64,000 nucleotides of DNA from a virus (IMGVR_UViG_3300028394_000059:1-64000), one strand, 5' to 3'. Positions 1-64,000 are shown, numbered from the stretch's first letter. Program-made: numbers and translations. Notes: generated by a model not told the origin, from the letters alone.

Positions 1-243
1 GTTTGGGAGTCGCTTAATGAAGGCCATAAGCAATCAATTATTGCTCAAGGAAGCTTCTATAACTTAGACACAACTTACCAGATCAGAAATTTCTGGTCAA
101 CACGTCAACTTGGAACTAAAACTGTTGGAGTTCAAAAATTGGACGAGAATGAGAATACCGCTCAACAATCTACACAGGCTTATTCAAATGATTATATGAA
201 TTACATAGCTTCAGCTTTAGAGCAAAAATTCTCAAGAAGATAA
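1..243 (+). CDS. C-terminal 80 residues of a head gene upstream of the major capsid protein (partial)
   Basis: Frame 1 is open from the first base and ends with TAA at 241-243, giving an 80-residue C-terminal fragment. The fragment is polar, rich in Gln and Asn, and ends in a short basic tail (FSRR). It ends 27 nt before the major capsid gene. In T4-like genomes that slot belongs to the prohead scaffold (gp22) or to another head-assembly gene, so a scaffold is a reasonable guess. The fragment itself carries no motif I recognise. An LDE-N sequence near the middle would fit the prohead-protease rule (L/I)xE. The start lies outside the window. Confidence 0.7.
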   Translation, partial: VWESLNEGHKQSIIAQGSFYNLDTTYQIRNFWSTRQLGTKTVGVQKLDENENTAQQSTQAYSNDYMNYIASALEQKFSRR

Positions 244-270
244 AAACAAATAAAAAAAACAACTAATATC

Positions 271-1974
271 ATGAAATTGATTAACGAACAAGAAATCTAT
301 GATACCTGGTCTCCGATTATCGAGAGCAAAGCAGGAATCACTGATTCAAACAAAAAAGAGTGGTTGACTAAATATTGTCACTATCACTCATTAAACGAGT
401 CTGCCGGAGCATATAACTCATTAGGAGTTGTTAACGGTATGGGCGCAGTTTCTCCCCCATTATTCCCAGGAATGAGTTCATTTACGGGTAATGCTAATGC
501 AGGTTTTTATAACGCAGCAAACAGCGGATCTGGAGATAAATTCCCTTCATTATTACCTCTAGCAATTCAGGTTGCTGCTAAAACAATCGGTTTTGATATC
601 GTTCCAGTTATTCCTATGTCAGGTCCTACAGGTATCTTATCTTACTTAGATTACGTATACGCAGGTGGTAAAACTTCAGGTGCTACTTCAGCTACAGCTG
701 GTGACAGTTTAGCTAAAGCTCCTGCAATGATTAAATTCCCAGTTTATCAAAGTGCTGCAGGAACTGGTGTTACTGGTGCTACTGCAGGTACATTTACTGT
801 TGGTACTTCTTACACAGTTACTAATGCTGGTGTTTTAACTTTGCTCTTTGTCGGTCTTTCAAGAATTGATGGTTTCCCAATCTTTGAAATCACAAACATT
901 ACTGACGGTTATAATGTAGCTCGTATCATTAACGGAACAGCTGCACAAGTAGGTTCTACTGGATTCTACACTGGTGCTTCTTCAGTTAATTTTTCAGCTC
1001 AATTGGTTAAAGCTTTAGAAGATCATATTCAAGGTTTCTCTGGTGCTGGTTTCAATGACACGAATGATTGGCAAGGTCCTTACGTAGATGGTACTAAAAC
1101 TTACAACCCTATGTTAAGAGGAGTTGGAGAATCTACTTACTACAACTCAATGGGTCTTTCGACTTTCACTAAGTTCGTAGAAGCTGAAACTTTCCAAGTT
1201 GCTGCTTCAGTTACAACTGAGCAAATCCAAGATCTTAACAAACAATTCGGTATCGACGTTATTTCAATGATCGAGAACGCATTGGTTAATGAGGTTTCTC
1301 AAGCTATCAACAAGCACATACTTTCAAGAGCATTCGCTTTAGGTTGGTCTAATCACACAACATTCAGCAACGTAGAAAACCAAAACTTGAACTTGAACTT
1401 AATAATTAATGGTAGTGCTGGTACTACAACATCTTATATTAACAAATCTGACAGTAATGTCTCTATGCAATTACCTGCAGGTCCTGCTTCAACTAGCTAT
1501 GAGAACTTATCAACTCTACAAAGAAGATTGTTCTCTAGAATTCTTGCAGCTGGTAACGTAGTAGCTAACAGAGGTAGAAGAGGTCCAGCTAACTTCATCG
1601 TAACAAACGCTGCAGTTGCAAGTGCACTTCAAGATATCTCTCAGTTCACTTTCGCTCCATTCTCTAACACTTTAACTCAAAATAACGGTACTTTATACCC
1701 TGTAGGTTCTCTTGCTGGTATGACAGTTTATGTGGATCAGAATATGAGCTACAGCGATACAAGAGTATTAGTTGGAAGAAAAGGTGGTGATGACGAACCA
1801 GGACTTAAATTCATGCCTTACATGATGGCAGAGTCTATCCAAACTATCAGTGAGGGTACGATGAGTCCAAAAATAGCAGTAAAATCTAGATATGCTTTAG
1901 TTGAAGCTGGTATGTTACCTGAAACTATGTACTTAACATTCTTTGTTAACGTACCTACTGGTGGTTTAGCATAA
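271..1974 (+). CDS. Major capsid protein, T4 gp23-like
   Basis: This 567-residue protein forms the hexameric shell of the head. The region around residues 95-130 (SLLPLAIQV, FDIVPVIPMSGPTG) matches the gp23 pattern of a helix followed by a strand and the PM-GPTG loop. Residues about 310-355 (EAETFQVAASVTTEQIQDL) match the gp23 segment before the E-loop and spine helix. The C-terminus (MSPKIAVKSRYALVEAGMLPE) matches the gp23 ending with its conserved KxRY. T4 gp23 has 521 residues, so the size fits. T4 gp23 loses its N-terminal 65 residues to the gp21 protease; here a good (L/I)xE site is LNE at 41-43, followed by Ser. Codon choice is noticeably more optimised (GCT, GGT, ACT) than in neighbouring genes, as expected for the most abundant virion protein. 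A strong terminator follows. Confidence 0.93.
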   Translation: MKLINEQEIYDTWSPIIESKAGITDSNKKEWLTKYCHYHSLNESAGAYNSLGVVNGMGAVSPPLFPGMSSFTGNANAGFYNAANSGSGDKFPSLLPLAIQVAAKTIGFDIVPVIPMSGPTGILSYLDYVYAGGKTSGATSATAGDSLAKAPAMIKFPVYQSAAGTGVTGATAGTFTVGTSYTVTNAGVLTLLFVGLSRIDGFPIFEITNITDGYNVARIINGTAAQVGSTGFYTGASSVNFSAQLVKALEDHIQGFSGAGFNDTNDWQGPYVDGTKTYNPMLRGVGESTYYNSMGLSTFTKFVEAETFQVAASVTTEQIQDLNKQFGIDVISMIENALVNEVSQAINKHILSRAFALGWSNHTTFSNVENQNLNLNLIINGSAGTTTSYINKSDSNVSMQLPAGPASTSYENLSTLQRRLFSRILAAGNVVANRGRRGPANFIVTNAAVASALQDISQFTFAPFSNTLTQNNGTLYPVGSLAGMTVYVDQNMSYSDTRVLVGRKGGDDEPGLKFMPYMMAESIQTISEGTMSPKIAVKSRYALVEAGMLPETMYLTFFVNVPTGGLA

Positions 1975-2019
1975 GCGTAATTCAACTTTAGATTTTAATT
2001 AATTTACTGTAAATAATAA

Positions 2020-2047
2020 AGCTCCAGTGAAACCTGGAGCTTTTTTT
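2020..2047 (+). terminator. Intrinsic terminator after the capsid gene
   Basis: An 8-bp perfect stem (AGCTCCAG / CTGGAGCT) with a 6-nt loop is followed by a run of seven T. It lies 46 nt after the capsid stop codon and separates the capsid gene from the homing endonuclease. Confidence 0.88.
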
Positions 2048-2054
2048 GATGTAT

Positions 2055-2063
2055 GATATATAC
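2055..2063 (+). promoter_or_regulatory. GATATATA motif, candidate late promoter
   Basis: GATATATAC lies just after the capsid terminator and 22 nt before the ATG at 2086. The same 8-mer precedes nine other genes in this window. It overlaps the alternative upstream ATG at 2053, which argues that 2053 is not the real start. Confidence 0.5.
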
Positions 2064-2085
2064 AATAAAAGATATATTTGGACAC

Positions 2086-3852
2086 ATGGAGCATTCTAAC
2101 GAATTACAATTACTGATTACTACCTTAATAACTTGCAGGGACACTGGAAGAAGTTCAACTGGGGAGTTTACTAGAATGAGAGGAAATATTACTCTCCTAT
2201 CCGAAATTAATATACTTACTGAATATCTTGATTATTTATATGATAATATAGAATTGGGTCAGAGATTATATCATCTCAGAGAAGGTATTTGTGATATTCA
2301 GTATTGTGGATGCTGCAAATCTGAGGGTCGTAGCATTGGTAGAAAATTCCACAGACTGAGCACGGGATATTTTGCAACCTGTGGTTCTAATGAATGCAAA
2401 AAGAAAACTAAAGTCGAATCATTTAAGACAACAATAGAAGAAAAATACGGGGGAAATTATTTCGGAGAAGGTTCTATAGCTAGGGAAAAATATAAATCCA
2501 CAATGCTAGAAAAATATGGTGTTGAACATAATTGGAAACCTGGTGAATTAAGAGATGTTGGCGAAACAACAATGCTTGATAGGTATGGGGTTAAGCATGC
2601 ATTATCCGATCCTGAAATGGTTAAAAAAAGAAATGCAACGTGTATTAAACGACATAATACGGTGGATTTTTTAAACTCCATAAAATCAAAAGAAACAACA
2701 TTAGCTAGATATGGAGTAAATAATGCTATGCAAAATAGTGAAGTTGCTAAGAAAGTTTCGGTGTCGTCATCAATAACAAAACAAAAGATGTTATCAGATA
2801 AGCTAGCTCCTTTTAATATAAATCTTATTGATTATAATTCTATTAGATCTAAATTTTTATGTAACAAATGTTCAACATTATTCGACAATCATCCAGTTAC
2901 CATAAATCATAAGATTAGAATAGCATCCGATCCCTGCACTAAATGTAATCCACCAAGTCTCACCTCATCGATGTCGGAGAATGAATTTTCAGATTTTATT
3001 AGCAGCATATATTCTGGACCTATTAAAAAAAATGATAGAAATCTTTTTAAGACAAATCCAAGGTTTTCTGAAGTCGATGTATATTTGCCTGAATTAGGAA
3101 TAGCTTTTGAATATAACGGTTTATACTGGCATTCTGAAATGTATAAATCCCCGACATACCATATAGAGAAAACGCAGCATCTATTAGGCAATGGCATAAA
3201 ATTATTCCATGTTTGGGAGGATGATTGGTTATATAAAAAAAATATAGTAAAATCTATGGTTTCTTCAATTCTTGGAAATTCCATTAGAATATATGCAAGA
3301 AAATGTAAAATTAATTATGTTACTTCTGCAGAGTATGTTAAATTTTCTAAGGAAAATCATTTAAAAGGTTATTCGACTGCAAGTAAAGTAATAGGTCTAT
3401 ATTATAATAATGAATTAATTTCATTAATGAGCTTTTCAAAGACACGTAAATTGATAGATTCAGGCAATAGCATATATGAATATGAATTAATAAGAAGCTG
3501 CACAAAAATGAATTATTCTGTTATTGGTGGGGCCTCCAAACTTTTTAATTTTTTTGTTAATAACATAGGTAAATCACTGGTAACTTATTGCGATGTATCA
3601 TTTTCACCAGATTTAATGGGTACTGTTTATAATAAATGTGGCATGAAATATTTGAAGCTAACTAGCCCGGGATATTATTGGGTAATAGACGGAAAGAGAT
3701 CAAATAGATTAAACTGGACAAAACAAAAATTGGTTGATGCTGGTTATTCACCAGAGAAAACTGCGGATCAGATTATGTCAGAACTTGGTGCTTATAAAAT
3801 ATGGGACTGCGGAAATCATAAATTTTCTATGATATTTAATGAAAAAATATAA
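2086..3852 (+). CDS. Free-standing homing endonuclease, EDxHD (Vsr-like) type
   Basis: A modular protein of about 588 residues. A Cys-rich treble-clef-like ribbon comes first (Cys at about 69, 74, 76, 77, 99 and 104). It is followed by four or five YGV-type repeats (EKYGV, DRYGV, ARYGV) of the kind used as DNA-binding modules by phage homing endonucleases, and then a second CxxC/CxxC ribbon. The nuclease domain spans about 295-385: ENE, then EVD (329-331), YWHSE (His349) and VWEDDW (376-381). This is the pattern of the EDxHD family related to Vsr mismatch endonucleases (type member I-Bth0305I). A further C-terminal domain of about 180 residues (GLYYNNELISLMSF, YYWVIDGKRSNR) has no function I can assign. 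The frame is also open from an ATG at 2053. I chose 2086 because 2053 overlaps a promoter-like motif and alignment with the second endonuclease starts well downstream. The gene is flanked by terminators, as expected for an invader next to a conserved late gene. Confidence 0.88.
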   Translation: MEHSNELQLLITTLITCRDTGRSSTGEFTRMRGNITLLSEINILTEYLDYLYDNIELGQRLYHLREGICDIQYCGCCKSEGRSIGRKFHRLSTGYFATCGSNECKKKTKVESFKTTIEEKYGGNYFGEGSIAREKYKSTMLEKYGVEHNWKPGELRDVGETTMLDRYGVKHALSDPEMVKKRNATCIKRHNTVDFLNSIKSKETTLARYGVNNAMQNSEVAKKVSVSSSITKQKMLSDKLAPFNINLIDYNSIRSKFLCNKCSTLFDNHPVTINHKIRIASDPCTKCNPPSLTSSMSENEFSDFISSIYSGPIKKNDRNLFKTNPRFSEVDVYLPELGIAFEYNGLYWHSEMYKSPTYHIEKTQHLLGNGIKLFHVWEDDWLYKKNIVKSMVSSILGNSIRIYARKCKINYVTSAEYVKFSKENHLKGYSTASKVIGLYYNNELISLMSFSKTRKLIDSGNSIYEYELIRSCTKMNYSVIGGASKLFNFFVNNIGKSLVTYCDVSFSPDLMGTVYNKCGMKYLKLTSPGYYWVIDGKRSNRLNWTKQKLVDAGYSPEKTADQIMSELGAYKIWDCGNHKFSMIFNEKI

Positions 3853-3918
3853 ATATCAAAAAAATAAAATACAGGTTCTGGTGGATGGTCATAAATACTA
3901 ATATTTCCTTTTAAATTA

Positions 3919-3949
3919 AAGTTCAAGTTTATCTAGGACTTTTTTTTTT
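3919..3949 (+). terminator. Probable intrinsic terminator after the endonuclease gene
   Basis: AAGTTC (3919-3924) pairs with GGACTT (3936-3941) with one G-T wobble across an 11-nt loop, followed by a run of T to 3949. The stem is weak but the T-run is long and the position, 66 nt after the stop codon, is right. Confidence 0.6.
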
Positions 3950-3956
3950 GTTTGAC

Positions 3957-3965
3957 GATATATAG
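3957..3965 (+). promoter_or_regulatory. GATATATA motif, candidate late promoter
   Basis: GATATATAG follows the T-run of the terminator and lies 26 nt before the ATG at 3992. It would start the head-protein transcription unit 3992-8879. Confidence 0.5.
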
Positions 3966-3991
3966 ATAGTAAAAAAACAAATTGTGAGTAT

Positions 3992-5146
3992 ATGAAAAAT
4001 ATCCCTTCATTTAATGAATTTAAGAAATACGAGGATTTACTTGAGAAAGCCGATCGTTCTTTAGTTCAGGAGTTAGTAAATATAGAGAAAGCAGATCCGT
4101 ATCATTCGGTTAACGAAGGTCATGTTATGAATGTTCTTAAGAATACACTTTCCAAATTTTTTCTTGGATCCATGTCAAGAATATCGATGATCGACGAAGC
4201 TAGAAAAATCATATTAGATCTGGAGCTTGATATAATTGAAAAAAAGGATCAATTCGAAAAAGATATAGAAGCACTAGATACAAAAATATCTGAGCTATCT
4301 AAAATCGGTGAAAAAGAAAAGATAGTAGCATTAGAAAAGGAAAGAGAGGCAAAGGCTAGAGAAATCGAAACTTATCTTAAAGCTCAAAAATTAAAGATAA
4401 GAAAATCTAAGGAAGTTGCTAGTAAACTAGTGGACAGTAATCCTAGGAGAAGAGAATATCTTGAGGTTGGTTATTCAGAGGATGCAATAGCAATTGCTGA
4501 ACTTGAATATGAGTTAGCCAAAGATAGAGCTGAGGATCAGACCAAACTAAGAGATTATCTTGATAAAATCAAAAAGACTAAAGATGATGCTGAAGATAGA
4601 GCAAGGGATTTTAATGCTAAAACCGAAAAGGAAGCTAATAAGGACAAGGACGAAAACAGGGAAGATATCACTGTTGATCCGGAGAAGGAAAAAAGAAAAA
4701 TTGCAAGCAGAAAAGGTAAAGATTTAATCCAGAGAAAAAATGAACTCGAAAAAGAGATTGTTGATATCAGATCTGATATTGAAAGAAAATTAAGCCAATT
4801 TGAAGCCAAGGTTATAAAAAGTCCTAAAACAATCAATGGCAAGTATATTGAGGTGATCAAGATAGAACTCCTGGAGATGAGTTCAGCTCTTGACGCTAAA
4901 GAGAATTTACTGAAAGCATTTAGAGAACTTGGTAAGGGTGAGGATGAAATAACTAAAGTCCTAAGTAAAGAAAGCGATTTCACAAAACTTGCTAACAAGA
5001 TAAATCAAGGAATAGTTGATGGCGCCGATGCAAATTCTGGAACTAAAAAAATTATAAGTGATCTTTTCTCAACAATAGGATCCGGAGCTACCCCGACTGT
5101 TACTCCTCAGAATATTAAAAATGCTAAATCTAAATTAAACAAATAA
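3992..5146 (+). CDS. Putative internal head protein with capsid-targeting peptide; coiled coil
   Basis: 384 residues, very rich in Lys, Glu and Asp. Long heptad-like helices run from about residue 65 to 150 and 165 to 290. The N-terminus has an F-x-x-F signature (FNEF, 7-10) ending in LLE at 16-18. This resembles the T4 capsid-targeting sequence, where the prohead protease cuts after (L/I)xE. Four other genes in 3992-14345 open in a closely similar way and one more, at 6324, opens with a looser version, so I infer a protein packaged in the prohead core and perhaps ejected with DNA. It could instead be a scaffold-like core protein, given its coiled coil. It is the first gene after a candidate promoter, and its stop codon is directly followed by the ATG of the next gene. 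No enzymatic motif is visible. Confidence 0.8.
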   Translation: MKNIPSFNEFKKYEDLLEKADRSLVQELVNIEKADPYHSVNEGHVMNVLKNTLSKFFLGSMSRISMIDEARKIILDLELDIIEKKDQFEKDIEALDTKISELSKIGEKEKIVALEKEREAKAREIETYLKAQKLKIRKSKEVASKLVDSNPRRREYLEVGYSEDAIAIAELEYELAKDRAEDQTKLRDYLDKIKKTKDDAEDRARDFNAKTEKEANKDKDENREDITVDPEKEKRKIASRKGKDLIQRKNELEKEIVDIRSDIERKLSQFEAKVIKSPKTINGKYIEVIKIELLEMSSALDAKENLLKAFRELGKGEDEITKVLSKESDFTKLANKINQGIVDGADANSGTKKIISDLFSTIGSGATPTVTPQNIKNAKSKLNK

Positions 5147-6049
5147 ATGACACTTAAATTTAAAGAATGGGATGCTCTAAATGAGACCAATGTTTTTGAT
5201 AAGATTAAGACATGGTTTAGTAGCAATTTTGGTGGTGCAGTAAGCAAATTGGAAGGTTTACTTAGTGATTATAGATCTGCAGAGTTAGAATATGTCGATG
5301 AGTGGCAAGAAATTGCTGAAGAAATGGATAAGCTTGATCTTGAAAGAGAACAAACAAAAAGCGATCCTGCGGAGCTTAAGAAAATAGAAAGATACATTCA
5401 AAGAAATCGTGAGGTCTTAGCGAATTCAAAAAAAGCACACTCCAAGAAAATAGATTACATGATGAATGTGGTTAGAGATGTTATAAGTGACAATAGCAAA
5501 CTTAGAAATTATTGGGAAATGAATAAAGCTAGAGTTGATGCTGATGTTTCTGAAGAGATGTATAAGAGATCTAAGAATATTGCTGATCCGCTCTTTTCTG
5601 ATGGATTATATGACAAGTACAAAGCTGCTGTTTTGCTTGCAAAGAAAAAAGATACTGAATTTAGAGAAAAATATGGGGATCTTATGGGATCCGCTAAAAA
5701 GCAGGAAGTAAAATCTGCATCAAAATCAAATTCCGTGCAAGCTAATGAGGCATCCATTGATCTTTATATGACAATGTCGCTTTCCGATTTTACTGAATCT
5801 GTAGCTGATATGGAGCCAGCACAAGCTAAAGCTTTGGCATCTTCGTTGACTAAGAAAAGAAACGATCTGTATACCGAAATGGAGATGGAAAGAGAAGCTT
5901 TGAATGACGCAATCTCTAAAAAGACCGGTATAGGAGCAAACAGAGATGATGCTGCTAAGAAGATTAAAGAGATAAGAGAAAAGTATATGGAAGCTATCCG
6001 TGACTTAAGATCTAAAATAACAATAGCTAGAAGACGTGCTAATGCTTAA
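5147..6049 (+). CDS. Putative internal head protein with capsid-targeting peptide; helical
   Basis: 300 residues, mostly charged helix, with likely coiled coils at about 45-115 and 225-300. The N-terminus carries FKEW (5-8) and then LNE at 11-13 followed by Thr, a clean (L/I)xE cleavage site of the T4 prohead-protease type. A second SLSDF motif is present near residue 210. Its ATG directly follows the TAA of the preceding gene and its end overlaps the next start by 8 nt, so the three are translationally coupled. It probably works with its neighbours in the head core. The precise role is unknown and no catalytic motif is seen. Confidence 0.8.
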   Translation: MTLKFKEWDALNETNVFDKIKTWFSSNFGGAVSKLEGLLSDYRSAELEYVDEWQEIAEEMDKLDLEREQTKSDPAELKKIERYIQRNREVLANSKKAHSKKIDYMMNVVRDVISDNSKLRNYWEMNKARVDADVSEEMYKRSKNIADPLFSDGLYDKYKAAVLLAKKKDTEFREKYGDLMGSAKKQEVKSASKSNSVQANEASIDLYMTMSLSDFTESVADMEPAQAKALASSLTKKRNDLYTEMEMEREALNDAISKKTGIGANRDDAAKKIKEIREKYMEAIRDLRSKITIARRRANA

Positions 6050-6314
6050 TTATAAACAATTCATATTAGGTGAAGCCGAAACATCGGATAACACAAAGGC
6101 TCAGACAATTAAACTCGAGCTTTCTAAAAAGTTTGATGAGATTTCTGAGGCAAAGAAATTAAAAAAAGAGGGAGATCCTAATTCGGAAATAGCTAGTATA
6201 GATAAACAATCTGCAATATACATAGAGATATCTGCACTGATGAAATCACTTTCTACTGAATTAAAAAGTAATGCAGCTAATAAAGATAGTGGCGGATCAA
6301 CCAACATATATTAA
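6042..6314 (+). CDS. Small putative internal head protein with capsid-targeting peptide
   Basis: About 90 residues from the ATG at 6042. A GTG at 6036 would add two residues, but the ATG leaves the targeting signature at the very N-terminus. That signature is YKQF (4-7) followed by LGE at 9-11 and Ala, matching the (L/I)xE rule. The remainder is a charged helix (two Lys/Glu-rich stretches) with a Gly/Ser/Asn tail. It overlaps the preceding gene by 8 nt and ends 9 nt before the next. Size and architecture recall the small T4 internal proteins IPI-IPIII, but there is no sequence match I can claim. Confidence 0.78.
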   Translation: MLNYKQFILGEAETSDNTKAQTIKLELSKKFDEISEAKKLKKEGDPNSEIASIDKQSAIYIEISALMKSLSTELKSNAANKDSGGSTNIY

Positions 6315-6323
6315 AAAATCAAG

Positions 6324-8879
6324 ATGATGAACAAGAACCCGTATTTAAACAATCCAGTAGCAAGATCTTTATTTGAAAGTTATAATGATATAATTTTTGA
6401 AAATGAGAAGGTTGATGCACTATTAAACAAGATATCCGATAATGCATTGGATGCTTTTAAGGTTTTAACTTTTGATCTAGCACCAGCTAGAGATAGAAAT
6501 CCGGATATCATGAGGGTTAAACTTTCTGATATTAGTAATTCAAAGAATGTTAAAGAACTAACTGCAAAATTATTGGATTATGCTGATGATAACGATTTAG
6601 TTAATCCAAAATACGCGGAAGCTAAAAGATTATATCTACAAGCTCTCGGTAAATTAGGGGATGCCCTAAATAGAGCTTCTGAGATAGCTAAGGGAAAGGA
6701 TGAGATAGTTTTAAAATCCTTCAGAATTGCTCCAATGAAGTTGCAGAATTCACTCGATAATATAGCTAAGCAAGCCGAAGAGGAGCTTAAATTAAAAAAG
6801 ACTAATGAATCATTGTTTATTGGGAATAGTTCGTTAAACGAGTCTATATTCACTGGCTACAGAGGAAGAATCGAAAATCTTAAAAAGCTTCTCACAAATC
6901 TAATAACATCATCGGAGGGTAGGGATCAGAAAAATGGTTACGGAAGAGATTGGAAAAGAACTTTCCTTGATCTTGATGAAAAAAGAAAGGTACTTGACAC
7001 GACAAGAGGTGGATTTGGAGAAAAAGACAAATCAGCATTATCTGATCTGGAAAAGCAAGTTGAAAAATTCCAGGATGATTTTAATAAATCTGTCGTGCAG
7101 GCTGCTACAAGATCTCTACAGAATTTAGAGGATGATGAAGAAGTTTACACTTCATATTCGGATGTTACTGAATTAACAAATAGTGCATTGGATCTTTTAA
7201 CCAGAGCAAAAACACAATATTCTTTAGCTGCTAAACAAATTAAGGATGATCATGAGGTTGAGGAAAATAATATGGTTAAAACTATATTCCCTTTAAAAAG
7301 GGGTGATACTGATGCTGATAAAAAAATAAAAGGAAGCGGATTAATATACGCTGTACAAAGTGCTTTAGTTAATGGTATACCATCGGCAGGAAAACTTATT
7401 AAATCTAAAGGAGGACCTAATGGTAAATATGGTCCAGCAACTAGTGCTGTTATATCAACCATTCAGAAGATGGAGGGTAATAAAAATACCAACGGCGAGC
7501 TAGATAAGACTCTTTTGGACGATATCCTTTCATCTGATTGGGTTGCTGAAAAGGATAAGAAGGCAATTGAAAAATCACTTCAGGTTGTTAGAGTTAAAGT
7601 AAACGAAAGCTTTAGTTCTGTAATGAGCATTTCAGATTTTTCTAACTCCTTGAATGAAGGTAAAATAGTTATAAATAACTCGGAATTTGAAAAAGAACTC
7701 GGTACCCAATATAAAAATGTTGCTGCTCTTTCCCCACCAGATAGTAAAAAGGGCGAGACTTACGAATCACCATCCAAAGGTGGATCATCATCGGGTGTTA
7801 AAGCTTTAGCCAAAAGTTTAAGAGAGGTTTATAATCTAAAAGTTGAAGAGGAGAATTTTGTTAAGCAAGATGGAAGCTTGAAATCTTCTTATAGTCCACA
7901 GTTTATCAAAGCGTGGAATTCAACCCTGGATGGAATAAAGAAAAATTCAGCAAAAGAGGATTATTCATATTTCTTTTTCTCTGGTGGTATCTATAATGTA
8001 AACATGTCATCCAGCTCACTAAAAAATCCATGCAACTGGAACAAATGGGCTGATGTTAGAAGCATAAAAACATTAGGTAATGATGATTCTGTAGATTTTG
8101 TTGAGAATTATCTGAAATCATGGAAAACATTTGGTATGATCAGACCTGATGCTAGATATAGCGGTATTAGATCCCTATTGAATTCTAATGCTGAAAACAG
8201 CGATCTTGATCTTGCTGGAGCTTACGAGAGAATGTCAGTATCAATAAAAAATAAAAGTATTCCATTTATCGACTATGATAATCTTAAAGGCGATGTAGCA
8301 AAAGCATTTAACCAGGCATTACAAAAGAGTGAGAAATCACCAGATTTGGGTATCGAAGAATTTGTTGCTATTAACAACTTCCTGATAATGGTTGCAAATG
8401 CTGTTTCTTTTGATGGAAGCAAATTTATAAGCTGCGTAAAATGGATACATGACAATGTATTAGGTGAGGCAACAGCAAAAAGAATAAGCGACGACAAATA
8501 TTTCACATTCAGTATGGATGATACAAATAAGGATAGCGGAAAATTATTAGGATTCGATGGATCAAGTATAGTGATAAGCAATGTTGATAAGATATGTGGA
8601 CGTAGAATTGATAAATCAGGAAGTATAACTGATGATCTTGTCGGCTTTAAATCAATTATCGCGGAGGGAAATTCAGGTTCAGCTGATGTCAGAAAGGCAC
8701 TAGGTACAAATTGCTACTATATAGCTGCTGACATATACCCTAGTATCAAGACGCATATAAAAAGAATGAATGCAACAAACTTCGATCAGGTTCCTCAATT
8801 CAAACCTTTTAAATGTGCAAACTATGATGGAGGTGAAGCTAAAGTATCTAAGCCATCCGGACCACTAGGAATTAGATAA
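6324..8879 (+). CDS. Large head-associated protein with peptidoglycan-binding-like segment and internal processing sites
   Basis: 851 residues. The N-terminus has several candidate cut sites (LFE at 16-18, then IFE). Two more sites lie inside: LNE-Ser at 171-173 and LNE-Gly at 443-445. The second is preceded by MSISDF, so it looks like a complete targeting peptide embedded mid-protein. Between them, about residues 335-400, is a segment resembling the PG_binding_1 fold (GKYGPAT followed by AVxxxQ). The C-terminal half (about 490-850) is globular with four or five cysteines and no motif I recognise. Inference: a fused or polyprotein-type internal head protein, possibly ejected and acting at the cell wall. 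It ends the transcription unit begun at 3992, with a strong terminator after it. An ATG at 6327 is an equally possible start. Confidence 0.8.
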   Translation: MMNKNPYLNNPVARSLFESYNDIIFENEKVDALLNKISDNALDAFKVLTFDLAPARDRNPDIMRVKLSDISNSKNVKELTAKLLDYADDNDLVNPKYAEAKRLYLQALGKLGDALNRASEIAKGKDEIVLKSFRIAPMKLQNSLDNIAKQAEEELKLKKTNESLFIGNSSLNESIFTGYRGRIENLKKLLTNLITSSEGRDQKNGYGRDWKRTFLDLDEKRKVLDTTRGGFGEKDKSALSDLEKQVEKFQDDFNKSVVQAATRSLQNLEDDEEVYTSYSDVTELTNSALDLLTRAKTQYSLAAKQIKDDHEVEENNMVKTIFPLKRGDTDADKKIKGSGLIYAVQSALVNGIPSAGKLIKSKGGPNGKYGPATSAVISTIQKMEGNKNTNGELDKTLLDDILSSDWVAEKDKKAIEKSLQVVRVKVNESFSSVMSISDFSNSLNEGKIVINNSEFEKELGTQYKNVAALSPPDSKKGETYESPSKGGSSSGVKALAKSLREVYNLKVEEENFVKQDGSLKSSYSPQFIKAWNSTLDGIKKNSAKEDYSYFFFSGGIYNVNMSSSSLKNPCNWNKWADVRSIKTLGNDDSVDFVENYLKSWKTFGMIRPDARYSGIRSLLNSNAENSDLDLAGAYERMSVSIKNKSIPFIDYDNLKGDVAKAFNQALQKSEKSPDLGIEEFVAINNFLIMVANAVSFDGSKFISCVKWIHDNVLGEATAKRISDDKYFTFSMDDTNKDSGKLLGFDGSSIVISNVDKICGRRIDKSGSITDDLVGFKSIIAEGNSGSADVRKALGTNCYYIAADIYPSIKTHIKRMNATNFDQVPQFKPFKCANYDGGEAKVSKPSGPLGIR

Positions 8880-8900
8880 TAATATACAATGTAAATTGCT

Positions 8901-8928
8901 AAGAGGATCTGAAAAGATCCTCTTTTTT
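8901..8928 (+). terminator. Strong intrinsic terminator
   Basis: A 10-bp perfect stem (AAGAGGATCT / AGATCCTCTT) is closed by a GAAA tetraloop and followed by a T-run. It closes the head-protein transcription unit. Confidence 0.92.
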
Positions 8929-8953
8929 GTTTTTATTAATCGCGATCTTTTAT

Positions 8954-8961
8954 TACTTTTG
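8954..8961 (+). promoter_or_regulatory. Possible host-type promoter (TAnnTTTG)
   Basis: TACTTTTG fits the Bacteroidota -7 element TAnnTTTG, and a TTTG at 8926-8929 could be the -33 element. The spacing of 24 nt is longer than the usual 19-21, so support is weak. It lies 42 nt before the kinase start, where no GATATATA motif is present. Confidence 0.25.
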
Positions 8962-9003
8962 TACCTGTAATGAAAACAAAATCTAATAATTGATATAATT
9001 TAT

Positions 9004-9585
9004 ATGGTATACGTATTTGAAGGACCAAGAAATTCAGGAAAAACATTCCTCTCTAAATTTATAGCTGAGAAATTTGACATGCCAAGGTATCAGTTTGCCT
9101 TTGCTGATTATTTTTCTAAACTTAATCTAGAAAGTCGAAACAGTAGAGAAGCCCATGCTTTTGCTATGGGTAAGGAACTTATGCTTATGCAGCTTTTTAA
9201 AGATCTCGATCCCTGCAATTATTTAACTGATCCATTCTCTTTCATACACGATCGCGGGATTCTTACTGTTCTTGCATGGGGAATAATGGAAGGTAGAATA
9301 ACTGAAAGTGAAATGGATGATCAGGTCAAGATGATTAAACAGATGGGATTAATGGATGAAATCTCCATTATTTTCATAACTGGTGACAATCCGAATAAAG
9401 GTGATAGGAATAAAGACCAGTGGGATCGCATAGATGGCGACAACGGAGAGCTTGAATCATACGATAAAGTTATTTCAAAATTCGAAGAATATGGAATAGC
9501 AAAAATCCATAAATTTACAAATAGATTCGATGACGAGTCTCTTACAGATATTACATTAATGTTTGAAAATATATTATTCGATTAA
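9004..9585 (+). CDS. P-loop nucleotide kinase (deoxynucleotide/thymidylate kinase-like)
   Basis: 193 residues. The N-terminus has a Walker A motif, GPRNSGKT, at residues 7-14, directly after the first strand. A DRG (residues 82-84, FIHDRG) sits where thymidylate and deoxynucleoside kinases have the DR-S/G substrate motif. Length and layout fit a small nucleoside or nucleoside-monophosphate kinase. Several large phages encode such an enzyme to enlarge the dNTP pool. The substrate cannot be told from sequence. The gene sits 2 nt before asparagine synthase, so the two are probably co-expressed from the promoter region after the 8901 terminator. Their position inside the head and tail cluster is unusual for metabolic genes. 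Confidence 0.8.
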   Translation: MVYVFEGPRNSGKTFLSKFIAEKFDMPRYQFAFADYFSKLNLESRNSREAHAFAMGKELMLMQLFKDLDPCNYLTDPFSFIHDRGILTVLAWGIMEGRITESEMDDQVKMIKQMGLMDEISIIFITGDNPNKGDRNKDQWDRIDGDNGELESYDKVISKFEEYGIAKIHKFTNRFDDESLTDITLMFENILFD

Positions 9586-9587
9586 AT

Positions 9588-10994
9588 ATGTGCGGAATAC
9601 TATTAACTACTAGGGAAAAAATAAAACCATCTATTCTTGATTCTATTAAGCATAGAGGAATAGAAAGTTCTAAGGAATCGCTGGATGGCGTAACACTATG
9701 CCATCATAGATTACCTATACAGACTTTGGATGGCGATGAATGGAAACAACCAATAGAAATATCCGACGGTGTTTTTCTTATGTTCAACGGGGAGATTTTC
9801 AATTATGATTCCGCTTTATTTTCTTCAGATACTGAATACCTTTGTAATCTTTTTGCAAACTTCAAAGGTGGAAATCTTGAATTTTTCTCTGCGATGTACG
9901 TTCCGCATATAGTTAAATGGGATGGATTTTGGGCCATAGTTATCTATGATAGTAAAAGCGGTAATGTAATTTCATTCACTGATCCACTTGGTAAGAAGTG
10001 TTTATATCGTAACGAGCTTGGTGAGATTTGCTCGGAAATAAAAGGACTTTATACGGAGCTTTCTGATATAGATCAGATCTTCATAAGCTCAGTTAGAAAA
10101 TGGGGATATAACAAGGACAATAGAACAGCATACACCAACATAAAAAGGTTATTACCAAATAACATATATTCACACAACATAGCTTCTCCTATGTTTGAGA
10201 GCATTTACCCTGATTATTATAGAGCGTGGAATCTTCCAATACCTGAACTTAAGGGTGCAGATTACGAAACTCATATTGAGTGGTTATGGGAGAAGATGTT
10301 TGAAAGTGTTGGTAATAGACTTGCATCTAGAAATTACCCAATATCAATATTGGTATCTGGCGGACTTGATTCGTCAATAATTGCAGCGATTATAAAGGAG
10401 ATGGATGCCAAGGTTACCTGGTTTACAATAGAGAACGGAGAAACCCCATTTGTTAATGATTTAAGTGCTCATTTAGACACGCAAGCACATTTTCTGGACT
10501 ATACCATGGATTCTGATAAAAACGGTCTTATATACGCCCAATGGAATGAAAGTCCAATAGATCTTGGATCTGTGATACCACAATACCATTTATTTGAGGC
10601 AATCAGGAAGAATACAGATTACCGTATAGTTATTAGCGGGGATGGATCGGATGAGCTATTTGGTGGTTACTCAAGAATACATGAGTATGATTCACAGAAA
10701 TCTGATATCTTTGAAGAGCTTCCATTCTATCATTTACCTAGACTTGATAAGATGTCTATGGCTCATACATTGGAGCTAAGAAGTCCTTTTTTAAATCTTG
10801 ATATAGTGAGATTTGCTATGCACCTTCCCCTTGAATGGAGAAAAGACAAGAAGATTCTTAAAGATACTTTCGGACCTATGCTTCCCGAATCGATAGTGAA
10901 TAGAAAAAAAGAGGCTCTTAAGAATCCTGAGATTAAGAATGATAAATTGGCATATAGACAAAAAGCAGTTGATCTATTCCTTTCAATAGCTTAG
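9588..10994 (+). CDS. asnB: Asparagine synthase, glutamine-hydrolysing (AsnB type)
   Basis: 468 residues. Cys2 is the class II glutamine amidotransferase nucleophile (the protein starts MCGI). HRG at 22-24 and the FNGEIFNY motif complete the glutaminase site. SGGLDSS (257-263) is the PP-loop that binds ATP, and SGDGSDELFGGY is the conserved synthetase motif. LELRSPFL near the C-terminus is also typical. Bacterial AsnB has about 550 residues, so this is a compact but apparently complete enzyme, converting aspartate, glutamine and ATP to asparagine and glutamate. A role in modifying another carboxylate cannot be excluded, because phage and secondary-metabolite relatives vary in substrate. It is coupled to the kinase gene at 9004. 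Confidence 0.93.
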   Translation: MCGILLTTREKIKPSILDSIKHRGIESSKESLDGVTLCHHRLPIQTLDGDEWKQPIEISDGVFLMFNGEIFNYDSALFSSDTEYLCNLFANFKGGNLEFFSAMYVPHIVKWDGFWAIVIYDSKSGNVISFTDPLGKKCLYRNELGEICSEIKGLYTELSDIDQIFISSVRKWGYNKDNRTAYTNIKRLLPNNIYSHNIASPMFESIYPDYYRAWNLPIPELKGADYETHIEWLWEKMFESVGNRLASRNYPISILVSGGLDSSIIAAIIKEMDAKVTWFTIENGETPFVNDLSAHLDTQAHFLDYTMDSDKNGLIYAQWNESPIDLGSVIPQYHLFEAIRKNTDYRIVISGDGSDELFGGYSRIHEYDSQKSDIFEELPFYHLPRLDKMSMAHTLELRSPFLNLDIVRFAMHLPLEWRKDKKILKDTFGPMLPESIVNRKKEALKNPEIKNDKLAYRQKAVDLFLSIA

Positions 10995-11019
10995 GATTAT
11001 AATATTAGGATCTTACTTG

Positions 11020-11028
11020 GATATATAG
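11020..11028 (+). promoter_or_regulatory. GATATATA motif, candidate late promoter
   Basis: GATATATAG lies 19 nt before the ATG at 11048, in the short gap after asparagine synthase. Confidence 0.5.
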
Positions 11029-11047
11029 TTTAAATAAATTTACAAGA

Positions 11048-11719
11048 ATGTCAAAATTAAAAAAATTCGAAGATTTTTCTAGCAGTTCAGAAAATATACA
11101 GGAATCATTATTCGATGATCTAGGTGGTATGTTAGGTAAGGTTATTCCTTTTCTTGGTACAGGTCTTACTAAAACAATCAAACAAAAGATTTCTGCATCT
11201 TTACTTAAAAAGATAGGGATTAAAGAAAATTCAACTTTCTCCACTATAATTCAGGAGGTCGTAGATTCGATAGAATTAAAAGAAATGCCGGGATTATTAA
11301 CCGGAGAAAATGCAAATGCAGATTTTCTTGCTCCGAGATTAGCTCAAGCAGTTCAGGAGTACATACAAAGAAAAGGTTTGGATTCGCTGGTCGTTCCTTT
11401 AGGTATAGAGCCAAACGGATGGATGTATTCAACAATCAGAGAGAGCTTGCAAGGGGAACTAGGAAAGGAAAAATTAACTAATTTATTTTTAGGTGCTCTT
11501 GGATCAGATTCGATTGGAGCGGAAGCGCTTTCTAAATTAGATCCAAACAGTAAAGATCAACTTAAGGACACATTGGCTCAAAAACTAGCTAAGGAATATC
11601 CATATAAAAACAGCAGAACTGGTTCTTCTGGATCTAACTCATCCGGATCTGGAGGGGGTTTTTTTGACACGTTATCTTCAGTTTGGGACAGCTTTACGAG
11701 TGGAGCAAAAAATTCTTAA
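11048..11719 (+). CDS. Putative internal head protein with capsid-targeting peptide
   Basis: 223 residues. The N-terminus has FEDF (7-10) and then IQE at 17-19 followed by Ser, another (L/I)xE prohead-protease site of the kind seen from 3992 onward. A Gly-containing amphipathic stretch (about 22-45) comes next, then predicted helices with PGLLTGENA and PLGIEPNGWM loops. Near residues 194-206 there is a flexible Ser/Gly linker leading to a short FFDTLSSVW tail. The short hydrophobic C-terminal tail after a linker resembles a peptide that docks on a partner, such as the shell or portal, but that is inference. The gene has its own candidate promoter. Function unknown. Confidence 0.78.
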   Translation: MSKLKKFEDFSSSSENIQESLFDDLGGMLGKVIPFLGTGLTKTIKQKISASLLKKIGIKENSTFSTIIQEVVDSIELKEMPGLLTGENANADFLAPRLAQAVQEYIQRKGLDSLVVPLGIEPNGWMYSTIRESLQGELGKEKLTNLFLGALGSDSIGAEALSKLDPNSKDQLKDTLAQKLAKEYPYKNSRTGSSGSNSSGSGGGFFDTLSSVWDSFTSGAKNS

Positions 11720-11734
11720 TATAAAAATACAAAT

Positions 11735-12079
11735 ATGAATCAACAAAACGTAGCAAAGAGAGAGGTTTTAGATTTCGATAAATTTTTAACCAAAGTTCAT
11801 GACGATATTTATAAGCCATTTTCTGCAGAGAATCAAACTGCACAGCCAGAAAAAACCGGACTTTCTAAAATTACAAGAGAGCCAGCTTATGATTATGCAG
11901 GATATGCGGATTCTGTTTTCGGTAACCAATCAAAAATAGATGCTCCTGGATATAGAATAAATATGGGAAACGGTAAGGTTGGTATGGTTGACGCACCAGG
12001 TGTAGGCGGTATATTTAATACAGGAACTAATGAATCAGAAAATACTGATAACTTTATTAGAAGGCTAAGCGATTTTTAA
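11735..12079 (+). CDS. Small hypothetical virion-region protein
   Basis: 114 residues. Residues 11-18 (VLDFDKFL) echo the F-x-x-F signature of the neighbouring head proteins, but there is no clean (L/I)xE site just after it. The rest is low in secondary structure and rich in Gly, Asn and Ala, with a repeated Y-A-G-Y motif near the middle. It follows the 11048 gene by 15 nt and is closed by a terminator. Its product is probably a small virion or head component, but nothing specific can be said. Confidence 0.65.
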   Translation: MNQQNVAKREVLDFDKFLTKVHDDIYKPFSAENQTAQPEKTGLSKITREPAYDYAGYADSVFGNQSKIDAPGYRINMGNGKVGMVDAPGVGGIFNTGTNESENTDNFIRRLSDF

Positions 12080-12097
12080 TATAATCCATACGGAAAT

Positions 12098-12123
12098 AAA
12101 AAAGGAGCATTAAGCTCCTTTTT
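12098..12123. terminator. Bidirectional terminator between convergent genes
   Basis: AAAGGAGC (12101-12108) pairs with GCTCCTTT (12114-12121) across a 5-nt loop, with A-rich sequence upstream and T-rich sequence downstream. It can serve both the + gene ending at 12079 and the - gene ending at 12129. Confidence 0.85.
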
Positions 12124-12128
12124 ATGTG

Positions 12129-12854
12129 TTATGATACTGTTTCTATAAACTTTTCTTTTGCTAACTTGTATATTTCTGAATTCTCATCAAAATTCTCATA
12201 AATCTCTATCACGTGTAGTTCTGGTGACATTCTTTTTTCCGCTGCAAATTCTTCCAATATTTCGTGATAGATGTATTCATAGTTAAGTGAAAATATTTGG
12301 TTCTTTAGGTGTATTCTTTTAAGCACACATATCTCCTTATCACCATCCGCTGTTTTAAGAGTAACCGCACCTTGCCAGTAATACGATATGATTTTATCGG
12401 TTATCATATTTCTTACAACCAATATGCCAGAATTCTGTTTTTCTGTGCTGAATGAATTTATTTTTGAATTAACTCTAAATATTCGAATTTTAGATTCCTC
12501 TTGTTTTAATATCTCGAGACAAACCTCAGAGTATTCATATAGTGTCTCAAGGGATGATTCAACTATATCGATTATAGTGCTTTTATCTGAATCTGTTAGA
12601 TCATCGAATATAAACTTATTGACATAATCCCTTTCATCTTGTTTTATTTGACTTAAAACTCTGGAGCTTATTTTTTTATCATTCTTAAATTCATTTAGTG
12701 ACTTTATTATTTTGGAAACAGATCTTAGTGTCGAGTAGCAGTTATCAGAATTTAGATTCTTGCTGATTGATTTTAAATAATCAAGTAAAACGTATTCCTT
12801 GTGCTCAGGATCTATGGGATCCTTTATGAACCAAATTGGGCTTATATTCTTCAT
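12129..12854 (-). CDS. Hypothetical protein on the reverse strand
   Basis: 241 residues from the ATG at 12854. The frame is open two codons further to a TTG, but the ATG is preferred. The protein opens with SPIWFIKDPID and is helical and acidic over residues 20-120, with a more beta-like C-terminal half containing VLKRIHL and a HEILEEF helix. No catalytic or binding motif is recognised and no family is assigned. It is one of only two or three reverse-strand genes in the window. It shares a terminator with the + gene before it and diverges from the gene at 12941. Its orientation suggests separate, perhaps earlier, expression. Confidence 0.75.
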   Translation of the reverse strand: MKNISPIWFIKDPIDPEHKEYVLLDYLKSISKNLNSDNCYSTLRSVSKIIKSLNEFKNDKKISSRVLSQIKQDERDYVNKFIFDDLTDSDKSTIIDIVESSLETLYEYSEVCLEILKQEESKIRIFRVNSKINSFSTEKQNSGILVVRNMITDKIISYYWQGAVTLKTADGDKEICVLKRIHLKNQIFSLNYEYIYHEILEEFAAEKRMSPELHVIEIYENFDENSEIYKLAKEKFIETVS

Positions 12855-12915
12855 CTTCAAACTTTTTAAAAATCATACTTATCTTATATATTGGTATTAT
12901 AAAAATGTTACAAAA

Positions 12916-12924
12916 GATATATAG
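12916..12924 (+). promoter_or_regulatory. GATATATA motif, candidate late promoter
   Basis: GATATATAG lies 16 nt before the ATG at 12941. It falls inside the frame extended upstream from 12941, which supports 12941 as the true start. Confidence 0.45.
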
Positions 12925-12940
12925 ATTAAAAAATACTAAA

Positions 12941-13387
12941 ATGGGAAGAATATACGATTATAATGCCTTTGCGGATAATAAGAAGGGCGGTAATGGTAAC
13001 GAATATTCATTTGGCTGCGAGATAAAGTATGTTGATATAGATGTATTCGGAAAACCGGAGGAGTATGAAGAGCTTTCCAATTGCAAGGCATTTATCGAAT
13101 ATTCGGTTGATCTTATTATTAAAAGAGCTGGTATAGATTCTCTGATGTTTAAAGTAAATTCTATAGAATTTGAATTTGAGGTTGACGATTATCCAAACGG
13201 TACTAAAGAATTTGATATTGATCTGATCCCAGGTAAAACCGTAGACTATAGTCAGATAAAAACTGAAGTTCACGATAGCTCGGTACCAACATATCCAGAC
13301 AAGCTGGAGATTAATATGAATAAATCAACGGATCCTAAAAATTTCGATATCACGGTTTATTTCGGTAATGACGTTAAATACAGATAA
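12941..13387 (+). CDS. Hypothetical beta-rich protein
   Basis: 148 residues from the ATG at 12941. The frame stays open upstream (ATG at 12905, and further to 12836), but those starts would overlap the GATATATA motif or run into the divergent gene. The sequence is acidic and beta-rich, with alternating FEFEV and EFDIDLIPG strands and a Tyr-rich N-terminus. It ends one base before the next gene and is likely co-transcribed with it. No family recognised. By context it could be a small virion protein. Confidence 0.65.
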   Translation: MGRIYDYNAFADNKKGGNGNEYSFGCEIKYVDIDVFGKPEEYEELSNCKAFIEYSVDLIIKRAGIDSLMFKVNSIEFEFEVDDYPNGTKEFDIDLIPGKTVDYSQIKTEVHDSSVPTYPDKLEINMNKSTDPKNFDITVYFGNDVKYR

Positions 13388-13388
13388 T

Positions 13389-14345
13389 ATGAGAATCCTA
13401 AACTTCAATGATTTTAAAATAAACGAATCCGATGATACTGAGGACTACATTTCTGTTGACGGAATTAGACCCATAATGGATGATGGATATGAGATTTCCG
13501 CCGAGAATTTTTGTGATTCAGATAGAACATTTCCGATGGGATCTATTATAGTTACAAAGGACAATAACAGTTTAATAACTATAGCATTCTGCGGTAGTAG
13601 CGGAAAAATACAAAATGAGTTAAGTATACCTAAGGATTCTGTTGATATAAAAATTGATGACAATAATAATTATATAGTTACGATAGACCCAAACAGAAGA
13701 TGGCTAAATGTTACCGGAAATAGAGCAGCCATTGAAGATTTCATCGAGGATTTTACTAACTGCAAGATGGAATGTGACAATCGCGACATTAGAATGATTG
13801 ATGGGATAAAGGATGATGTTTATACAATATTAGATATTATAGGAATTCCGTATGACATAGAAAGCGCAGATAAAATGGATGACAACCAGTACGAGGTTAA
13901 GCTTGGAAATGGCATGCTCATTGATATTAAGAAAAGATCCAATAATGATATGGTTGGTAACTTCGATGTTTATAAGAAGCATGACGACTCACGTCCAGCT
14001 TTTTCGATAAATAGTGACAAGGGCAAAATGGAATTCTCGTTTGATTCTGATGATCTACCAACATCCGAGGTTGAATCCAATATAACTGATGTTAGTAAGA
14101 ATGATTATCTAAACTACCTGCTTAGAAAATCTCTGGGAATAGAAACACATTCTGACAAAGAAAGATTATACAAGCACTTTGTTGATAGTATAAATTCACA
14201 TGACCGTGATTATGCAAAATCTGACGATATAAAAACACAGGAGAGAGGAAAGAAATCTGCAGATTATATAAAATCATTAAAGAATATGGTATCCACATTT
14301 GTACCGGAAAAAAGAATATCAGAGGTTTACCATAATAGGGATTAA
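13389..14345 (+). CDS. Putative internal head protein with capsid-targeting peptide
   Basis: 318 residues from the ATG at 13389, one base after the previous stop codon. An in-frame ATG at 13368 would overlap the previous gene by 20 nt. From 13389 the protein begins with FNDF (6-9) and INE at 11-13 followed by Ser, the same targeting and cleavage signature as the 3992-11719 cassette, which also supports this start. The mature part is very acidic and beta-rich in the first 200 residues, then helical and basic near the C-terminus (KTQERGKKSADYIKSLK). No enzymatic motif is recognised. Inference: another protein carried in the head. A terminator follows. Confidence 0.78.
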   Translation: MRILNFNDFKINESDDTEDYISVDGIRPIMDDGYEISAENFCDSDRTFPMGSIIVTKDNNSLITIAFCGSSGKIQNELSIPKDSVDIKIDDNNNYIVTIDPNRRWLNVTGNRAAIEDFIEDFTNCKMECDNRDIRMIDGIKDDVYTILDIIGIPYDIESADKMDDNQYEVKLGNGMLIDIKKRSNNDMVGNFDVYKKHDDSRPAFSINSDKGKMEFSFDSDDLPTSEVESNITDVSKNDYLNYLLRKSLGIETHSDKERLYKHFVDSINSHDRDYAKSDDIKTQERGKKSADYIKSLKNMVSTFVPEKRISEVYHNRD

Positions 14346-14364
14346 TTTAATTTTACTACGAAAC

Positions 14365-14404
14365 AAAGGCCATCTTCAATTCTATAATTTAAGATGGCCT
14401 TTTA
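14365..14404 (+). terminator. Strong intrinsic terminator
   Basis: AAAGGCCATCTT (14365-14376) pairs perfectly with AAGATGGCCTTT (14391-14402) across a 14-nt loop. A small second hairpin (ATGGG / CCCAT, 14407-14423) follows. Confidence 0.9.
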
Positions 14405-14476
14405 ATATGGGCTTGACTCCCATTTATTTAATTATCAATGGAACAATCCACCATAAAAAAAGTAAAATAGTTAAAG

Positions 14477-15148
14477 ATGCGCAACATATTTGCTCTTTTC
14501 GGTAAAAATAAAAAACGTAACAAAATGGAAATAACGGAAAATGGTCTGGAAGAGGCAAGATCTCTTTATAACGGAATGGAATTCCAATGGATAAAAGGTG
14601 ACGATATGATGAGCACCGAGTTATTTAAGGATGTTAGAATAAACGGAGATAACATGTTCATAGAATTTCAGAGCGGTAAGAGAATAAACTCTGAGCTACT
14701 TGAGGAGTTTATGACTTATTTTCCTGCTGCTCCTAGAGATCCTCAAAATATCAGTCATCCGAATATCCAGGTTTTACCTACCATTCATAAAACATCTACG
14801 GTAACTGATATAGCATATGATGATCAGCCACAGAAAAGAGGCAATGAAAATTCTCCGATATATAATCTATTAAGAAAACAAAAAAAGAATGTTGTTGAGG
14901 TTTCGATAAAGATAAAATTAAATCTTCCACCTAAGGATCTTTATGGTGTTCTTTCAAGTTCTTTTGATGATGCGGATAGTGAGATCATTAATTTTGTTTT
15001 AGATGGGGTTGATATAGATGATATCAAGACTTCATTGGGTGAATCTATTAAAAAATCATATTATCTAATACCAGATAAGAAGGATTTAGCAAAAGAAAAA
15101 ACCATAAAGAATAGTTCAAATACAAGAAATGTAAGAAATGAAGAATAA
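14477..15148 (+). CDS. Hypothetical protein
   Basis: 223 residues. The N-terminus is basic (KNKKRNK), and an internal ATG at 14525 would remove it. Residues about 20-80 look like a small alpha/beta domain, a Pro-rich disordered stretch with NISHPN follows, and a C-terminal helical domain covers 135-200 (PPKDLYGVLSSSF). The end overlaps the Nudix gene by 11 nt, so the two are coupled. I do not recognise a family. It begins a run of small genes, 14477-16362, between the head cassette and the tail module. Confidence 0.7.
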   Translation: MRNIFALFGKNKKRNKMEITENGLEEARSLYNGMEFQWIKGDDMMSTELFKDVRINGDNMFIEFQSGKRINSELLEEFMTYFPAAPRDPQNISHPNIQVLPTIHKTSTVTDIAYDDQPQKRGNENSPIYNLLRKQKKNVVEVSIKIKLNLPPKDLYGVLSSSFDDADSEIINFVLDGVDIDDIKTSLGESIKKSYYLIPDKKDLAKEKTIKNSSNTRNVRNEE

Positions 15149-15731
15149 AAATAAAAAGGATAAAATACTTCTGAATACACCGAAATTTAATGTTACAGAA
15201 AGAGACGGTAAACCAGGAATAGTTGCAACAGTGGAAACTGTGATGCTTTTGCCATTCGTTACGGACGATAACGGGCTTCCCTTAATGCTAGGTGTACTTA
15301 AAGAAAGAAATCTATTTAGAGAAGGTGGATATTGCACAAGCCTAATAACAGGAACATGCGAGGATGAGGATCCCGATTATCTTGAAACTGCTAAAAGAGA
15401 GCTAAAAGAGGAGTCTGGATACGATGTACCTGATAATGATAAATGGTATTATCTAGGAACTGTTACTGCAACGAAGTTTGTTGACAAGGAGTACCCTTGT
15501 TTTGCTATAGATGTTACTGGGATAGAAAAGGGTGAAGCTTCAACTGATGGCTCTAAACAGGAGAGACTATCTTCTTTTCATTTTATACCAGCCAATGACG
15601 TTGTTAAATCTAAGGATGTTTTTATCCCCGCTTTATTTCTAAAGCTTTTTAAATTTGTTGTCGGTATGGATCTTTATAACAGAGACGATTCAGTTTTCGG
15701 TCAATCAAAAGGATTTTCAGCAGACATTTAA
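15138..15731 (+). CDS. Nudix hydrolase family protein
   Basis: 197 residues. The Nudix signature is present: the helix REL-KEESGY at 87-95 supplies the REUxEExGU core that binds Mg2+ and the diphosphate, preceded by Gly72. Measured from that Gly the spacing to the REL motif is one residue longer than the canonical G-x5-E-x7-REU, and the expected first Glu is replaced by Asp or Pro, so the site is slightly unusual. The family hydrolyses nucleoside diphosphates linked to another moiety; phage members act on dNTPs, ADP-ribose, NAD-like or capped RNA substrates. The actual substrate cannot be inferred. Its start overlaps the preceding gene by 11 nt. Confidence 0.82.
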   Translation: MKNKNKKDKILLNTPKFNVTERDGKPGIVATVETVMLLPFVTDDNGLPLMLGVLKERNLFREGGYCTSLITGTCEDEDPDYLETAKRELKEESGYDVPDNDKWYYLGTVTATKFVDKEYPCFAIDVTGIEKGEASTDGSKQERLSSFHFIPANDVVKSKDVFIPALFLKLFKFVVGMDLYNRDDSVFGQSKGFSADI

Positions 15732-15743
15732 TTTTTTAAAAAT

Positions 15744-16043
15744 ATGAGCAACAGAAGAGAAAGAAGACAGCTGATGAGACAGCTTGGAATTACTAAGCCC
15801 AAGGGGAATAGTATTTCGGAGTTTAATTCTAGCAGGGAAGATGGACAAAATATACATCGTAAACATTTACAACGGGTTAAAAATGAAATTATCAGGAAGG
15901 ATAATGAAAGGAACCTATCTCCCAAGGAAGCTGATGATTTTTTCATGTATAAAAATCAAACTAACGAATATTCATCATTTCATACTCTGCTGAACAAAAG
16001 AGATTGGACTAATTTCGAATCTAATGGAGATAATGCAGAGTAA
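15744..16043 (+). CDS. Small basic hypothetical protein
   Basis: 99 residues. The N-terminus is strongly basic (NRRERRQLMRQLG) and likely an amphipathic helix able to bind nucleic acid or an acidic partner. The rest is hydrophilic and helical with little hydrophobic core. It overlaps the next gene by 20 nt. No family recognised. Confidence 0.65.
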   Translation: MSNRRERRQLMRQLGITKPKGNSISEFNSSREDGQNIHRKHLQRVKNEIIRKDNERNLSPKEADDFFMYKNQTNEYSSFHTLLNKRDWTNFESNGDNAE

Positions 16044-16362
16044 TTCAAAAGTAAATTTCTACATATCCAAATACTCTCCGAAGGAAGCTAAAAAAAGAGC
16101 TATCGGTGGATCTGATTTTTATGTTGTTGATATATCAAAAATAATAAGAGAACTTGGATACGAGACAGATAACCTGGCTGTTGAATCTGAGTTTATAATA
16201 AACTACACTATTCGCAAGAAAATCCTACAAGGAATATATAGTACTAAGTGTGATGGTATACTTGTTTGCTATAAGAATTTATCCCAGGATTTCGTAGGAA
16301 ACCTAGAAAATTTTCTGGAAGAATACCCAGAAGCATTCGAATATACTATACATAGTCTTTAA
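16024..16362 (+). CDS. Small hypothetical protein
   Basis: 112 residues, or 109 from the ATG at 16033. It has a compact alpha/beta pattern with strands FYVVDIS and GILVCYK and an acidic C-terminal helix (LENFLEEYPEAFEY). It overlaps the preceding gene and lies 19 nt before the tail gene at 16382. No motif is recognised, and its position suggests tail assembly or regulation only weakly. Confidence 0.65.
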   Translation: MEIMQSNSKVNFYISKYSPKEAKKRAIGGSDFYVVDISKIIRELGYETDNLAVESEFIINYTIRKKILQGIYSTKCDGILVCYKNLSQDFVGNLENFLEEYPEAFEYTIHSL

Positions 16363-16381
16363 AAAAGATTTAAGATAGTAG

Positions 16382-18229
16382 ATGTCAACCCTTCCAAGTG
16401 CTAGAGAACGTATTGCGAGAGGCCTAGGTGGCGATATAGTTAGTAACTATAGTAACCTAGGAACAAATAACCCATTCAAAGGACCAACCGCAAGGAGTCT
16501 ATTCTATGAAGCTGGTAAAAGGTCTCCTGGTAAATATGGCCAATTCCTCTTCTATTCATTGGGTAACAATGATAATAATTTTGTTGATGCTTATTATAAA
16601 TCAGAGAACGCTGAGTATAACACAAGGGTTTCCTCACTAAAATCAAGAAATCCGTCAGCAGGTTTCCTTGTAAGGGAAACGAATTACCTGGAGGCAGTTT
16701 CTGCTAATACCGGCGGAATGCTATCAGGTTTAAATTCAAGCTTTGAAAGAAGCATAATAGGTGGGCTATCTGCACCCTATTATTGGAAGGATTTCCTTTA
16801 CTGTAGATATTATGGAGCTATTCCAAACAACTACATGATAACTCTCAGAAGATTCCCTACCCCGGTACTTGATAATTTATCTGTACCAAACAGCGTAAAA
16901 TCTTCTGAATCTTATACCAAAGAAGGTGCAGCAAGGCCTGTTGCACAGGCTGTTACTTGGTTTGGTGGAAATACTTCTAATAAATTAAGTACACTTATCG
17001 AATTTACCACTGGATTAGCTTGGACAGACAAGACTCAAGCAGATATAGTTAATCAGGAGGCTTTTTCTAAGGGATTCTTTGGTGATCTCCCTTATAAATG
17101 GATTGCAGGAGCTGCTAGGACTGCAACTGGTACGGATACGCTATCTAATACTATAGGATCGGTTACGGAGGGAATTACAGTTGCTTTTGATCCGAATAAC
17201 ACAACAATAGATGATCTAAGATTTCAGGGTCTGAGAGATAGAGCAAAGGATGGCAGTTTTGGAGTCATGAGCGAATATATTTGGACCCCTGTGGATGTTG
17301 TGAAAAGGACGCAGGTTAGAGATTCTGGACTTAGTTTCACCTGGGGCACAATGGATATTGTTTTTGAATATGATCTAACATCTGTCGGCGAGGTTAACAC
17401 CAAAGCTGCAATGCTTGATATTATGGGTAACTTACTCTCCATTGGTACCAATTACGGTAATTTTCTAACCCCTGATATAAGATATAGCTCCAATTTTCCT
17501 GCATTTGGATTTCCTGGTGGTGATGCTGGATTAGCAACGTTTTACCAGGATCCACTGGCTTTTATATTAGCATATGGATCTAAACTAACAAATCCGACAG
17601 GTGATGCAGTAGCATCAGTGGATGAACCTGCCTTAACTCAACAAATAGGTGGCGGTGGAGGCGGAGCGGATGACTCCGGGCTTGCTGATCTAAAAAAACA
17701 ACTGGAACAAATTACATCCGAAGGTATAAGTGTTGAAAAAATAAAGGATCTGGCAAAGAAATTTGGTTCAGGATTTGGTAAGCTTCTTAAGCTTGCTGTT
17801 ACCGAAGATATGGTAACTAATTTGAAGGTACCGATGAGCTTATTAACTGGTGCACCCATAGGTGAATGGCACCTAACAATAGGTAATCCGTGCAATCCTA
17901 TCGCTATGATGGGAAATTTAATTTGTGATAATGTAAAGGTCGAATTTGGAGATATACTAGGTCCTGATGATTTTCCTACAACACTGAAGGCTACATTTAG
18001 TCTTAAACACGGAAGGGATAAAGAAAGGGGTGAAATAGAGAGTATATTCAATAGAGGTGACGGAAGACTTTATCAAACATCCCAATCAACAACATCCAAT
18101 CTTCAATCATATAATTCATTTGCTGATACAGCTGGTAACGTTCTTAGTGAGCAAACTAGGGATAATTATCTGAATGGTAATCCTTTTGGATCGCCTGATA
18201 ACCAACAGTCACCTGCTGGAACACCTTAA
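16382..18229 (+). CDS. Virion structural protein, probable tail-tube-end or baseplate component
   Basis: 615 residues. The N-terminal part has ARSLFYEAG and a region around 135-165 with YYWKDFLYC and NYMITLRRF. A Gly-rich linker (about 420-427) leads to a short coiled coil. The segment at 494-560 (GEWHLTIGNP, then GNLICDNVKVEFG and DDFPTTLKATFSLKHGR) looks like the beta-barrel of tail-tube and tube-initiator proteins such as T4 gp48/gp54. That assignment is by pattern and not certain. It opens the hub and spike module: LysM-like protein, gp27-like hub, repeat protein, gp5-like spike. No protease site or enzyme motif is seen. The gene ends in a Ser/Gln-rich tail. Confidence 0.75.
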   Translation: MSTLPSARERIARGLGGDIVSNYSNLGTNNPFKGPTARSLFYEAGKRSPGKYGQFLFYSLGNNDNNFVDAYYKSENAEYNTRVSSLKSRNPSAGFLVRETNYLEAVSANTGGMLSGLNSSFERSIIGGLSAPYYWKDFLYCRYYGAIPNNYMITLRRFPTPVLDNLSVPNSVKSSESYTKEGAARPVAQAVTWFGGNTSNKLSTLIEFTTGLAWTDKTQADIVNQEAFSKGFFGDLPYKWIAGAARTATGTDTLSNTIGSVTEGITVAFDPNNTTIDDLRFQGLRDRAKDGSFGVMSEYIWTPVDVVKRTQVRDSGLSFTWGTMDIVFEYDLTSVGEVNTKAAMLDIMGNLLSIGTNYGNFLTPDIRYSSNFPAFGFPGGDAGLATFYQDPLAFILAYGSKLTNPTGDAVASVDEPALTQQIGGGGGGADDSGLADLKKQLEQITSEGISVEKIKDLAKKFGSGFGKLLKLAVTEDMVTNLKVPMSLLTGAPIGEWHLTIGNPCNPIAMMGNLICDNVKVEFGDILGPDDFPTTLKATFSLKHGRDKERGEIESIFNRGDGRLYQTSQSTTSNLQSYNSFADTAGNVLSEQTRDNYLNGNPFGSPDNQQSPAGTP

Positions 18230-18244
18230 AATAAGATATAAGAA

Positions 18245-18838
18245 ATGTCATATTTAATTATAGATACCCTGTCCAAAAACAAATCGATTTTTAATCCTCA
18301 AACAACACTTGAGAATACAAGCTCATATGGTATATGGGATCTCACTAGAGCATCCATTTCTTATCGGAATACTGCAGTTAATATAGATAGTCTTTTTATA
18401 ATTACTGAATATTATCAGATGAGACCTGATTTGATTGCAGCTATAAAAATGGGGGATCATGGTAAAATGGGATCCATGCTAAAATTAAATAATATAAGCA
18501 ACCCATTTGCAATAATGGAGGGTAAGATCATGGCAATACCAACCGGAAGTACTGTTCAGGGTTCATATAATAATAAGAAAGCAATAAATCAAGCAGAGGC
18601 TTCGTCCAATACCAACACAAATCCCAATCAGGTGTTTAGAAAAAATCAGGAACAGAAAAAATTTAAGGTTAGTGAGGGTAGAAAAAAATTCTTGGATTCT
18701 AAGATTAAAAATCAACCAGCAATGGTTCTTCCTCCAAATGTAGCTCAGGAAGGTGACAAGGCGGTAGCTAAAAGTAGCGGATTCCTTATATTTGCTCCTA
18801 ATGCAGGTGGAGGTGGATTTAATAGACCAGTTAACTAA
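18245..18838 (+). CDS. LysM-like baseplate protein (gp53-like by context)
   Basis: 197 residues. Residues about 55-97 form a LysM-like unit: RPDLIAAIKMGDHGKMGSML, then NPFAIMEGKIMAIP, with the typical Asn-Pro-Phe and final Ile-Pro. T4 baseplate wedge protein gp53 (196 residues) has the same kind of unit and almost the same length, and other contractile tails carry LysM proteins next to the hub. The C-terminal half is Asn/Lys-rich and probably disordered, with a Gly-rich end. Its TAA overlaps the ATG of the hub gene by one base (TAATG), so the two are coupled. Assignment to gp53 rests on length, fold pattern and position. Confidence 0.7.
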   Translation: MSYLIIDTLSKNKSIFNPQTTLENTSSYGIWDLTRASISYRNTAVNIDSLFIITEYYQMRPDLIAAIKMGDHGKMGSMLKLNNISNPFAIMEGKIMAIPTGSTVQGSYNNKKAINQAEASSNTNTNPNQVFRKNQEQKKFKVSEGRKKFLDSKIKNQPAMVLPPNVAQEGDKAVAKSSGFLIFAPNAGGGGFNRPVN

Positions 18839-20397
18839 TGGGAATGACTAGTGAAGATATAAAATTTGGTACTCTTGCTCTGAATAATATGAAGCTGGAT
18901 GAGATGATCCAGGTTGATAGATCAAATGGTTCGAATGATGCCAATGTTAAGAGGGACACTGCAGCAAATGCAGAAGCTGCAACTGGATTAACCTCACCCT
19001 TCATAACAATAAATGCATATAACGTAACAAATTTTCTAATTAATTTTAATCTCGATCTTAGTGGATTTTTGCCCACTGTAAGATTTACTTTTTCTGCAGG
19101 AGATCCTGTTTTTATTTCTGTAAACTATCCTAAGGATGGCGATATTGTTTCAGTGTATATGAAATCTCAGGGAGATTTATATAAGGCCTTCAGAATGGAC
19201 TTTAAGATATTAACTGTATCCGGTGATGTTTCAAGTAAATATGCGGAAAGCGGAAGTGATCCTGAGGGAACATATTTTAAATTTATAATTACTGCCGAGT
19301 GTAATATACCTGGCTTGTATTCTCCAAAAATAAAGTCTTTCAAATCAATGGCATCCAGTGATGCCCTATTGGAGGTTTCACAGGAGCTAAATCTTGGTTA
19401 TTCTACTAATGAGAAAGCTACTGATGATAAGATGACATGGATATGCCCAAATTATTCATATTACGACTTTATACAGGAGGTTGCTATTAGAGCATATAAG
19501 GACGACGAGGAGAGCTTTTATGATTGCTGGATAGATAGTTACTATAACCTAAATTTTATCAATCTTGGAACCCAATTTGCGTTCACTGGAGATCCCAAAC
19601 AGGAGATCGTTATAATACCAGGTAACACTAAACAGGGTGTCAATGTTGATGCACTTATTCCAGGTACACCTAAGCCCAGTCCTGCTACTTTACCCCTTGT
19701 TTTAACCAACGGAGCTGGAGCTGGAACGAATCCTTTTACAATAAATGGATATACACTGACCTCGGTATCTGGATCTAATACCAATAGGATGGGATACATC
19801 ACTACCATCGGATTTTATGACGAGGGCATGGTAGCCGAAGATCCAAATACAAAGTACATTAAGTATGATATGGAATCGCAGACCCCGGAGCATGTTCCTG
19901 CGGGTGGAATTTTACAGAAGGGGAGAGCAAGGAGTAACGATTATAAGCAAGAAACCAGAAGAGAATGGCTTGGTGTATTAAACACCGATCCTAATGGTGT
20001 GGACGGAGTACATAAAAACTTCTATCATGCTAAGGTGCAGAATCTAATCAATATAAACGATGTCACTAAGATGACATTGGAGGTTGAACTTACTGGCTAT
20101 TTCCCTGGTATCTATAGAGGTCAGGTAATACCCGTTGTTATTTATGCATTTGGTGCTAGTACAAGACAACAGAATGTTGGGGATCTGCCAAATAAATCGC
20201 CAAATACAAACACAGCACCGACAAAGGATGAATTTTTATCTGGACTTTATGTTATAACTGGTATGAATGTGTCATGGTCACAGATGTCTGGGGGAATGAC
20301 ACAAAGACTTATACTTTCTAAGAGAATGTGGACAGCTAACTCATCGGGAGCAATACCTAAAGCATTCCCGATATCAGTACAAAGTAGACAATTTTAA
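18838..20397 (+). CDS. Baseplate central hub protein, T4 gp27-like
   Basis: 519 residues. The region at about 60-150 (beta-rich, ending in FKFIITAECNIPGLYSPKIK) and the block at 200-242 (WICPNYSYYDFIQEVAIRAY, then CWIDSYYNLNF) fit the gp27/gpD/VgrG hub fold, in which a tube-like domain is followed by a domain with a DxxYNL-type strand. T4 gp27 has 391 residues; this one has an inserted Pro/Gly-rich stretch (about 275-300) and a longer C-terminal domain with a second tube-like barrel. It should form the trimer that joins tail tube and spike. The neighbours agree: a LysM-like baseplate protein before it and the OB-fold spike two genes later. An alternative ATG lies 6 nt downstream. Confidence 0.82.
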   Translation: MGMTSEDIKFGTLALNNMKLDEMIQVDRSNGSNDANVKRDTAANAEAATGLTSPFITINAYNVTNFLINFNLDLSGFLPTVRFTFSAGDPVFISVNYPKDGDIVSVYMKSQGDLYKAFRMDFKILTVSGDVSSKYAESGSDPEGTYFKFIITAECNIPGLYSPKIKSFKSMASSDALLEVSQELNLGYSTNEKATDDKMTWICPNYSYYDFIQEVAIRAYKDDEESFYDCWIDSYYNLNFINLGTQFAFTGDPKQEIVIIPGNTKQGVNVDALIPGTPKPSPATLPLVLTNGAGAGTNPFTINGYTLTSVSGSNTNRMGYITTIGFYDEGMVAEDPNTKYIKYDMESQTPEHVPAGGILQKGRARSNDYKQETRREWLGVLNTDPNGVDGVHKNFYHAKVQNLININDVTKMTLEVELTGYFPGIYRGQVIPVVIYAFGASTRQQNVGDLPNKSPNTNTAPTKDEFLSGLYVITGMNVSWSQMSGGMTQRLILSKRMWTANSSGAIPKAFPISVQSRQF

Positions 20398-20429
20398 ATG
20401 TCGGATAAATATAGAAATAATCATCTTAA

Positions 20430-22781
20430 ATGTCATTAGGAGCAACAGATAAACAGAGAAGTTTATTTCTCAAGGGATTTAAACTATCAAAGCAAGGAAA
20501 CTATGAAGATCCAACGTATCTTGGGTTTAAGATAATCTTTGATTTTGGAACATTGCCAATCAATGCAGAGGATGGCCTACCACCAAGTCCTCTTTTCAAG
20601 GATGATAGTTATTATTACGGAGCTCAGAATAATTTTTTTGGTAGTAATCCATTCGGACAACCCCAATATGATTATTTAACACCAGGATTAAACGGTAAGG
20701 TTGCATACTATTCTGCAGCAAGCTATTTAGAACAAAGGGAAGCTAACTACCCATATGGCGGGAAAAGAGCGGATATGCTTAGACAATTTAAGATAATACT
20801 TAGCGATATCTTATCAAATTCGCCCTGGTTTATACAATCTATAGATGGCCTCGATAATCTGGCAAAAGTTGCTAGACCTGGATATCAACCAGGAGGTGAG
20901 GGTACTTTTAGTGCGCAAAGAACAGCCAATAAAGTTCTGGAGTTTAAAACTCTTGAGTCAATGAACTTGAGAATGTCAGCTTTAGCAGATCTTTACAATC
21001 AAGCTACTTTTGATTATGATAATATGAGAGAACTTATACCCAGAAACCTCAGAAAATTTACCATGTACATTTTCGTTTCTGAGATAAGAAACTTTTTTAA
21101 AACATCGAGACTTATTGGTGCATCTGCTGCACTAACTGCTATCGATAATCTTTCAACGCTACTTGGCTCTGGTAATAACCCAGGAAGCAATCTTGGTGTT
21201 GTTGATACTATAAGTGGTGAGCAAAATCAGAATATTAATTCTGGCGGATCTAATATAAATCCTGCAAGTGGATTTAATTCATTTGTTGGTAATATACTAA
21301 ACCAATCGGGAGTTGATAACGATCTGTCTCTTTTTAGAAACCAGGAAGATCAATCAGGTATTAAACCAATGATGGTTTTTGAATGTAGAAACTGTGAATT
21401 TGATTTTACTGATAGCAGTCCTATAAGTAGCACCATAAATATAGGTACTGCTGCTGAGCAGGTAACCCAGAAATTTAAAATACATGTTGGTAAGGTTAGA
21501 GTAAGAAACCAATATCCAAACATAAGACAGGATGGCAAACCTTTAATACTTGGCGATGGGTGGGATTCTGCTAGATCTGCGGTTCAAAAATCACCAAGGG
21601 ATACAAACGATGTTCTATCTCTTGGAGGGGAATTACTAACTAACTTTGTAGCTAATTCACTTAATGATTTAATAAATGAGGGCGTTGCAAGTTTTATTAA
21701 ACCAAATCTTGCAGGTCTGGATAAATTAGCTTTAGGTAATGCATACAGCTTTAATCCTGGGGAGCTAACATCACACTTATCATTTAACAATGCACAGAAT
21801 TTCTTAAATAGCATACCTGGGGTTAATGCAGGATTTAAACAAACATCTTTTCCTACCCCACAATCAACTGGACTCGGTGGACCACCGCAGAGAGTCTACC
21901 CTGCTCCTGGTGGTGATGTTTATGCTAAAGTACCTGGAAGAGATCTTGGTGTACCTGATAGAGTTTATCCACCTCCTGGTGGTGATGCTTATGGTAATGT
22001 ACCAGGCCCGGATTTAGGTGTCCCTGATAGGGTTTATCCGGTTCCGAATGGTGATGCATACGATACAGTTCCTGGACCAGACCTAGGGGTACCTGATAGA
22101 ATCTATCCTGCTCCTGGTGGTGATGCTTACGCTAATGTGCCAGGATCAGATTTAGGAGTTCCCGACAGAGTTTATGCTGCACCTAACGATGATGTTTATG
22201 CTAATGTACCTGGATCTGATCTGGGAGTACCAGATAGAGCTTATTTTGCACCTAACGATGATGTTTATGCTAATGTACCTGGATCTGATCTGGGAGTACC
22301 CGATAGAGCTTATCCTACTTTTAATGAACAGGTTTATGGTACACCACCAACTCCGGGTCAGCTTACTAATAATGAGGTTGTTTATACCGATCCACCAACA
22401 CCAGAAAACCTACGGGAAACACAGGTTTATCCCGATATTACACCCAGTCAATCCACTAATAATCTAGGTGGACAGGTATATCCGGATGTCACATTTAGTC
22501 AATCACCTGATAATTTAGGAGGTCAAGTATATCCGGAAGCTAGAGTCGTTTCTTCTGATGGCGAATTAAGGGACCCTTCGAATACATTTGAACAAAAACC
22601 TTCACCCGTTTACACCAAACCCAAATCAGATACAAGAAGGGGTGATATAGGAAAGGTTTATCCGCCAACTAGTGGTGATTTTATGGTAGACAATCCTAAG
22701 GATTTAGGAAACTTAAAACCTCCTACAAAATATAATATAAGTAAGGGTGGATTTAATACACCTAAAACTGAATTTGAATAA
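20430..22781 (+). CDS. Baseplate/tail protein with proline-rich tandem repeats at the C-terminus
   Basis: 783 residues. The N-terminal 470 are globular. A segment at about 317-365 (FECRNCEFDF, then QKFKIHVGKVRVRN) looks like a tail-tube-type beta-barrel. Residues about 488-625 are six 23-residue repeats with the core VPGxDLGVPDR and a Y-x-P-x-G/N-D step, followed by a 17-residue repeat set built on QVYPD (665 on). The repeats are rich in Pro, Gly, Asp and Tyr and are probably extended and flexible. The protein lies between the hub and the spike genes, so it may be a hub-associated or tube-initiator protein with a long tail, or a tape-measure-like accessory. The role is inferred from position. 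Confidence 0.75.
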   Translation: MSLGATDKQRSLFLKGFKLSKQGNYEDPTYLGFKIIFDFGTLPINAEDGLPPSPLFKDDSYYYGAQNNFFGSNPFGQPQYDYLTPGLNGKVAYYSAASYLEQREANYPYGGKRADMLRQFKIILSDILSNSPWFIQSIDGLDNLAKVARPGYQPGGEGTFSAQRTANKVLEFKTLESMNLRMSALADLYNQATFDYDNMRELIPRNLRKFTMYIFVSEIRNFFKTSRLIGASAALTAIDNLSTLLGSGNNPGSNLGVVDTISGEQNQNINSGGSNINPASGFNSFVGNILNQSGVDNDLSLFRNQEDQSGIKPMMVFECRNCEFDFTDSSPISSTINIGTAAEQVTQKFKIHVGKVRVRNQYPNIRQDGKPLILGDGWDSARSAVQKSPRDTNDVLSLGGELLTNFVANSLNDLINEGVASFIKPNLAGLDKLALGNAYSFNPGELTSHLSFNNAQNFLNSIPGVNAGFKQTSFPTPQSTGLGGPPQRVYPAPGGDVYAKVPGRDLGVPDRVYPPPGGDAYGNVPGPDLGVPDRVYPVPNGDAYDTVPGPDLGVPDRIYPAPGGDAYANVPGSDLGVPDRVYAAPNDDVYANVPGSDLGVPDRAYFAPNDDVYANVPGSDLGVPDRAYPTFNEQVYGTPPTPGQLTNNEVVYTDPPTPENLRETQVYPDITPSQSTNNLGGQVYPDVTFSQSPDNLGGQVYPEARVVSSDGELRDPSNTFEQKPSPVYTKPKSDTRRGDIGKVYPPTSGDFMVDNPKDLGNLKPPTKYNISKGGFNTPKTEFE
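21891..22304 (+). repeat. Six in-frame 69-bp tandem repeats
   Basis: Units begin at 21891, 21960, 22029, 22098, 22167 and 22236, each coding for 23 residues with the core PGxDLGVPDR. Units 5 and 6 differ at only about four of 69 positions, so the last duplication is recent, while units 1-4 are more diverged. Copy-number change would keep the frame. Confidence 0.93.
22422..22523 (+). repeat. Two 51-bp in-frame repeats
   Basis: Units at 22422-22472 and 22473-22523 each code for 17 residues of the form QVYPD-T-SQS-NLGG. A third, degenerate unit begins at 22524. They are distinct from the 69-bp family but share the VYP element. Confidence 0.8.
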
Positions 22782-22783
22782 TT

Positions 22784-23461
22784 ATGCCAAGTGAAAAAAC
22801 CTATCTCGGTAAAATAGTTGATATACAAGATCCACTTTACCAAGGGAGAGCAAAAATTAATGTTTACGGTATATTTGATGATGTTCCGGTCGAGGACCTC
22901 CCTTGGGCCGAGCAGATTGCTGGTATGTCATTCGGTGGAAATTTTGGTGGCGGTAATATATCCATACCTAGATTGGGTTCTGTTGTGGCCGTTAATTTCG
23001 AGGAGAATAATTACTATAAGCTACGGTACCATTATATAAAGGAAATGTCTAGGGACCTTAATGAGGAGCTAAAGACAGAGAATTCCTATGAGGGAACGCA
23101 TGCAATAGTATATGACGGAGAAGCTCTGCCAGGGGTGCTTAAAATGATATATACGAAAAGTAAGGGTCTCGTGCTGTCGCTTGGAAATGCATCTGTTCAG
23201 CTGGACACACAAAACGGTGGGGAATTAAGGGTTGTGGTTAAGATGGGAAATGACGAAATACGAATGGAGCAAAGTAAAGTAATAGTTAAGTGTCAAAACA
23301 TAGAGCTTGGTGAGGGTGCTATAGAAAAATTAGTTAAAGGTAGCACATTCCTCACATATTTCAATTCGCATACGCATCCGACAGGGGTAGGTCCATCCGG
23401 GACACCAATAGTGCCAATGGTTGATGCAACCCACCTAAGTCAGGTATCAAAAACTAAATAA
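22784..23461 (+). CDS. Tail spike / hub OB-fold protein, gp5-like without lysozyme (gpV-like)
   Basis: 225 residues. Residues 5-85 form the OB-fold of the gp5/VgrG/gpV family (LGKIVDIQDPLYQGRAKINV, then DLPWAEQ, IPRLGSVVAVNF). A short beta-stranded region follows (about 108-175). The end has the SHTHPTG motif at 195-201 and GxxPSGTP, which in phage spike proteins lies near the beta-helix and tip. T4 gp5 carries a lysozyme domain between OB-fold and beta-helix; it is absent here. The protein should form the trimeric membrane-piercing spike under the hub. It directly follows the repeat protein (2-nt gap). Confidence 0.88.
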   Translation: MPSEKTYLGKIVDIQDPLYQGRAKINVYGIFDDVPVEDLPWAEQIAGMSFGGNFGGGNISIPRLGSVVAVNFEENNYYKLRYHYIKEMSRDLNEELKTENSYEGTHAIVYDGEALPGVLKMIYTKSKGLVLSLGNASVQLDTQNGGELRVVVKMGNDEIRMEQSKVIVKCQNIELGEGAIEKLVKGSTFLTYFNSHTHPTGVGPSGTPIVPMVDATHLSQVSKTK

Positions 23462-23463
23462 AA

Positions 23464-25269
23464 ATGGCAGCAGACTGGAAAACTTTTATAAGTAAAGTTA
23501 GCGATAAACTGACTTCACAGTCGATCCAATCATACGAGGAAATGGCAGACTTCCTTAGAAATGAATACATTTCTGCGACCGTTGGTAAAGCAGCATCACC
23601 ATATGGACAAACCCACGTAAAGGGGCAGGATGCCATTATGTTTGATGCATTTAAAAAGGGATTTAAACTACTTTATGAGGGTGGGGATCTAACATTTGAG
23701 GAGAAAAAAACTAATCCTGCATACGCTGATTTGGTTGTGGAACCACCTACTATTGATGTATCTGGTGCTGCCGACCAGGTTGACATAGATTTTAGAGAAT
23801 GGACAGAAGAGAACGAATCAACAATACCGGATTTTACATATTCCCAGTTTTTTTCCCAGTACCCTAATTTTCCAGCAAATAGAACCCAAGCAGTTCTTGA
23901 AATAGCTAGAAAAATACTACACCAATTCGATGGGACAAGCTCATATTTGCAATGGATGTATACATTAAGAACTGGTGCATACAGTGATTGGGGAAACCTA
24001 ATAATGGACCAAGTGGTAAAATTTATCAAATCAGAGGTTGATGCACCTTTGAAAGTTGGTGATGTTGTTAGAGGATATGCAAAATACAGGAACACTGATA
24101 GTGTATATTTCATTACCTCCCGGAATGGTGATATTAATGCAAATTCATATACCACAACTGAACCTACCAACTATTGGCAGGGATCTAATAACTTTACCAC
24201 TAAGGGGTTGGCTGAAGCATTTAATATAATTAAGGGTGACTTTAATATTGATAGCAGGGATCTTACTAGTTCTGCAATTCAACTAAGCAAGGAAAATCCA
24301 CCTTTTGAAAAAAGTGATATTGTGGACGGTAGAATAGTATCAACTTCTTCCGGAAAAATAAGGGTCTCATATTTTAGTAAACGCTATAACAGAAACTTTA
24401 TTAAGGAGTTAATTCCTGGAACGGCAAGCAAAAAATTAGATGTGAAGGAAATTGCTGCAAATTTACCTTCCGTTTTATTAAGCGATAAAGTGTTACAAGA
24501 ACAGGATCTTATGAATCCTGATAAAATACCAGATTATTTGACTGCTAGATTTATAACTACATTCACATACTCCCCTAGATATGATACCAAATATCTGAGA
24601 GCTGTGTTAAATACAAGAGCAAATGATCTTGGTCAGCAAGTAATAAAATCAATAGAAGATGAATTTGACGATTCCTACCAGTATGCTGATGAGATAGTTG
24701 GTCTATTTTCTGGTAATTCGAAAAGAAGCGGATTTTTTAGGAGAAATATAGGTTATTTTACTGGAACAGGAGGTTTTGATTTCAATAGGATAAGATCCCG
24801 TAGAGACCAGAATAAAGAAATTGAATATAAGGCGGAGGAGAATAGGTTCAGGGAACTTAAGATCCGTTGGATAAATGAATTAGCTGATGCTGCTAAAAAA
24901 AATGAGGATCCCGATAAACCCGAAGATGGCTATTTTGTGATGGCTAAGGGTGTTATTGATTATTGGAAATCCTGCAGTGTGCAACCACTAAGTAATGCAC
25001 CTGCTGCACCACCCGCAATAATTCCTACCCCTGGTATATACATTAAGATATATTTAGGCAGTCAATCAATGTTGGGAAGCAATATCAAAAGAGCATTCAA
25101 TACGGGAAAAAGAATACCAGAAAAACAGATTGCAGCCAAGATGGTTGCGTCCGCATTGGCATATTCTTTTTCAATGCATCTATTGGAACTTAAGTTTATT
25201 TACTCGGGTGCTATACCTGCTTCACCTGGAACTGCACCTATGATAGGATTCATTCCCCTGGTCTATTAA
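23464..25269 (+). CDS. Virion structural protein, tail/baseplate region
   Basis: 601 residues. The N-terminal 40 are helical (KTFISKVSDKL, EEMADFLRNEY) and are followed by an alpha/beta region. A short beta-barrel-like stretch lies near 275-315. Basic helices (about 435-480) precede a Pro/Ala-rich linker (PAAPPAIIPTPG), and the last 80 residues contain a hydrophobic helix (KMVASALAYSFSMHLLEL). I do not recognise a family. It follows the spike by 2 nt and ends the hub module, so it is probably a baseplate component. Confidence 0.7.
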   Translation: MAADWKTFISKVSDKLTSQSIQSYEEMADFLRNEYISATVGKAASPYGQTHVKGQDAIMFDAFKKGFKLLYEGGDLTFEEKKTNPAYADLVVEPPTIDVSGAADQVDIDFREWTEENESTIPDFTYSQFFSQYPNFPANRTQAVLEIARKILHQFDGTSSYLQWMYTLRTGAYSDWGNLIMDQVVKFIKSEVDAPLKVGDVVRGYAKYRNTDSVYFITSRNGDINANSYTTTEPTNYWQGSNNFTTKGLAEAFNIIKGDFNIDSRDLTSSAIQLSKENPPFEKSDIVDGRIVSTSSGKIRVSYFSKRYNRNFIKELIPGTASKKLDVKEIAANLPSVLLSDKVLQEQDLMNPDKIPDYLTARFITTFTYSPRYDTKYLRAVLNTRANDLGQQVIKSIEDEFDDSYQYADEIVGLFSGNSKRSGFFRRNIGYFTGTGGFDFNRIRSRRDQNKEIEYKAEENRFRELKIRWINELADAAKKNEDPDKPEDGYFVMAKGVIDYWKSCSVQPLSNAPAAPPAIIPTPGIYIKIYLGSQSMLGSNIKRAFNTGKRIPEKQIAAKMVASALAYSFSMHLLELKFIYSGAIPASPGTAPMIGFIPLVY

Positions 25270-25303
25270 CAAAAAACCGGAGTAACAAAGGAACTTACGT
25301 TGT

Positions 25304-25312
25304 GATATATAG
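25304..25312 (+). promoter_or_regulatory. GATATATA motif, candidate late promoter
   Basis: GATATATAG lies 41 nt before the ATG at 25354, in the 84-nt gap that separates the tail module from the S1-domain gene. Confidence 0.5.
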
Positions 25313-25353
25313 TACAATAAATAATACTTTTAAACACCTTTAAACAAAAAAAT

Positions 25354-26514
25354 ATGGATTTTAATACTGATGAAAATTTCGACTGGGACGTTACTAATGG
25401 ATTGGTTGTTAACTCTAAAATAAAAGCCCCTGGGGGTTCAAAGATCTACTCACATGAGTCATATGCTCAAGAATTAGCAGATCTTTATTTTAAAAGTTAT
25501 ACTGATCTTGATAACGGATCTAAGGATCTTGTTGATGGAGCGGTTTACCCTTGCACAATAATAACACTAAAAGAGGATGAAGCTTTAGCACAAACAACAT
25601 CAGGACAAACAATTTATATTGATCTTAAGAGAGAAAGAAGAGATGCTGAAAAACTAAGTTTACAAGGATTAACATTTAACCCTGGAGAAGAAGTCAACGC
25701 TAGAGTTAGAAAAGTTAACGGAAGCTATAATGGATCTGTTATTGACTATTATATACATAGCTTAAGAGCTGAGTTATTCGAGCAGATCAAGAAGGAAAGT
25801 AGCGCATATAGAATCAAAATTCTTAGCGTCAATAAAGGAGGCTATATTGCTGAACTATCAGGAATCAAATGTTTCCTACCTGGATCACTTGCTGCTGCGA
25901 ACAAAATTACTGATTTTGAATCATACATCGGCAAAGAAATGCACGTAATGATAGACGGATATGTTGAAGCGAAAGACATATTCATCGTATCGTATAAGAA
26001 ATACTTAAATAAGATCATGGATTCCAAAATTCAAGAACTTGATCTTACTAAGAAATATAAGGGTTATGTTACTGGAACTAGCGGATTTGGTGTTTTTGTT
26101 GAATGGGACAGTGTTTATACTGGACTTATCCATAAAACTGAATTCTCTGATGACAACTCATTATCACTACTTAGCTCAGGATCCGAAATTGAATTCTATG
26201 TTAAGGAGATAAAAGATAATAATAGACTTACACTTACTTTAGATAAACCGTTGGAGAGAAACGTTATTATACAAGATTTAGAAAATCACGTAAAAGACGG
26301 AACAGGTGAGCCATTAGAAGCTAAGGTTAAGCATAGAAGAAAAAATGGAGCTCTTGTTGAGATCGTACAATACGGACTTATGGCTTTAATACCTCAGGAC
26401 AGATTGGGTAAGAAAGGTGCTAATATTAAAACTGGAGATGACGTAACCGTTACTCCCTACGAGGTTGATACGATCACCGGAAAAATATATGTCGAACTAA
26501 TAAATGTCGGATAG
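25354..26514 (+). CDS. Multi-S1-domain RNA-binding protein (ribosomal protein S1-like)
   Basis: 386 residues with at least three, probably four, OB-type S1 units: about 60-135, 150-217, 231-300 and 301-386. The third is the clearest: KYKGYVTGTSGFGVFVEW, TGLIHKTEF and a DNNRLTLTL end, the classic S1 order of G-V, FGVFV, GLIH and LSL strands. The second has CFLPGS in the place of GLIHxS. Cellular S1 has four to six such domains and brings mRNA to the 30S subunit. In Bacteroidota, where Shine-Dalgarno pairing is little used, a phage S1-like protein could favour phage mRNAs, but binding to virion RNA or another nucleic acid is also possible. It has its own candidate promoter and overlaps the next gene by 11 nt. 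Confidence 0.85.
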   Translation: MDFNTDENFDWDVTNGLVVNSKIKAPGGSKIYSHESYAQELADLYFKSYTDLDNGSKDLVDGAVYPCTIITLKEDEALAQTTSGQTIYIDLKRERRDAEKLSLQGLTFNPGEEVNARVRKVNGSYNGSVIDYYIHSLRAELFEQIKKESSAYRIKILSVNKGGYIAELSGIKCFLPGSLAAANKITDFESYIGKEMHVMIDGYVEAKDIFIVSYKKYLNKIMDSKIQELDLTKKYKGYVTGTSGFGVFVEWDSVYTGLIHKTEFSDDNSLSLLSSGSEIEFYVKEIKDNNRLTLTLDKPLERNVIIQDLENHVKDGTGEPLEAKVKHRRKNGALVEIVQYGLMALIPQDRLGKKGANIKTGDDVTVTPYEVDTITGKIYVELINVG

Positions 26515-27910
26515 CAGAACACATTTTGATAAGATACATGCACTTGATTCATCTGTAATAGGATTCGAATTCGAATTCTATACGAATCTTTTGAAGGGGC
26601 AAGCTGCTGATTCATTATCCAAGCTTATCAAGAAAAAAGTTGTGGTTTCTGAAAAGTATCATTCATTAATACCGGTAGACGCAGATAATTTTAAGCTTGA
26701 ACCTGATTACTCGGGAGGTAGTAAAATGATGGAACTTATTACTGGGCCACTTCCCTATAATGAGGCAATGCCAATACTTATAAAAATATTAAATTGGATT
26801 AACGAGAATGGCTGGACCTCAGACAGATGCGCTTTCCAATTTTCTGTGAGCTACGCTAAAAATAGAAGAGACATAAAGGATAAGATTGAAAATCTCGATA
26901 AGCTTAAGTTTACATTAGGTCTGGATGAGGGATTTATATATTCCAGATTTGGGAGCAGGGAAAAAAACGTCTATGCGAAATCTATAAAGAAAGTAATTCC
27001 TAGAAATAGATTTTCAATTCTTGAAAATATACAAAGTATAGATCCTAAAATGTACAGAGTACCTGAGGACAAATACTATGGGGTTAACTTCACAAAGATG
27101 CCTAAGGGATATATCGAATTTAGATATTTGGGTAATAGAGATTATCAGAAGAAAACTAAGGAAATCAGAGAGGTAATAGATTATATAATTCTATACCTTT
27201 ACGATTTACTAAGCCATAGAATAATGGGCTATAGCAAAGATGATTTAGCCACTCTTCAGGGAATGATGAATAAATACTCTAAGGTTGTTAGATCATTCAG
27301 CAATCCTGATTTTTTCTTTAGAAATTATCCGGATTTCCACGTCTTTGTCGACCTTAAAGGGTGGGACGAGAATATTAAAACATATTTCCCGATGATAAGA
27401 GATAAAATATTTGATCTTATTATAGAGGGAAATATAACTGCATGCTATTTTAATTATGATACCACTACTGGAAGATCACAAGTAAAGGAGGCAAGATGCA
27501 GAAATGCATTTGAAATTGTTGATATGGATCTTATATTTTGCGATATTAAAAATGCTAGTATAAAAAACTGTAACATCTATAATTGCGACATAAAGAAATC
27601 TGCAGTAGAGGATTCTTATATTTTTGCAGGCACAAAGGTTTCATTTTCTAAAATTAAGGCTACAATTGTTGATTATAGTAATGATCTTAATGATTGCTTT
27701 ATAGATTGTGAAGGAAAAAACATAAATTGTAAAATTACTGGTGGTGTTTTAAGAGCTGGACTTATTGGTGAAAATGCTGAGATTAGCAAAGAAACAATGC
27801 AGATAAAGAGTCGAGACGACCAAAGAATGCTTAGATTCGTTACAGATAAGAGACTAAAAGATCTTAATGATAGATTGAATAGTCCTAAATTTGGTAATAT
27901 GAATTACTAA
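26504..27910 (+). CDS. Amidoligase-like (COOH-NH2 ligase) protein with pentapeptide-like C-terminal repeats
   Basis: 468 residues. Residues 18-210 fit the glutamine-synthetase-like amidoligase family: GFEFEF (20-25, E22 and E24), D68 and MELITGPL (76-83) after a Gly/Ser loop, then a helix, W-N-x2-G-W, a Cys109 strand, and IEFRYLG (204-210). Family members form amide or isopeptide bonds between a carboxylate and an amine using ATP. The usual HxH (GLHVH) strand is CAFQFS here, so one metal or catalytic position is changed. Residues about 329-425 are pentapeptide-like repeats (FCDIKNASIKNCNIYNCDIK), probably a right-handed beta-helix for binding a partner. The start lies within the end of the S1-domain gene (11-nt overlap), so the two are made together. 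Target unknown. Confidence 0.72.
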   Translation: MSDSRTHFDKIHALDSSVIGFEFEFYTNLLKGQAADSLSKLIKKKVVVSEKYHSLIPVDADNFKLEPDYSGGSKMMELITGPLPYNEAMPILIKILNWINENGWTSDRCAFQFSVSYAKNRRDIKDKIENLDKLKFTLGLDEGFIYSRFGSREKNVYAKSIKKVIPRNRFSILENIQSIDPKMYRVPEDKYYGVNFTKMPKGYIEFRYLGNRDYQKKTKEIREVIDYIILYLYDLLSHRIMGYSKDDLATLQGMMNKYSKVVRSFSNPDFFFRNYPDFHVFVDLKGWDENIKTYFPMIRDKIFDLIIEGNITACYFNYDTTTGRSQVKEARCRNAFEIVDMDLIFCDIKNASIKNCNIYNCDIKKSAVEDSYIFAGTKVSFSKIKATIVDYSNDLNDCFIDCEGKNINCKITGGVLRAGLIGENAEISKETMQIKSRDDQRMLRFVTDKRLKDLNDRLNSPKFGNMNY

Positions 27911-27924
27911 AAAAATAAGAAGCA

Positions 27925-28707
27925 ATGACACAAGACGAATTAGTACAGGAAATAGCAGACGCACTTTCTTTTAGCTGTGCGTTACCTTATAATCTTAATG
28001 CAGCAGAAACTGAAAGAATCATAAAAAGAGCTAAAGCATGGTTTTATGATAACTATCAGTATGCAGTGGAAGAGAGAGTTTTCGTTCTTGCGAATGATAT
28101 TTTTCAGCATAAGGAGTTTAAAAGAACACGTCAAATAAAATTACCAGATTCCATAATAGGTGTTTTTGATGTAAGAGAACTTGGCGGGTATGGTATATCG
28201 GGTAATCCTGATAGGGACTTTGGTGATTCTAAACTTCTTGGATCTGAGCTTCTTCTCTCACCTTTTGTGGGTGATAACTTGGTTTATAGAACCGTTATGT
28301 ACTCATATTTTGATTTGGCAAAAGCATATTTATTAAACACATTTGCATTCAAGTATAATAAGAATACGAAATTTTTAACAATACTCGGAAGAGATCCTAA
28401 TAGATCAGGTAAAGGACAGGGACAACTAGCTCAAGGTTTTGGTGTTGGCGGTACTGATGTATCTGTTAGATGCCACGTAGCAATACTTGATGAATATCTA
28501 TATGACGATGAACTTTTCGTTAGATATTGCATTGCTAAATGTAAAATTGCGCTAGCTAACATGCTTAGTGTATTCACGTATAATCTTCCTGGCGGCGTTC
28601 AGATAAACTCTTCAGACATAAGATCTACTGGTGAAGCTGAACTTCAGGAGGTGATGGATATGATCAATGGTGAGAACACGCCTTCCTATTTCCTCCAGTG
28701 GAATTAA
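27925..28707 (+). CDS. Probable neck/connector structural protein
   Basis: 260 residues. The N-terminus is helical (ELVQEIADAL, ERIIKRAKAWFYDNYQY), the middle beta-rich, and the C-terminus helical with FVRYCIAKCKIALANMLSVF, NLPGGVQINSSDI and a final helix with an EELQEVMDMI-like pattern. This layout resembles neck or head-completion proteins of marine T4-like phages, and the place between head and baseplate genes agrees, but I cannot name a T4 counterpart with confidence. It lies 14 nt after the amidoligase-like gene. Confidence 0.68.
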   Translation: MTQDELVQEIADALSFSCALPYNLNAAETERIIKRAKAWFYDNYQYAVEERVFVLANDIFQHKEFKRTRQIKLPDSIIGVFDVRELGGYGISGNPDRDFGDSKLLGSELLLSPFVGDNLVYRTVMYSYFDLAKAYLLNTFAFKYNKNTKFLTILGRDPNRSGKGQGQLAQGFGVGGTDVSVRCHVAILDEYLYDDELFVRYCIAKCKIALANMLSVFTYNLPGGVQINSSDIRSTGEAELQEVMDMINGENTPSYFLQWN

Positions 28708-28726
28708 AAAATTAATAGATCTATTT

Positions 28727-28735
28727 GATATATAC
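28727..28735 (+). promoter_or_regulatory. GATATATA motif, candidate late promoter
   Basis: GATATATAC lies 20 nt before the start of the second homing endonuclease. Confidence 0.5.
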
Positions 28736-28755
28736 ATAAACAATTACTATATTTT

Positions 28756-29955
28756 ATGTGCATATTAGAAAAAATAAAATCATGGAGAGATAAAAAGGGC
28801 CAAGCATTTGGCTCCTATTTACACCAGATATCAAAAACCCAGGACGAACTGGACCAGTTAGAATCTCTAACACAATTTCTTTCAAATTTCTATGATAATA
28901 TACCTTTCCAGCAGAGGTTTTATCATGTGTGGTTTAATTTCTATGATATGGAAAAATGCCCATATTGTAACACCCCGAGAAAATTTTCAAAGGTTCCCAA
29001 ATTTTCCATAGATCGTTACGGCGAGTCTGTAACAAATTCTGTTAATTATTATGGCACCTGTATGGCTATTGAATGTCAGAAAAGATTTAATTTAGATAGA
29101 ACACAAAGTGTTCTATTAGAAAAATATGGGACAAAAAATATTATGAAAATCCCAGGTGTTCTGAATAAAATAAAAGAAACTAATAATGCTAAGTACGGTT
29201 CTGATTTTTTCATGGGAACTGAGGATTTTAAGAATCAGGTAAAAATAACATTTGATTCAAAATATAATGGGCATCCAACAAAACTAAAAGAAACACAGGA
29301 TAAGAAGAAAAAAACAAATCTGGAAAAATATGGTCACGAGCATTCGTTGGATAATGCTGATGTAAAGGAGAAGTCTAGAATTACTAATAATTTAAAGTAC
29401 GGTGGAAATTCCTCTATGTGCTCCGAGGAGACAAAGAAAAAATCCATCGAAACTAATAAAAGAAAGAGAGGCACTGACTGGTACGTTCAAAGCGATGATT
29501 TTAAGAAAAAATTTAAAGAGACCATGCTTTTAAGATATGGTGTTGAACAGGTTATGCATTATACCCCATCCTTTGAAAAGTCTATGGACACCTCATATAG
29601 AAAGAAAATATACGCATTCCCGTCGGGCAGGATTGAAAAAATACAGGGATATGAGGGATTTGCAATTAACAATCTTTTGGATTCGGGTTATCCGGAGGAT
29701 GATATTATAATATCAAATAGAGAGATAGAAAAATATACTAAAGTTATATATTATAACGATACAACAGGAAAGAGAAGAAAATATTATCCTGATGTTTATC
29801 TGAGGTCCAAAAACGTAATTATTGAGATCAAATCTAAATATACATATGAAACTAATATCGTTTTGAATAAATTAAAAAAACAGGCTTGTCTAGATTTGGA
29901 CCTCGATTTTGAATTTTGGATTTATGATAAAAAAGGTAATAAAATAATAAAATAA
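28756..29955 (+). CDS. Homing endonuclease with YGV repeats and a PD-(D/E)XK-like nuclease domain
   Basis: 399 residues. The N-terminal half matches the endonuclease at 2086: FLSNFYDNIPFQQRFYHV aligns with its YLDYLYDNIELGQRLYHL. A CPYC...C-x4-C ribbon and five to seven KYG/RYG repeats (EKYGTKN, EKYGHEH, LRYGVEQ) follow. The C-terminal domain is different: YYPDVYL, then IIEIKSKYTYE, then FEFWIYDKKG. The D...E-x-K order is that of PD-(D/E)XK nucleases, and the EDxHD motif and long C-terminal extension of the first enzyme are absent. It sits between the neck gene and gp25 and has its own GATATATA motif. It is likely a free-standing mobile gene. Confidence 0.83.
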   Translation: MCILEKIKSWRDKKGQAFGSYLHQISKTQDELDQLESLTQFLSNFYDNIPFQQRFYHVWFNFYDMEKCPYCNTPRKFSKVPKFSIDRYGESVTNSVNYYGTCMAIECQKRFNLDRTQSVLLEKYGTKNIMKIPGVLNKIKETNNAKYGSDFFMGTEDFKNQVKITFDSKYNGHPTKLKETQDKKKKTNLEKYGHEHSLDNADVKEKSRITNNLKYGGNSSMCSEETKKKSIETNKRKRGTDWYVQSDDFKKKFKETMLLRYGVEQVMHYTPSFEKSMDTSYRKKIYAFPSGRIEKIQGYEGFAINNLLDSGYPEDDIIISNREIEKYTKVIYYNDTTGKRRKYYPDVYLRSKNVIIEIKSKYTYETNIVLNKLKKQACLDLDLDFEFWIYDKKGNKIIK

Positions 29956-29993
29956 CATATAACATATCCCTTTTATCCCTCTCTACACTTATG

Positions 29994-30002
29994 GATATAT
30001 AA
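29994..30002 (+). promoter_or_regulatory. GATATATA motif, candidate late promoter
   Basis: GATATATAA lies 16 nt before the gp25-like gene, in the gap after the homing endonuclease. Confidence 0.5.
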
Positions 30003-30018
30003 AAGGAATTAATTCCCC

Positions 30019-30390
30019 ATGAGAGAGATTTATAACAGAGACCCGGAGGATCCAAATTACAATCCTTATCAAATAGAGACCACAGATCCTACTGAGATCT
30101 GCGTGGGCCAACTTAAAATGATACTTCTTACCAATAAGGGTGAAGTTTTAGGTGATCCTAAATTTGGTTTAAATCTGGAGGATTTAATATTTAATCTTGA
30201 ACTATCGGAATCCAGTATAAGAAAGGAGCTAGATCTTTTTCTGAAGATTTATTGTCCGCTATTTTCTACGCTCAATGGCACGTATGATCTTAAATTTTAT
30301 GTTGGTACACTAAGAGATATTGCTACATTGGATTTTAAAATACCGGAGGATGGAAAATTAAGTCCATTAGTATCATTAAGATTAACATAA
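30019..30390 (+). CDS. Baseplate wedge protein, gp25-like (GPW/gp25 family)
   Basis: 123 residues; T4 gp25 has 132. The family core is visible: LKMILLTNKGEVLGDPKFGLNLEDLIF, where the E-x-x-x-x-P-x-F-G motif is typical of the gp25/GpW baseplate family. A helix (SSIRKELDLFL) and C-terminal strands follow. It nucleates sheath contraction at the baseplate and binds gp6. The gp6-like gene follows within 9 nt, the same order as in T4. Confidence 0.92.
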   Translation: MREIYNRDPEDPNYNPYQIETTDPTEICVGQLKMILLTNKGEVLGDPKFGLNLEDLIFNLELSESSIRKELDLFLKIYCPLFSTLNGTYDLKFYVGTLRDIATLDFKIPEDGKLSPLVSLRLT

Positions 30391-30399
30391 GAAATTGAA

Positions 30400-32124
30400 A
30401 TGAATATATTTAAGAAGAATAACATCCTGATCAACGGATTGCTAAATGACACTTTTAACTTTTTGCAATCAACTTACAGTCAGACAGCAAACGTTTTTAC
30501 CGTTGCATCTGCTTGGGGACAAATACTATTTGTGCTCCAGAATTTATCGCAACTTATCCTGTATTTTATCGAGGATTCCATCACCGAATTGAATATGCAG
30601 GAAGCCACTAGGGATTATTCAGTGCGAAGCTTAGCCAGAATCGCTGGATATGATCCTGGACGTGCGAGTGCAGCTCAGGGAGAAATAACACTATCCTGGA
30701 ATACAATACAGGGGGATGTTGGAGGTGGATCTGTTATTATAAAAAATAATTCACAAATTAGATGCCTTCAGAACGGTAAGATTTATTCATTGAGATTTGG
30801 AAGTCCAGAAGTTACGATTCCGTTAGTAAGAGGTAATGAACTAAGAGCAAAGCTAGCTCAGGGAACCTTTGAAAATGCCGTGGTAACAGGTACCGGACAA
30901 GCTTTACAAAGTTTCAATCTTCCCTCCAGTGCTGGTGCATTCCAGGATCAATTTTATATTGATGTTTATGTTAATGAGGAAAAATGGAAAAGATACGACT
31001 CAATATATGACATACCTCTAAATGGCAAGGGCTACCTTGTTAAAACCGGTATACAGGAAGGACTAGATGTTTATTTTGGTAATTCAAATTTCGGAAGGGT
31101 GCCTCAAAGGGGTGCAAGAATAAGAATCGAATATTTACAGACTAGTGGAATAAGTGGTAATGCAAATTCAACCAAGGACACTCCGTTAACATATAAATTT
31201 TCTAGTACAGGTACTGATTTATTTGGGGGTGAGATCGATCTTAATCTTTACATTGATATCAAGAATGAGATAGATCCATCATTTGGAACAAATCCGGAAA
31301 CGACAAATCTGATAAGACTAGTCGCTCCAAAAACCAGTAGATCTTTTGTTTTTGCTAATGCCCAAAATTATGAGATATTCTTAGATAAGCTTGGTATATT
31401 TTCACAGATACATGCGTTCTCAACATTTGATGATGACTATTTGGATGACGATAATGTGGTTTACCTATATTTAGTTCCTGATATAACTCTGAACCTTTCC
31501 TCGAATGAGGATTATTTTAATGTTGCTACACAAAGTTTCCTTCTTACTGTGGATCAAAAAGCTAAAGTTATTAATCTAATAGAAGGAACAGGATCTATGA
31601 TCGCAACTACGGTTATAAAGATTGTTCAACCAGTAATAACTAAATATGTTGCAAATGTTATACTTGGAATATTTGAAGGATCCGATCCTGCAACAATCAA
31701 ACAAGCAATCAGAAAGAACATCTCTGATTATATGATAGGCCTTAAAAGAAGAGACAAGATACCAAAGTCAGATTTTATTGCTATTATAGAAGGTGTATCT
31801 GGTGTTGATACTGTATCGTTTTTCTTTGTCGGCCAAAAGAACGAGGAAAATCAGACAGCTATTAAGGGATTAACTAATGTTTCACAACAACAACTGGATG
31901 AGGTTATAGGTATGGATCAATTCGGTGATATTATAATCGGAAGAAATGAATTGGTGTTGCTAAGGGGTGGATGGCAAGATAGAAATGGCACACAGTACAC
32001 AGAATCTATCATTGACGGTAAACCAGGACCACTTAATATAACTGTTGCTTCAATAGTTCCTAGAAATTACAGAAGTGATATGAGTGCGGGTCTTAAAGCA
32101 CAAATTATAAGTCAGGGATCTTAA
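30400..32124 (+). CDS. Baseplate wedge protein, gp6-like (baseplate J family)
   Basis: 574 residues; T4 gp6 has 660. The N-terminal region has QEATRDYSVRSLARIAGYDP, which fits the helix that precedes the baseplate J-like domain. The central part contains GLDVYFGNSNFGRVPQRGARIRIEYL, the usual J-family strand with F-G-D/N and P-x-x-G. The C-terminal third has helical dimerisation-type segments (IKQAIRKNISDYM) and DFIAIIEGVSGVDTV. It should form the wedge scaffold ring. It directly follows gp25, as in T4. Confidence 0.88.
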   Translation: MNIFKKNNILINGLLNDTFNFLQSTYSQTANVFTVASAWGQILFVLQNLSQLILYFIEDSITELNMQEATRDYSVRSLARIAGYDPGRASAAQGEITLSWNTIQGDVGGGSVIIKNNSQIRCLQNGKIYSLRFGSPEVTIPLVRGNELRAKLAQGTFENAVVTGTGQALQSFNLPSSAGAFQDQFYIDVYVNEEKWKRYDSIYDIPLNGKGYLVKTGIQEGLDVYFGNSNFGRVPQRGARIRIEYLQTSGISGNANSTKDTPLTYKFSSTGTDLFGGEIDLNLYIDIKNEIDPSFGTNPETTNLIRLVAPKTSRSFVFANAQNYEIFLDKLGIFSQIHAFSTFDDDYLDDDNVVYLYLVPDITLNLSSNEDYFNVATQSFLLTVDQKAKVINLIEGTGSMIATTVIKIVQPVITKYVANVILGIFEGSDPATIKQAIRKNISDYMIGLKRRDKIPKSDFIAIIEGVSGVDTVSFFFVGQKNEENQTAIKGLTNVSQQQLDEVIGMDQFGDIIIGRNELVLLRGGWQDRNGTQYTESIIDGKPGPLNITVASIVPRNYRSDMSAGLKAQIISQGS

Positions 32125-32141
32125 ACCTAATATAAAAAGAC

Positions 32142-32672
32142 ATGCAAAATTATTCACCATTTTTTGGTAACGAAGACGGATCAATAAGTTATACTGTTAG
32201 TGGGATAAAACCAAAGACTACTAACACGACTTTCTATGATAGTAAGGACGTTTATCCGAATGCTGATTTAGCTTTATCCCGTGCTTATAATATTGGATGT
32301 TCTGGCTATAGAGCGGTAATTACTAATGCAAATGGACAATATAGCTTTTCCCCTTGTACAAATTCTGCTGATTATAAAAAAATAATGAAAGAAATGTCGA
32401 AAGTATCAGTAGAAAGAAGATACTATGAATTCGATCCTAATCAGAACATATACGACATAAGGGATAATATAAATAATAATCTCTATGAGGGATTTGATTA
32501 TCAACATCAAATCATGAAGAGATCGCTATCCAATGTTATTTTTAGAGATCCAGTAAAAGAAGGAATTCTTAGTTATTTTGAGAGAGTAGTTTATGGATTA
32601 ATAGAAACTACAAAGCAGATAAAGAATTTCTTTAACTATACGGTTAAGAAGAATAACAGAAGGGTTTTTTAA
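32142..32672 (+). CDS. Small structural protein, baseplate region
   Basis: 176 residues. Residues about 30-80 make a small domain with two cysteines: ALSRAYNIGCSGYRAVI and YSFSPCTNSADY. This A-x-x-I-G-C-x-G-Y...PC pattern recurs in phage tail proteins by my recollection, but I cannot name it. The C-terminus has a basic helix. It lies between gp6 and the gp7-position gene and may bridge wedge components. Confidence 0.65.
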   Translation: MQNYSPFFGNEDGSISYTVSGIKPKTTNTTFYDSKDVYPNADLALSRAYNIGCSGYRAVITNANGQYSFSPCTNSADYKKIMKEMSKVSVERRYYEFDPNQNIYDIRDNINNNLYEGFDYQHQIMKRSLSNVIFRDPVKEGILSYFERVVYGLIETTKQIKNFFNYTVKKNNRRVF

Positions 32673-32678
32673 TTTAAG

Positions 32679-35600
32679 ATGGCAAACGTAAGACTTAATT
32701 TTTTTAACAAGGAGGGTAATCCATTAAACTTCGATTATATCGGACCTACCGGACCAACTCCATTGGATTCTAGATTCACATACATCACATCAGTATCAGG
32801 CTCTGCCAATGCTGGTGATATACATATTGATGATCCAGTATCGCCATCAACCCAATATTCGATAGAGTTGAATATCAATGATCTTAATGGATTTGATCTA
32901 ACTGCATGGGCTAACGAAGCGACGGATTTCATATTAAAAGGTGCTGATGTGTATTTAAGCGGAGAGGTAGCAGGAGGGCAAAATTTTAGATGGAAGATAT
33001 TCTCTACATCTATAAGTAGCGGATCAGTTTATGTTGCTGTCGATGAGGATGATTACGAGGGGCAAAGAATAATAAGTCCAGGGAATCAGATATACTTTAC
33101 AACAGCCTATGATAAAAGACCAGGCGGGCATTTTAAAGGAAATATATATTTTGAACCGGTTTCTTCTGGACTGTATGAGAATGAGCAGATATTCATAGTA
33201 CAAGAATTTGATACACCATCAGGTAAGCAATATGGCGTGCCTCAGATAGGAGCAACAGGAGCAACAGGATCTCCTAAATGGAGAACAAGATGGGCCAATG
33301 ATAATTATGGGGAGACTGATGTAAGCGAAATTATATTTACGTATGCAATACAGGATGAGTTACCTGGTGGTGATGGACAGCCTTTGATAGTCAGCTATCC
33401 TAATCTTGTCATCCCTGTCATTAAAGATCCCAACTCATATTATACTAATGGGTATATCTACACAACCATCAATTCATCAGAAGCAATTGCAATAAACGTT
33501 GCTACTAATGCACCGGATGAGGCAGGGAATATCTACGAGAGAAAACTTATAGTTGAAGATATTACAACCGGTACCCCCGAAAAGGTACTGGAAGTGGATT
33601 ACTATGCTGAGATTGTTGGTGAGGATGAAAGATTCAGCGTGCTTCTTGAAAATCTTGGTCGTGCATTCTACAAGAGCGACTCCGTGATACTTAGGGATCA
33701 TGATCCAGCAGAGCCCAATGCAAACTTTTTAGAGATTAACGAGAAAAGAAAGGAGCTATTAGTTACAGGTGAGGATATATTTCCGTATATAGGAAGTTAT
33801 AAGGGTCTTATTAATGCTCTTAAGTTTTTTGGTTATCAGGATTTAAGAATAAAGGAATATTGGCTAAATCTAAACTATAAGAGTTTAAAATTAGAATCAC
33901 CATTACAACAGAATCAGACTTTTCTTAATGCAATAAAATCGGAGCAATCAAAGGGGTATAGTCAGAGCTATCAGGTTGGCGACGTTTTGAATAATGAGAA
34001 TTCTGGTAAATATAAACTAACACAAACATATGGACCTGATAATAAAGGAAATTATGTTCTTAGTGTTACTTCGGAGGATTCATTGGTACCTAGCCGGACA
34101 TATAAGAAAACATCACTATTTGGTCTCTATTACGATCTAAATAAACCTACCGATGGCATAGATGAGTTTGGTTATCCTGTTGTCGTAGATGCCTTTAAAT
34201 TCACACAAGAGGAGGTTCTAATAAAGATATTTGCTTTAAAGGAAAGGCTTAAAAGGGATTATCTTCCGCTAAATGCAAGAATAATTGATATAACTGGTGA
34301 GGGTGTATATTTTAGTATTTATAATACACGTTCTTGGACCGATGTCATGGAAAGATTTGATGTCGAATCGGGATTTTATTTTGATTTCTATCCCAATCCG
34401 GACATGGGGTTTATAGAGGATCTTAGAAATTTTTCAACAAGGAAGCTATCAACAGGTATACAGACACCAAGCTCGTATAATAATTCATATAAGACAGGTG
34501 TTGATTTTGTTGGTGGTACTGGTAGCGCTATTTCTTTCTCCAACACATTACCATATGGTGTTACTGGATATAATCCAACAATAACATTAACAGCAGGGAA
34601 TGCATACGAATTTGATGTTATTGATAGTGGTGGATATGGTTATGATTTTATAATAACTACTGACCCATCATTAACTCAAGTTGATCCTCTTGGTATATCG
34701 AATAACGGTGCAACCGGCGGGTATTCTGTTTCTTGGTATATTGAACCCGAACAAACAACTCCGGTTTATTATTACTCATCCAACAACCCGCTATTATTAA
34801 AGGGTGTTATTAATGTGCTTACCCCGACAATATCTGATCTCGGGAATATAGTGGATCCGCTGGATGTGCAGCAAAATTATAATTCTGCTCAGAATACATC
34901 CCTTTTAGAGGCTATTAAAAATTTCTATGATCTTAAACAGAATGGTGATATCATAGAACTAGGAGACGATAGATTCGATCCTGTGGCTTATATTGATCCT
35001 AATACGGGTCAACCATATCAGCTTCCAATAGGCATGCCTGTTATACTGGAATTGATATTGGATAAATGGCAATGGAACGAGCTTAATATCGATTGGAATG
35101 CTTTAATAATACCAACATTTAAGGTTGGAGATAGAGTCCAATTTAAGAATCCGGAAGCATTCTATAATGGGCTTTTTGGTACGGTTGATGCGGTAAGCTA
35201 TTCAACAGGAACATATTCTGTTATGATCGATCCACCTTATGGCTTTTCCATACCTGTAGGAGAGGCAGAATTATATTCATCTATTCAGATTTATAATCTG
35301 CTTACTTGGGACGTTATAGATTTTTCCAATATGATGGAGATCGAGTGGATCCTGAATAAATCAGCTACTCAAAACGGAACACCATATCACTTTGAATTTA
35401 GAGGCCCAATAACGGACTTTTATAAGCTGGCACACTTCTTACCTTACACTGGGAATTATCAGGTCATATGCAACATCTATGATGCTTTTAATGCTAAGAC
35501 AACAATAATTAAGAATGGTGTAATTACGGTACAACCAAAGACTGTTGATATTGATTCATGGACAAGATTTAGGGAGGTTGAGAATTATCTATGGGATAAC

Positions 35601-37469
35601 GTTGATAGAGGATGGGGAGATTATGATTCAATTTGGGAATATCCCGCAGAAGGTGAAAGTATAGAAATACTAGAGAAATCAATACCCCGAGAAATACTCG
35701 ATTTCGCAACATATGGTAATAAATCGGAGGAGGGTCAAAGCCTTTATGTTAAAGTCAATACCTCACCAATTGGTGCTACCGGGTCTATCACATTTACACA
35801 GACGGTAACCAATATATCGGAGATATATTCTCTTCAGATAGGGGGTACGGGTTCTTCCATATATGGATATGCCACTATATCCAGTGCTACCCCACATGGA
35901 TTGGTTGATGGTGACGAGGTAAATATATCCGGCACTGTATCTCAGCTTAATGGGAGATGGTTAGCTATACTCGATGGGGCAACAAATACATTTAGAATAC
36001 CAATAGCTCTAAGCTCATCATTTAATGGGATATTATTGGAGACATCACCTGTTAATAGATATGTTACGGATCCCTTGGTGTATACTAATCAGAAATTTGG
36101 TGGAGCGGGTAGCATAACTATTTACGCTGGTGGAAGATTAATAGGAAAATCAGAAACTGGTGATATCCTATATAATACTGCCAATGAAATAACATCCGCA
36201 ATAAACTCATTCAGAACATACCCTGATTATTTTGCTTCTTGTTTAAATCCTGCTGCTGATCCTGTTACTGTTACTATATCAGCACCAAATGAACTTGGAG
36301 CCGATCAGAATGGAGTGTTACTGGGATCAACATTAACGGGTTCGCTAGTAACGGTTTCTGCAGATAGCATATTGTCTAACGGTGTAAGTCCAGCTGATAC
36401 CTATGTTTACTGGTCGGAGAATGATCCAGATCAACCCAATGCAAATCTTAAGTATTGGGGAACTAAAAGATTAAACTGGGAGGTATTTAATAGTACCACA
36501 TGGGAAAATGGGTATGCACATAGTTGGTATGATTTTGAGTTTAATAATGATTGGCTGGGCGGATACGAGTTGCATACTCTTGTACCAGGAGATCATGTTA
36601 AGATCAGCACAGGAAACAGCACATATCCGTATCCTGTTGGTGTTACATTTACGAATGGTTTATCAGGTCTAACGATACAAGAAGCAGCAGACCAGCTTAA
36701 TAATTCGGATGAACCCCACATAACAAATTTCTATTATAGACCAATGCCAAGCGATGTTGGAGGTTTAAGTACCACAGCGGGAGCAGTAAATGTCACTTCT
36801 GGTAATCACCTTTTATTTAATGGTTTATTTCAACCACCACCATCATTAATTGGAGGTAGCCAGCTATTGATCCCTGGATTTGGTTATACTGGAGGTGTAC
36901 AAATAACAACGTCGACGACAACAACGACAACATCAACATCAACAACATCAACAACGACGACGACAACAATAGCACCAACAACAACAACAACATCGACGAC
37001 ATCGACGACAACAATATCACCAACAACAACAACAACAACAACGGCTGCCCCTATTTGTACATTAGCAGGAACTGCTACAATGGTATACCCAGCGACAACA
37101 ACGTCTACGACTACGACTACAACAATAAATCCTGCACTAAGTACAGTAACGATTTATTGGAGAAGAATATCGCTTGTTCTAGGCGGTGAGTACTTTGGCG
37201 TGGAGGTAGATGATGGAACTGGTAATATAATCGCTGTATTTAGTGATGATGCATTTGGTAGTACGACTCTTGTTATGCCAGTTGGTGGTATTATGGTTGC
37301 TTATATTGTTACGGGGCCAGGCTCAGTTGGCAGTTCTATAGTTATATACGACAATTATCCAACAAATAATAGTCAAGTAGCATATGCCTCTGGTAGTAGC
37401 CCTATAACAGACCCTATTACTTTAGTAGCTGGTAAAACATATTACATAGGAGCAGCTGTAGATGTGTAG
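32679..37469 (+). CDS. Large baseplate wedge protein (gp7 position) with Thr-rich C-terminal linkers
   Basis: 1596 residues; T4 gp7 has 1032. Position after gp25 and gp6 suggests the peripheral wedge protein gp7. The middle (about 320-560) has helical and beta parts including IGSYKGLINALKFFGYQDLRIKEYW and LKERLKRDYLPLNARIIDITGEG, which look like the conserved gp7-type core. Ig-like or beta-sandwich segments follow. Residues 1410-1455 are 46 residues of almost pure Thr and Ser with IAP and ISP breaks, then a short domain, a second Thr run (residues about 1473-1482), and a final beta domain of about 110 residues. The tail is probably a flexible, possibly glycosylated stalk. The gp7 assignment rests mainly on position and size. 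Confidence 0.75.
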   Translation: MANVRLNFFNKEGNPLNFDYIGPTGPTPLDSRFTYITSVSGSANAGDIHIDDPVSPSTQYSIELNINDLNGFDLTAWANEATDFILKGADVYLSGEVAGGQNFRWKIFSTSISSGSVYVAVDEDDYEGQRIISPGNQIYFTTAYDKRPGGHFKGNIYFEPVSSGLYENEQIFIVQEFDTPSGKQYGVPQIGATGATGSPKWRTRWANDNYGETDVSEIIFTYAIQDELPGGDGQPLIVSYPNLVIPVIKDPNSYYTNGYIYTTINSSEAIAINVATNAPDEAGNIYERKLIVEDITTGTPEKVLEVDYYAEIVGEDERFSVLLENLGRAFYKSDSVILRDHDPAEPNANFLEINEKRKELLVTGEDIFPYIGSYKGLINALKFFGYQDLRIKEYWLNLNYKSLKLESPLQQNQTFLNAIKSEQSKGYSQSYQVGDVLNNENSGKYKLTQTYGPDNKGNYVLSVTSEDSLVPSRTYKKTSLFGLYYDLNKPTDGIDEFGYPVVVDAFKFTQEEVLIKIFALKERLKRDYLPLNARIIDITGEGVYFSIYNTRSWTDVMERFDVESGFYFDFYPNPDMGFIEDLRNFSTRKLSTGIQTPSSYNNSYKTGVDFVGGTGSAISFSNTLPYGVTGYNPTITLTAGNAYEFDVIDSGGYGYDFIITTDPSLTQVDPLGISNNGATGGYSVSWYIEPEQTTPVYYYSSNNPLLLKGVINVLTPTISDLGNIVDPLDVQQNYNSAQNTSLLEAIKNFYDLKQNGDIIELGDDRFDPVAYIDPNTGQPYQLPIGMPVILELILDKWQWNELNIDWNALIIPTFKVGDRVQFKNPEAFYNGLFGTVDAVSYSTGTYSVMIDPPYGFSIPVGEAELYSSIQIYNLLTWDVIDFSNMMEIEWILNKSATQNGTPYHFEFRGPITDFYKLAHFLPYTGNYQVICNIYDAFNAKTTIIKNGVITVQPKTVDIDSWTRFREVENYLWDNVDRGWGDYDSIWEYPAEGESIEILEKSIPREILDFATYGNKSEEGQSLYVKVNTSPIGATGSITFTQTVTNISEIYSLQIGGTGSSIYGYATISSATPHGLVDGDEVNISGTVSQLNGRWLAILDGATNTFRIPIALSSSFNGILLETSPVNRYVTDPLVYTNQKFGGAGSITIYAGGRLIGKSETGDILYNTANEITSAINSFRTYPDYFASCLNPAADPVTVTISAPNELGADQNGVLLGSTLTGSLVTVSADSILSNGVSPADTYVYWSENDPDQPNANLKYWGTKRLNWEVFNSTTWENGYAHSWYDFEFNNDWLGGYELHTLVPGDHVKISTGNSTYPYPVGVTFTNGLSGLTIQEAADQLNNSDEPHITNFYYRPMPSDVGGLSTTAGAVNVTSGNHLLFNGLFQPPPSLIGGSQLLIPGFGYTGGVQITTSTTTTTTSTSTTSTTTTTTIAPTTTTTSTTSTTTISPTTTTTTTAAPICTLAGTATMVYPATTTSTTTTTTINPALSTVTIYWRRISLVLGGEYFGVEVDDGTGNIIAVFSDDAFGSTTLVMPVGGIMVAYIVTGPGSVGSSIVIYDNYPTNNSQVAYASGSSPITDPITLVAGKTYYIGAAVDV
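36906..37043 (+). repeat. ACN triplet repeat tract coding for Thr/Ser
   Basis: 46 codons, nearly all ACA, ACG or TCN, with short IAP and ISP breaks. The DNA is a degenerate triplet microsatellite in which length change keeps the frame. On the reverse strand it reads as Leu-rich or Val-rich ORFs that are not genes. Confidence 0.93.
37095..37124 (+). repeat. Second ACN triplet tract
   Basis: Ten codons for TTTSTTTTTT inside the C-terminal part of the gp7-position gene. They separate two small domains. Confidence 0.85.
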
Positions 37470-37515
37470 GACCTTAAGAACCTTAAGATTTAAAATGCAA
37501 TTTAATTAATAAAAA

Positions 37516-38172
37516 ATGGAAACAGCACTAATAACATTAACAACAGCGGGAGCGGACACGGGTTCTTTTAGTTTATCCTCGAATACAACCGGATTTGCAA
37601 CCACCTTTGAAAGTGGAATATCTAGAGCATCACTGCTAGCTGGATACACATCCAATTTGGTTCCTCCCGGAACAACAACAATCAGGGTTAAATCAAATTC
37701 GGTTGGTTGCAGTAATTTCGTGGATATAGTTGTTGGTGGAATAACGACCACATCCACAACAACAACAACAACATTACCACCATCCAATTCATTTCTTACT
37801 AATTATTCCATAAACGACATTACCATCAGTTTTCAATTATATGCTAAGGCTGGTAGCTCCTCTTATACCCTCTTTTATGCAACACCAGCAGCAGTAACTA
37901 TCTCGAAGGGAGGAACCTATGGATTTAGTACGTCATATCCCGCAGGTTTAGGAAGCGGGACACGTTCTTTTAAGCTTGTGATATCTGCGGGAAGCACAGG
38001 AATAGTAGCGAATGTATCAGCGTTCTATCTTAATTCAGATTTGGCCTCAACATCAGTGGTGAAATTTTCTGGTAACACTCCGGCGGCTGGGGCTTTTCAA
38101 GCTGTTAGTGTTGTAGAGGCAGGGGATAGCGTATCATTCATAGATGCATATATCACAACTACATTTGTATAA
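37516..38172 (+). CDS. Two-domain virion protein joined by a Thr-rich linker
   Basis: 218 residues. The N-terminal domain (about 1-75) is beta-rich with GADTGSFSLSS, ASLLAGYTSNLVPPGT and a Cys near 62. A 10-residue Thr/Ser linker (77-86) joins it to a second beta domain of about 130 residues. The domain, Thr linker, domain design is the same as at the C-terminus of the preceding protein. It lies 46 nt after that gene and just before the glycosyltransferase. Inference: a surface decoration or adhesin subunit. It could also be a broken-off extension of the large protein, but both stop and start codons look normal. Confidence 0.72.
   Translation: METALITLTTAGADTGSFSLSSNTTGFATTFESGISRASLLAGYTSNLVPPGTTTIRVKSNSVGCSNFVDIVVGGITTTSTTTTTTLPPSNSFLTNYSINDITISFQLYAKAGSSSYTLFYATPAAVTISKGGTYGFSTSYPAGLGSGTRSFKLVISAGSTGIVANVSAFYLNSDLASTSVVKFSGNTPAAGAFQAVSVVEAGDSVSFIDAYITTTFV
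37744..37773 (+). repeat. Third ACN triplet tract
   Basis: Ten Thr/Ser codons (mostly ACA) forming the linker of the 218-residue protein. Confidence 0.85.
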
Positions 38173-38233
38173 TTTTCATAAAGTGGAACAGAACGTATTA
38201 ATTTCCATATAATAATCATAAATAAAATTAGAT

Positions 38234-39199
38234 ATGATTAATAAAAAGATGACATTTATATGTGCTCAGCCGGATGTTCCATATTTTCACTGGCAGGTTG
38301 AGGTGTTCATTCATAGTGCAATGAAATCTGGGATTAATCCAAACTGGATAGAAATCCTATTTGCGTATGACGAAACACCATCTGACGAGGGCTTAAAATT
38401 AGCTCAGAAATATCCATTTATTAGATTTTTCTTTTACCAGAAAACTGTGAGCGAAAATTATGGATATATTCCTATATTAAGACCGGACGTTCTGGAACAA
38501 CACTTCTTTAAATATCCAGAATTGTCTAACGAGATAATATTCTATCATGACTCCGATATAATATTTAGAGAGCTACCCGATTTTAATTTGCTAAATGATG
38601 ATGATTTTTGGTATCTCAGCGATACTATTTCTTATATTGGATCCGATTACATAAAAAGTAAATCTGATAAGTTACTCACCGACATGTGTAATATAGCTGG
38701 TGTTTCTAGAGAACTTGTTGAGGAAAATAATGCAAACTCTGGTGGTGCCCAATATCTTATGAAAGGCATAGATCATCTTTTCTGGAGAGATGTTAAATTC
38801 GTTTCTCTGGATCTTTATAAATATATGCTTGATGCAGAGATGGCAGAGAGACCAACATTAACAGGGGAGGAGCTAAATACATATAATCCCATTCAAAAAT
38901 GGTGTGCTGATATGTGGGCAGTGTTATGGTGTGGACTAAAGACTGGGCATCAGGTCAGGTTATCGCCTGAACTTGGATTCAGCTGGGGATCTTCATGGGG
39001 ATGTCATGAATGGAATCTTCATAAAATAATGCATAATGCTGGAGTAACCGACAACATGGGTGGAAGATGTTTCTATAAGGGAGATTATATAAACCAACTC
39101 CCTTGGGATGTGGATTTTTCTGGGATTGATCCGCAAAGTAACACATACAACTACGTACAGGCAATTCTTTATGCCAAGGTGATGCGAACACAACTATAA
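38234..39199 (+). CDS. Putative glycosyltransferase, GT-A fold
   Basis: 321 residues. The N-terminal strand-helix pattern (KMTFICAQPD, then WQVEVFIHSAM, IEILFAYDE) and the HDSDIIF motif with D106-x-D108 match GT-A glycosyltransferases, in which the DxD binds the metal and the nucleotide sugar. Later segments (GGAQYLMKGIDHLFW and QKWCADMWAVLWCGL) fit acceptor-site loops; a similar layout occurs in eukaryotic peptidyl-serine or arabinose transferases, so a protein substrate is plausible. It directly follows two proteins with Thr/Ser-rich linkers, which are natural O-glycosylation targets. No signal peptide or membrane segment is seen. The sugar and acceptor are unknown. Confidence 0.72.
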   Translation: MINKKMTFICAQPDVPYFHWQVEVFIHSAMKSGINPNWIEILFAYDETPSDEGLKLAQKYPFIRFFFYQKTVSENYGYIPILRPDVLEQHFFKYPELSNEIIFYHDSDIIFRELPDFNLLNDDDFWYLSDTISYIGSDYIKSKSDKLLTDMCNIAGVSRELVEENNANSGGAQYLMKGIDHLFWRDVKFVSLDLYKYMLDAEMAERPTLTGEELNTYNPIQKWCADMWAVLWCGLKTGHQVRLSPELGFSWGSSWGCHEWNLHKIMHNAGVTDNMGGRCFYKGDYINQLPWDVDFSGIDPQSNTYNYVQAILYAKVMRTQL

Positions 39200-39220
39200 T
39201 TTTAAGACCTTCTGATCTGT

Positions 39221-39229
39221 GATATATAA
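39221..39229 (+). promoter_or_regulatory. GATATATA motif, candidate late promoter
   Basis: GATATATAA lies 22 nt before the ATG at 39252, after the glycosyltransferase gene. Confidence 0.5.
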
Positions 39230-39251
39230 GGAAGCAATCAATCATTAAAAA

Positions 39252-41105
39252 ATGGCAGATATTCAGATAGGTGTAAATCAAGGAGACACAGTTTATTATT
39301 TTGATCAAAGTATAGGAAACATAGTCTCCAGGGATTGGCTTTTTATTGGTGGAACACCAACAGGTGGGACATCCTACGGACCTGCAATAAAGTACAATAG
39401 TACGAATGCATTGGGATATAATACCTCACTACTTGTTACCGATGCAGCGGGTGTTACTGGTGCAGCCAATAAAACCAATATAATTGTGGTTTATCCTGAG
39501 GTTATGACAGCACAAATTACTGCTACACCAAATTCTACCTCGATGGATGTCAACGTTATTTATCAGAGTATTGGGTTAACTGGTAGTGGATATGCTTCAT
39601 ATAATTGGTCAATACCTGGATTAGGAGCAACATCGGGTTCTTCACTGGACTCCGTTACTGGTCCCTACCCCGATTGGTATACTCTGACAGGATTATACAC
39701 TGGACTTCCTGGCTCAACATATATAGGAACTGCAACATTATCGGTAACAAGCAACGTTGGTAATAACGCTAATACAGCAACCAATGTTACATTTTATAAA
39801 TATGGACCCTACGAGGATATAAATTATAATGACAATCCATATTATCCTATAACCGGTCCTTATTACACCTGTAGTGTTTTGAGTGCCAACTCGACAGCCA
39901 TAGGTTTAGGTGGTAGTAATGTTGTTCTTAAGATAGATCAGAATGGCAGCCATTCTGGACAGATGTGGGATAACTTATATTTTCATTCAACAAATGAGTA
40001 TTGCAACTATTACCCAAACAATGATGATATACTCCAAAGCCAATACGCAGGGCAAACATTTGGGATTATTTCAACCAAGATTATATTTTCGGGAGCTTCA
40101 TTAACACTTGCTGGTGCTTCATATACACCTGATTCAAAAATAGATCTTGGAAATTATATTACCACTGGATTTATAAACACAAACCTGAACGATACATTTT
40201 ATATAACGGATTATCCGCAGGGAGGACTATTGACTGGCGCTAAAACGGGAAATAGAGAATGGTCTAATGGTGCTATAAATGAATATATGTCAAATAAATA
40301 TTATTTAACAACTTCCTCAAAATACATAGAGAACGGTGGATTTACATCAGGAAAAATTCCGAGAGTAAATCTAGCCTCCGTGGAGGCATCAGTTAATCTT
40401 GATGCGGGCTCATATAAGTTTGATGGTGGATATGGAGCGGGAGGAACAGCACACGGACCATGTGTACCTAGCTCTAAATTTTTTGATGATAAATTTGGTG
40501 TTAGTGATATAACCGTGGATGTAACAATACAAATTGCAACTGAAAATGCGGTAGCGTACAGCTTTAATGTTACGCTCTCCGATTCTGATAGTGCTGGTAA
40601 TACGCCGGATGTTTGGCTTATTACCGCACAGGATACCGCTTATGGAACTGGTACAGGATTGGTTTCTATATTTAACACGGCTTTAGGATTAATAGGTAGT
40701 ACTAATAAATTATCCGATTTTATTGGATTTGAACAGTCCCCGTATTTTGCTGCCTACGAAAACGGTGGTGCTTCAAATAATGCAGCAAAACAATATGACG
40801 CTGCAAATTTTCCGGGCATCAGGTTTTATGTTAAAGACCCTGCAGTTGAAAATACAGGAACAGTTTTAGATTCAGAGAATATAGCATCTGTTAGTATTAG
40901 TTGGGGACCCGGCTGGGCGGCTGGTGTTGAGGGACAAGGTTACTTTACTAGTGACAGAAAATTAACATCAGTATTAGGATCTTTTAAGAGTGATATTGCT
41001 TCCTGGATTTCCTGGCTCGGATTCAAGTCAAATTGTGGACTTCCTTCTTCTTTTGTAACGAAGGCTAATTATTTAAGAGGGTGGAGAATAGGCGGATCCG
41101 TATAA
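39252..41105 (+). CDS. Tail/fibre structural protein with PKD/Ig-like N-terminus
   Basis: 617 residues, rich in Gly, Ser, Thr, Asn and Tyr with very few charged residues, as in phage adhesins. Residues about 1-80 and 85-185 look like PKD or Ig-type beta sandwiches (YNTSLLVTDAAGVTGAANKT; GTATLSVTSNVGN). The rest is beta-rich with GGYGAGGTAHGPCVPSS and a WISWLGF end. It lacks collagen-like repeats. It has its own candidate promoter and is followed 29 nt later by the propeller protein. Function as receptor-binding or baseplate-attached protein is inferred from composition and position. Confidence 0.7.
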   Translation: MADIQIGVNQGDTVYYFDQSIGNIVSRDWLFIGGTPTGGTSYGPAIKYNSTNALGYNTSLLVTDAAGVTGAANKTNIIVVYPEVMTAQITATPNSTSMDVNVIYQSIGLTGSGYASYNWSIPGLGATSGSSLDSVTGPYPDWYTLTGLYTGLPGSTYIGTATLSVTSNVGNNANTATNVTFYKYGPYEDINYNDNPYYPITGPYYTCSVLSANSTAIGLGGSNVVLKIDQNGSHSGQMWDNLYFHSTNEYCNYYPNNDDILQSQYAGQTFGIISTKIIFSGASLTLAGASYTPDSKIDLGNYITTGFINTNLNDTFYITDYPQGGLLTGAKTGNREWSNGAINEYMSNKYYLTTSSKYIENGGFTSGKIPRVNLASVEASVNLDAGSYKFDGGYGAGGTAHGPCVPSSKFFDDKFGVSDITVDVTIQIATENAVAYSFNVTLSDSDSAGNTPDVWLITAQDTAYGTGTGLVSIFNTALGLIGSTNKLSDFIGFEQSPYFAAYENGGASNNAAKQYDAANFPGIRFYVKDPAVENTGTVLDSENIASVSISWGPGWAAGVEGQGYFTSDRKLTSVLGSFKSDIASWISWLGFKSNCGLPSSFVTKANYLRGWRIGGSV

Positions 41106-41134
41106 TAAAAACAAAAAGTAAACTAAAGATATAG

Positions 41135-44100
41135 ATGGCAAGCTACTATTTAATAATGAATCAGATTGACGTGGACTCGGAATTCTATGTTTGGGGATCT
41201 GGTCAGGATTTAAGAAGATTCGATGGAAATACATGGGAATACTATAATTATACAAATTCTGCAGTTCCTAGTGGTGCACCTTATTTCTTAGATACAAGAT
41301 CAATATCAATAGATCCTGCTGATAGAGTATGGGTTGGATGTGCGGAAGGACCAACATCGGGACTTAATGAAAATGCGGTTTTCTATATTGATAGCAATGA
41401 TGTTAGTATAGGTGATAGTTGGACATTTTCTGATCTTGGTAGTTTTACTGAACCACAGGAAATCTCACATATTTATGCTTGTCCATACGGGGATGACATT
41501 CTTGCTTTTGCTACACCACTTAATGGTATAGGTGGAACAGGAACTACCGGATACACTCAAATAAATGGCGTTACTGGCGGTAGACTTTTCCATTATCTAA
41601 TTGAAAATGAGGAGTGGAAAGAAACTGTTCCTGAGTACATCTGGCCCCATATATATGATACGATAGCTAAAGGGTATGATGGTAAGAATTACTTCTATTA
41701 TGTTGCAACATCGGAGGGTCTTTTTACAATACCGCAGGGTACATTGGAGAAGGAGACTCTTTTGGGTGGATTTGAGATAATAAAACAAGCTCAGGTTTAT
41801 AACACAAAGACCAGTGGGATAATATCAGATAACGTTTATTCTATTGACCTTGACGAGGATGGAAATCTATGGATAGGAACGGACGTTGGTCTATCATTCT
41901 TTGATGGAACCGAATTCTACAATTACCCCATAGCTACAGGTCCCGTTACCAAAGTTAAATCCAGACCGAACGGGCACGTATTTTATTCTTCCGGGGATGG
42001 TGAGCTAAATAGCGGTACGGGTCTTTGGCATTTCAACGGAGTGAATTACACACAATACACATCAGCAACTGGTGGTATCGCCAATGATAATGTTCTGGAT
42101 ATAAAACTAGTTGAATACAACATAACACAGAACAGCTCGGTTGTTTATGAGGATGGACTCTGGGTTCTTTGTTACAATTATCTTTCTGATTTTGACTATG
42201 ACATTCCTCATGTTTATGGATCATCCAAATATGAGGGTGCAACGGGATGGAACTTTACATACTACACACCAGATCAACCAGAAATAAATCCAGCTATTCC
42301 CAAGATCAATAAATACACATGGTCTTACCCGGAATGGAGAACATACCAGGATGGGTTTCTAAAGTATAAATTTCCAGGACTAGATCCAAGAAACCTATTT
42401 CTAACTACGGAACTTAGTGATATTGCTGATGGTAAGGCTGGTAAACAACCATATTGGGATAATTGGCCAATTCCATCATATGAGGAGGAAGTTTTAGTGG
42501 AATCGATAGCTGATTATGATTGGGCTGATAATATAGTGATAGGAGCAATCGACTCTTATGGGGGTACTGGAAATATTGCCATAACCTCATCAGCAAGTAT
42601 AAAAACACAATTTGGTACCAAGTACTATGTTGGTGGGTACATATCAGGAAATACAAATGCAAACTTTGGTTACTATAACAACAATGATGTAGCTTCAATA
42701 TCAAATCAAAATCCAACATTAGGTGGCAGATCGGGCGTTGGCGGTTCTAACACTTCCACTGGTGCTCAATCAATGGGATTTATAACTTGCTATAACGAAA
42801 AAGGGATAGTTGATTCAATTCTCCCTTTCAGAGGTTATTTCACAACAATTGAAGATCTGGCACCTTCCCCGGACGGATCCTCAATTATTGCTACTGGACA
42901 ATTTAAAAGATTTATAGAAAATGGTGATTATGTATGGGATTCAATCGAATTGCTAAATGATACTTTTGAGGGAGGTCCTACAGGAGCACCTATAGGGGTA
43001 ACCAATCCTTATATAACTGGATTAACATCCGGATCATATTCGTGGATATATGATCCAACATCACCGGTAACTACATTTAGTGATGACTGGTTATTTGATA
43101 ATACAGTGAATACACCATCTTCCGGTAATTTTGACACGCAGACATTAAATTCTTCTGGACTATATGAGGATGTAACATACATATCATTAAATTACACTTC
43201 CGATTCCTCTGCTAATCTCACTACGGAACTTGATGCGCTTGTAACCGGAAATACACTGAGCCTATATTCATACTCTCCCGCTTTGGCTTATTATAGAATT
43301 GATCGGATATCAGCATTCTCGGGTGGGCTAAAATTCAACGTTACATACATGTCAGGAGCTACTGGGGCCATTGGAAATTTGAGCGTCGGTACTGCATTCG
43401 CTATTAGCGGATATGATTATACGCCGGATACCTATCCGATGGTAAGGAATCTGCAATATATGACGGATACCCTAAATCAATGGGAAGCCGGTATAAAAAA
43501 AGATGTCCAATCCATAGGCCTATTTGTTACTAAAATAAATGGTGATCTTGGTGGTGTATCTTCATTGGCACCGTTAATAAATTATGCTGACTACAATTCC
43601 GCGGCACGTAAGTATTTTAGAACCACCGGATTTAGACATTTCCCAAGAGCATCAGTTATGCGTCATTCAGATGGTGATGATGATAAACAAATAAAACTGG
43701 ATGTTACTAGGTATTCTATAAATCTAGGTATAAAAAATGATGAGAACTGGAATAGTATGGGCGGAAATCCGCTTGGAGGATTTGCAACTCTGAAAAATCT
43801 GTGGAATAGAACAAATGATGGATTTTTTACGACCGATTATATTGCACAGAGCAATAGAAATACACTCTATGCATTTAACCAGGATACTGTATTCTCGTAT
43901 GTTAGATTATCGGTTGATGATTTTTCTCTATTATCTACCATAACATCGGAGAGTCTTAACTTCACACCAGTCGGAGCTTTCAAAATTGCTAGCGGTCAAA
44001 TAGGATCTGTAAAATCTCTAAGAGGAGATAATACAACTTTAGTGACTGGATATGTTGATAGATCATTTACTATGGGGGGAATCGAGATATCAGCGACAGG

Positions 44101-45250
44101 ATCGGATAGACCTTATTATATAATAATGAATAAGGACGGTGTTGGTGTAACTGGAGCTCTAATATCCGATGGGTATTCGGGTGGTGCATATAATTTACCA
44201 GCAGCTAGTAAGGATGATTCCACATATTACGTTACAACCATATTCGGCGGATCAGGAAGCTATTTTGGTAATGCCTTTGTAGCTGGATCAACAGGAACCA
44301 CATATTTGCTAACCGCAAATATAACGGAGCAGGCTGTTTCCAAATCAATGTTTGCTGTCGATCTGGATTTTGAGAATACAAGTTACATGAACCTTAATTC
44401 CAGCGGACCAATACTTGACGATCAATATTACATGATATATGGAATTTCATTGGGTGCTGCCGGTGTTACTGGAACTAATATTATAAAGACAAATCGCAGT
44501 GGAAAAATATTAGATAGCATAAATTTTGGAGGAACTGGCGGATATAACCATACCGTTCAGCTCGATGCGTTTTCTGCTAATTGCGATGTCGATGGTAATC
44601 TATTTATAAACGCTGTAAATAGAACAGGAGTTACTGGGAGTGGTTATTATCAATCTAACCCAAAATCAGCATTCTCATTGCTAACAGAACAATATCAACC
44701 TGAACTAGGTATCAATCTGGGTAATATTATTTCTAGAGCTGGATCGGGAACTTGGACATGGTGCGATGTGCATTCAACAGATATGGGTATGCAGGTACCA
44801 ATTTTATCGACGGTGGTATTTAATAATTACGCTTCAAACCTATACGGAAAACAAAATAATAATTGGATATTAAGTGATTCTAAAACTGGAGATGAGTTAC
44901 TAAATGTAAAGGGAAGCCCTTATTTTATATACACATTTAGCATTGCTGGTAATTACACAATATACAATAGTGTGGAGGATTCGATGGGCAATGTCTATAT
45001 GACAACTAAACCTGGTTATATTGAGGTTATTGACCACAAGATTAAAAGACCTGATGATAAGAATCCTGATGAAGTTGATTCGTTTGATTATGGGCAACCA
45101 GAACCTTTCTATGGAAGGGATTATCAAGCACAGAAACTTGATAAGGATATGTTGATTGAGCAGGAAAAAATATTCAGAGGAGAACAGCCTCAATTTGGAT
45201 CCGAAGTTGTTATACCTAATAACCCTGATGCAACATTTAGAACGGATTAA
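41135..45250 (+). CDS. Giant tail protein with Reg_prop-like beta-propeller repeats
   Basis: 1371 residues. Residues about 20-300 contain propeller-type blades: RRFDGNTWEYYN with IDPADRVWVGCAEG, then VYSIDLDEDGNLWIGTDVGLSFFDG (about 232-262), then GLWHFNGVNYTQYTS. The D-x-x-G-N-L-W-I-G-T-x-x-G-L-x-x-F-D-G blade is the Reg_prop pattern of periplasmic sensor domains in Bacteroidota hybrid two-component systems, where they bind glycans. A second group of beta repeats follows (about 560-1250), and the C-terminus is charged (EVDSFDYGQPEPFYGRDY). Inference: a receptor-binding or glycan-recognising tail protein. The stop codon lies in the terminator stem at 45241-45264. Confidence 0.75.
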   Translation: MASYYLIMNQIDVDSEFYVWGSGQDLRRFDGNTWEYYNYTNSAVPSGAPYFLDTRSISIDPADRVWVGCAEGPTSGLNENAVFYIDSNDVSIGDSWTFSDLGSFTEPQEISHIYACPYGDDILAFATPLNGIGGTGTTGYTQINGVTGGRLFHYLIENEEWKETVPEYIWPHIYDTIAKGYDGKNYFYYVATSEGLFTIPQGTLEKETLLGGFEIIKQAQVYNTKTSGIISDNVYSIDLDEDGNLWIGTDVGLSFFDGTEFYNYPIATGPVTKVKSRPNGHVFYSSGDGELNSGTGLWHFNGVNYTQYTSATGGIANDNVLDIKLVEYNITQNSSVVYEDGLWVLCYNYLSDFDYDIPHVYGSSKYEGATGWNFTYYTPDQPEINPAIPKINKYTWSYPEWRTYQDGFLKYKFPGLDPRNLFLTTELSDIADGKAGKQPYWDNWPIPSYEEEVLVESIADYDWADNIVIGAIDSYGGTGNIAITSSASIKTQFGTKYYVGGYISGNTNANFGYYNNNDVASISNQNPTLGGRSGVGGSNTSTGAQSMGFITCYNEKGIVDSILPFRGYFTTIEDLAPSPDGSSIIATGQFKRFIENGDYVWDSIELLNDTFEGGPTGAPIGVTNPYITGLTSGSYSWIYDPTSPVTTFSDDWLFDNTVNTPSSGNFDTQTLNSSGLYEDVTYISLNYTSDSSANLTTELDALVTGNTLSLYSYSPALAYYRIDRISAFSGGLKFNVTYMSGATGAIGNLSVGTAFAISGYDYTPDTYPMVRNLQYMTDTLNQWEAGIKKDVQSIGLFVTKINGDLGGVSSLAPLINYADYNSAARKYFRTTGFRHFPRASVMRHSDGDDDKQIKLDVTRYSINLGIKNDENWNSMGGNPLGGFATLKNLWNRTNDGFFTTDYIAQSNRNTLYAFNQDTVFSYVRLSVDDFSLLSTITSESLNFTPVGAFKIASGQIGSVKSLRGDNTTLVTGYVDRSFTMGGIEISATGSDRPYYIIMNKDGVGVTGALISDGYSGGAYNLPAASKDDSTYYVTTIFGGSGSYFGNAFVAGSTGTTYLLTANITEQAVSKSMFAVDLDFENTSYMNLNSSGPILDDQYYMIYGISLGAAGVTGTNIIKTNRSGKILDSINFGGTGGYNHTVQLDAFSANCDVDGNLFINAVNRTGVTGSGYYQSNPKSAFSLLTEQYQPELGINLGNIISRAGSGTWTWCDVHSTDMGMQVPILSTVVFNNYASNLYGKQNNNWILSDSKTGDELLNVKGSPYFIYTFSIAGNYTIYNSVEDSMGNVYMTTKPGYIEVIDHKIKRPDDKNPDEVDSFDYGQPEPFYGRDYQAQKLDKDMLIEQEKIFRGEQPQFGSEVVIPNNPDATFRTD

Positions 45251-45270
45251 TTTCTTAATCCGTTCTTTTT
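45241..45270. terminator. Bidirectional terminator between convergent genes
   Basis: AACGGATTAA (45241-45250) pairs perfectly with TTAATCCGTT (45255-45264) across a TTTC loop, followed by CTTTTT. The left arm contains the stop codon of the + gene. The - strand phoH-like gene ends at 45276. Confidence 0.88.
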
Positions 45271-45275
45271 AATTT

Positions 45276-46037
45276 TTATTTGGTTGTTTTGTAATTATCT
45301 TCCCATTCATCGAATGTTTCTTCGATTAATTTCACAATCGGATCTCTAACAATATCATTGATACTAAAGCTCATCGTTCCGATGTCTTCTTTGTTTTCGA
45401 ACAGCTTAACTACCAGATCTAATGATGAGAGTTTAGTGTTCTTCATATCGATCTGCTTGGTGTCACCCGTAATGATCATTTTGGTATCTGTACCGATTCT
45501 TGTCATTGTTGATCTCATATTTTTCTGAGTTATATTCTGAGCTTCATCAACAATAATGATTGCGTTGTCTATCGATCTTCCTCTAATATAAGCTAGCGGT
45601 AAAACTTCAATAAATCCCTGATCCAGCATAATCTGAGTTAATCCCTCGCCAATAATTTTTTGAAAGTTATCTAGAAATGAAATGGTGAATGGCAACATCT
45701 TTTCTTTAAGGTCCCCTTTTAGAAATCCAACTTCTTCGCCTTCAAGAACAGTTACACTTTTAACAAGAATTATTTTTTTAAACCTGGAATCACTTTTTAA
45801 AAGTTTTAAAGCCTGAGCACATGCAAGATATGTTTTGCCTGTTCCTGCTGGACCTGCTGCTATTGTTATTTTATTGTCATTTATTAGATTCATAAGATTT
45901 TTCTGACTTTCATTTTTATACTTATAATCTAGCCTCAATTTCTGCAGATCAAACCTTGACCCATTTTGGTGTTGATGTCCGGATGGGAATGTTTCGTAAA
46001 ACTCTTCGTCAGCGATTCTCTTCTTTCTGTTTGCCAT
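45276..46037 (-). CDS. phoH: PhoH-like ATPase
   Basis: 253 residues. Walker A is GPAGTGKT at 62-69 and Walker B is IIIVDEAQN at about 160-168, both with the wording typical of PhoH (AAGPAGTGKTYLA; VDEAQNIT). LVKSVTVLEGEEVGFLKGDLKEKM is the conserved segment between them, and ITGDTKQID is motif III. Length fits phage PhoH proteins, which lack the extra domains of some cellular forms. The family has ATPase and RNA-helicase or RNA-processing links; its role in phage is unresolved. It is encoded against the late genes, with a shared bidirectional terminator and a small possible ORF upstream, and is probably expressed at a different time. Confidence 0.93.
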   Translation of the reverse strand: MANRKKRIADEEFYETFPSGHQHQNGSRFDLQKLRLDYKYKNESQKNLMNLINDNKITIAAGPAGTGKTYLACAQALKLLKSDSRFKKIILVKSVTVLEGEEVGFLKGDLKEKMLPFTISFLDNFQKIIGEGLTQIMLDQGFIEVLPLAYIRGRSIDNAIIIVDEAQNITQKNMRSTMTRIGTDTKMIITGDTKQIDMKNTKLSSLDLVVKLFENKEDIGTMSFSINDIVRDPIVKLIEETFDEWEDNYKTTK

Positions 46038-46041
46038 ATTA

Positions 46042-46215
46042 TTATTTTATTTTTGGGTGGTAATGCTCCGATTTAATACAATTCGGGTGATTATTGGATT
46101 TGTTAAAAAAATTATTGGTATTTTCTGGATTTTTATCGGAATAAATCAATGATTTTGCGCTTAAAGATATATCAATAAAGCGTTTTTTGTGAGGTTTGAT
46201 TTTTTGTCCTTCCAT
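46042..46215 (-). CDS. Possible small protein upstream of phoH
   Basis: 57 residues from the ATG at 46215, basic and rich in Asn, His and Lys (MEGQKIKPHKKRFIDISL at the start). The frame stays open to 46293 but that extension runs into the divergent gene. It ends 4 nt before the phoH start, so co-translation is possible. It may be a chance ORF in a 239-nt gap: composition is plausible but no motif is present. If it is not a gene, the gap holds only regulatory DNA including the GATATATA motif at 46239. Confidence 0.4.
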   Translation of the reverse strand: MEGQKIKPHKKRFIDISLSAKSLIYSDKNPENTNNFFNKSNNHPNCIKSEHYHPKIK

Positions 46216-46238
46216 ATTTAAGTGTTGTCTGTGACGAT

Positions 46239-46247
46239 GATATATAT
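46239..46247 (+). promoter_or_regulatory. GATATATA motif, candidate late promoter
   Basis: GATATATAT lies 29 nt before the ATG at 46277 and would start the last + strand transcription unit. Confidence 0.5.
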
Positions 46248-46276
46248 TTCGCTTTAAAAAACAAATAAAAAGAAAA

Positions 46277-47185
46277 ATGGCAACTGTAAACATTAATGAA
46301 ATTTTAGGATCAGATTCGATATCTGGATCTAGAGTAACCCTTAACTCAAACTTTTTGATATTACAAAACTGGATAAATGGTTACGTAACCGGGTTTGGAA
46401 TTGATACCGTAAATGGTATTATTAATCTATCTAACGCTTCCACAGGAAGGGTACAGGCAAAGATCGGTAAATTCGATTCAATCTCACTGCCATCAACTGG
46501 AGCTTCCCTAGCATCATTAAGTGCTTTAGGTGCTGCTTCCTTTACTGATGTGCAAACAACAACATTCACAGCTTCTGGAGCTCTAAATGCAAATTCCGTT
46601 GTGACATTCGGAGGTCAATCAGTATTTGTTGTTGGTGGTACAGCTTCTTTTAACGCGAGAACAACCTTTAATTCAGCTAACGTACTTGGTGTTCAGGGAC
46701 ATGTAATAAGTCAGAACACAACGTATGCATCAGGAACTGCTGGTACACCATTCCCTTCAAATGCATCAGGCATTGGAGGTGGGGGAGTATTAACATCAAT
46801 TAATTCACCCTATGCTATAACTGGATTGGAGGATGTGCTCTATGCAAATTGCGGACCTACTGGATTCTATATGAAGGTTGTTGATGGAACTTCACCCGTC
46901 GGTGGAACATTACCAAATATACCACAAGGAACTAGAGTTACTATTGTTAATACTTCTGCTGCTACTGGTTATATCTATACTGGAGTTACTGGATCTACTT
47001 CATACTACACCGGATTTAATAATGCTGCATTATATGGTGGATATTCAACTAGTGGTTTAAGTGTAAGCCAGAATAAGTCATACAGATCATCTGTAACTTT
47101 ACAATGGGAACCTAGAGTTGGACAGGGACAAGCAACACAGAACGGTTCTTGGATAGTACTGGCATCAACCAATATTACGGTATAA
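46277..47185 (+). CDS. Fibre-like structural protein
   Basis: 302 residues, low in charge and rich in Gly, Ser, Thr and Asn. The N-terminus (SISGSRVTLNSNFLILQNW) resembles the short helical attachment segment of the three terminal fibre proteins, which also have an N-F motif. Residues about 55-150 are short beta repeats (SFTDVQTTTFTASGALNANS; TFGGQSVFVVGGTASFNART) typical of a beta-helical shaft. The C-terminal 120 residues are a compact beta domain. It is probably a trimeric tail-fibre or adhesin subunit. A candidate promoter precedes it. Confidence 0.7.
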   Translation: MATVNINEILGSDSISGSRVTLNSNFLILQNWINGYVTGFGIDTVNGIINLSNASTGRVQAKIGKFDSISLPSTGASLASLSALGAASFTDVQTTTFTASGALNANSVVTFGGQSVFVVGGTASFNARTTFNSANVLGVQGHVISQNTTYASGTAGTPFPSNASGIGGGGVLTSINSPYAITGLEDVLYANCGPTGFYMKVVDGTSPVGGTLPNIPQGTRVTIVNTSAATGYIYTGVTGSTSYYTGFNNAALYGGYSTSGLSVSQNKSYRSSVTLQWEPRVGQGQATQNGSWIVLASTNITV

Positions 47186-47203
47186 TAAAATAAATAGAAA
47201 TCG

Positions 47204-49405
47204 ATGGCAAAAACACCATTTATAAGACCTTTACAAGTTCAGGGTGGTACATTCTACACATTCACGTCTTCAGCGGAAGATCTTTCTTTCACATTCAATA
47301 ATTCGGTTAATAAATTTAGATTCTCGAAGTTTGCTCTTTTGAATCTTCCTGATATAAACAACACATCAAACGGATCTGAGGATAATTTCATAAGATTGAA
47401 TGGACCTGACGGTGCATTTCTTGATTGGGCTAATGCAACAGGGAATATAATAACTGGTGACGGTAATATCGATTTCTCACAAAGTTTTCAGAGTTATTGT
47501 TTAAATCTGGAGTCAACAATAACGGCAACGGATGAATATGACTCAACACTAAAGCAAAACGTATCGGAAAGAATTTTCTTTAAATGGCTTAGAGAGCTCG
47601 GAGCAATAAGATTTAGAGGAGCTAATTCCGATGAGGTTGTTCCTACATTGGATCAAACAACCGTTACTACTGTTAATGGTTTACCAGTTACGCAAAAGAG
47701 ATATGCTGAGGGAGATGCACCAGCTGGAACAACTGGAGCATATGGAATGACTGGTGGTTATTATAGTAGAGTAGTCCAATATGTCGGTAATCTTGATATA
47801 GTAAACTCGGTAAAAAACTCCACCAACACTTATTCTGAGGTTTATGTTTACGTTCCGACAAAAGATGGTAATACACCATATGTTCTATTTAAGAATATTG
47901 CCGATAAAAACTATTATCCGGATTATCAATGGACAAACAATCCTAATAATCCTCTGAATGATGAATATCTGGTTGGAAGAAACTATGACGAGACAAATCC
48001 AAGCGGATTAACAAATCTAGCAATTTTCGATGATGATGTTCTTGGTGTACCTACTGCATCGTATATCGATACAGGTGTTAGTGCCTCAACAATAGCGGGT
48101 AATTGGTATTCTCCAAGAGATACTGCAAACACATATTTTACTGACTCATCTTTTGTCGATCCTTCCAATTACATTCTAACAAAGACTGATAATTCTAATA
48201 GTTTAACGTACATCAGAAGTAAGCTTGATTCGATAGGTATTGATTTCAATCCTAATTCATACCAGGGTATAATATCTGATCCTAGTATATCTACGTTGGA
48301 GGAGTTTAACTCTACCGCAGGTTCCTCAGACTTTGCGTTTAACGCGGTATTAATCTATTATGATGTATACGACCCTGCTATTCCTACTGATGTAGCTACG
48401 AACTTATATGGTGTTTTATTCCTAGACGATGTCAATACATCTAGCGGTGACATCTTTATCCCTAGACTACCGAAGCATAGACCTAATCCGGTTACTAAAT
48501 TAAATGGTAATTCATACGGATTTAAGATAAATTTAAAATTTGATACCGATATAGATCAAACTGGGGTAGAGCAAGCTATAAATGACTACTCTCCCTTCTC
48601 TTTATCCATGTTTATGGACGCTATGAACGTGTTACAAGACGCTAGCGCAACCTTAAACAATGCCTCAGTTGATTTCATCAATCTGAGCGATAGAGTCACT
48701 AATTTGGAGAATATAACGCTTTCGTCTCAAACCTCAGCTAATTTAGATAGAAGAATAACGGGACTGGAACAAACATTGGCAGCAAATCAGGCTTTATTTA
48801 ATAACACACATTCCATAATGGGTCTTATCAATCAGAATTATGATATGGTTAGAGCCATAATCAATAACAAGACGAGCGTGGAGGTGTCCTATAATTTGGA
48901 TCTTTTCAAACAAGGAAGTGGAATTTCTCTAGATAGATCAACTCCTAACGAGGTTACTGTTAATAGTATAAATCAAGATTTTACCATCGGTAACGATATG
49001 GGTAAAGGAACGCTTACACAAAATGGTAATAATGAAATAAATCTACTCAGATTCTCTAATTACTTTAAACACGTAAACAACGAAAATCCATTAACGTTAA
49101 CGGGTGACTTAACCATAAGAATAAATGATAATCCAGCAAACTGGAAGAATGGACAGAGGTTTAGATTATCATTTGGTGATATAGTCTATCCTGGTGAATA
49201 CTTCATTAACATATTAACAAATTCACAGGGTAAATATCCAATTTCTAATCCAAGTACTGTTAGTTATTCAACTACTATAATCACTCTGGATGATGATATG
49301 TTTAAAACACAAGGATATAAGCCAGTTTTGGATATAGTTTGTATCGATGAAAACAATTTAGAATTCCAGGTTGATATGATAGGTAAAAGCTTAACCAACA
49401 ATTAA
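47204..49405 (+). CDS. Large structural protein with coiled coil (tail/baseplate)
   Basis: 733 residues. The N-terminal 90 look like a beta-rich attachment domain (FTSSAEDLSFTFNNSVNKFR). Beta-rich domains follow. Residues about 480-555 form a clear coiled coil (FINLSDRVTNLENITL, LDRRITGLEQTLAANQ) that probably trimerises the chain. The last 170 residues are a beta domain with GDLTIRINDNPANW. The design fits a fibre or whisker attached to the baseplate or neck. It follows the previous gene by 18 nt and no enzymatic motif is seen. Confidence 0.7.
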   Translation: MAKTPFIRPLQVQGGTFYTFTSSAEDLSFTFNNSVNKFRFSKFALLNLPDINNTSNGSEDNFIRLNGPDGAFLDWANATGNIITGDGNIDFSQSFQSYCLNLESTITATDEYDSTLKQNVSERIFFKWLRELGAIRFRGANSDEVVPTLDQTTVTTVNGLPVTQKRYAEGDAPAGTTGAYGMTGGYYSRVVQYVGNLDIVNSVKNSTNTYSEVYVYVPTKDGNTPYVLFKNIADKNYYPDYQWTNNPNNPLNDEYLVGRNYDETNPSGLTNLAIFDDDVLGVPTASYIDTGVSASTIAGNWYSPRDTANTYFTDSSFVDPSNYILTKTDNSNSLTYIRSKLDSIGIDFNPNSYQGIISDPSISTLEEFNSTAGSSDFAFNAVLIYYDVYDPAIPTDVATNLYGVLFLDDVNTSSGDIFIPRLPKHRPNPVTKLNGNSYGFKINLKFDTDIDQTGVEQAINDYSPFSLSMFMDAMNVLQDASATLNNASVDFINLSDRVTNLENITLSSQTSANLDRRITGLEQTLAANQALFNNTHSIMGLINQNYDMVRAIINNKTSVEVSYNLDLFKQGSGISLDRSTPNEVTVNSINQDFTIGNDMGKGTLTQNGNNEINLLRFSNYFKHVNNENPLTLTGDLTIRINDNPANWKNGQRFRLSFGDIVYPGEYFINILTNSQGKYPISNPSTVSYSTTIITLDDDMFKTQGYKPVLDIVCIDENNLEFQVDMIGKSLTNN

Positions 49406-49427
49406 TAAAATTAAATAACCAAAGGAA

Positions 49428-52400
49428 ATGGCAGGAACACAAAATTCAATAAGTTCTTTAGTAGCACAGTTTTTAAGACTGCAGAAAAATTCATTAGAGA
49501 TAATCAATGGATTAAACGAAGTTGCTGTTTCTACTAATAATACTGTAAGTATAGAAGTCCTGGATGAGCAGGGATTACCAAAGAACGCAAATATACCTTC
49601 CTATGGATTTCTAAGAGGGGAGATTCAAAGATTAGACAATAATATAAAATCACTTGCTGGAATAGGGGATACCTCAGCTACTGTTAGAAATCCTGATGGC
49701 ACTTATTCCCAAGTTTTTAAATATGATATACTAAGAGAACCCAGACCTCTAACCAACTTAGGTGTACCTAGCACTTTTAGTGTTAAGGATAATTGGTTTT
49801 TTGAAAGCTTTCTAAGCCCATTGCTTTATATTAATATAAATGTAACTGGACAGATAGTAGATGCTGCTGATAGAATAGTGGTTAAGAGAATAATAGCAAA
49901 CACTACAACAGAAACACAAAAAGCTTATTTTGACAGAGAGCTTAAGGGAAGGAATGATTTAACCTACGATCAGTATATACAGGCTTTATCCGATAATGGT
50001 ATACCTTACTTTGTTGATGAGGATATAATACAATTGCCACTAAGAACAATCCGATATATTGGTAATTTCAGTGTTCTTAGCTATTATGATGATACCGTTT
50101 CAGTAACGGATCAGAATGGTGCTACCGTTCAGGAATTAAGAAGAAATTATAAACTGGACAAGTTAAATTATACGGATACACTTACCGATGTTAAGGATGG
50201 AAAATCATTAAATGTTAATGATCAAGTTGCTACGCAAGACGGAAGCTTATATCAGATAACATCTATTGATAGGGATCAGGCATCATTTCAGGCGAAAAGG
50301 ATTTCAGGATATCAACCTATTCAGATAGGAGTAAACTCTTTATCCATATCATCAACAGATTTCGGACCTAGATTTGTCCAAGTAAATGTTGGTTATAATG
50401 AGAGACAAGGAGTTTTCTTTAAAACGATAGATGATAATTTTAATATAGTTAGCGCAAGTTGGTCAACGGGGGTTGTTTTCTGGAGTAATGAATTGCAGAC
50501 AAAAAATTCAAGCGGTGAATTAGTAACCCTGGAGAAATATTATCTAACTGAGGTTGCAGATTTGGGTAAAGTTTTTCTTGGTGCTGCCAAGGAGAATAAG
50601 ATCCCAGCAATACAGGGACTCGAACCAGATGCTCCCCTTCTTACTGATAGTAGTTTTAAGGTCGTACAGATAAACAAACAGGTAACTCAATCAACATCGA
50701 TTAAAGTTGTTTCTGATAAGCTTAACATTAAAACTACACTAAAAAGTGAGATTGATGCACTCGATGAATCAATAAATGACGCTAGATTACAATTAAATAC
50801 AGGCTTATCAAGATCTGATACCTATTCAGCACCTTCGAGATTTACCGGGAGAGGGGATGATGACTTTAGCGGAAGAGGATTTTTTGGAACGAGAAGATTA
50901 GCTTATCTTGTTGAAAGTCCATTAACATCACCTAGAGGTATTAATGTAGCTTCCATCAGAGCTAATCTTAATAATTTAATAGACGAAAGAACCAAAAAAG
51001 CTCAGCTTTATGCATCTTTAGTTGATGAAGTTAGTGTTTTAGTACAAGATGTACCACAAATAATTACACCAGCAAAATATAGGGTTAGGGGATTTTGGCC
51101 ATTTCCTGCTCCCAAAGTTGAGCCAGGTTCAGGACCTCAACAGGTTATACAATTCTCTGTTAAATACAGATATCTAAACGATAGCGGTTCATCGCAACCA
51201 TCCGAGCAGATAGAGTTTATCGATAATGATGGTGCTGCCAAAAATGCTGCATTTTCTAATTGGACGGAATATAAAACGGATATTAGAAAGAAAGTTTATG
51301 ATACAACTAGAGGTGTATATGTTTGGGCTGATGAACAGACATCTGATGCTAATGTTCAGAATATAAACCAGCTTGATATCCCTATAACAAAGGGAGAAAA
51401 AGTTGAGATTCAGATCGCATCAATATCAGAAGCTGGCTGGCCAGAAAATCCTCTGACCTCTGAATATTCTCAATCTGTTACTATATCCTTCCCCGATAAT
51501 CTTAGTGTTGATGGTGTTTCTGATACTCTTAAACAGAACAATGAGGATGCAGCGGTAGTTAAAGTTCAAAGAACCCTTGATGCCCAAGGATTACCAGCCC
51601 ATTTATCGCAACAGTTTACTTCCGGTGATAATACATATTATCACGACTCAATTGGTATAGCGAGCGGGTTTTATAATAGCGCAGGAACAGTAATAAATTT
51701 ATTTGATAAATTAACGGAGCTTCAGAATCAAATAGCTAATCTTTCTGCACAAATATCTACAGCTAAGGGTGTACTTGAAGTTTACATAGTGGATTCAAGC
51801 AGCAATAAGATTAAGGTTTCTAGAGGATCAACTGTTAAAATAGTTTCTGGTTTCTATAGCGACATATTTTCGGATCCTCTTGCAGCTGATGCTGGTAAGA
51901 TTGCTTCGTTTACGTATAGCATACAACTTTATAATGGTAAGGCATCATCGGTTGAATTGGCATCAACTATGCCAGGCGGACTTTCACAGAAAGTGCCATT
52001 TGCCATAACCCCTCAGTCTTATCCAGTGGGATATGACAGCAATCTTAGATACGGGGATTGCCCTATATCAATATCGTCTCTAGTATTAGCTGATACGTCG
52101 ATTGTTGATAATACTTACTTTAGACAAGCCCCACCATTTGCATCAGTTAGCTCATATTCCCAGTTCATATACCCTAGATACAGAACTGTTGGATATGATC
52201 AGCAGCTTTACACAGGGGAAAGCTTGGGTTCAAGTTTTTCTGCAGTATCGTCAACATCATATACATACGATGGACAGTTAAGTGTAACTAATTTTGGTAT
52301 AGCTGGAACATACCCACAGAATGGTACGATAATGATCCCTTATGATCCTACTCAAACAGCAGATTACTTAACTGTTACAGGAGCAGCAAATTCGAGTGTA

Positions 52401-53078
52401 TGGAACGGTACATATACAGGGACAGCTCCTAATGGGGGAGGCCTCATATCAGAATTCTGTATAGATAAGACACACCCATATCTAATTTCAGTTGGCAACG
52501 CATCGTCTTTTGTTGATTATGCAACATTAGTTAAACCATTTGCTACTAATGGTAAGGTGTATCCACCATTTAGACACACACAGACTTTCTGGGGTGATAC
52601 CACGTTAGATTACTATTGGGTGCAACAACAATATAGAACACCAGATACATTTGCAACCGGTGCAACTGCAGCTATATTTGACACCATGTATCCGGATAAA
52701 CTTGGGTTCACTTCAAATGACGAATATCTAATTGGTAAATTCTCCTGCGGATCATATCTTTACTTAGGTCCAGCATCAGGAACATCAACGCAAGTACAGG
52801 GAACAACATCCCTTTCGACGAGAACCCTTATGGAGGGTGATTCAAATGCTATTAATATACCTCTTGTTTTTCAATTTAGAGCGGTGGATAAAGCTGGATA
52901 TATCGGTGGATTCAGAAAATCAGGGAATCTTACAAACATAACATACGCTAAGAAAATTGGTGTGGATATTCAGGTCCAGAATGAGGATACATTCTCATTT
53001 GACGTACAGATCAGCGGATCATATAAGAACGATACTCTTGTTGCACCCAACTTTGACAGTGGACTTAGTTCAGTTTAA
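49428..53078 (+). CDS. Giant structural protein with FN3-like and coiled-coil segments
   Basis: 1216 residues. It begins with a helical segment (SSLVAQFLRLQKNSLEIING). A short coiled coil lies near 440-460 (LKSEIDALDESINDARLQL) and another at about 755-785 (ELQNQIANLSAQISTAKG). Between them, about 570-690, is an FN3-like beta sandwich (VIQFSVKYRYLNDSGSSQPS, then VEIQIASISEAGWPE), as in many phage tail adhesins. The C-terminal 400 residues are beta-rich and uncharged. The family is not recognised; context points to a baseplate- or fibre-attached protein. The start is preceded by AAAGGA, one of the better ribosome-binding-like sites in the window, though only 1 nt before the ATG. Confidence 0.7.
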   Translation: MAGTQNSISSLVAQFLRLQKNSLEIINGLNEVAVSTNNTVSIEVLDEQGLPKNANIPSYGFLRGEIQRLDNNIKSLAGIGDTSATVRNPDGTYSQVFKYDILREPRPLTNLGVPSTFSVKDNWFFESFLSPLLYININVTGQIVDAADRIVVKRIIANTTTETQKAYFDRELKGRNDLTYDQYIQALSDNGIPYFVDEDIIQLPLRTIRYIGNFSVLSYYDDTVSVTDQNGATVQELRRNYKLDKLNYTDTLTDVKDGKSLNVNDQVATQDGSLYQITSIDRDQASFQAKRISGYQPIQIGVNSLSISSTDFGPRFVQVNVGYNERQGVFFKTIDDNFNIVSASWSTGVVFWSNELQTKNSSGELVTLEKYYLTEVADLGKVFLGAAKENKIPAIQGLEPDAPLLTDSSFKVVQINKQVTQSTSIKVVSDKLNIKTTLKSEIDALDESINDARLQLNTGLSRSDTYSAPSRFTGRGDDDFSGRGFFGTRRLAYLVESPLTSPRGINVASIRANLNNLIDERTKKAQLYASLVDEVSVLVQDVPQIITPAKYRVRGFWPFPAPKVEPGSGPQQVIQFSVKYRYLNDSGSSQPSEQIEFIDNDGAAKNAAFSNWTEYKTDIRKKVYDTTRGVYVWADEQTSDANVQNINQLDIPITKGEKVEIQIASISEAGWPENPLTSEYSQSVTISFPDNLSVDGVSDTLKQNNEDAAVVKVQRTLDAQGLPAHLSQQFTSGDNTYYHDSIGIASGFYNSAGTVINLFDKLTELQNQIANLSAQISTAKGVLEVYIVDSSSNKIKVSRGSTVKIVSGFYSDIFSDPLAADAGKIASFTYSIQLYNGKASSVELASTMPGGLSQKVPFAITPQSYPVGYDSNLRYGDCPISISSLVLADTSIVDNTYFRQAPPFASVSSYSQFIYPRYRTVGYDQQLYTGESLGSSFSAVSSTSYTYDGQLSVTNFGIAGTYPQNGTIMIPYDPTQTADYLTVTGAANSSVWNGTYTGTAPNGGGLISEFCIDKTHPYLISVGNASSFVDYATLVKPFATNGKVYPPFRHTQTFWGDTTLDYYWVQQQYRTPDTFATGATAAIFDTMYPDKLGFTSNDEYLIGKFSCGSYLYLGPASGTSTQVQGTTSLSTRTLMEGDSNAINIPLVFQFRAVDKAGYIGGFRKSGNLTNITYAKKIGVDIQVQNEDTFSFDVQISGSYKNDTLVAPNFDSGLSSV

Positions 53079-53109
53079 TTGGTAAAATAAATTTTTATAA
53101 AAACAATAT

Positions 53110-56100
53110 ATGTCCGGAGCAAAGCTTTTTGATTATAATTCATCATTTTCAGTTATAAGAACAAATCCCAAATTAACCGGGAATTTTAGAATAACCGTTG
53201 ATTCTAATGGTGAGGTTAATTTCAATTCCATGAGTGTTAACCAAACATTAAGTGATAATAGATTTAAGGCATTTAATATTACGGGGGAGAATAGCTTTTC
53301 TCTTGACCTATTCAACTTCTTTGATAAAGGACAAACCCCTTATAATACTATCTTTCAGGTAGGTGAATTTACCAAAGGTGCAAGACAGATAGTTAAGGAG
53401 TATTCTGAACAATATGATTTCTATTATGCAAGTGGAGCATCACCACTAGCGGATAAAAATTACGGTGAATCATTTAGCTATTTTGCACCACTGTGGATAA
53501 AAAACGAGATACCAGACTATTTTGTTATATTTAAAGTTCCTGGACCGATTGCTTATCCATATTCAAAGAATTATACCACGATATCTCCAGGCATTAATTA
53601 CAAGATAGTCAAGGATTATTATAGCGAGGAAGATTTTAAGATAATATACGGTAAGGACCCTTCAGGTAACGATATAGTTTTAGGTAGTGGTGATATATTT
53701 ACCGGTAATAGCGTATATAATACATATACAATAATGAGTGGTGTTGGTAGAGTTGTTATCTACAACGAGCTAGAATATCTTGAAGAGAGTAATGATATAA
53801 ACACATTGTTTACACAAAAAATATTACCAAATCTTACCATAGTTAAAACATTCGATATTAGGGAAAATACAAAGATAGGAAAATATATTAGATCAGTATT
53901 TAATAACCCTCAATTCTCTAAATCCCCTATAGACGTTAGCTTTGGCCCTAATGCATACACCTATTTCAATGGTGTTTCCGTTAAGGATGGTATCTATACA
54001 AGGAAGGGTGAAATATTATCCACGTATTATTCAGGAGATTCATCGGATAAAATGATGGATTTCGAATCCTATGTAACATCTGGATTTTCTAGAAATGGTA
54101 TGATTTGTCCGAATCTTCTTAATATGGAATTCCTGTTTGATGATGATGACTCCGATATGTATACCATAAATAGATACATGGGATTCTATGTATCCAGAAA
54201 TGATATGGCATCACTGAGATTGGATGGTAATGCATTTTACGAATATAGAAACATGCCGGGTAATAATGATTTACCTAAGCCATCCAGAAATTCATTTGGA
54301 TATTATTATGACAATACCACATATGGTGTAACTGCTTCTAACGGGGTCAGATTATTCTATGAGGGTGCTAGCGGGTATCTTCCTGGATCTTGGGACGTTA
54401 ATAATTTGGATAGCAATAAGGTATTCTATCTGACCGATAAATATGACAATTTTTACAACCTAGGTAGGGCTAAGGATCTTGCTTTATTTGATTCGGCCAA
54501 CAATCCAATACCGGATGTTTCTTATGGACCATTTGATCCAGCTACCGGTGGATTTGTTATATATGGATCTTCGGGAGCAGCATCGGGTAACGTTCTTCTG
54601 CAGGACATGAATGTCGACCTACTTAATTTCACCGGGACGGATAAGAAAGTTGGAACAATACCAGGAACAAGAGCTACATCAGCGGGTAAAGCATATTGTG
54701 AAATAGAATTTACTAAGAACTATGATCTCAATACACCATTAACATTTAAGATATATTGGCCCAATGGTAAAAAGAAGGAGGGATCAAAAAGGTATGATAT
54801 TGTTACTGCTGATGATTTTTCTTCGTCACTGGTATGGGTAGCAGGTTCATATTATTCTACCGGATCTGACTATTATTTTAATGCAAAGGATGGTACATAC
54901 GAGGAGATAGCTACATCATTATCCAATCTATTGGATGAAGTTAATTATTCAACATGGGAAACTGGGGTTAATTTGAATTCCACAATCATAAGATTAAACG
55001 ATTCAGGAATATACGGGAATACGGACTATTCCATTAGTGTTTTCGATGATTATGCAGCTTTTGTTTCGTTATTTAGAGGTAATTGGTCAAACTCATTGTC
55101 TTATTCTATAAACGAGATAGTTATCTATAATGGCAATTACTATCAGACAAGCTCAAATATATCAGCTCCAGCCCAGGGTAGCTTTAATAGCAATCCCGAT
55201 GCTGCTGCTGGATGGACTCATTATATGACATTTTCTAATCCGGGATACCTTAAAATAAATGGTACCGATGCCTCCGCTATAGGCAGTGCGGTTTATTTTG
55301 AGGGGGGTACTAGGAGCATTAACAATAGGATAATATTCCCTGCGGAATATGATGGATTAGTGGAACCTGGATATTACATCAAAACCACTGCGGGATATTC
55401 TATTATTACTAGTGTTACCAAATATGTTGATTTACCCAAACTGGATTCAGTAACAAGAAAAATAATAGGGTTTGATGATTTTACATATCTTAGGGTAGCT
55501 AATATCGGTGAATCGGTAGTAACCTCGACTAACCGTCTTAACACTCCATTTACACCTATTGTTGAGCTAGGATCGGATAATTCTTTTAATACATATAAAA
55601 CCCCCGATTTAAAAATAGGAGTATTTACATTCTTTGATTCTAAGGAATTTGATTTTGACTTTTGGAGTTCTGCTTATGGATATACACCAACAGCGGAAAC
55701 GTATAAATACTTTCAACTACAGCCAGATGTAGCAAATACAATAGTAAAAAATATACCATACGTAATAAAACAGGGTCAAATAAATTATGCAGGATCCCTA
55801 TATGACCAGGGAAACATATTTTATGGTGCTACCGGATATACATCCTTTACTGATGCTAATCCTAATTTATTCAAGGATCTTATAGTTATACCAGCTCAGT
55901 ATTCAGATATTGACTATGATCCTTCCGCTTTAAATTATTCACAGATAGGCTATAATGGGGATTTAGATGCTTTTAATGGATTCATAGGTATACAGAGTTT
56001 AACACCAAATACTCTAGCTGACACAGCATCCAAATTGCAAATATTTAACAGGGGTAAATTAGACACCGAGTATGAATATTTGCAGGAAAATTATACCGCG

Positions 56101-58677
56101 GAGAGAGCCAATGTTTCCAGAATAGTTCCTTTTATAAATAAATGGGCATATACTTCAGGTACAGATTCTAGGGGTAACAATTATAGACTTAATGTTAGCC
56201 CTGCATTCTCTCCGACAAATTTTTCACCTAGTTTGGATAAGAACGTTCCTGACTCAAGATATGTTACGCATGAGTGGTTCTTATTGGAACAGCCGCCCGT
56301 AGGATTTCCTGTAGATCAGATGCAGAATCAAAATAGTTATCTTCCGGGAAAGATAGATTTGGATAAAGCTAGAAGTGCAGATCCTTCGGATTACCTGTAC
56401 CTTAATTCATATTTTACAGTGGAACCGTCCGATTATGAATCACAATATGTTGATAATACCTCATATACAAAAGAATTATTTACACCGTTTAAATATAATA
56501 AATCGGATGGATATTACGAGACTCTATTTAGAGGAGTAAAGGTTACTTTAAGGAAAAGATCAAATATCTCGGATGCTTATTCAAATTCTGCAGATAAATA
56601 TATTCCTAAATACAGAGGATATGAGGATTATAAATTTGCTGCTATATTAAGGCCAATAGACGAGAATGACTCCACAATACAGGATCCTGTTCGATATGAA
56701 ATAATAGAAAATCAACAGCAGAAATTCATACTATTTGTTTGTGATGTTTTGATGGGTGATTATAAATCTTTACCAATAGGATATACGGGTGGAACCGGTG
56801 GGACAGGTGGGACAGGTGGGACAGGTGGAACCGGTGGATCACCTGTTCTTGATTATACACTATTGTATTCATTAAGTAATAAGGAAAAATTAAGAAATCC
56901 GTTATCCGTTGGTGAAAAATATTATGAGATGGCGGACATAAAGTTAAGCTCAGCTCTAGATCTATCGCTTTCTTCAGGTAGCATAGTAGATACATCAAGA
57001 AGCCCAGGTATAATAAATTATATACCTAGTAGTACATATGATACTGATCTTAGAGAGGAAATACACACATTTTATGCTGAGAACTCTGTTGGTGCAGTTT
57101 CTGGACCAAGTCCAACCGGTATCGGAAGCTTCGATGTTCCGTCTATATCAGGAACATATCCTTGGCCCATAGGGGTCGGACCTAATTATATCGAATTCGG
57201 AAAGGTTGCAACCGGTGCTGCTAACTACACATTTCAGATACCGTTTTCTGCATCCAATCCAGTGACAGTCCCTGTTGGACCAGCATCCGTATATAGGGGC
57301 AATCCTGTTTTTCAGAAGGGTGGGGGTGAGAATTATTATGATTCTATATTAACAAGAATAACAGCTGCTGATATCTCAGCAAGAATAAATAGAGGATCTA
57401 AATACATCTTGTATAAAACCTACGTCTGGGATGAAGTAAATTCTGTCACTGTTGAAAAATCTGATGATTTCCAGCTGCGTTTGGATAGACCGACAAGGAT
57501 AGTTAAAGGGAAGGGTACAAGGATAACCGATTTCTACGGGGGTCCACAAACAATCGGGCAATATACACCTACAGGTTACACTATTCAATCAAATCAGGAT
57601 CTTCCCTCAACACTACTTAGGTATTCTGGAGGGTATGAACCTTTATTCAGAAAAGTAATACATTTTGATGGTGATAAAAGTGATAAAATATCGGGATATA
57701 CCGCTTTAGATCTATCATTTAGAAATTGTAATTTTGCACCGAATAAATTATATTTCGGTGTATCAAGAAATCTACAGTTCGCTAAGGTTTCACCCGATAG
57801 CAATATATTATCATTAAGCGAAAATTTACCGGAGGGACCTGTATATCCATTGGTTGGACAGTCACCTATATGGAAGAAAGACTTTAATTTATTTTCTTCC
57901 TCATGGGATCCTGGTTATTACCAAAAATTTACTGGGCCCTCAGTATATACTGATGTAGCGGGTACAAGATCGATGAAAGAATATAAAAACTTCTTTGGGT
58001 CAAAAATAATGAAGACACCGGATCCTGTTGATTTTGATAATTACATAACCCTGCAGATATCTAGAACTAATGGTAATACCGACGTTGCAGCACTGAATAA
58101 TTCTATAGATTCTTACATAAAATCAGTCCAGGAAATATCGCCTACCAATTCGGGGACCGGTATAGGAAGTGTTGGACCATATCTTTCCGGTGTGGATTAT
58201 GATAAAATAGATCCTAATATATTTCCTGATGCTGAAATCATTTGGCAATATTTTAAGGAGACGAATCTAATAAAGGGTACGATAAGGCTAGATAAAATGC
58301 TAAGGAGATATCTTCTTAACTCCGGAATAAAACAAGTATTTATAGATAATATGATTTCTGATTTTGGAGTAGGAAGTCCTGATTCAATAGATGATGATGT
58401 TAATACTTATATAGATCTTAATGTATCCCCTTTATATATGGGAAATATTTTTGATCTTTATGTAAATAAAAACGGAACTACTGAGGGCAAATTAATGGAT
58501 CCTAACTACATGGTAAGAGGTGATATAACATCGTCGGATAGATATAAAATGGGATATATCAATGAGATCAATTATAAATTAACAAAAAATAAGGATTTAA
58601 TTTATAATTTTGAGTATAATCTGGAGAGCAATTATAATTATTCACTGCTCTTTGACCTAGGAATAACTAAGATATAA
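53110..58677 (+). CDS. Giant structural protein (1855 residues), tail fibre or baseplate
   Basis: This is the largest protein in the window. The N-terminus (FRITVDSNGEVNFNSMSVN) is followed by many beta-rich segments with unusual Tyr, Asn and Ser content. Residues 1227-1244 are six Gly-Gly-Thr units, an apparent flexible hinge. The last 150 residues are more charged and helical (KGTIRLDKMLRRYLLNSGIK), which could be the attachment domain. No catalytic, lectin or known fold signature is recognised. By size and position it may form a long tail fibre or the outer baseplate. The next gene follows after 6 nt. Confidence 0.72.
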   Translation: MSGAKLFDYNSSFSVIRTNPKLTGNFRITVDSNGEVNFNSMSVNQTLSDNRFKAFNITGENSFSLDLFNFFDKGQTPYNTIFQVGEFTKGARQIVKEYSEQYDFYYASGASPLADKNYGESFSYFAPLWIKNEIPDYFVIFKVPGPIAYPYSKNYTTISPGINYKIVKDYYSEEDFKIIYGKDPSGNDIVLGSGDIFTGNSVYNTYTIMSGVGRVVIYNELEYLEESNDINTLFTQKILPNLTIVKTFDIRENTKIGKYIRSVFNNPQFSKSPIDVSFGPNAYTYFNGVSVKDGIYTRKGEILSTYYSGDSSDKMMDFESYVTSGFSRNGMICPNLLNMEFLFDDDDSDMYTINRYMGFYVSRNDMASLRLDGNAFYEYRNMPGNNDLPKPSRNSFGYYYDNTTYGVTASNGVRLFYEGASGYLPGSWDVNNLDSNKVFYLTDKYDNFYNLGRAKDLALFDSANNPIPDVSYGPFDPATGGFVIYGSSGAASGNVLLQDMNVDLLNFTGTDKKVGTIPGTRATSAGKAYCEIEFTKNYDLNTPLTFKIYWPNGKKKEGSKRYDIVTADDFSSSLVWVAGSYYSTGSDYYFNAKDGTYEEIATSLSNLLDEVNYSTWETGVNLNSTIIRLNDSGIYGNTDYSISVFDDYAAFVSLFRGNWSNSLSYSINEIVIYNGNYYQTSSNISAPAQGSFNSNPDAAAGWTHYMTFSNPGYLKINGTDASAIGSAVYFEGGTRSINNRIIFPAEYDGLVEPGYYIKTTAGYSIITSVTKYVDLPKLDSVTRKIIGFDDFTYLRVANIGESVVTSTNRLNTPFTPIVELGSDNSFNTYKTPDLKIGVFTFFDSKEFDFDFWSSAYGYTPTAETYKYFQLQPDVANTIVKNIPYVIKQGQINYAGSLYDQGNIFYGATGYTSFTDANPNLFKDLIVIPAQYSDIDYDPSALNYSQIGYNGDLDAFNGFIGIQSLTPNTLADTASKLQIFNRGKLDTEYEYLQENYTAERANVSRIVPFINKWAYTSGTDSRGNNYRLNVSPAFSPTNFSPSLDKNVPDSRYVTHEWFLLEQPPVGFPVDQMQNQNSYLPGKIDLDKARSADPSDYLYLNSYFTVEPSDYESQYVDNTSYTKELFTPFKYNKSDGYYETLFRGVKVTLRKRSNISDAYSNSADKYIPKYRGYEDYKFAAILRPIDENDSTIQDPVRYEIIENQQQKFILFVCDVLMGDYKSLPIGYTGGTGGTGGTGGTGGTGGSPVLDYTLLYSLSNKEKLRNPLSVGEKYYEMADIKLSSALDLSLSSGSIVDTSRSPGIINYIPSSTYDTDLREEIHTFYAENSVGAVSGPSPTGIGSFDVPSISGTYPWPIGVGPNYIEFGKVATGAANYTFQIPFSASNPVTVPVGPASVYRGNPVFQKGGGENYYDSILTRITAADISARINRGSKYILYKTYVWDEVNSVTVEKSDDFQLRLDRPTRIVKGKGTRITDFYGGPQTIGQYTPTGYTIQSNQDLPSTLLRYSGGYEPLFRKVIHFDGDKSDKISGYTALDLSFRNCNFAPNKLYFGVSRNLQFAKVSPDSNILSLSENLPEGPVYPLVGQSPIWKKDFNLFSSSWDPGYYQKFTGPSVYTDVAGTRSMKEYKNFFGSKIMKTPDPVDFDNYITLQISRTNGNTDVAALNNSIDSYIKSVQEISPTNSGTGIGSVGPYLSGVDYDKIDPNIFPDAEIIWQYFKETNLIKGTIRLDKMLRRYLLNSGIKQVFIDNMISDFGVGSPDSIDDDVNTYIDLNVSPLYMGNIFDLYVNKNGTTEGKLMDPNYMVRGDITSSDRYKMGYINEINYKLTKNKDLIYNFEYNLESNYNYSLLFDLGITKI
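56788..56841 (+). repeat. Six 9-bp repeats coding for Gly-Gly-Thr
   Basis: Units of GGTGGNACN (the last is GGTGGATCA) run without interruption. Several are identical (GGTGGGACA), so the tract can expand or shrink in frame. Confidence 0.92.
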
Positions 58678-58683
58678 AAGAAT

Positions 58684-60231
58684 ATGCCAAATATCAATAT
58701 ACAGACATTAAACTATACCGATCCTCAATCAGTAGTCATAGATAGATTGAATCATAATTTCGATGAAATCATAGAGGCAAATGGGGGATCTCAGGGTCTA
58801 TTTGGACCAACTGGATTTGCTGGTCCTATAGGAGGTAGAGGACCCGTTGGTCCATCAGGATCTGCAGGAATAAGAGGATCGAGGTGGTACGTTCAGCCAA
58901 CCACACCACTACAGAGTACCGTCGTAGATGGAGATTTTTGGGTTAATAGTTCATCCGGTGAAATTAATGAATTCTCTGAATCCGGATGGAATTTTACTGG
59001 ATATACACTAGCAGCAGACGGAAATATTTTTTTATCCTCTCCATCAACATATACATCGGGTGCTACTGCTGGCTCTTCGATAATGCTTGACCGAATATTG
59101 CCTGATGATTATCTTTTCGTGGTAGCTGACAAGGTTCCTGAATCCGGGGTTCTTAACGAGAATCTTTCCAAATTTATGATATCAACGGATCCCTCCGTAA
59201 ATGATTCCCCAATACTTGAATTTTCTAGAACTGATCTTGAGAACGGAACAGTTGCTGATTATTCTAAACATCCATTATTCAGATGGAAGAATTTTGATGC
59301 GGATGATAACTCCGTGATATTTCAAATTCCTGGAGGTGCATTTATTATTGGTGCTTCAGGAGGATTTACCTCCACCTTTAGTAATTTAAACGTAGCATCA
59401 TCTTTATCAACTGACATATTATACGGAGCTACTTCTGGATCCGGAATATATTCAACGGGTGGATTTAATATAAATTCTCCAAGTGGGCAATTTAATATCA
59501 TAAGTTCATTCATTAATATTACAGGTGGATCTGGATCTATTTCCGCCCCTGTAAATGCCACTGCAAATTTGGATAGTAATACATTATCATCTTATATTTA
59601 TGCGGGTGGACCAACCGGATCATCCGGTTTAACAACATCCAGAATGAGTGATACGTTTCAAACACTATCTCATTCAGTATACAATGTTAGTTTAGAGTCA
59701 TCCAGTGGGAGGGAATTTTTTATTGATACTAAAGGAAAGGTTAAAACTAATAAATACGAGACCTCAATACAATACGCATCAACTACACCTGGTGCAACCA
59801 GCGTAATATCGGCTAGGACAGTAAACTGGTATCTCATATCAAGACCAGGAACACCTGTTACGTCATCTGTATTAGAAAATGGTAATACCATAGTATTAAA
59901 TCCATCAGTACCCACAAATACTTATATTGGTGTTGGAATATACAATGGTAACGAATACTCATGGGGAGGGTCTGGAGGACTTGATTATGGACAATCAATA
60001 GATATAGATGTTCACTTTAGTCCAAATACGGTTCAACCTGGATTTTCTGATGGATTCAGATATATCGGAAAGGGTGCTACCGCAGGAAATGCAACCAGTG
60101 TTATAAATTTACCTTTTGCTGCGGCTACCGTGGAATTTACTGTTGCAAGGGGAGTAACCGGAGGCAATACCTCAGTTTTTTATCGAGCTTATGGACAAAC
60201 AGGAGGATCCGGGGGATCTTTTGTTCTTTGA
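58684..60231 (+). CDS. Tail fibre protein with collagen-like neck, paralogue 1 of 3
   Basis: 515 residues. The N-terminus has a short attachment segment with HNFDEII (24-30), then a collagen-like stretch of Gly-x-y triplets at about 34-66 (GPTGFAGPIGGRGPVGPSG) ending in RGSRW. A small domain with GDFWVNSSSGEINEF follows. The same order (N-F-D, Gly-x-y neck, R-G-x-W, D-x-W-V/I-N) occurs in the next two proteins. The shaft is beta-rich with SGGFNINSPSGQFNI-type repeats, and the C-terminal 150 residues form a distinct domain ending GQTGGSGGSFVL. A trimeric fibre is inferred. The stop codon overlaps the promoter motif of the next gene. Confidence 0.82.
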   Translation: MPNINIQTLNYTDPQSVVIDRLNHNFDEIIEANGGSQGLFGPTGFAGPIGGRGPVGPSGSAGIRGSRWYVQPTTPLQSTVVDGDFWVNSSSGEINEFSESGWNFTGYTLAADGNIFLSSPSTYTSGATAGSSIMLDRILPDDYLFVVADKVPESGVLNENLSKFMISTDPSVNDSPILEFSRTDLENGTVADYSKHPLFRWKNFDADDNSVIFQIPGGAFIIGASGGFTSTFSNLNVASSLSTDILYGATSGSGIYSTGGFNINSPSGQFNIISSFINITGGSGSISAPVNATANLDSNTLSSYIYAGGPTGSSGLTTSRMSDTFQTLSHSVYNVSLESSSGREFFIDTKGKVKTNKYETSIQYASTTPGATSVISARTVNWYLISRPGTPVTSSVLENGNTIVLNPSVPTNTYIGVGIYNGNEYSWGGSGGLDYGQSIDIDVHFSPNTVQPGFSDGFRYIGKGATAGNATSVINLPFAAATVEFTVARGVTGGNTSVFYRAYGQTGGSGGSFVL

Positions 60232-60238
60232 TATATAC
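60230..60238 (+). promoter_or_regulatory. GATATATA motif, candidate late promoter
   Basis: GATATATAC overlaps the TGA of the preceding gene and lies 29 nt before the ATG at 60268. Confidence 0.5.
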
Positions 60239-60267
60239 AATAACTAATTAGATCAGTAAAGAGCAAA

Positions 60268-61935
60268 ATGGCAGATTTAAAACTATTAAGAATTGAAGAT
60301 GGCGACTCCCAGTCAAATCTAACAGATAAGGCAAATTATAATTTTGCAAGTCTGCTAACATCTGGAGGTGGACCATATGGAAGAATCGGACCCATCGGAC
60401 CTGATGGTGCTAAAGGCCCAACTGGACCTATTGGATCATATGGTTATTTTGGAGGGAGAGGTACAATATGGACTGTTGGTCCATGTCAACCAACCGTGAC
60501 CTCATCTGTTTCTGGTGATTTTTGGATAAACTCGGAAAACTCAAACTCAGTATATCAATTTGGTAACGGTGCATGGTCATTGTATGGATTCAATCTTAAA
60601 TCTCAGGATCTTTTTTCCATAAAAGGACCGATAACAACATCGGCGGGGTTGTCATCTAGATACGGATATTTTCTGTCATCAAATACCCCAATAAACTATA
60701 CGGTAGTTATTAGTGATAATAAATCGATGAACAGCGGTACTGTGAGTTCGCCAAATGCTTTTGCAAATCCTCAATACTCCAAATTCGTAATAGCAACTAA
60801 TGGTGCTACTGCGGGTAGAAATATACTTGAATTTAGTAAATTCTCATATTCTGCAAGCCCCGCATTTTCCTCATCAACCCCTAGATTTAAATGGCTAGCA
60901 ACTGGAGCTACTGGAGATGATTACGGACTTGGCTTTAATAGTGCGGGTTCATTAAATATTACCATACCGTCTTCAGATTTGGAACTTAGATCCACATCAG
61001 AATTTGTATATTTTAACTCCATTGGATTTAATTTCTATATGAATAGCTCGCAGGTATTTACAACAAATTCTACAGGGAATACGGTCTTTGATTTTGGGAG
61101 TGGTGTTGCTAGATTTAGCACAAAAAATATATCATATTCTTCGGGTCAATTTAACATTCCAACATCATTTAATACATATACGCAAAATACAGATTATGAT
61201 CCTCCACTATCATTATTAACGTACTCATCTTTGGCAGGAAATCTGAGATATTTGTATAACGCAAAATCAAATGCTGATGCTATTTTATTCAGAAGCGCAC
61301 AATCAGGAACAACACTATTTTCTGTTTCTGGTAACGGATATGTTTATATGAATAAAAAAGTTAACTCTATACAACAAGAACAGACATTAACACAAACCGT
61401 ACAATCGATACCACTATCAGCTGGGGTAACCGTAAATTGGACAACAATAACACCATCAATATCAGCAACAACCTCAGCAACAAACCTTTTTTATGTAAAC
61501 AACGGCTCTAATTACGTGATAAAAAAATCACCATCAGCAGCAGCCGGCCAGAGAGGAATTTGCTTATGGACTCCTGCAACGGGAGGATCTTTTGGTAACA
61601 ATGGGGGTTGGCTGAATCTTGTAGAGAATGGCGAAGCCATCTCATTCAAGGTTCATAGTGATAATCCGGGATCAACTGGCAGTCATTTTAAGTACTTGGG
61701 TCTGAACACAACTAACAATCCTTTAGGTTCGCCTAATTCATATGGAGGGTATAATTCAGAAATAAGTGAATTACCAAGTGGTGCTTCTTCCGTTGAATTT
61801 ACAATAGTTAATATAACAGGAACAGGTGGAACAAGTGGTACTAAAAGATGGTATAAAGTATATTATTCAGCCTGGGGCGGTGGTTTAACCGGACATTCCT
61901 GTGGAGTACTAACAACATACCCATCAACATCTTAA
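60268..61935 (+). CDS. Tail fibre protein with collagen-like neck, paralogue 2 of 3
   Basis: 555 residues. It has the same plan as the fibre before it: GDSQSNLTDKANYNF near the start, Gly-x-y triplets at about 33-66 (GPIGPDGAKGPTGPIG), RGTIW, then GDFWINSENSNSVYQF. The shaft is beta-rich and uncharged, and the C-terminal 190 residues align in layout with the end of paralogue 1 (VTVNWTTITPS and VEFTIVNITG against VNWYLISRPG and VEFTVARGVTG). It has its own candidate promoter and is followed 3 nt later by paralogue 3. The receptor is unknown. Confidence 0.82.
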   Translation: MADLKLLRIEDGDSQSNLTDKANYNFASLLTSGGGPYGRIGPIGPDGAKGPTGPIGSYGYFGGRGTIWTVGPCQPTVTSSVSGDFWINSENSNSVYQFGNGAWSLYGFNLKSQDLFSIKGPITTSAGLSSRYGYFLSSNTPINYTVVISDNKSMNSGTVSSPNAFANPQYSKFVIATNGATAGRNILEFSKFSYSASPAFSSSTPRFKWLATGATGDDYGLGFNSAGSLNITIPSSDLELRSTSEFVYFNSIGFNFYMNSSQVFTTNSTGNTVFDFGSGVARFSTKNISYSSGQFNIPTSFNTYTQNTDYDPPLSLLTYSSLAGNLRYLYNAKSNADAILFRSAQSGTTLFSVSGNGYVYMNKKVNSIQQEQTLTQTVQSIPLSAGVTVNWTTITPSISATTSATNLFYVNNGSNYVIKKSPSAAAGQRGICLWTPATGGSFGNNGGWLNLVENGEAISFKVHSDNPGSTGSHFKYLGLNTTNNPLGSPNSYGGYNSEISELPSGASSVEFTIVNITGTGGTSGTKRWYKVYYSAWGGGLTGHSCGVLTTYPSTS

Positions 61936-61938
61936 CAT

Positions 61939-63990
61939 ATGCACTTTAACACTAAATATATTTTCCAGGGGGATTCTCAAAAAGAGATAGGCAGAAAGAT
62001 CAACTATAATTTTGATCAGATATTATCTTTTGGGGTTGGTCCGAATGGACACATGGGACCTAGAGGTGCTACTGGATTATACGGACCTGCTGGATATAGA
62101 GGCACCAAGGGTGCAACTGGTATTCGAGCAAATCAGTGGTTTAAACAACCAGCCCAGCCGCTAAGTAGTCAAACAATACCTTATGACGTATGGGTTGATA
62201 ACTCCTCAGGTGATGGTGATATATACACATTTGGTACTACTGGCTCTTGGAATTATAGCGGATATTCATTCTTTAACTCAACCTATTTCAAATCGTACTC
62301 TGGGATATTAGGTCCTGGTGGATCTACCGAAAAATATGTTATTGGTATTAACGATGCCGGAGGTTCTGATTTGATAAATTTGGTTATAAATGATGGCGTA
62401 CTAAATGCTTCTAATTCTAATCCAAATGCATCAAAGGTCGTAGTATCAACAACGGATCAGATAACCAGGCCCATAATGAGTTTCGGAAAATCGGGAGCGA
62501 TATCATCGGGTGTACCCTCATTTTTATGGGACAGCATAGGTTCTTCAACCGGTTTAATCTATAGATCAACGGGATCACTAAATATAACATCATACCTTGG
62601 TCTATCAATAGACTCCGGACTAGCCAGAACGATATTATTCGGTAATAATTCAAATATATCGGCATCTTCATTTTCCATTAGGGGCAATGGCGATTTTGAT
62701 TTATATGCAAATACCACAATCGGAAGCGGATCTATATTTAAACTAACATCCAGGAATCTTGTTACAAGTGCAGCATCTTTCACTCATCAGGGTCCTATGA
62801 AAATATCAACCTATCAATCGGGTACATATTCTCTAAATATTTCGCCAACGACTGCATTATTATCAGCTGGTATATTGAACGATGTTAATGGCTCTGTTAC
62901 TAATACATTTTCTTTTAATGATCTTACTGGAAACCCAATTTTATCTGGTAAGCCATATGGCCCGATCGGTACTTCCAAGCACGCTGAAACCATATTTGGA
63001 TCCACCGGGGGATTAACTGGGGGTACTGCTGGACCATATTCGTATCATGTTAAGAGAGCAGCAATTGTAGCAAAAGTAACCGAGACTGTTCAAAATGTTA
63101 TCCCGTATCCGGCAAAAACTGGAGGTGTCCAAATTTTTAATGTATTTGATTTAACTGCAACCAGCAATTATAATTCAAATGTTATAGTAATTAGACCAAC
63201 ATTATATACAGCACCCTCCTCTATTCTCTATGGGGTCTATATTAGAGTTCCGGCATCGGTATCTCAAAATCTACAACCGGTTTATGGCACAGATAAAACA
63301 AATATTTATAGGATAATGCTTGATGATAGTGATTATTTTATGCAGAAAATTATAGGTGGTATAATCTTTACATTCACAGACTATGGTTCGGGAGGTCTAA
63401 CGTCAACATCATTCCTTACTTCCGTTACACTACCTACACACGGTGGACCAGGTACTGGATGTAAATATATTGATTTGCATTGGATAGCATATGCGAATCC
63501 TAACAACTCTAACCCTAGACTTTTCTATCGAACTTGCACAGGAATAGGCGGATATGTAGATCTAACCAATTTGGCAACTGTCGGTGCTGCGACTAGCTCA
63601 GTTACTACCGGAGTTTCCTCAGGGTCTTCAACTGGCTCCTCCTTTTTTGGTAAAATCATATGCAATTTATTATATCGCCAAGGATACTTACCTAAAGAAA
63701 TTTGGGAAGCCGATGAGAAATTTGGTAGATTAATGTTTAAAACAAATAAGAAAGGATTGTTTGGTTATTCAACTTGGGCAAAACCTGTGGTTAATTTCTT
63801 AACTAAAAACCCACAATATTCGAAATATTTCTACTTAATAGTAAAACCTTGGTCTGAACACATGGCTTATAAGATGGGAGTATTACCTAAGGATAATAAA
63901 CTTGGAAAAGTGATACATTATTTTGGTAATAAATTCTCACTTATGGTTTATAAATTAATAGCATACAAAAAAATAAGAAAGAAAAAATAA
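61939..63990 (+). CDS. Tail fibre protein with collagen-like neck, paralogue 3 of 3, with distinct C-terminal domain
   Basis: 683 residues. The N-terminus repeats the family plan: GDSQKEIGRKINYNFDQIL, Gly-x-y triplets at about 34-62, NQWF, then YDVWVDNSSGDGDIYTF. The shaft and a C-terminal beta domain resemble the other two. After a Ser/Gly/Thr linker (about 550-568) there is an extra basic domain of 115 residues (from FFGKIICNLLYRQGYLPKEIW to the end, with GYSTWAKPVVNFL and PWSEHMAYKMG), absent from its paralogues. Related-looking domains after a Ser/Gly linker occur at the ends of other phage tail proteins, by my recollection. It ends 10 nt before the window edge. Confidence 0.82.
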   Translation: MHFNTKYIFQGDSQKEIGRKINYNFDQILSFGVGPNGHMGPRGATGLYGPAGYRGTKGATGIRANQWFKQPAQPLSSQTIPYDVWVDNSSGDGDIYTFGTTGSWNYSGYSFFNSTYFKSYSGILGPGGSTEKYVIGINDAGGSDLINLVINDGVLNASNSNPNASKVVVSTTDQITRPIMSFGKSGAISSGVPSFLWDSIGSSTGLIYRSTGSLNITSYLGLSIDSGLARTILFGNNSNISASSFSIRGNGDFDLYANTTIGSGSIFKLTSRNLVTSAASFTHQGPMKISTYQSGTYSLNISPTTALLSAGILNDVNGSVTNTFSFNDLTGNPILSGKPYGPIGTSKHAETIFGSTGGLTGGTAGPYSYHVKRAAIVAKVTETVQNVIPYPAKTGGVQIFNVFDLTATSNYNSNVIVIRPTLYTAPSSILYGVYIRVPASVSQNLQPVYGTDKTNIYRIMLDDSDYFMQKIIGGIIFTFTDYGSGGLTSTSFLTSVTLPTHGGPGTGCKYIDLHWIAYANPNNSNPRLFYRTCTGIGGYVDLTNLATVGAATSSVTTGVSSGSSTGSSFFGKIICNLLYRQGYLPKEIWEADEKFGRLMFKTNKKGLFGYSTWAKPVVNFLTKNPQYSKYFYLIVKPWSEHMAYKMGVLPKDNKLGKVIHYFGNKFSLMVYKLIAYKKIRKKK

Positions 63991-64000
63991 TTTCGTCGGG

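Follow-up and report, generated by a model that had tools for sequence, protein, structure and literature searches.

In bacteriophage T4, a short N-terminal capsid-targeting sequence (CTS) carries proteins into the scaffolding core, and the T4 internal proteins are the precedent for proteins that are delivered from the head (PMC3012670). Genetic work on the CTS of IPIII assigned targeting to residues 4 and 7, and processing to residues 8 and 10 (PMC9026906). In T4, the N-terminal sequence of IPI, IPII, IPIII and Alt (Mullaney and Black, 1996, cited through PMC9026906 and PMC3012670), 10-20 residues long and containing aromatic-x-x-aromatic and (L/I)-x-E, is combined with a gp21-family protease and a gp23-type capsid protein. 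The same combination is present in the virus described here, in which an aromatic pair followed by (L/I)-x-E opens a series of otherwise unrelated proteins, a gp21-family protease is encoded and the gp23-type capsid protein carries the same cleavage signature. Based on the evidence below, it is very probable that this N-terminal signature, hereafter the tag, is a capsid-targeting sequence functionally equivalent to that of T4.

The window, that is, the whole stretch of 64,000 bases analyzed, corresponds to bases 1-64000 of an 86,784-base phage contig from IMG/VR. Positions 1-3974 (+) overlap a second contig (L003/G026; 45,764 bases) with 100% identity over 3,974 bp, and this contig extends 41.8 kb upstream of the window. 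A gp23-type major capsid protein is encoded at 271-1974 (+; Pfam Gp23, 6.1e-41). The closest capsid proteins in GenBank, from uncultured huge phages and Prevotella Lak megaphages, are 45% identical; over 200 relatives are represented in IMG/VR, and the contigs of some measure 250-434 kb. The overlapping contig encodes, immediately 5' of the capsid gene and just beyond the left end of the window, a 646-aa protease-scaffold ORF (L003:8033-9973) with a Peptidase_S77 (gp21) domain (1.1e-7). Thus, the gp23-type capsid protein adjoins a gp21-type protease, as in a T4-like head module. Protease and scaffold form a single ORF in this virus, whereas gp21 and gp22 of T4 are encoded by separate genes. 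Since a gp21-type protease was also found in all 34 records of relatives searched, the original prediction, which depended on a prohead protease, does not fail for want of one. The capsid protein itself possesses a conserved NE site at E43 (HSLNE↓SAG, with the arrow marking the putative cut; E43 at least 97% conserved, n = 68 sequences), and the same local sequence is also seen at the ends of tags.

The original prediction named five proteins within positions 3992-14345, and all five N-terminal signatures are present where it placed them. The remainders of the proteins are non-homologous, as it had also claimed, with a best BLAST cross-hit of E 0.86 and assignment to separate clusters, and no significant family was found for any of the five in Pfam or PHROGs. 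The first protein (3992-5146, +) is rich in lysine and glutamate and possibly a core protein. Its tag (nt 3992-4117) has the aromatics F7xxF10, and 39 of 45 orthologues exceed the 1% tag threshold. The cut after LLE at E18, as first proposed, does not hold for this protein; the near-invariant glutamate is instead E42 (HSVNE↓G), one of nine near-invariant columns among 384 in an alignment of 46 sequences. The second protein (5147-6049, +) opens with MTLKFKEWDALNE↓T (nt 5147-5185; F5xxW8..E13). Taken alone, it scores below the matrix threshold described below; 51 of 53 orthologues pass the 1% cut-off, and F5 and E13 are near-invariant in 54 sequences. The third, of 90 aa (6042-6314, +), carries the tag MLNYKQFILGE↓A (nt 6042-6074; Y4xxF7..E11), which is found in 29 of 30 orthologues. 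The fourth (11048-11719, +) begins with MSKLKKFEDFSSSSENIQE↓S (nt 11048-11104; F7xxF10..E19), and F10 and E19 are two of only seven invariant columns in 32 orthologues whose mean column identity is 40%. An AlphaFold model of this protein was too poor to use (pLDDT 54) and was discarded. The fifth (13389-14345, +) begins with MRILNFNDFKINE↓S (nt 13389-13427; F6xxF9..E13) at a start codon 21 nt within the longest ORF, which opens at 13368. All nine distinct orthologue sequences from viral contigs are tagged, with F6 and F9 invariant.

Tags were sought genome-wide with a two-block matrix, consisting of an aromatic block and a Glu block, that was trained exclusively on the tags of other genomes and replaced an initial loose regular expression because the chance rate of the latter was high. 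The main threshold was set at a false-positive rate of 0.1% against a background of shuffled N-termini. At this threshold, the scan for additional tagged proteins that had been suggested at the outset was productive, yielding 10 tagged proteins in this virus vs 0.11 expected. Relatives G003, G010 and G006 possess 20, 32 and 34 tagged proteins vs 0.3, 0.4 and 0.5 expected, respectively, and windows opening at internal methionines stay near background. When every protein with a homologue in this virus was removed from the training set, about 6 tagged proteins were still obtained vs 0.11 expected, and those at 13389, 11048 and 3992 were again recovered. The initial count of at least five was therefore an undercount, as the rest of the contig holds further tags at 74138, 74676, 77689 and 78998 and weaker ones at 80845, 84125 and 85140, with one more upstream in the overlapping contig (L003:4371). 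Three tag-like hits, at 11735, 68160 and 16088, were rejected, either because conserved sequence runs through the putative site or because the protein resembles a sigma factor. The mature parts of the tagged proteins of the four genomes fall by BLAST into 78 non-homologous families, each with at least one strong tag. Their consensus is M-x-x-(I/L)-K-S-F-E-D-F-x(0-12)-L-N-E, with S, A or G after the putative cut, and the first aromatic is most commonly residue 7.

Similar N-termini could also have arisen from duplicated or recombined 5' ends of genes and have no current function. Recombination can carry short 5' segments from gene to gene, and such spread has been proposed for the internal protein genes of T-even phages. 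The aromatics and the glutamate, however, are near-invariant in orthologue sets of 30-54 sequences while the flanking residues and the linker length drift, and this conservation contradicts a model without function. A segment acquired by recombination may nonetheless be functional, and this explanation therefore bears on the origin of the tags only; as an account of what they do, it is extremely improbable.

Comparison with T4 provides further evidence that the tag is a CTS. Applied blind to 232 T4 ORFs, the matrix placed IPI (MKTFKEFTSTTTPVSTITE↓A, cut after E19) first and IPIII (MKTYQEFIAE↓A, cut after E10) second, while IPII and gp23 also scored above the 1% level. The targeting and processing residues of IPIII, Y4, F7, I8 and E10, are the motif positions of the tag. 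Together with the blind recovery and the presence of the protease, this coincidence with T4 genetics strongly supports the initial reading of the signature as capsid-targeting. In phage lambda, 0 of 71 proteins passed the 0.1% threshold. The tag might instead merely look like the T4 CTS and act in localization or stability without any relation to the capsid, for instance in targeting to a phage compartment inside the cell, and some of the tagged proteins of relatives, such as an adenylate kinase and an enzyme similar to CCA-adding enzymes, are plausible as intracellular helpers. This alternative is very unlikely given the blind recovery of IPI and IPIII with their exact cut sites and the match of the tag ends to both the capsid-protein site (LNE↓S) and the core of the scaffold array described below. 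The distribution of tags along the contig also argues against it, with none among the 43 genes of the tail and replication region (14.4-74.1 kb) vs 12 of the 31 outside it (P 6e-6), although both the boundaries and the weaker members of the list were fixed after the data had been seen.

The nature of the tagged proteins bears on whether they are cargo. In relatives, tags are found on an adenylate kinase (6e-37), a RimK-like ATP-grasp ligase (2e-32) and a PolyA/CCA-type polymerase (5e-37), as well as on a GDPD phosphodiesterase, CHAP and SLT peptidoglycan enzymes, and proteins with OmpA and peptidoglycan-binding domains. On the contig of this virus, a CHAP protein (78998) is tagged, and a ferritin (85140) and a protein with a HEMAH motif (84125) have weaker tags. 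The phage adenylate kinase aligns with solved enzymes from about its residue 24, which corresponds to their residue 2. As judged from this alignment, the tag is an extra sequence added to known enzymes. All 14 distinct adenylate kinase orthologues are tagged, and all 28 distinct RimK-like sequences open with a tag of the FLNE/INE type, 27 of them above the strongest threshold. For the ferritin, the alignment starts at residue 33; the extension preceding it varies, and 4 of 13 sequences pass the tag threshold. A ClpP-like protein of one relative was not counted as evidence because only one of its three orthologues is tagged.

These enzymes also bear on a third explanation, in which the first three tagged genes encode gp67/gp68-like core proteins that are cut and discarded, the other tags serve for docking to the core and nothing is delivered. 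The genes at 3992, 5147 and 6042 come soon after the capsid gene, the proteins from 3992 and 5147 are charged, apparently helical and coiled-coil-like by sequence, and the conserved Glu of the former lies 42 residues in; the products of these three genes could equally be prohead-core proteins. As an explanation for the tags as a whole, disposal with the core is unlikely. Globular enzymes such as adenylate kinase, RimK, PolyA polymerase, CHAP and GDPD are tagged as well and would be senseless as disposable core, and the T4 precedent is one of delivered internal proteins (PMC3012670). Of the suggestion that the tags mark an enlarged set of probably ejected effectors of unknown function, the enlarged set stands. 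The data do not support an ejected effector in every case, and many of the relatives' tagged proteins are recognizable enzymes and not of unknown function. An effector role is plausible for part of the tagged set, and enzymes that carry the tag, adenylate kinase for one, might additionally act inside the infected cell prior to packaging.

If the tag is a CTS, as is favored here, its aromatic-x-x-aromatic part would dock the protein in the prohead core, and a gp21-type prohead protease would cut after (L/I/V)-x-E to free the mature protein inside the head. The mature cargo would then be packaged alongside the DNA and probably passed to the next host, the ejection step being extrapolated only from the T4 precedent. 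The enrichment of tags, their conservation, the added N-termini of the enzymes and the occurrence of the protease and of a scaffold array were observed directly, and from them we infer docking, packaging and cleavage of the tagged proteins.

The scaffold half of the protease ORF offers a candidate for the docking partner. It consists of 13 tandem 14-residue repeats with the consensus I-S-Y-S-E-Y-L-A-E-N-L-D-K-G, spaced exactly 14 residues apart, vs 0.15 copies in shuffled sequences. The array was found in 53 of 53 relatives with 10-15 copies, and the Y/Y/E positions are about 100% conserved, a value that is partly by construction because the regular expression used to collect these relatives requires the aromatic and Glu positions. 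The unit, YSEYLAENLDK.., possesses the grammar of the tag, aromatic-x-x-aromatic-(L/I/V)-x-E, as does YQEFIAE of T4. The density of the core [FY]xx[FYW][LIVM]xE is 20 per 1000 residues in the scaffold and, in three relatives, 0.65-0.84 per 1000 in the first 40 residues of proteins vs 0.14-0.30 elsewhere; this 7-residue core is 4-fold enriched in N-termini compared with the remaining proteome (P 1e-9). The match is limited to the core grammar, as the full tag matrix gives a single hit in the array. In most tags, the aromatics and the Glu lie farther apart than in the scaffold unit, and the P2 residue of tags is mostly Asn vs Ala in the array.

Outside the immediate relatives, huge phages of 735 and 636 kb have 14 and 11 copies of the core, respectively, and one of 462 kb has two clear copies, in each case together with tags. 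PTm1 and Lak-B1 have no core copies and hardly any tags in the parts examined (0 of 57 and 1 of 154 proteins tagged), though both have gp21-type proteases; Lak phages were therefore set aside as a tagged capsid relative. A search of the T4 scaffold gp22 revealed no such array, and T4 has working CTSs, indicating that a CTS can function without the array. The association of array and tags, across few lineages and with T4 as the one exception, is suggestive. It may be that the tag mimics one scaffold repeat, so that cargo would enter the growing core as an extra repeat unit, and that the protease would release it by cutting the tags at sites of the type at which it digests the core. The mimicry step seems somewhat more probable than its absence.

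A further gene may extend this scheme. The 851-aa product of 6324-8879 (+) lacks a canonical N-terminal tag but possesses two NE sites, E173 (nt 6840-6842) and E445 (nt 7656-7658), the second preceded by the tag-like SISDFSNSLNE↓G. Both glutamates are invariant in 49 of 49 sequences, and the neighboring residues and linker lengths vary. This pattern suggests that the product may be a putative polyprotein cut at internal NE sites. The terminal piece, residues 446-851, is confidently predicted to form a compact domain (pLDDT 85.5). No function was inferred for it, since the predicted fold has no match in PDB or BFVD.

Taken together, these observations lead to a model in which huge T4-like phages load dozens of different proteins, enzymes among them, each bearing one mimic tag, onto a scaffold of YxxY(L)xE repeats for delivery to the host, with some of the cargo made as polyprotein. 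The evidence leaves this complete model evenly poised. If it is true, the head would hold a starter kit of metabolic and RNA- or protein-modifying enzymes that is passed on to the host. For huge phages that cannot be grown, head-carried proteins could be predicted from sequence alone, and a location could be assigned to dozens of unknown proteins. The predicted virion cargo includes adenylate kinase, a RimK-like ligase, nucleotidyltransferases and peptidoglycan hydrolases. The scaffold repeat would also provide a concrete and testable answer to the question of the CTS binding partner, to which the portions of T4 reviews drawn on here give no residue-level answer.

Several described systems share part of this arrangement. 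The ejection proteins of phiKZ and SPN3US likewise form a large internal set, many of them processed by a gp21-like protease after Glu, but their propeptides mostly exceed 100 residues, whereas those described here are mostly 10-25 residues with a common short motif (PMC5694885). The first 30 residues of DarB from P1 suffice to send a reporter to the head; a consensus among the Dar proteins was not found in that study (PMC9024508), in contrast to the clear consensus over 78 families found here. Moraphages and other huge phages of aquatic Bacteroidota are similarly large and aquatic, with a gp21-type protease, a portal and sometimes DnaK, and the portions of their description considered here mention neither tags nor a scaffold array (PMC12619734). 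No account of proteome-wide CTS use or of a scaffold array was found in the literature searched, which largely excluded subscription journals and preprints. Within that literature, the kind of system is known from T4, while its scale, enzyme cargo, putative polyprotein and scaffold repeat appear undescribed. Overall, the closest counterpart is T4 itself, whose scaffold differs in having no repeat array of this kind. The IPIII sequence MKTYQEFIAE↓A is nearly a consensus tag of this clade, but where T4 has a handful of tagged proteins, this clade has dozens in each genome, some of them enzymes from known families.

The 599-aa ORF at window 2053-3852, which separates the capsid gene from the tagged cluster, resembles a homing endonuclease when its sequence is judged by eye. 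This ORF also contains repeated finger-like 'YGV' units. The head-gene cluster further includes a gene that, judged by eye, encodes an asparagine-synthase-like protein (window 9588-10994), and this gene is adjoined by a P-loop kinase-like gene at 9004.

Beyond the window, the phage contig (G000) encodes a 153-aa protein at G000:81495-81956 (L001:18495-18956), whose residues 77-146 are similar to the capsid protein segment directly following the conserved NE site (E 5e-10). Relatives fall in one cluster with this protein. A 683-aa protein encoded between tagged genes (G000:75636-77687) possesses a cytidylyltransferase-like domain (8.9e-6), and by eye its N-terminal half resembles an RNA ligase. 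The contig also encodes a full-length DnaK/Hsp70 (G000:82146-84032; L002:146-2032; Pfam 1.4e-255), which is without a tag. Moraphages are among the phages for which a DnaK has been reported (PMC12619734).

On the overlapping contig L003, the 922-aa protein encoded upstream of the protease (L003:5195-7960) is possibly a further processed head protein. An internal tag-like sequence, VVSFSEFSKLNE|E, lies near its residue 100.

In Lak-B1 (L150, L151, L152), the N-termini of several proteins have a different pattern in common, LYxS(L/I)xxx(I/V)S..(K)KxLNE, which may be a tag specific to Lak phages. The scaffold of phage PTm1 (L255:43098-44867) possesses the repeat W(I/L)..DFTK.LSE, which is unlike the scaffold repeat of our own lineage.
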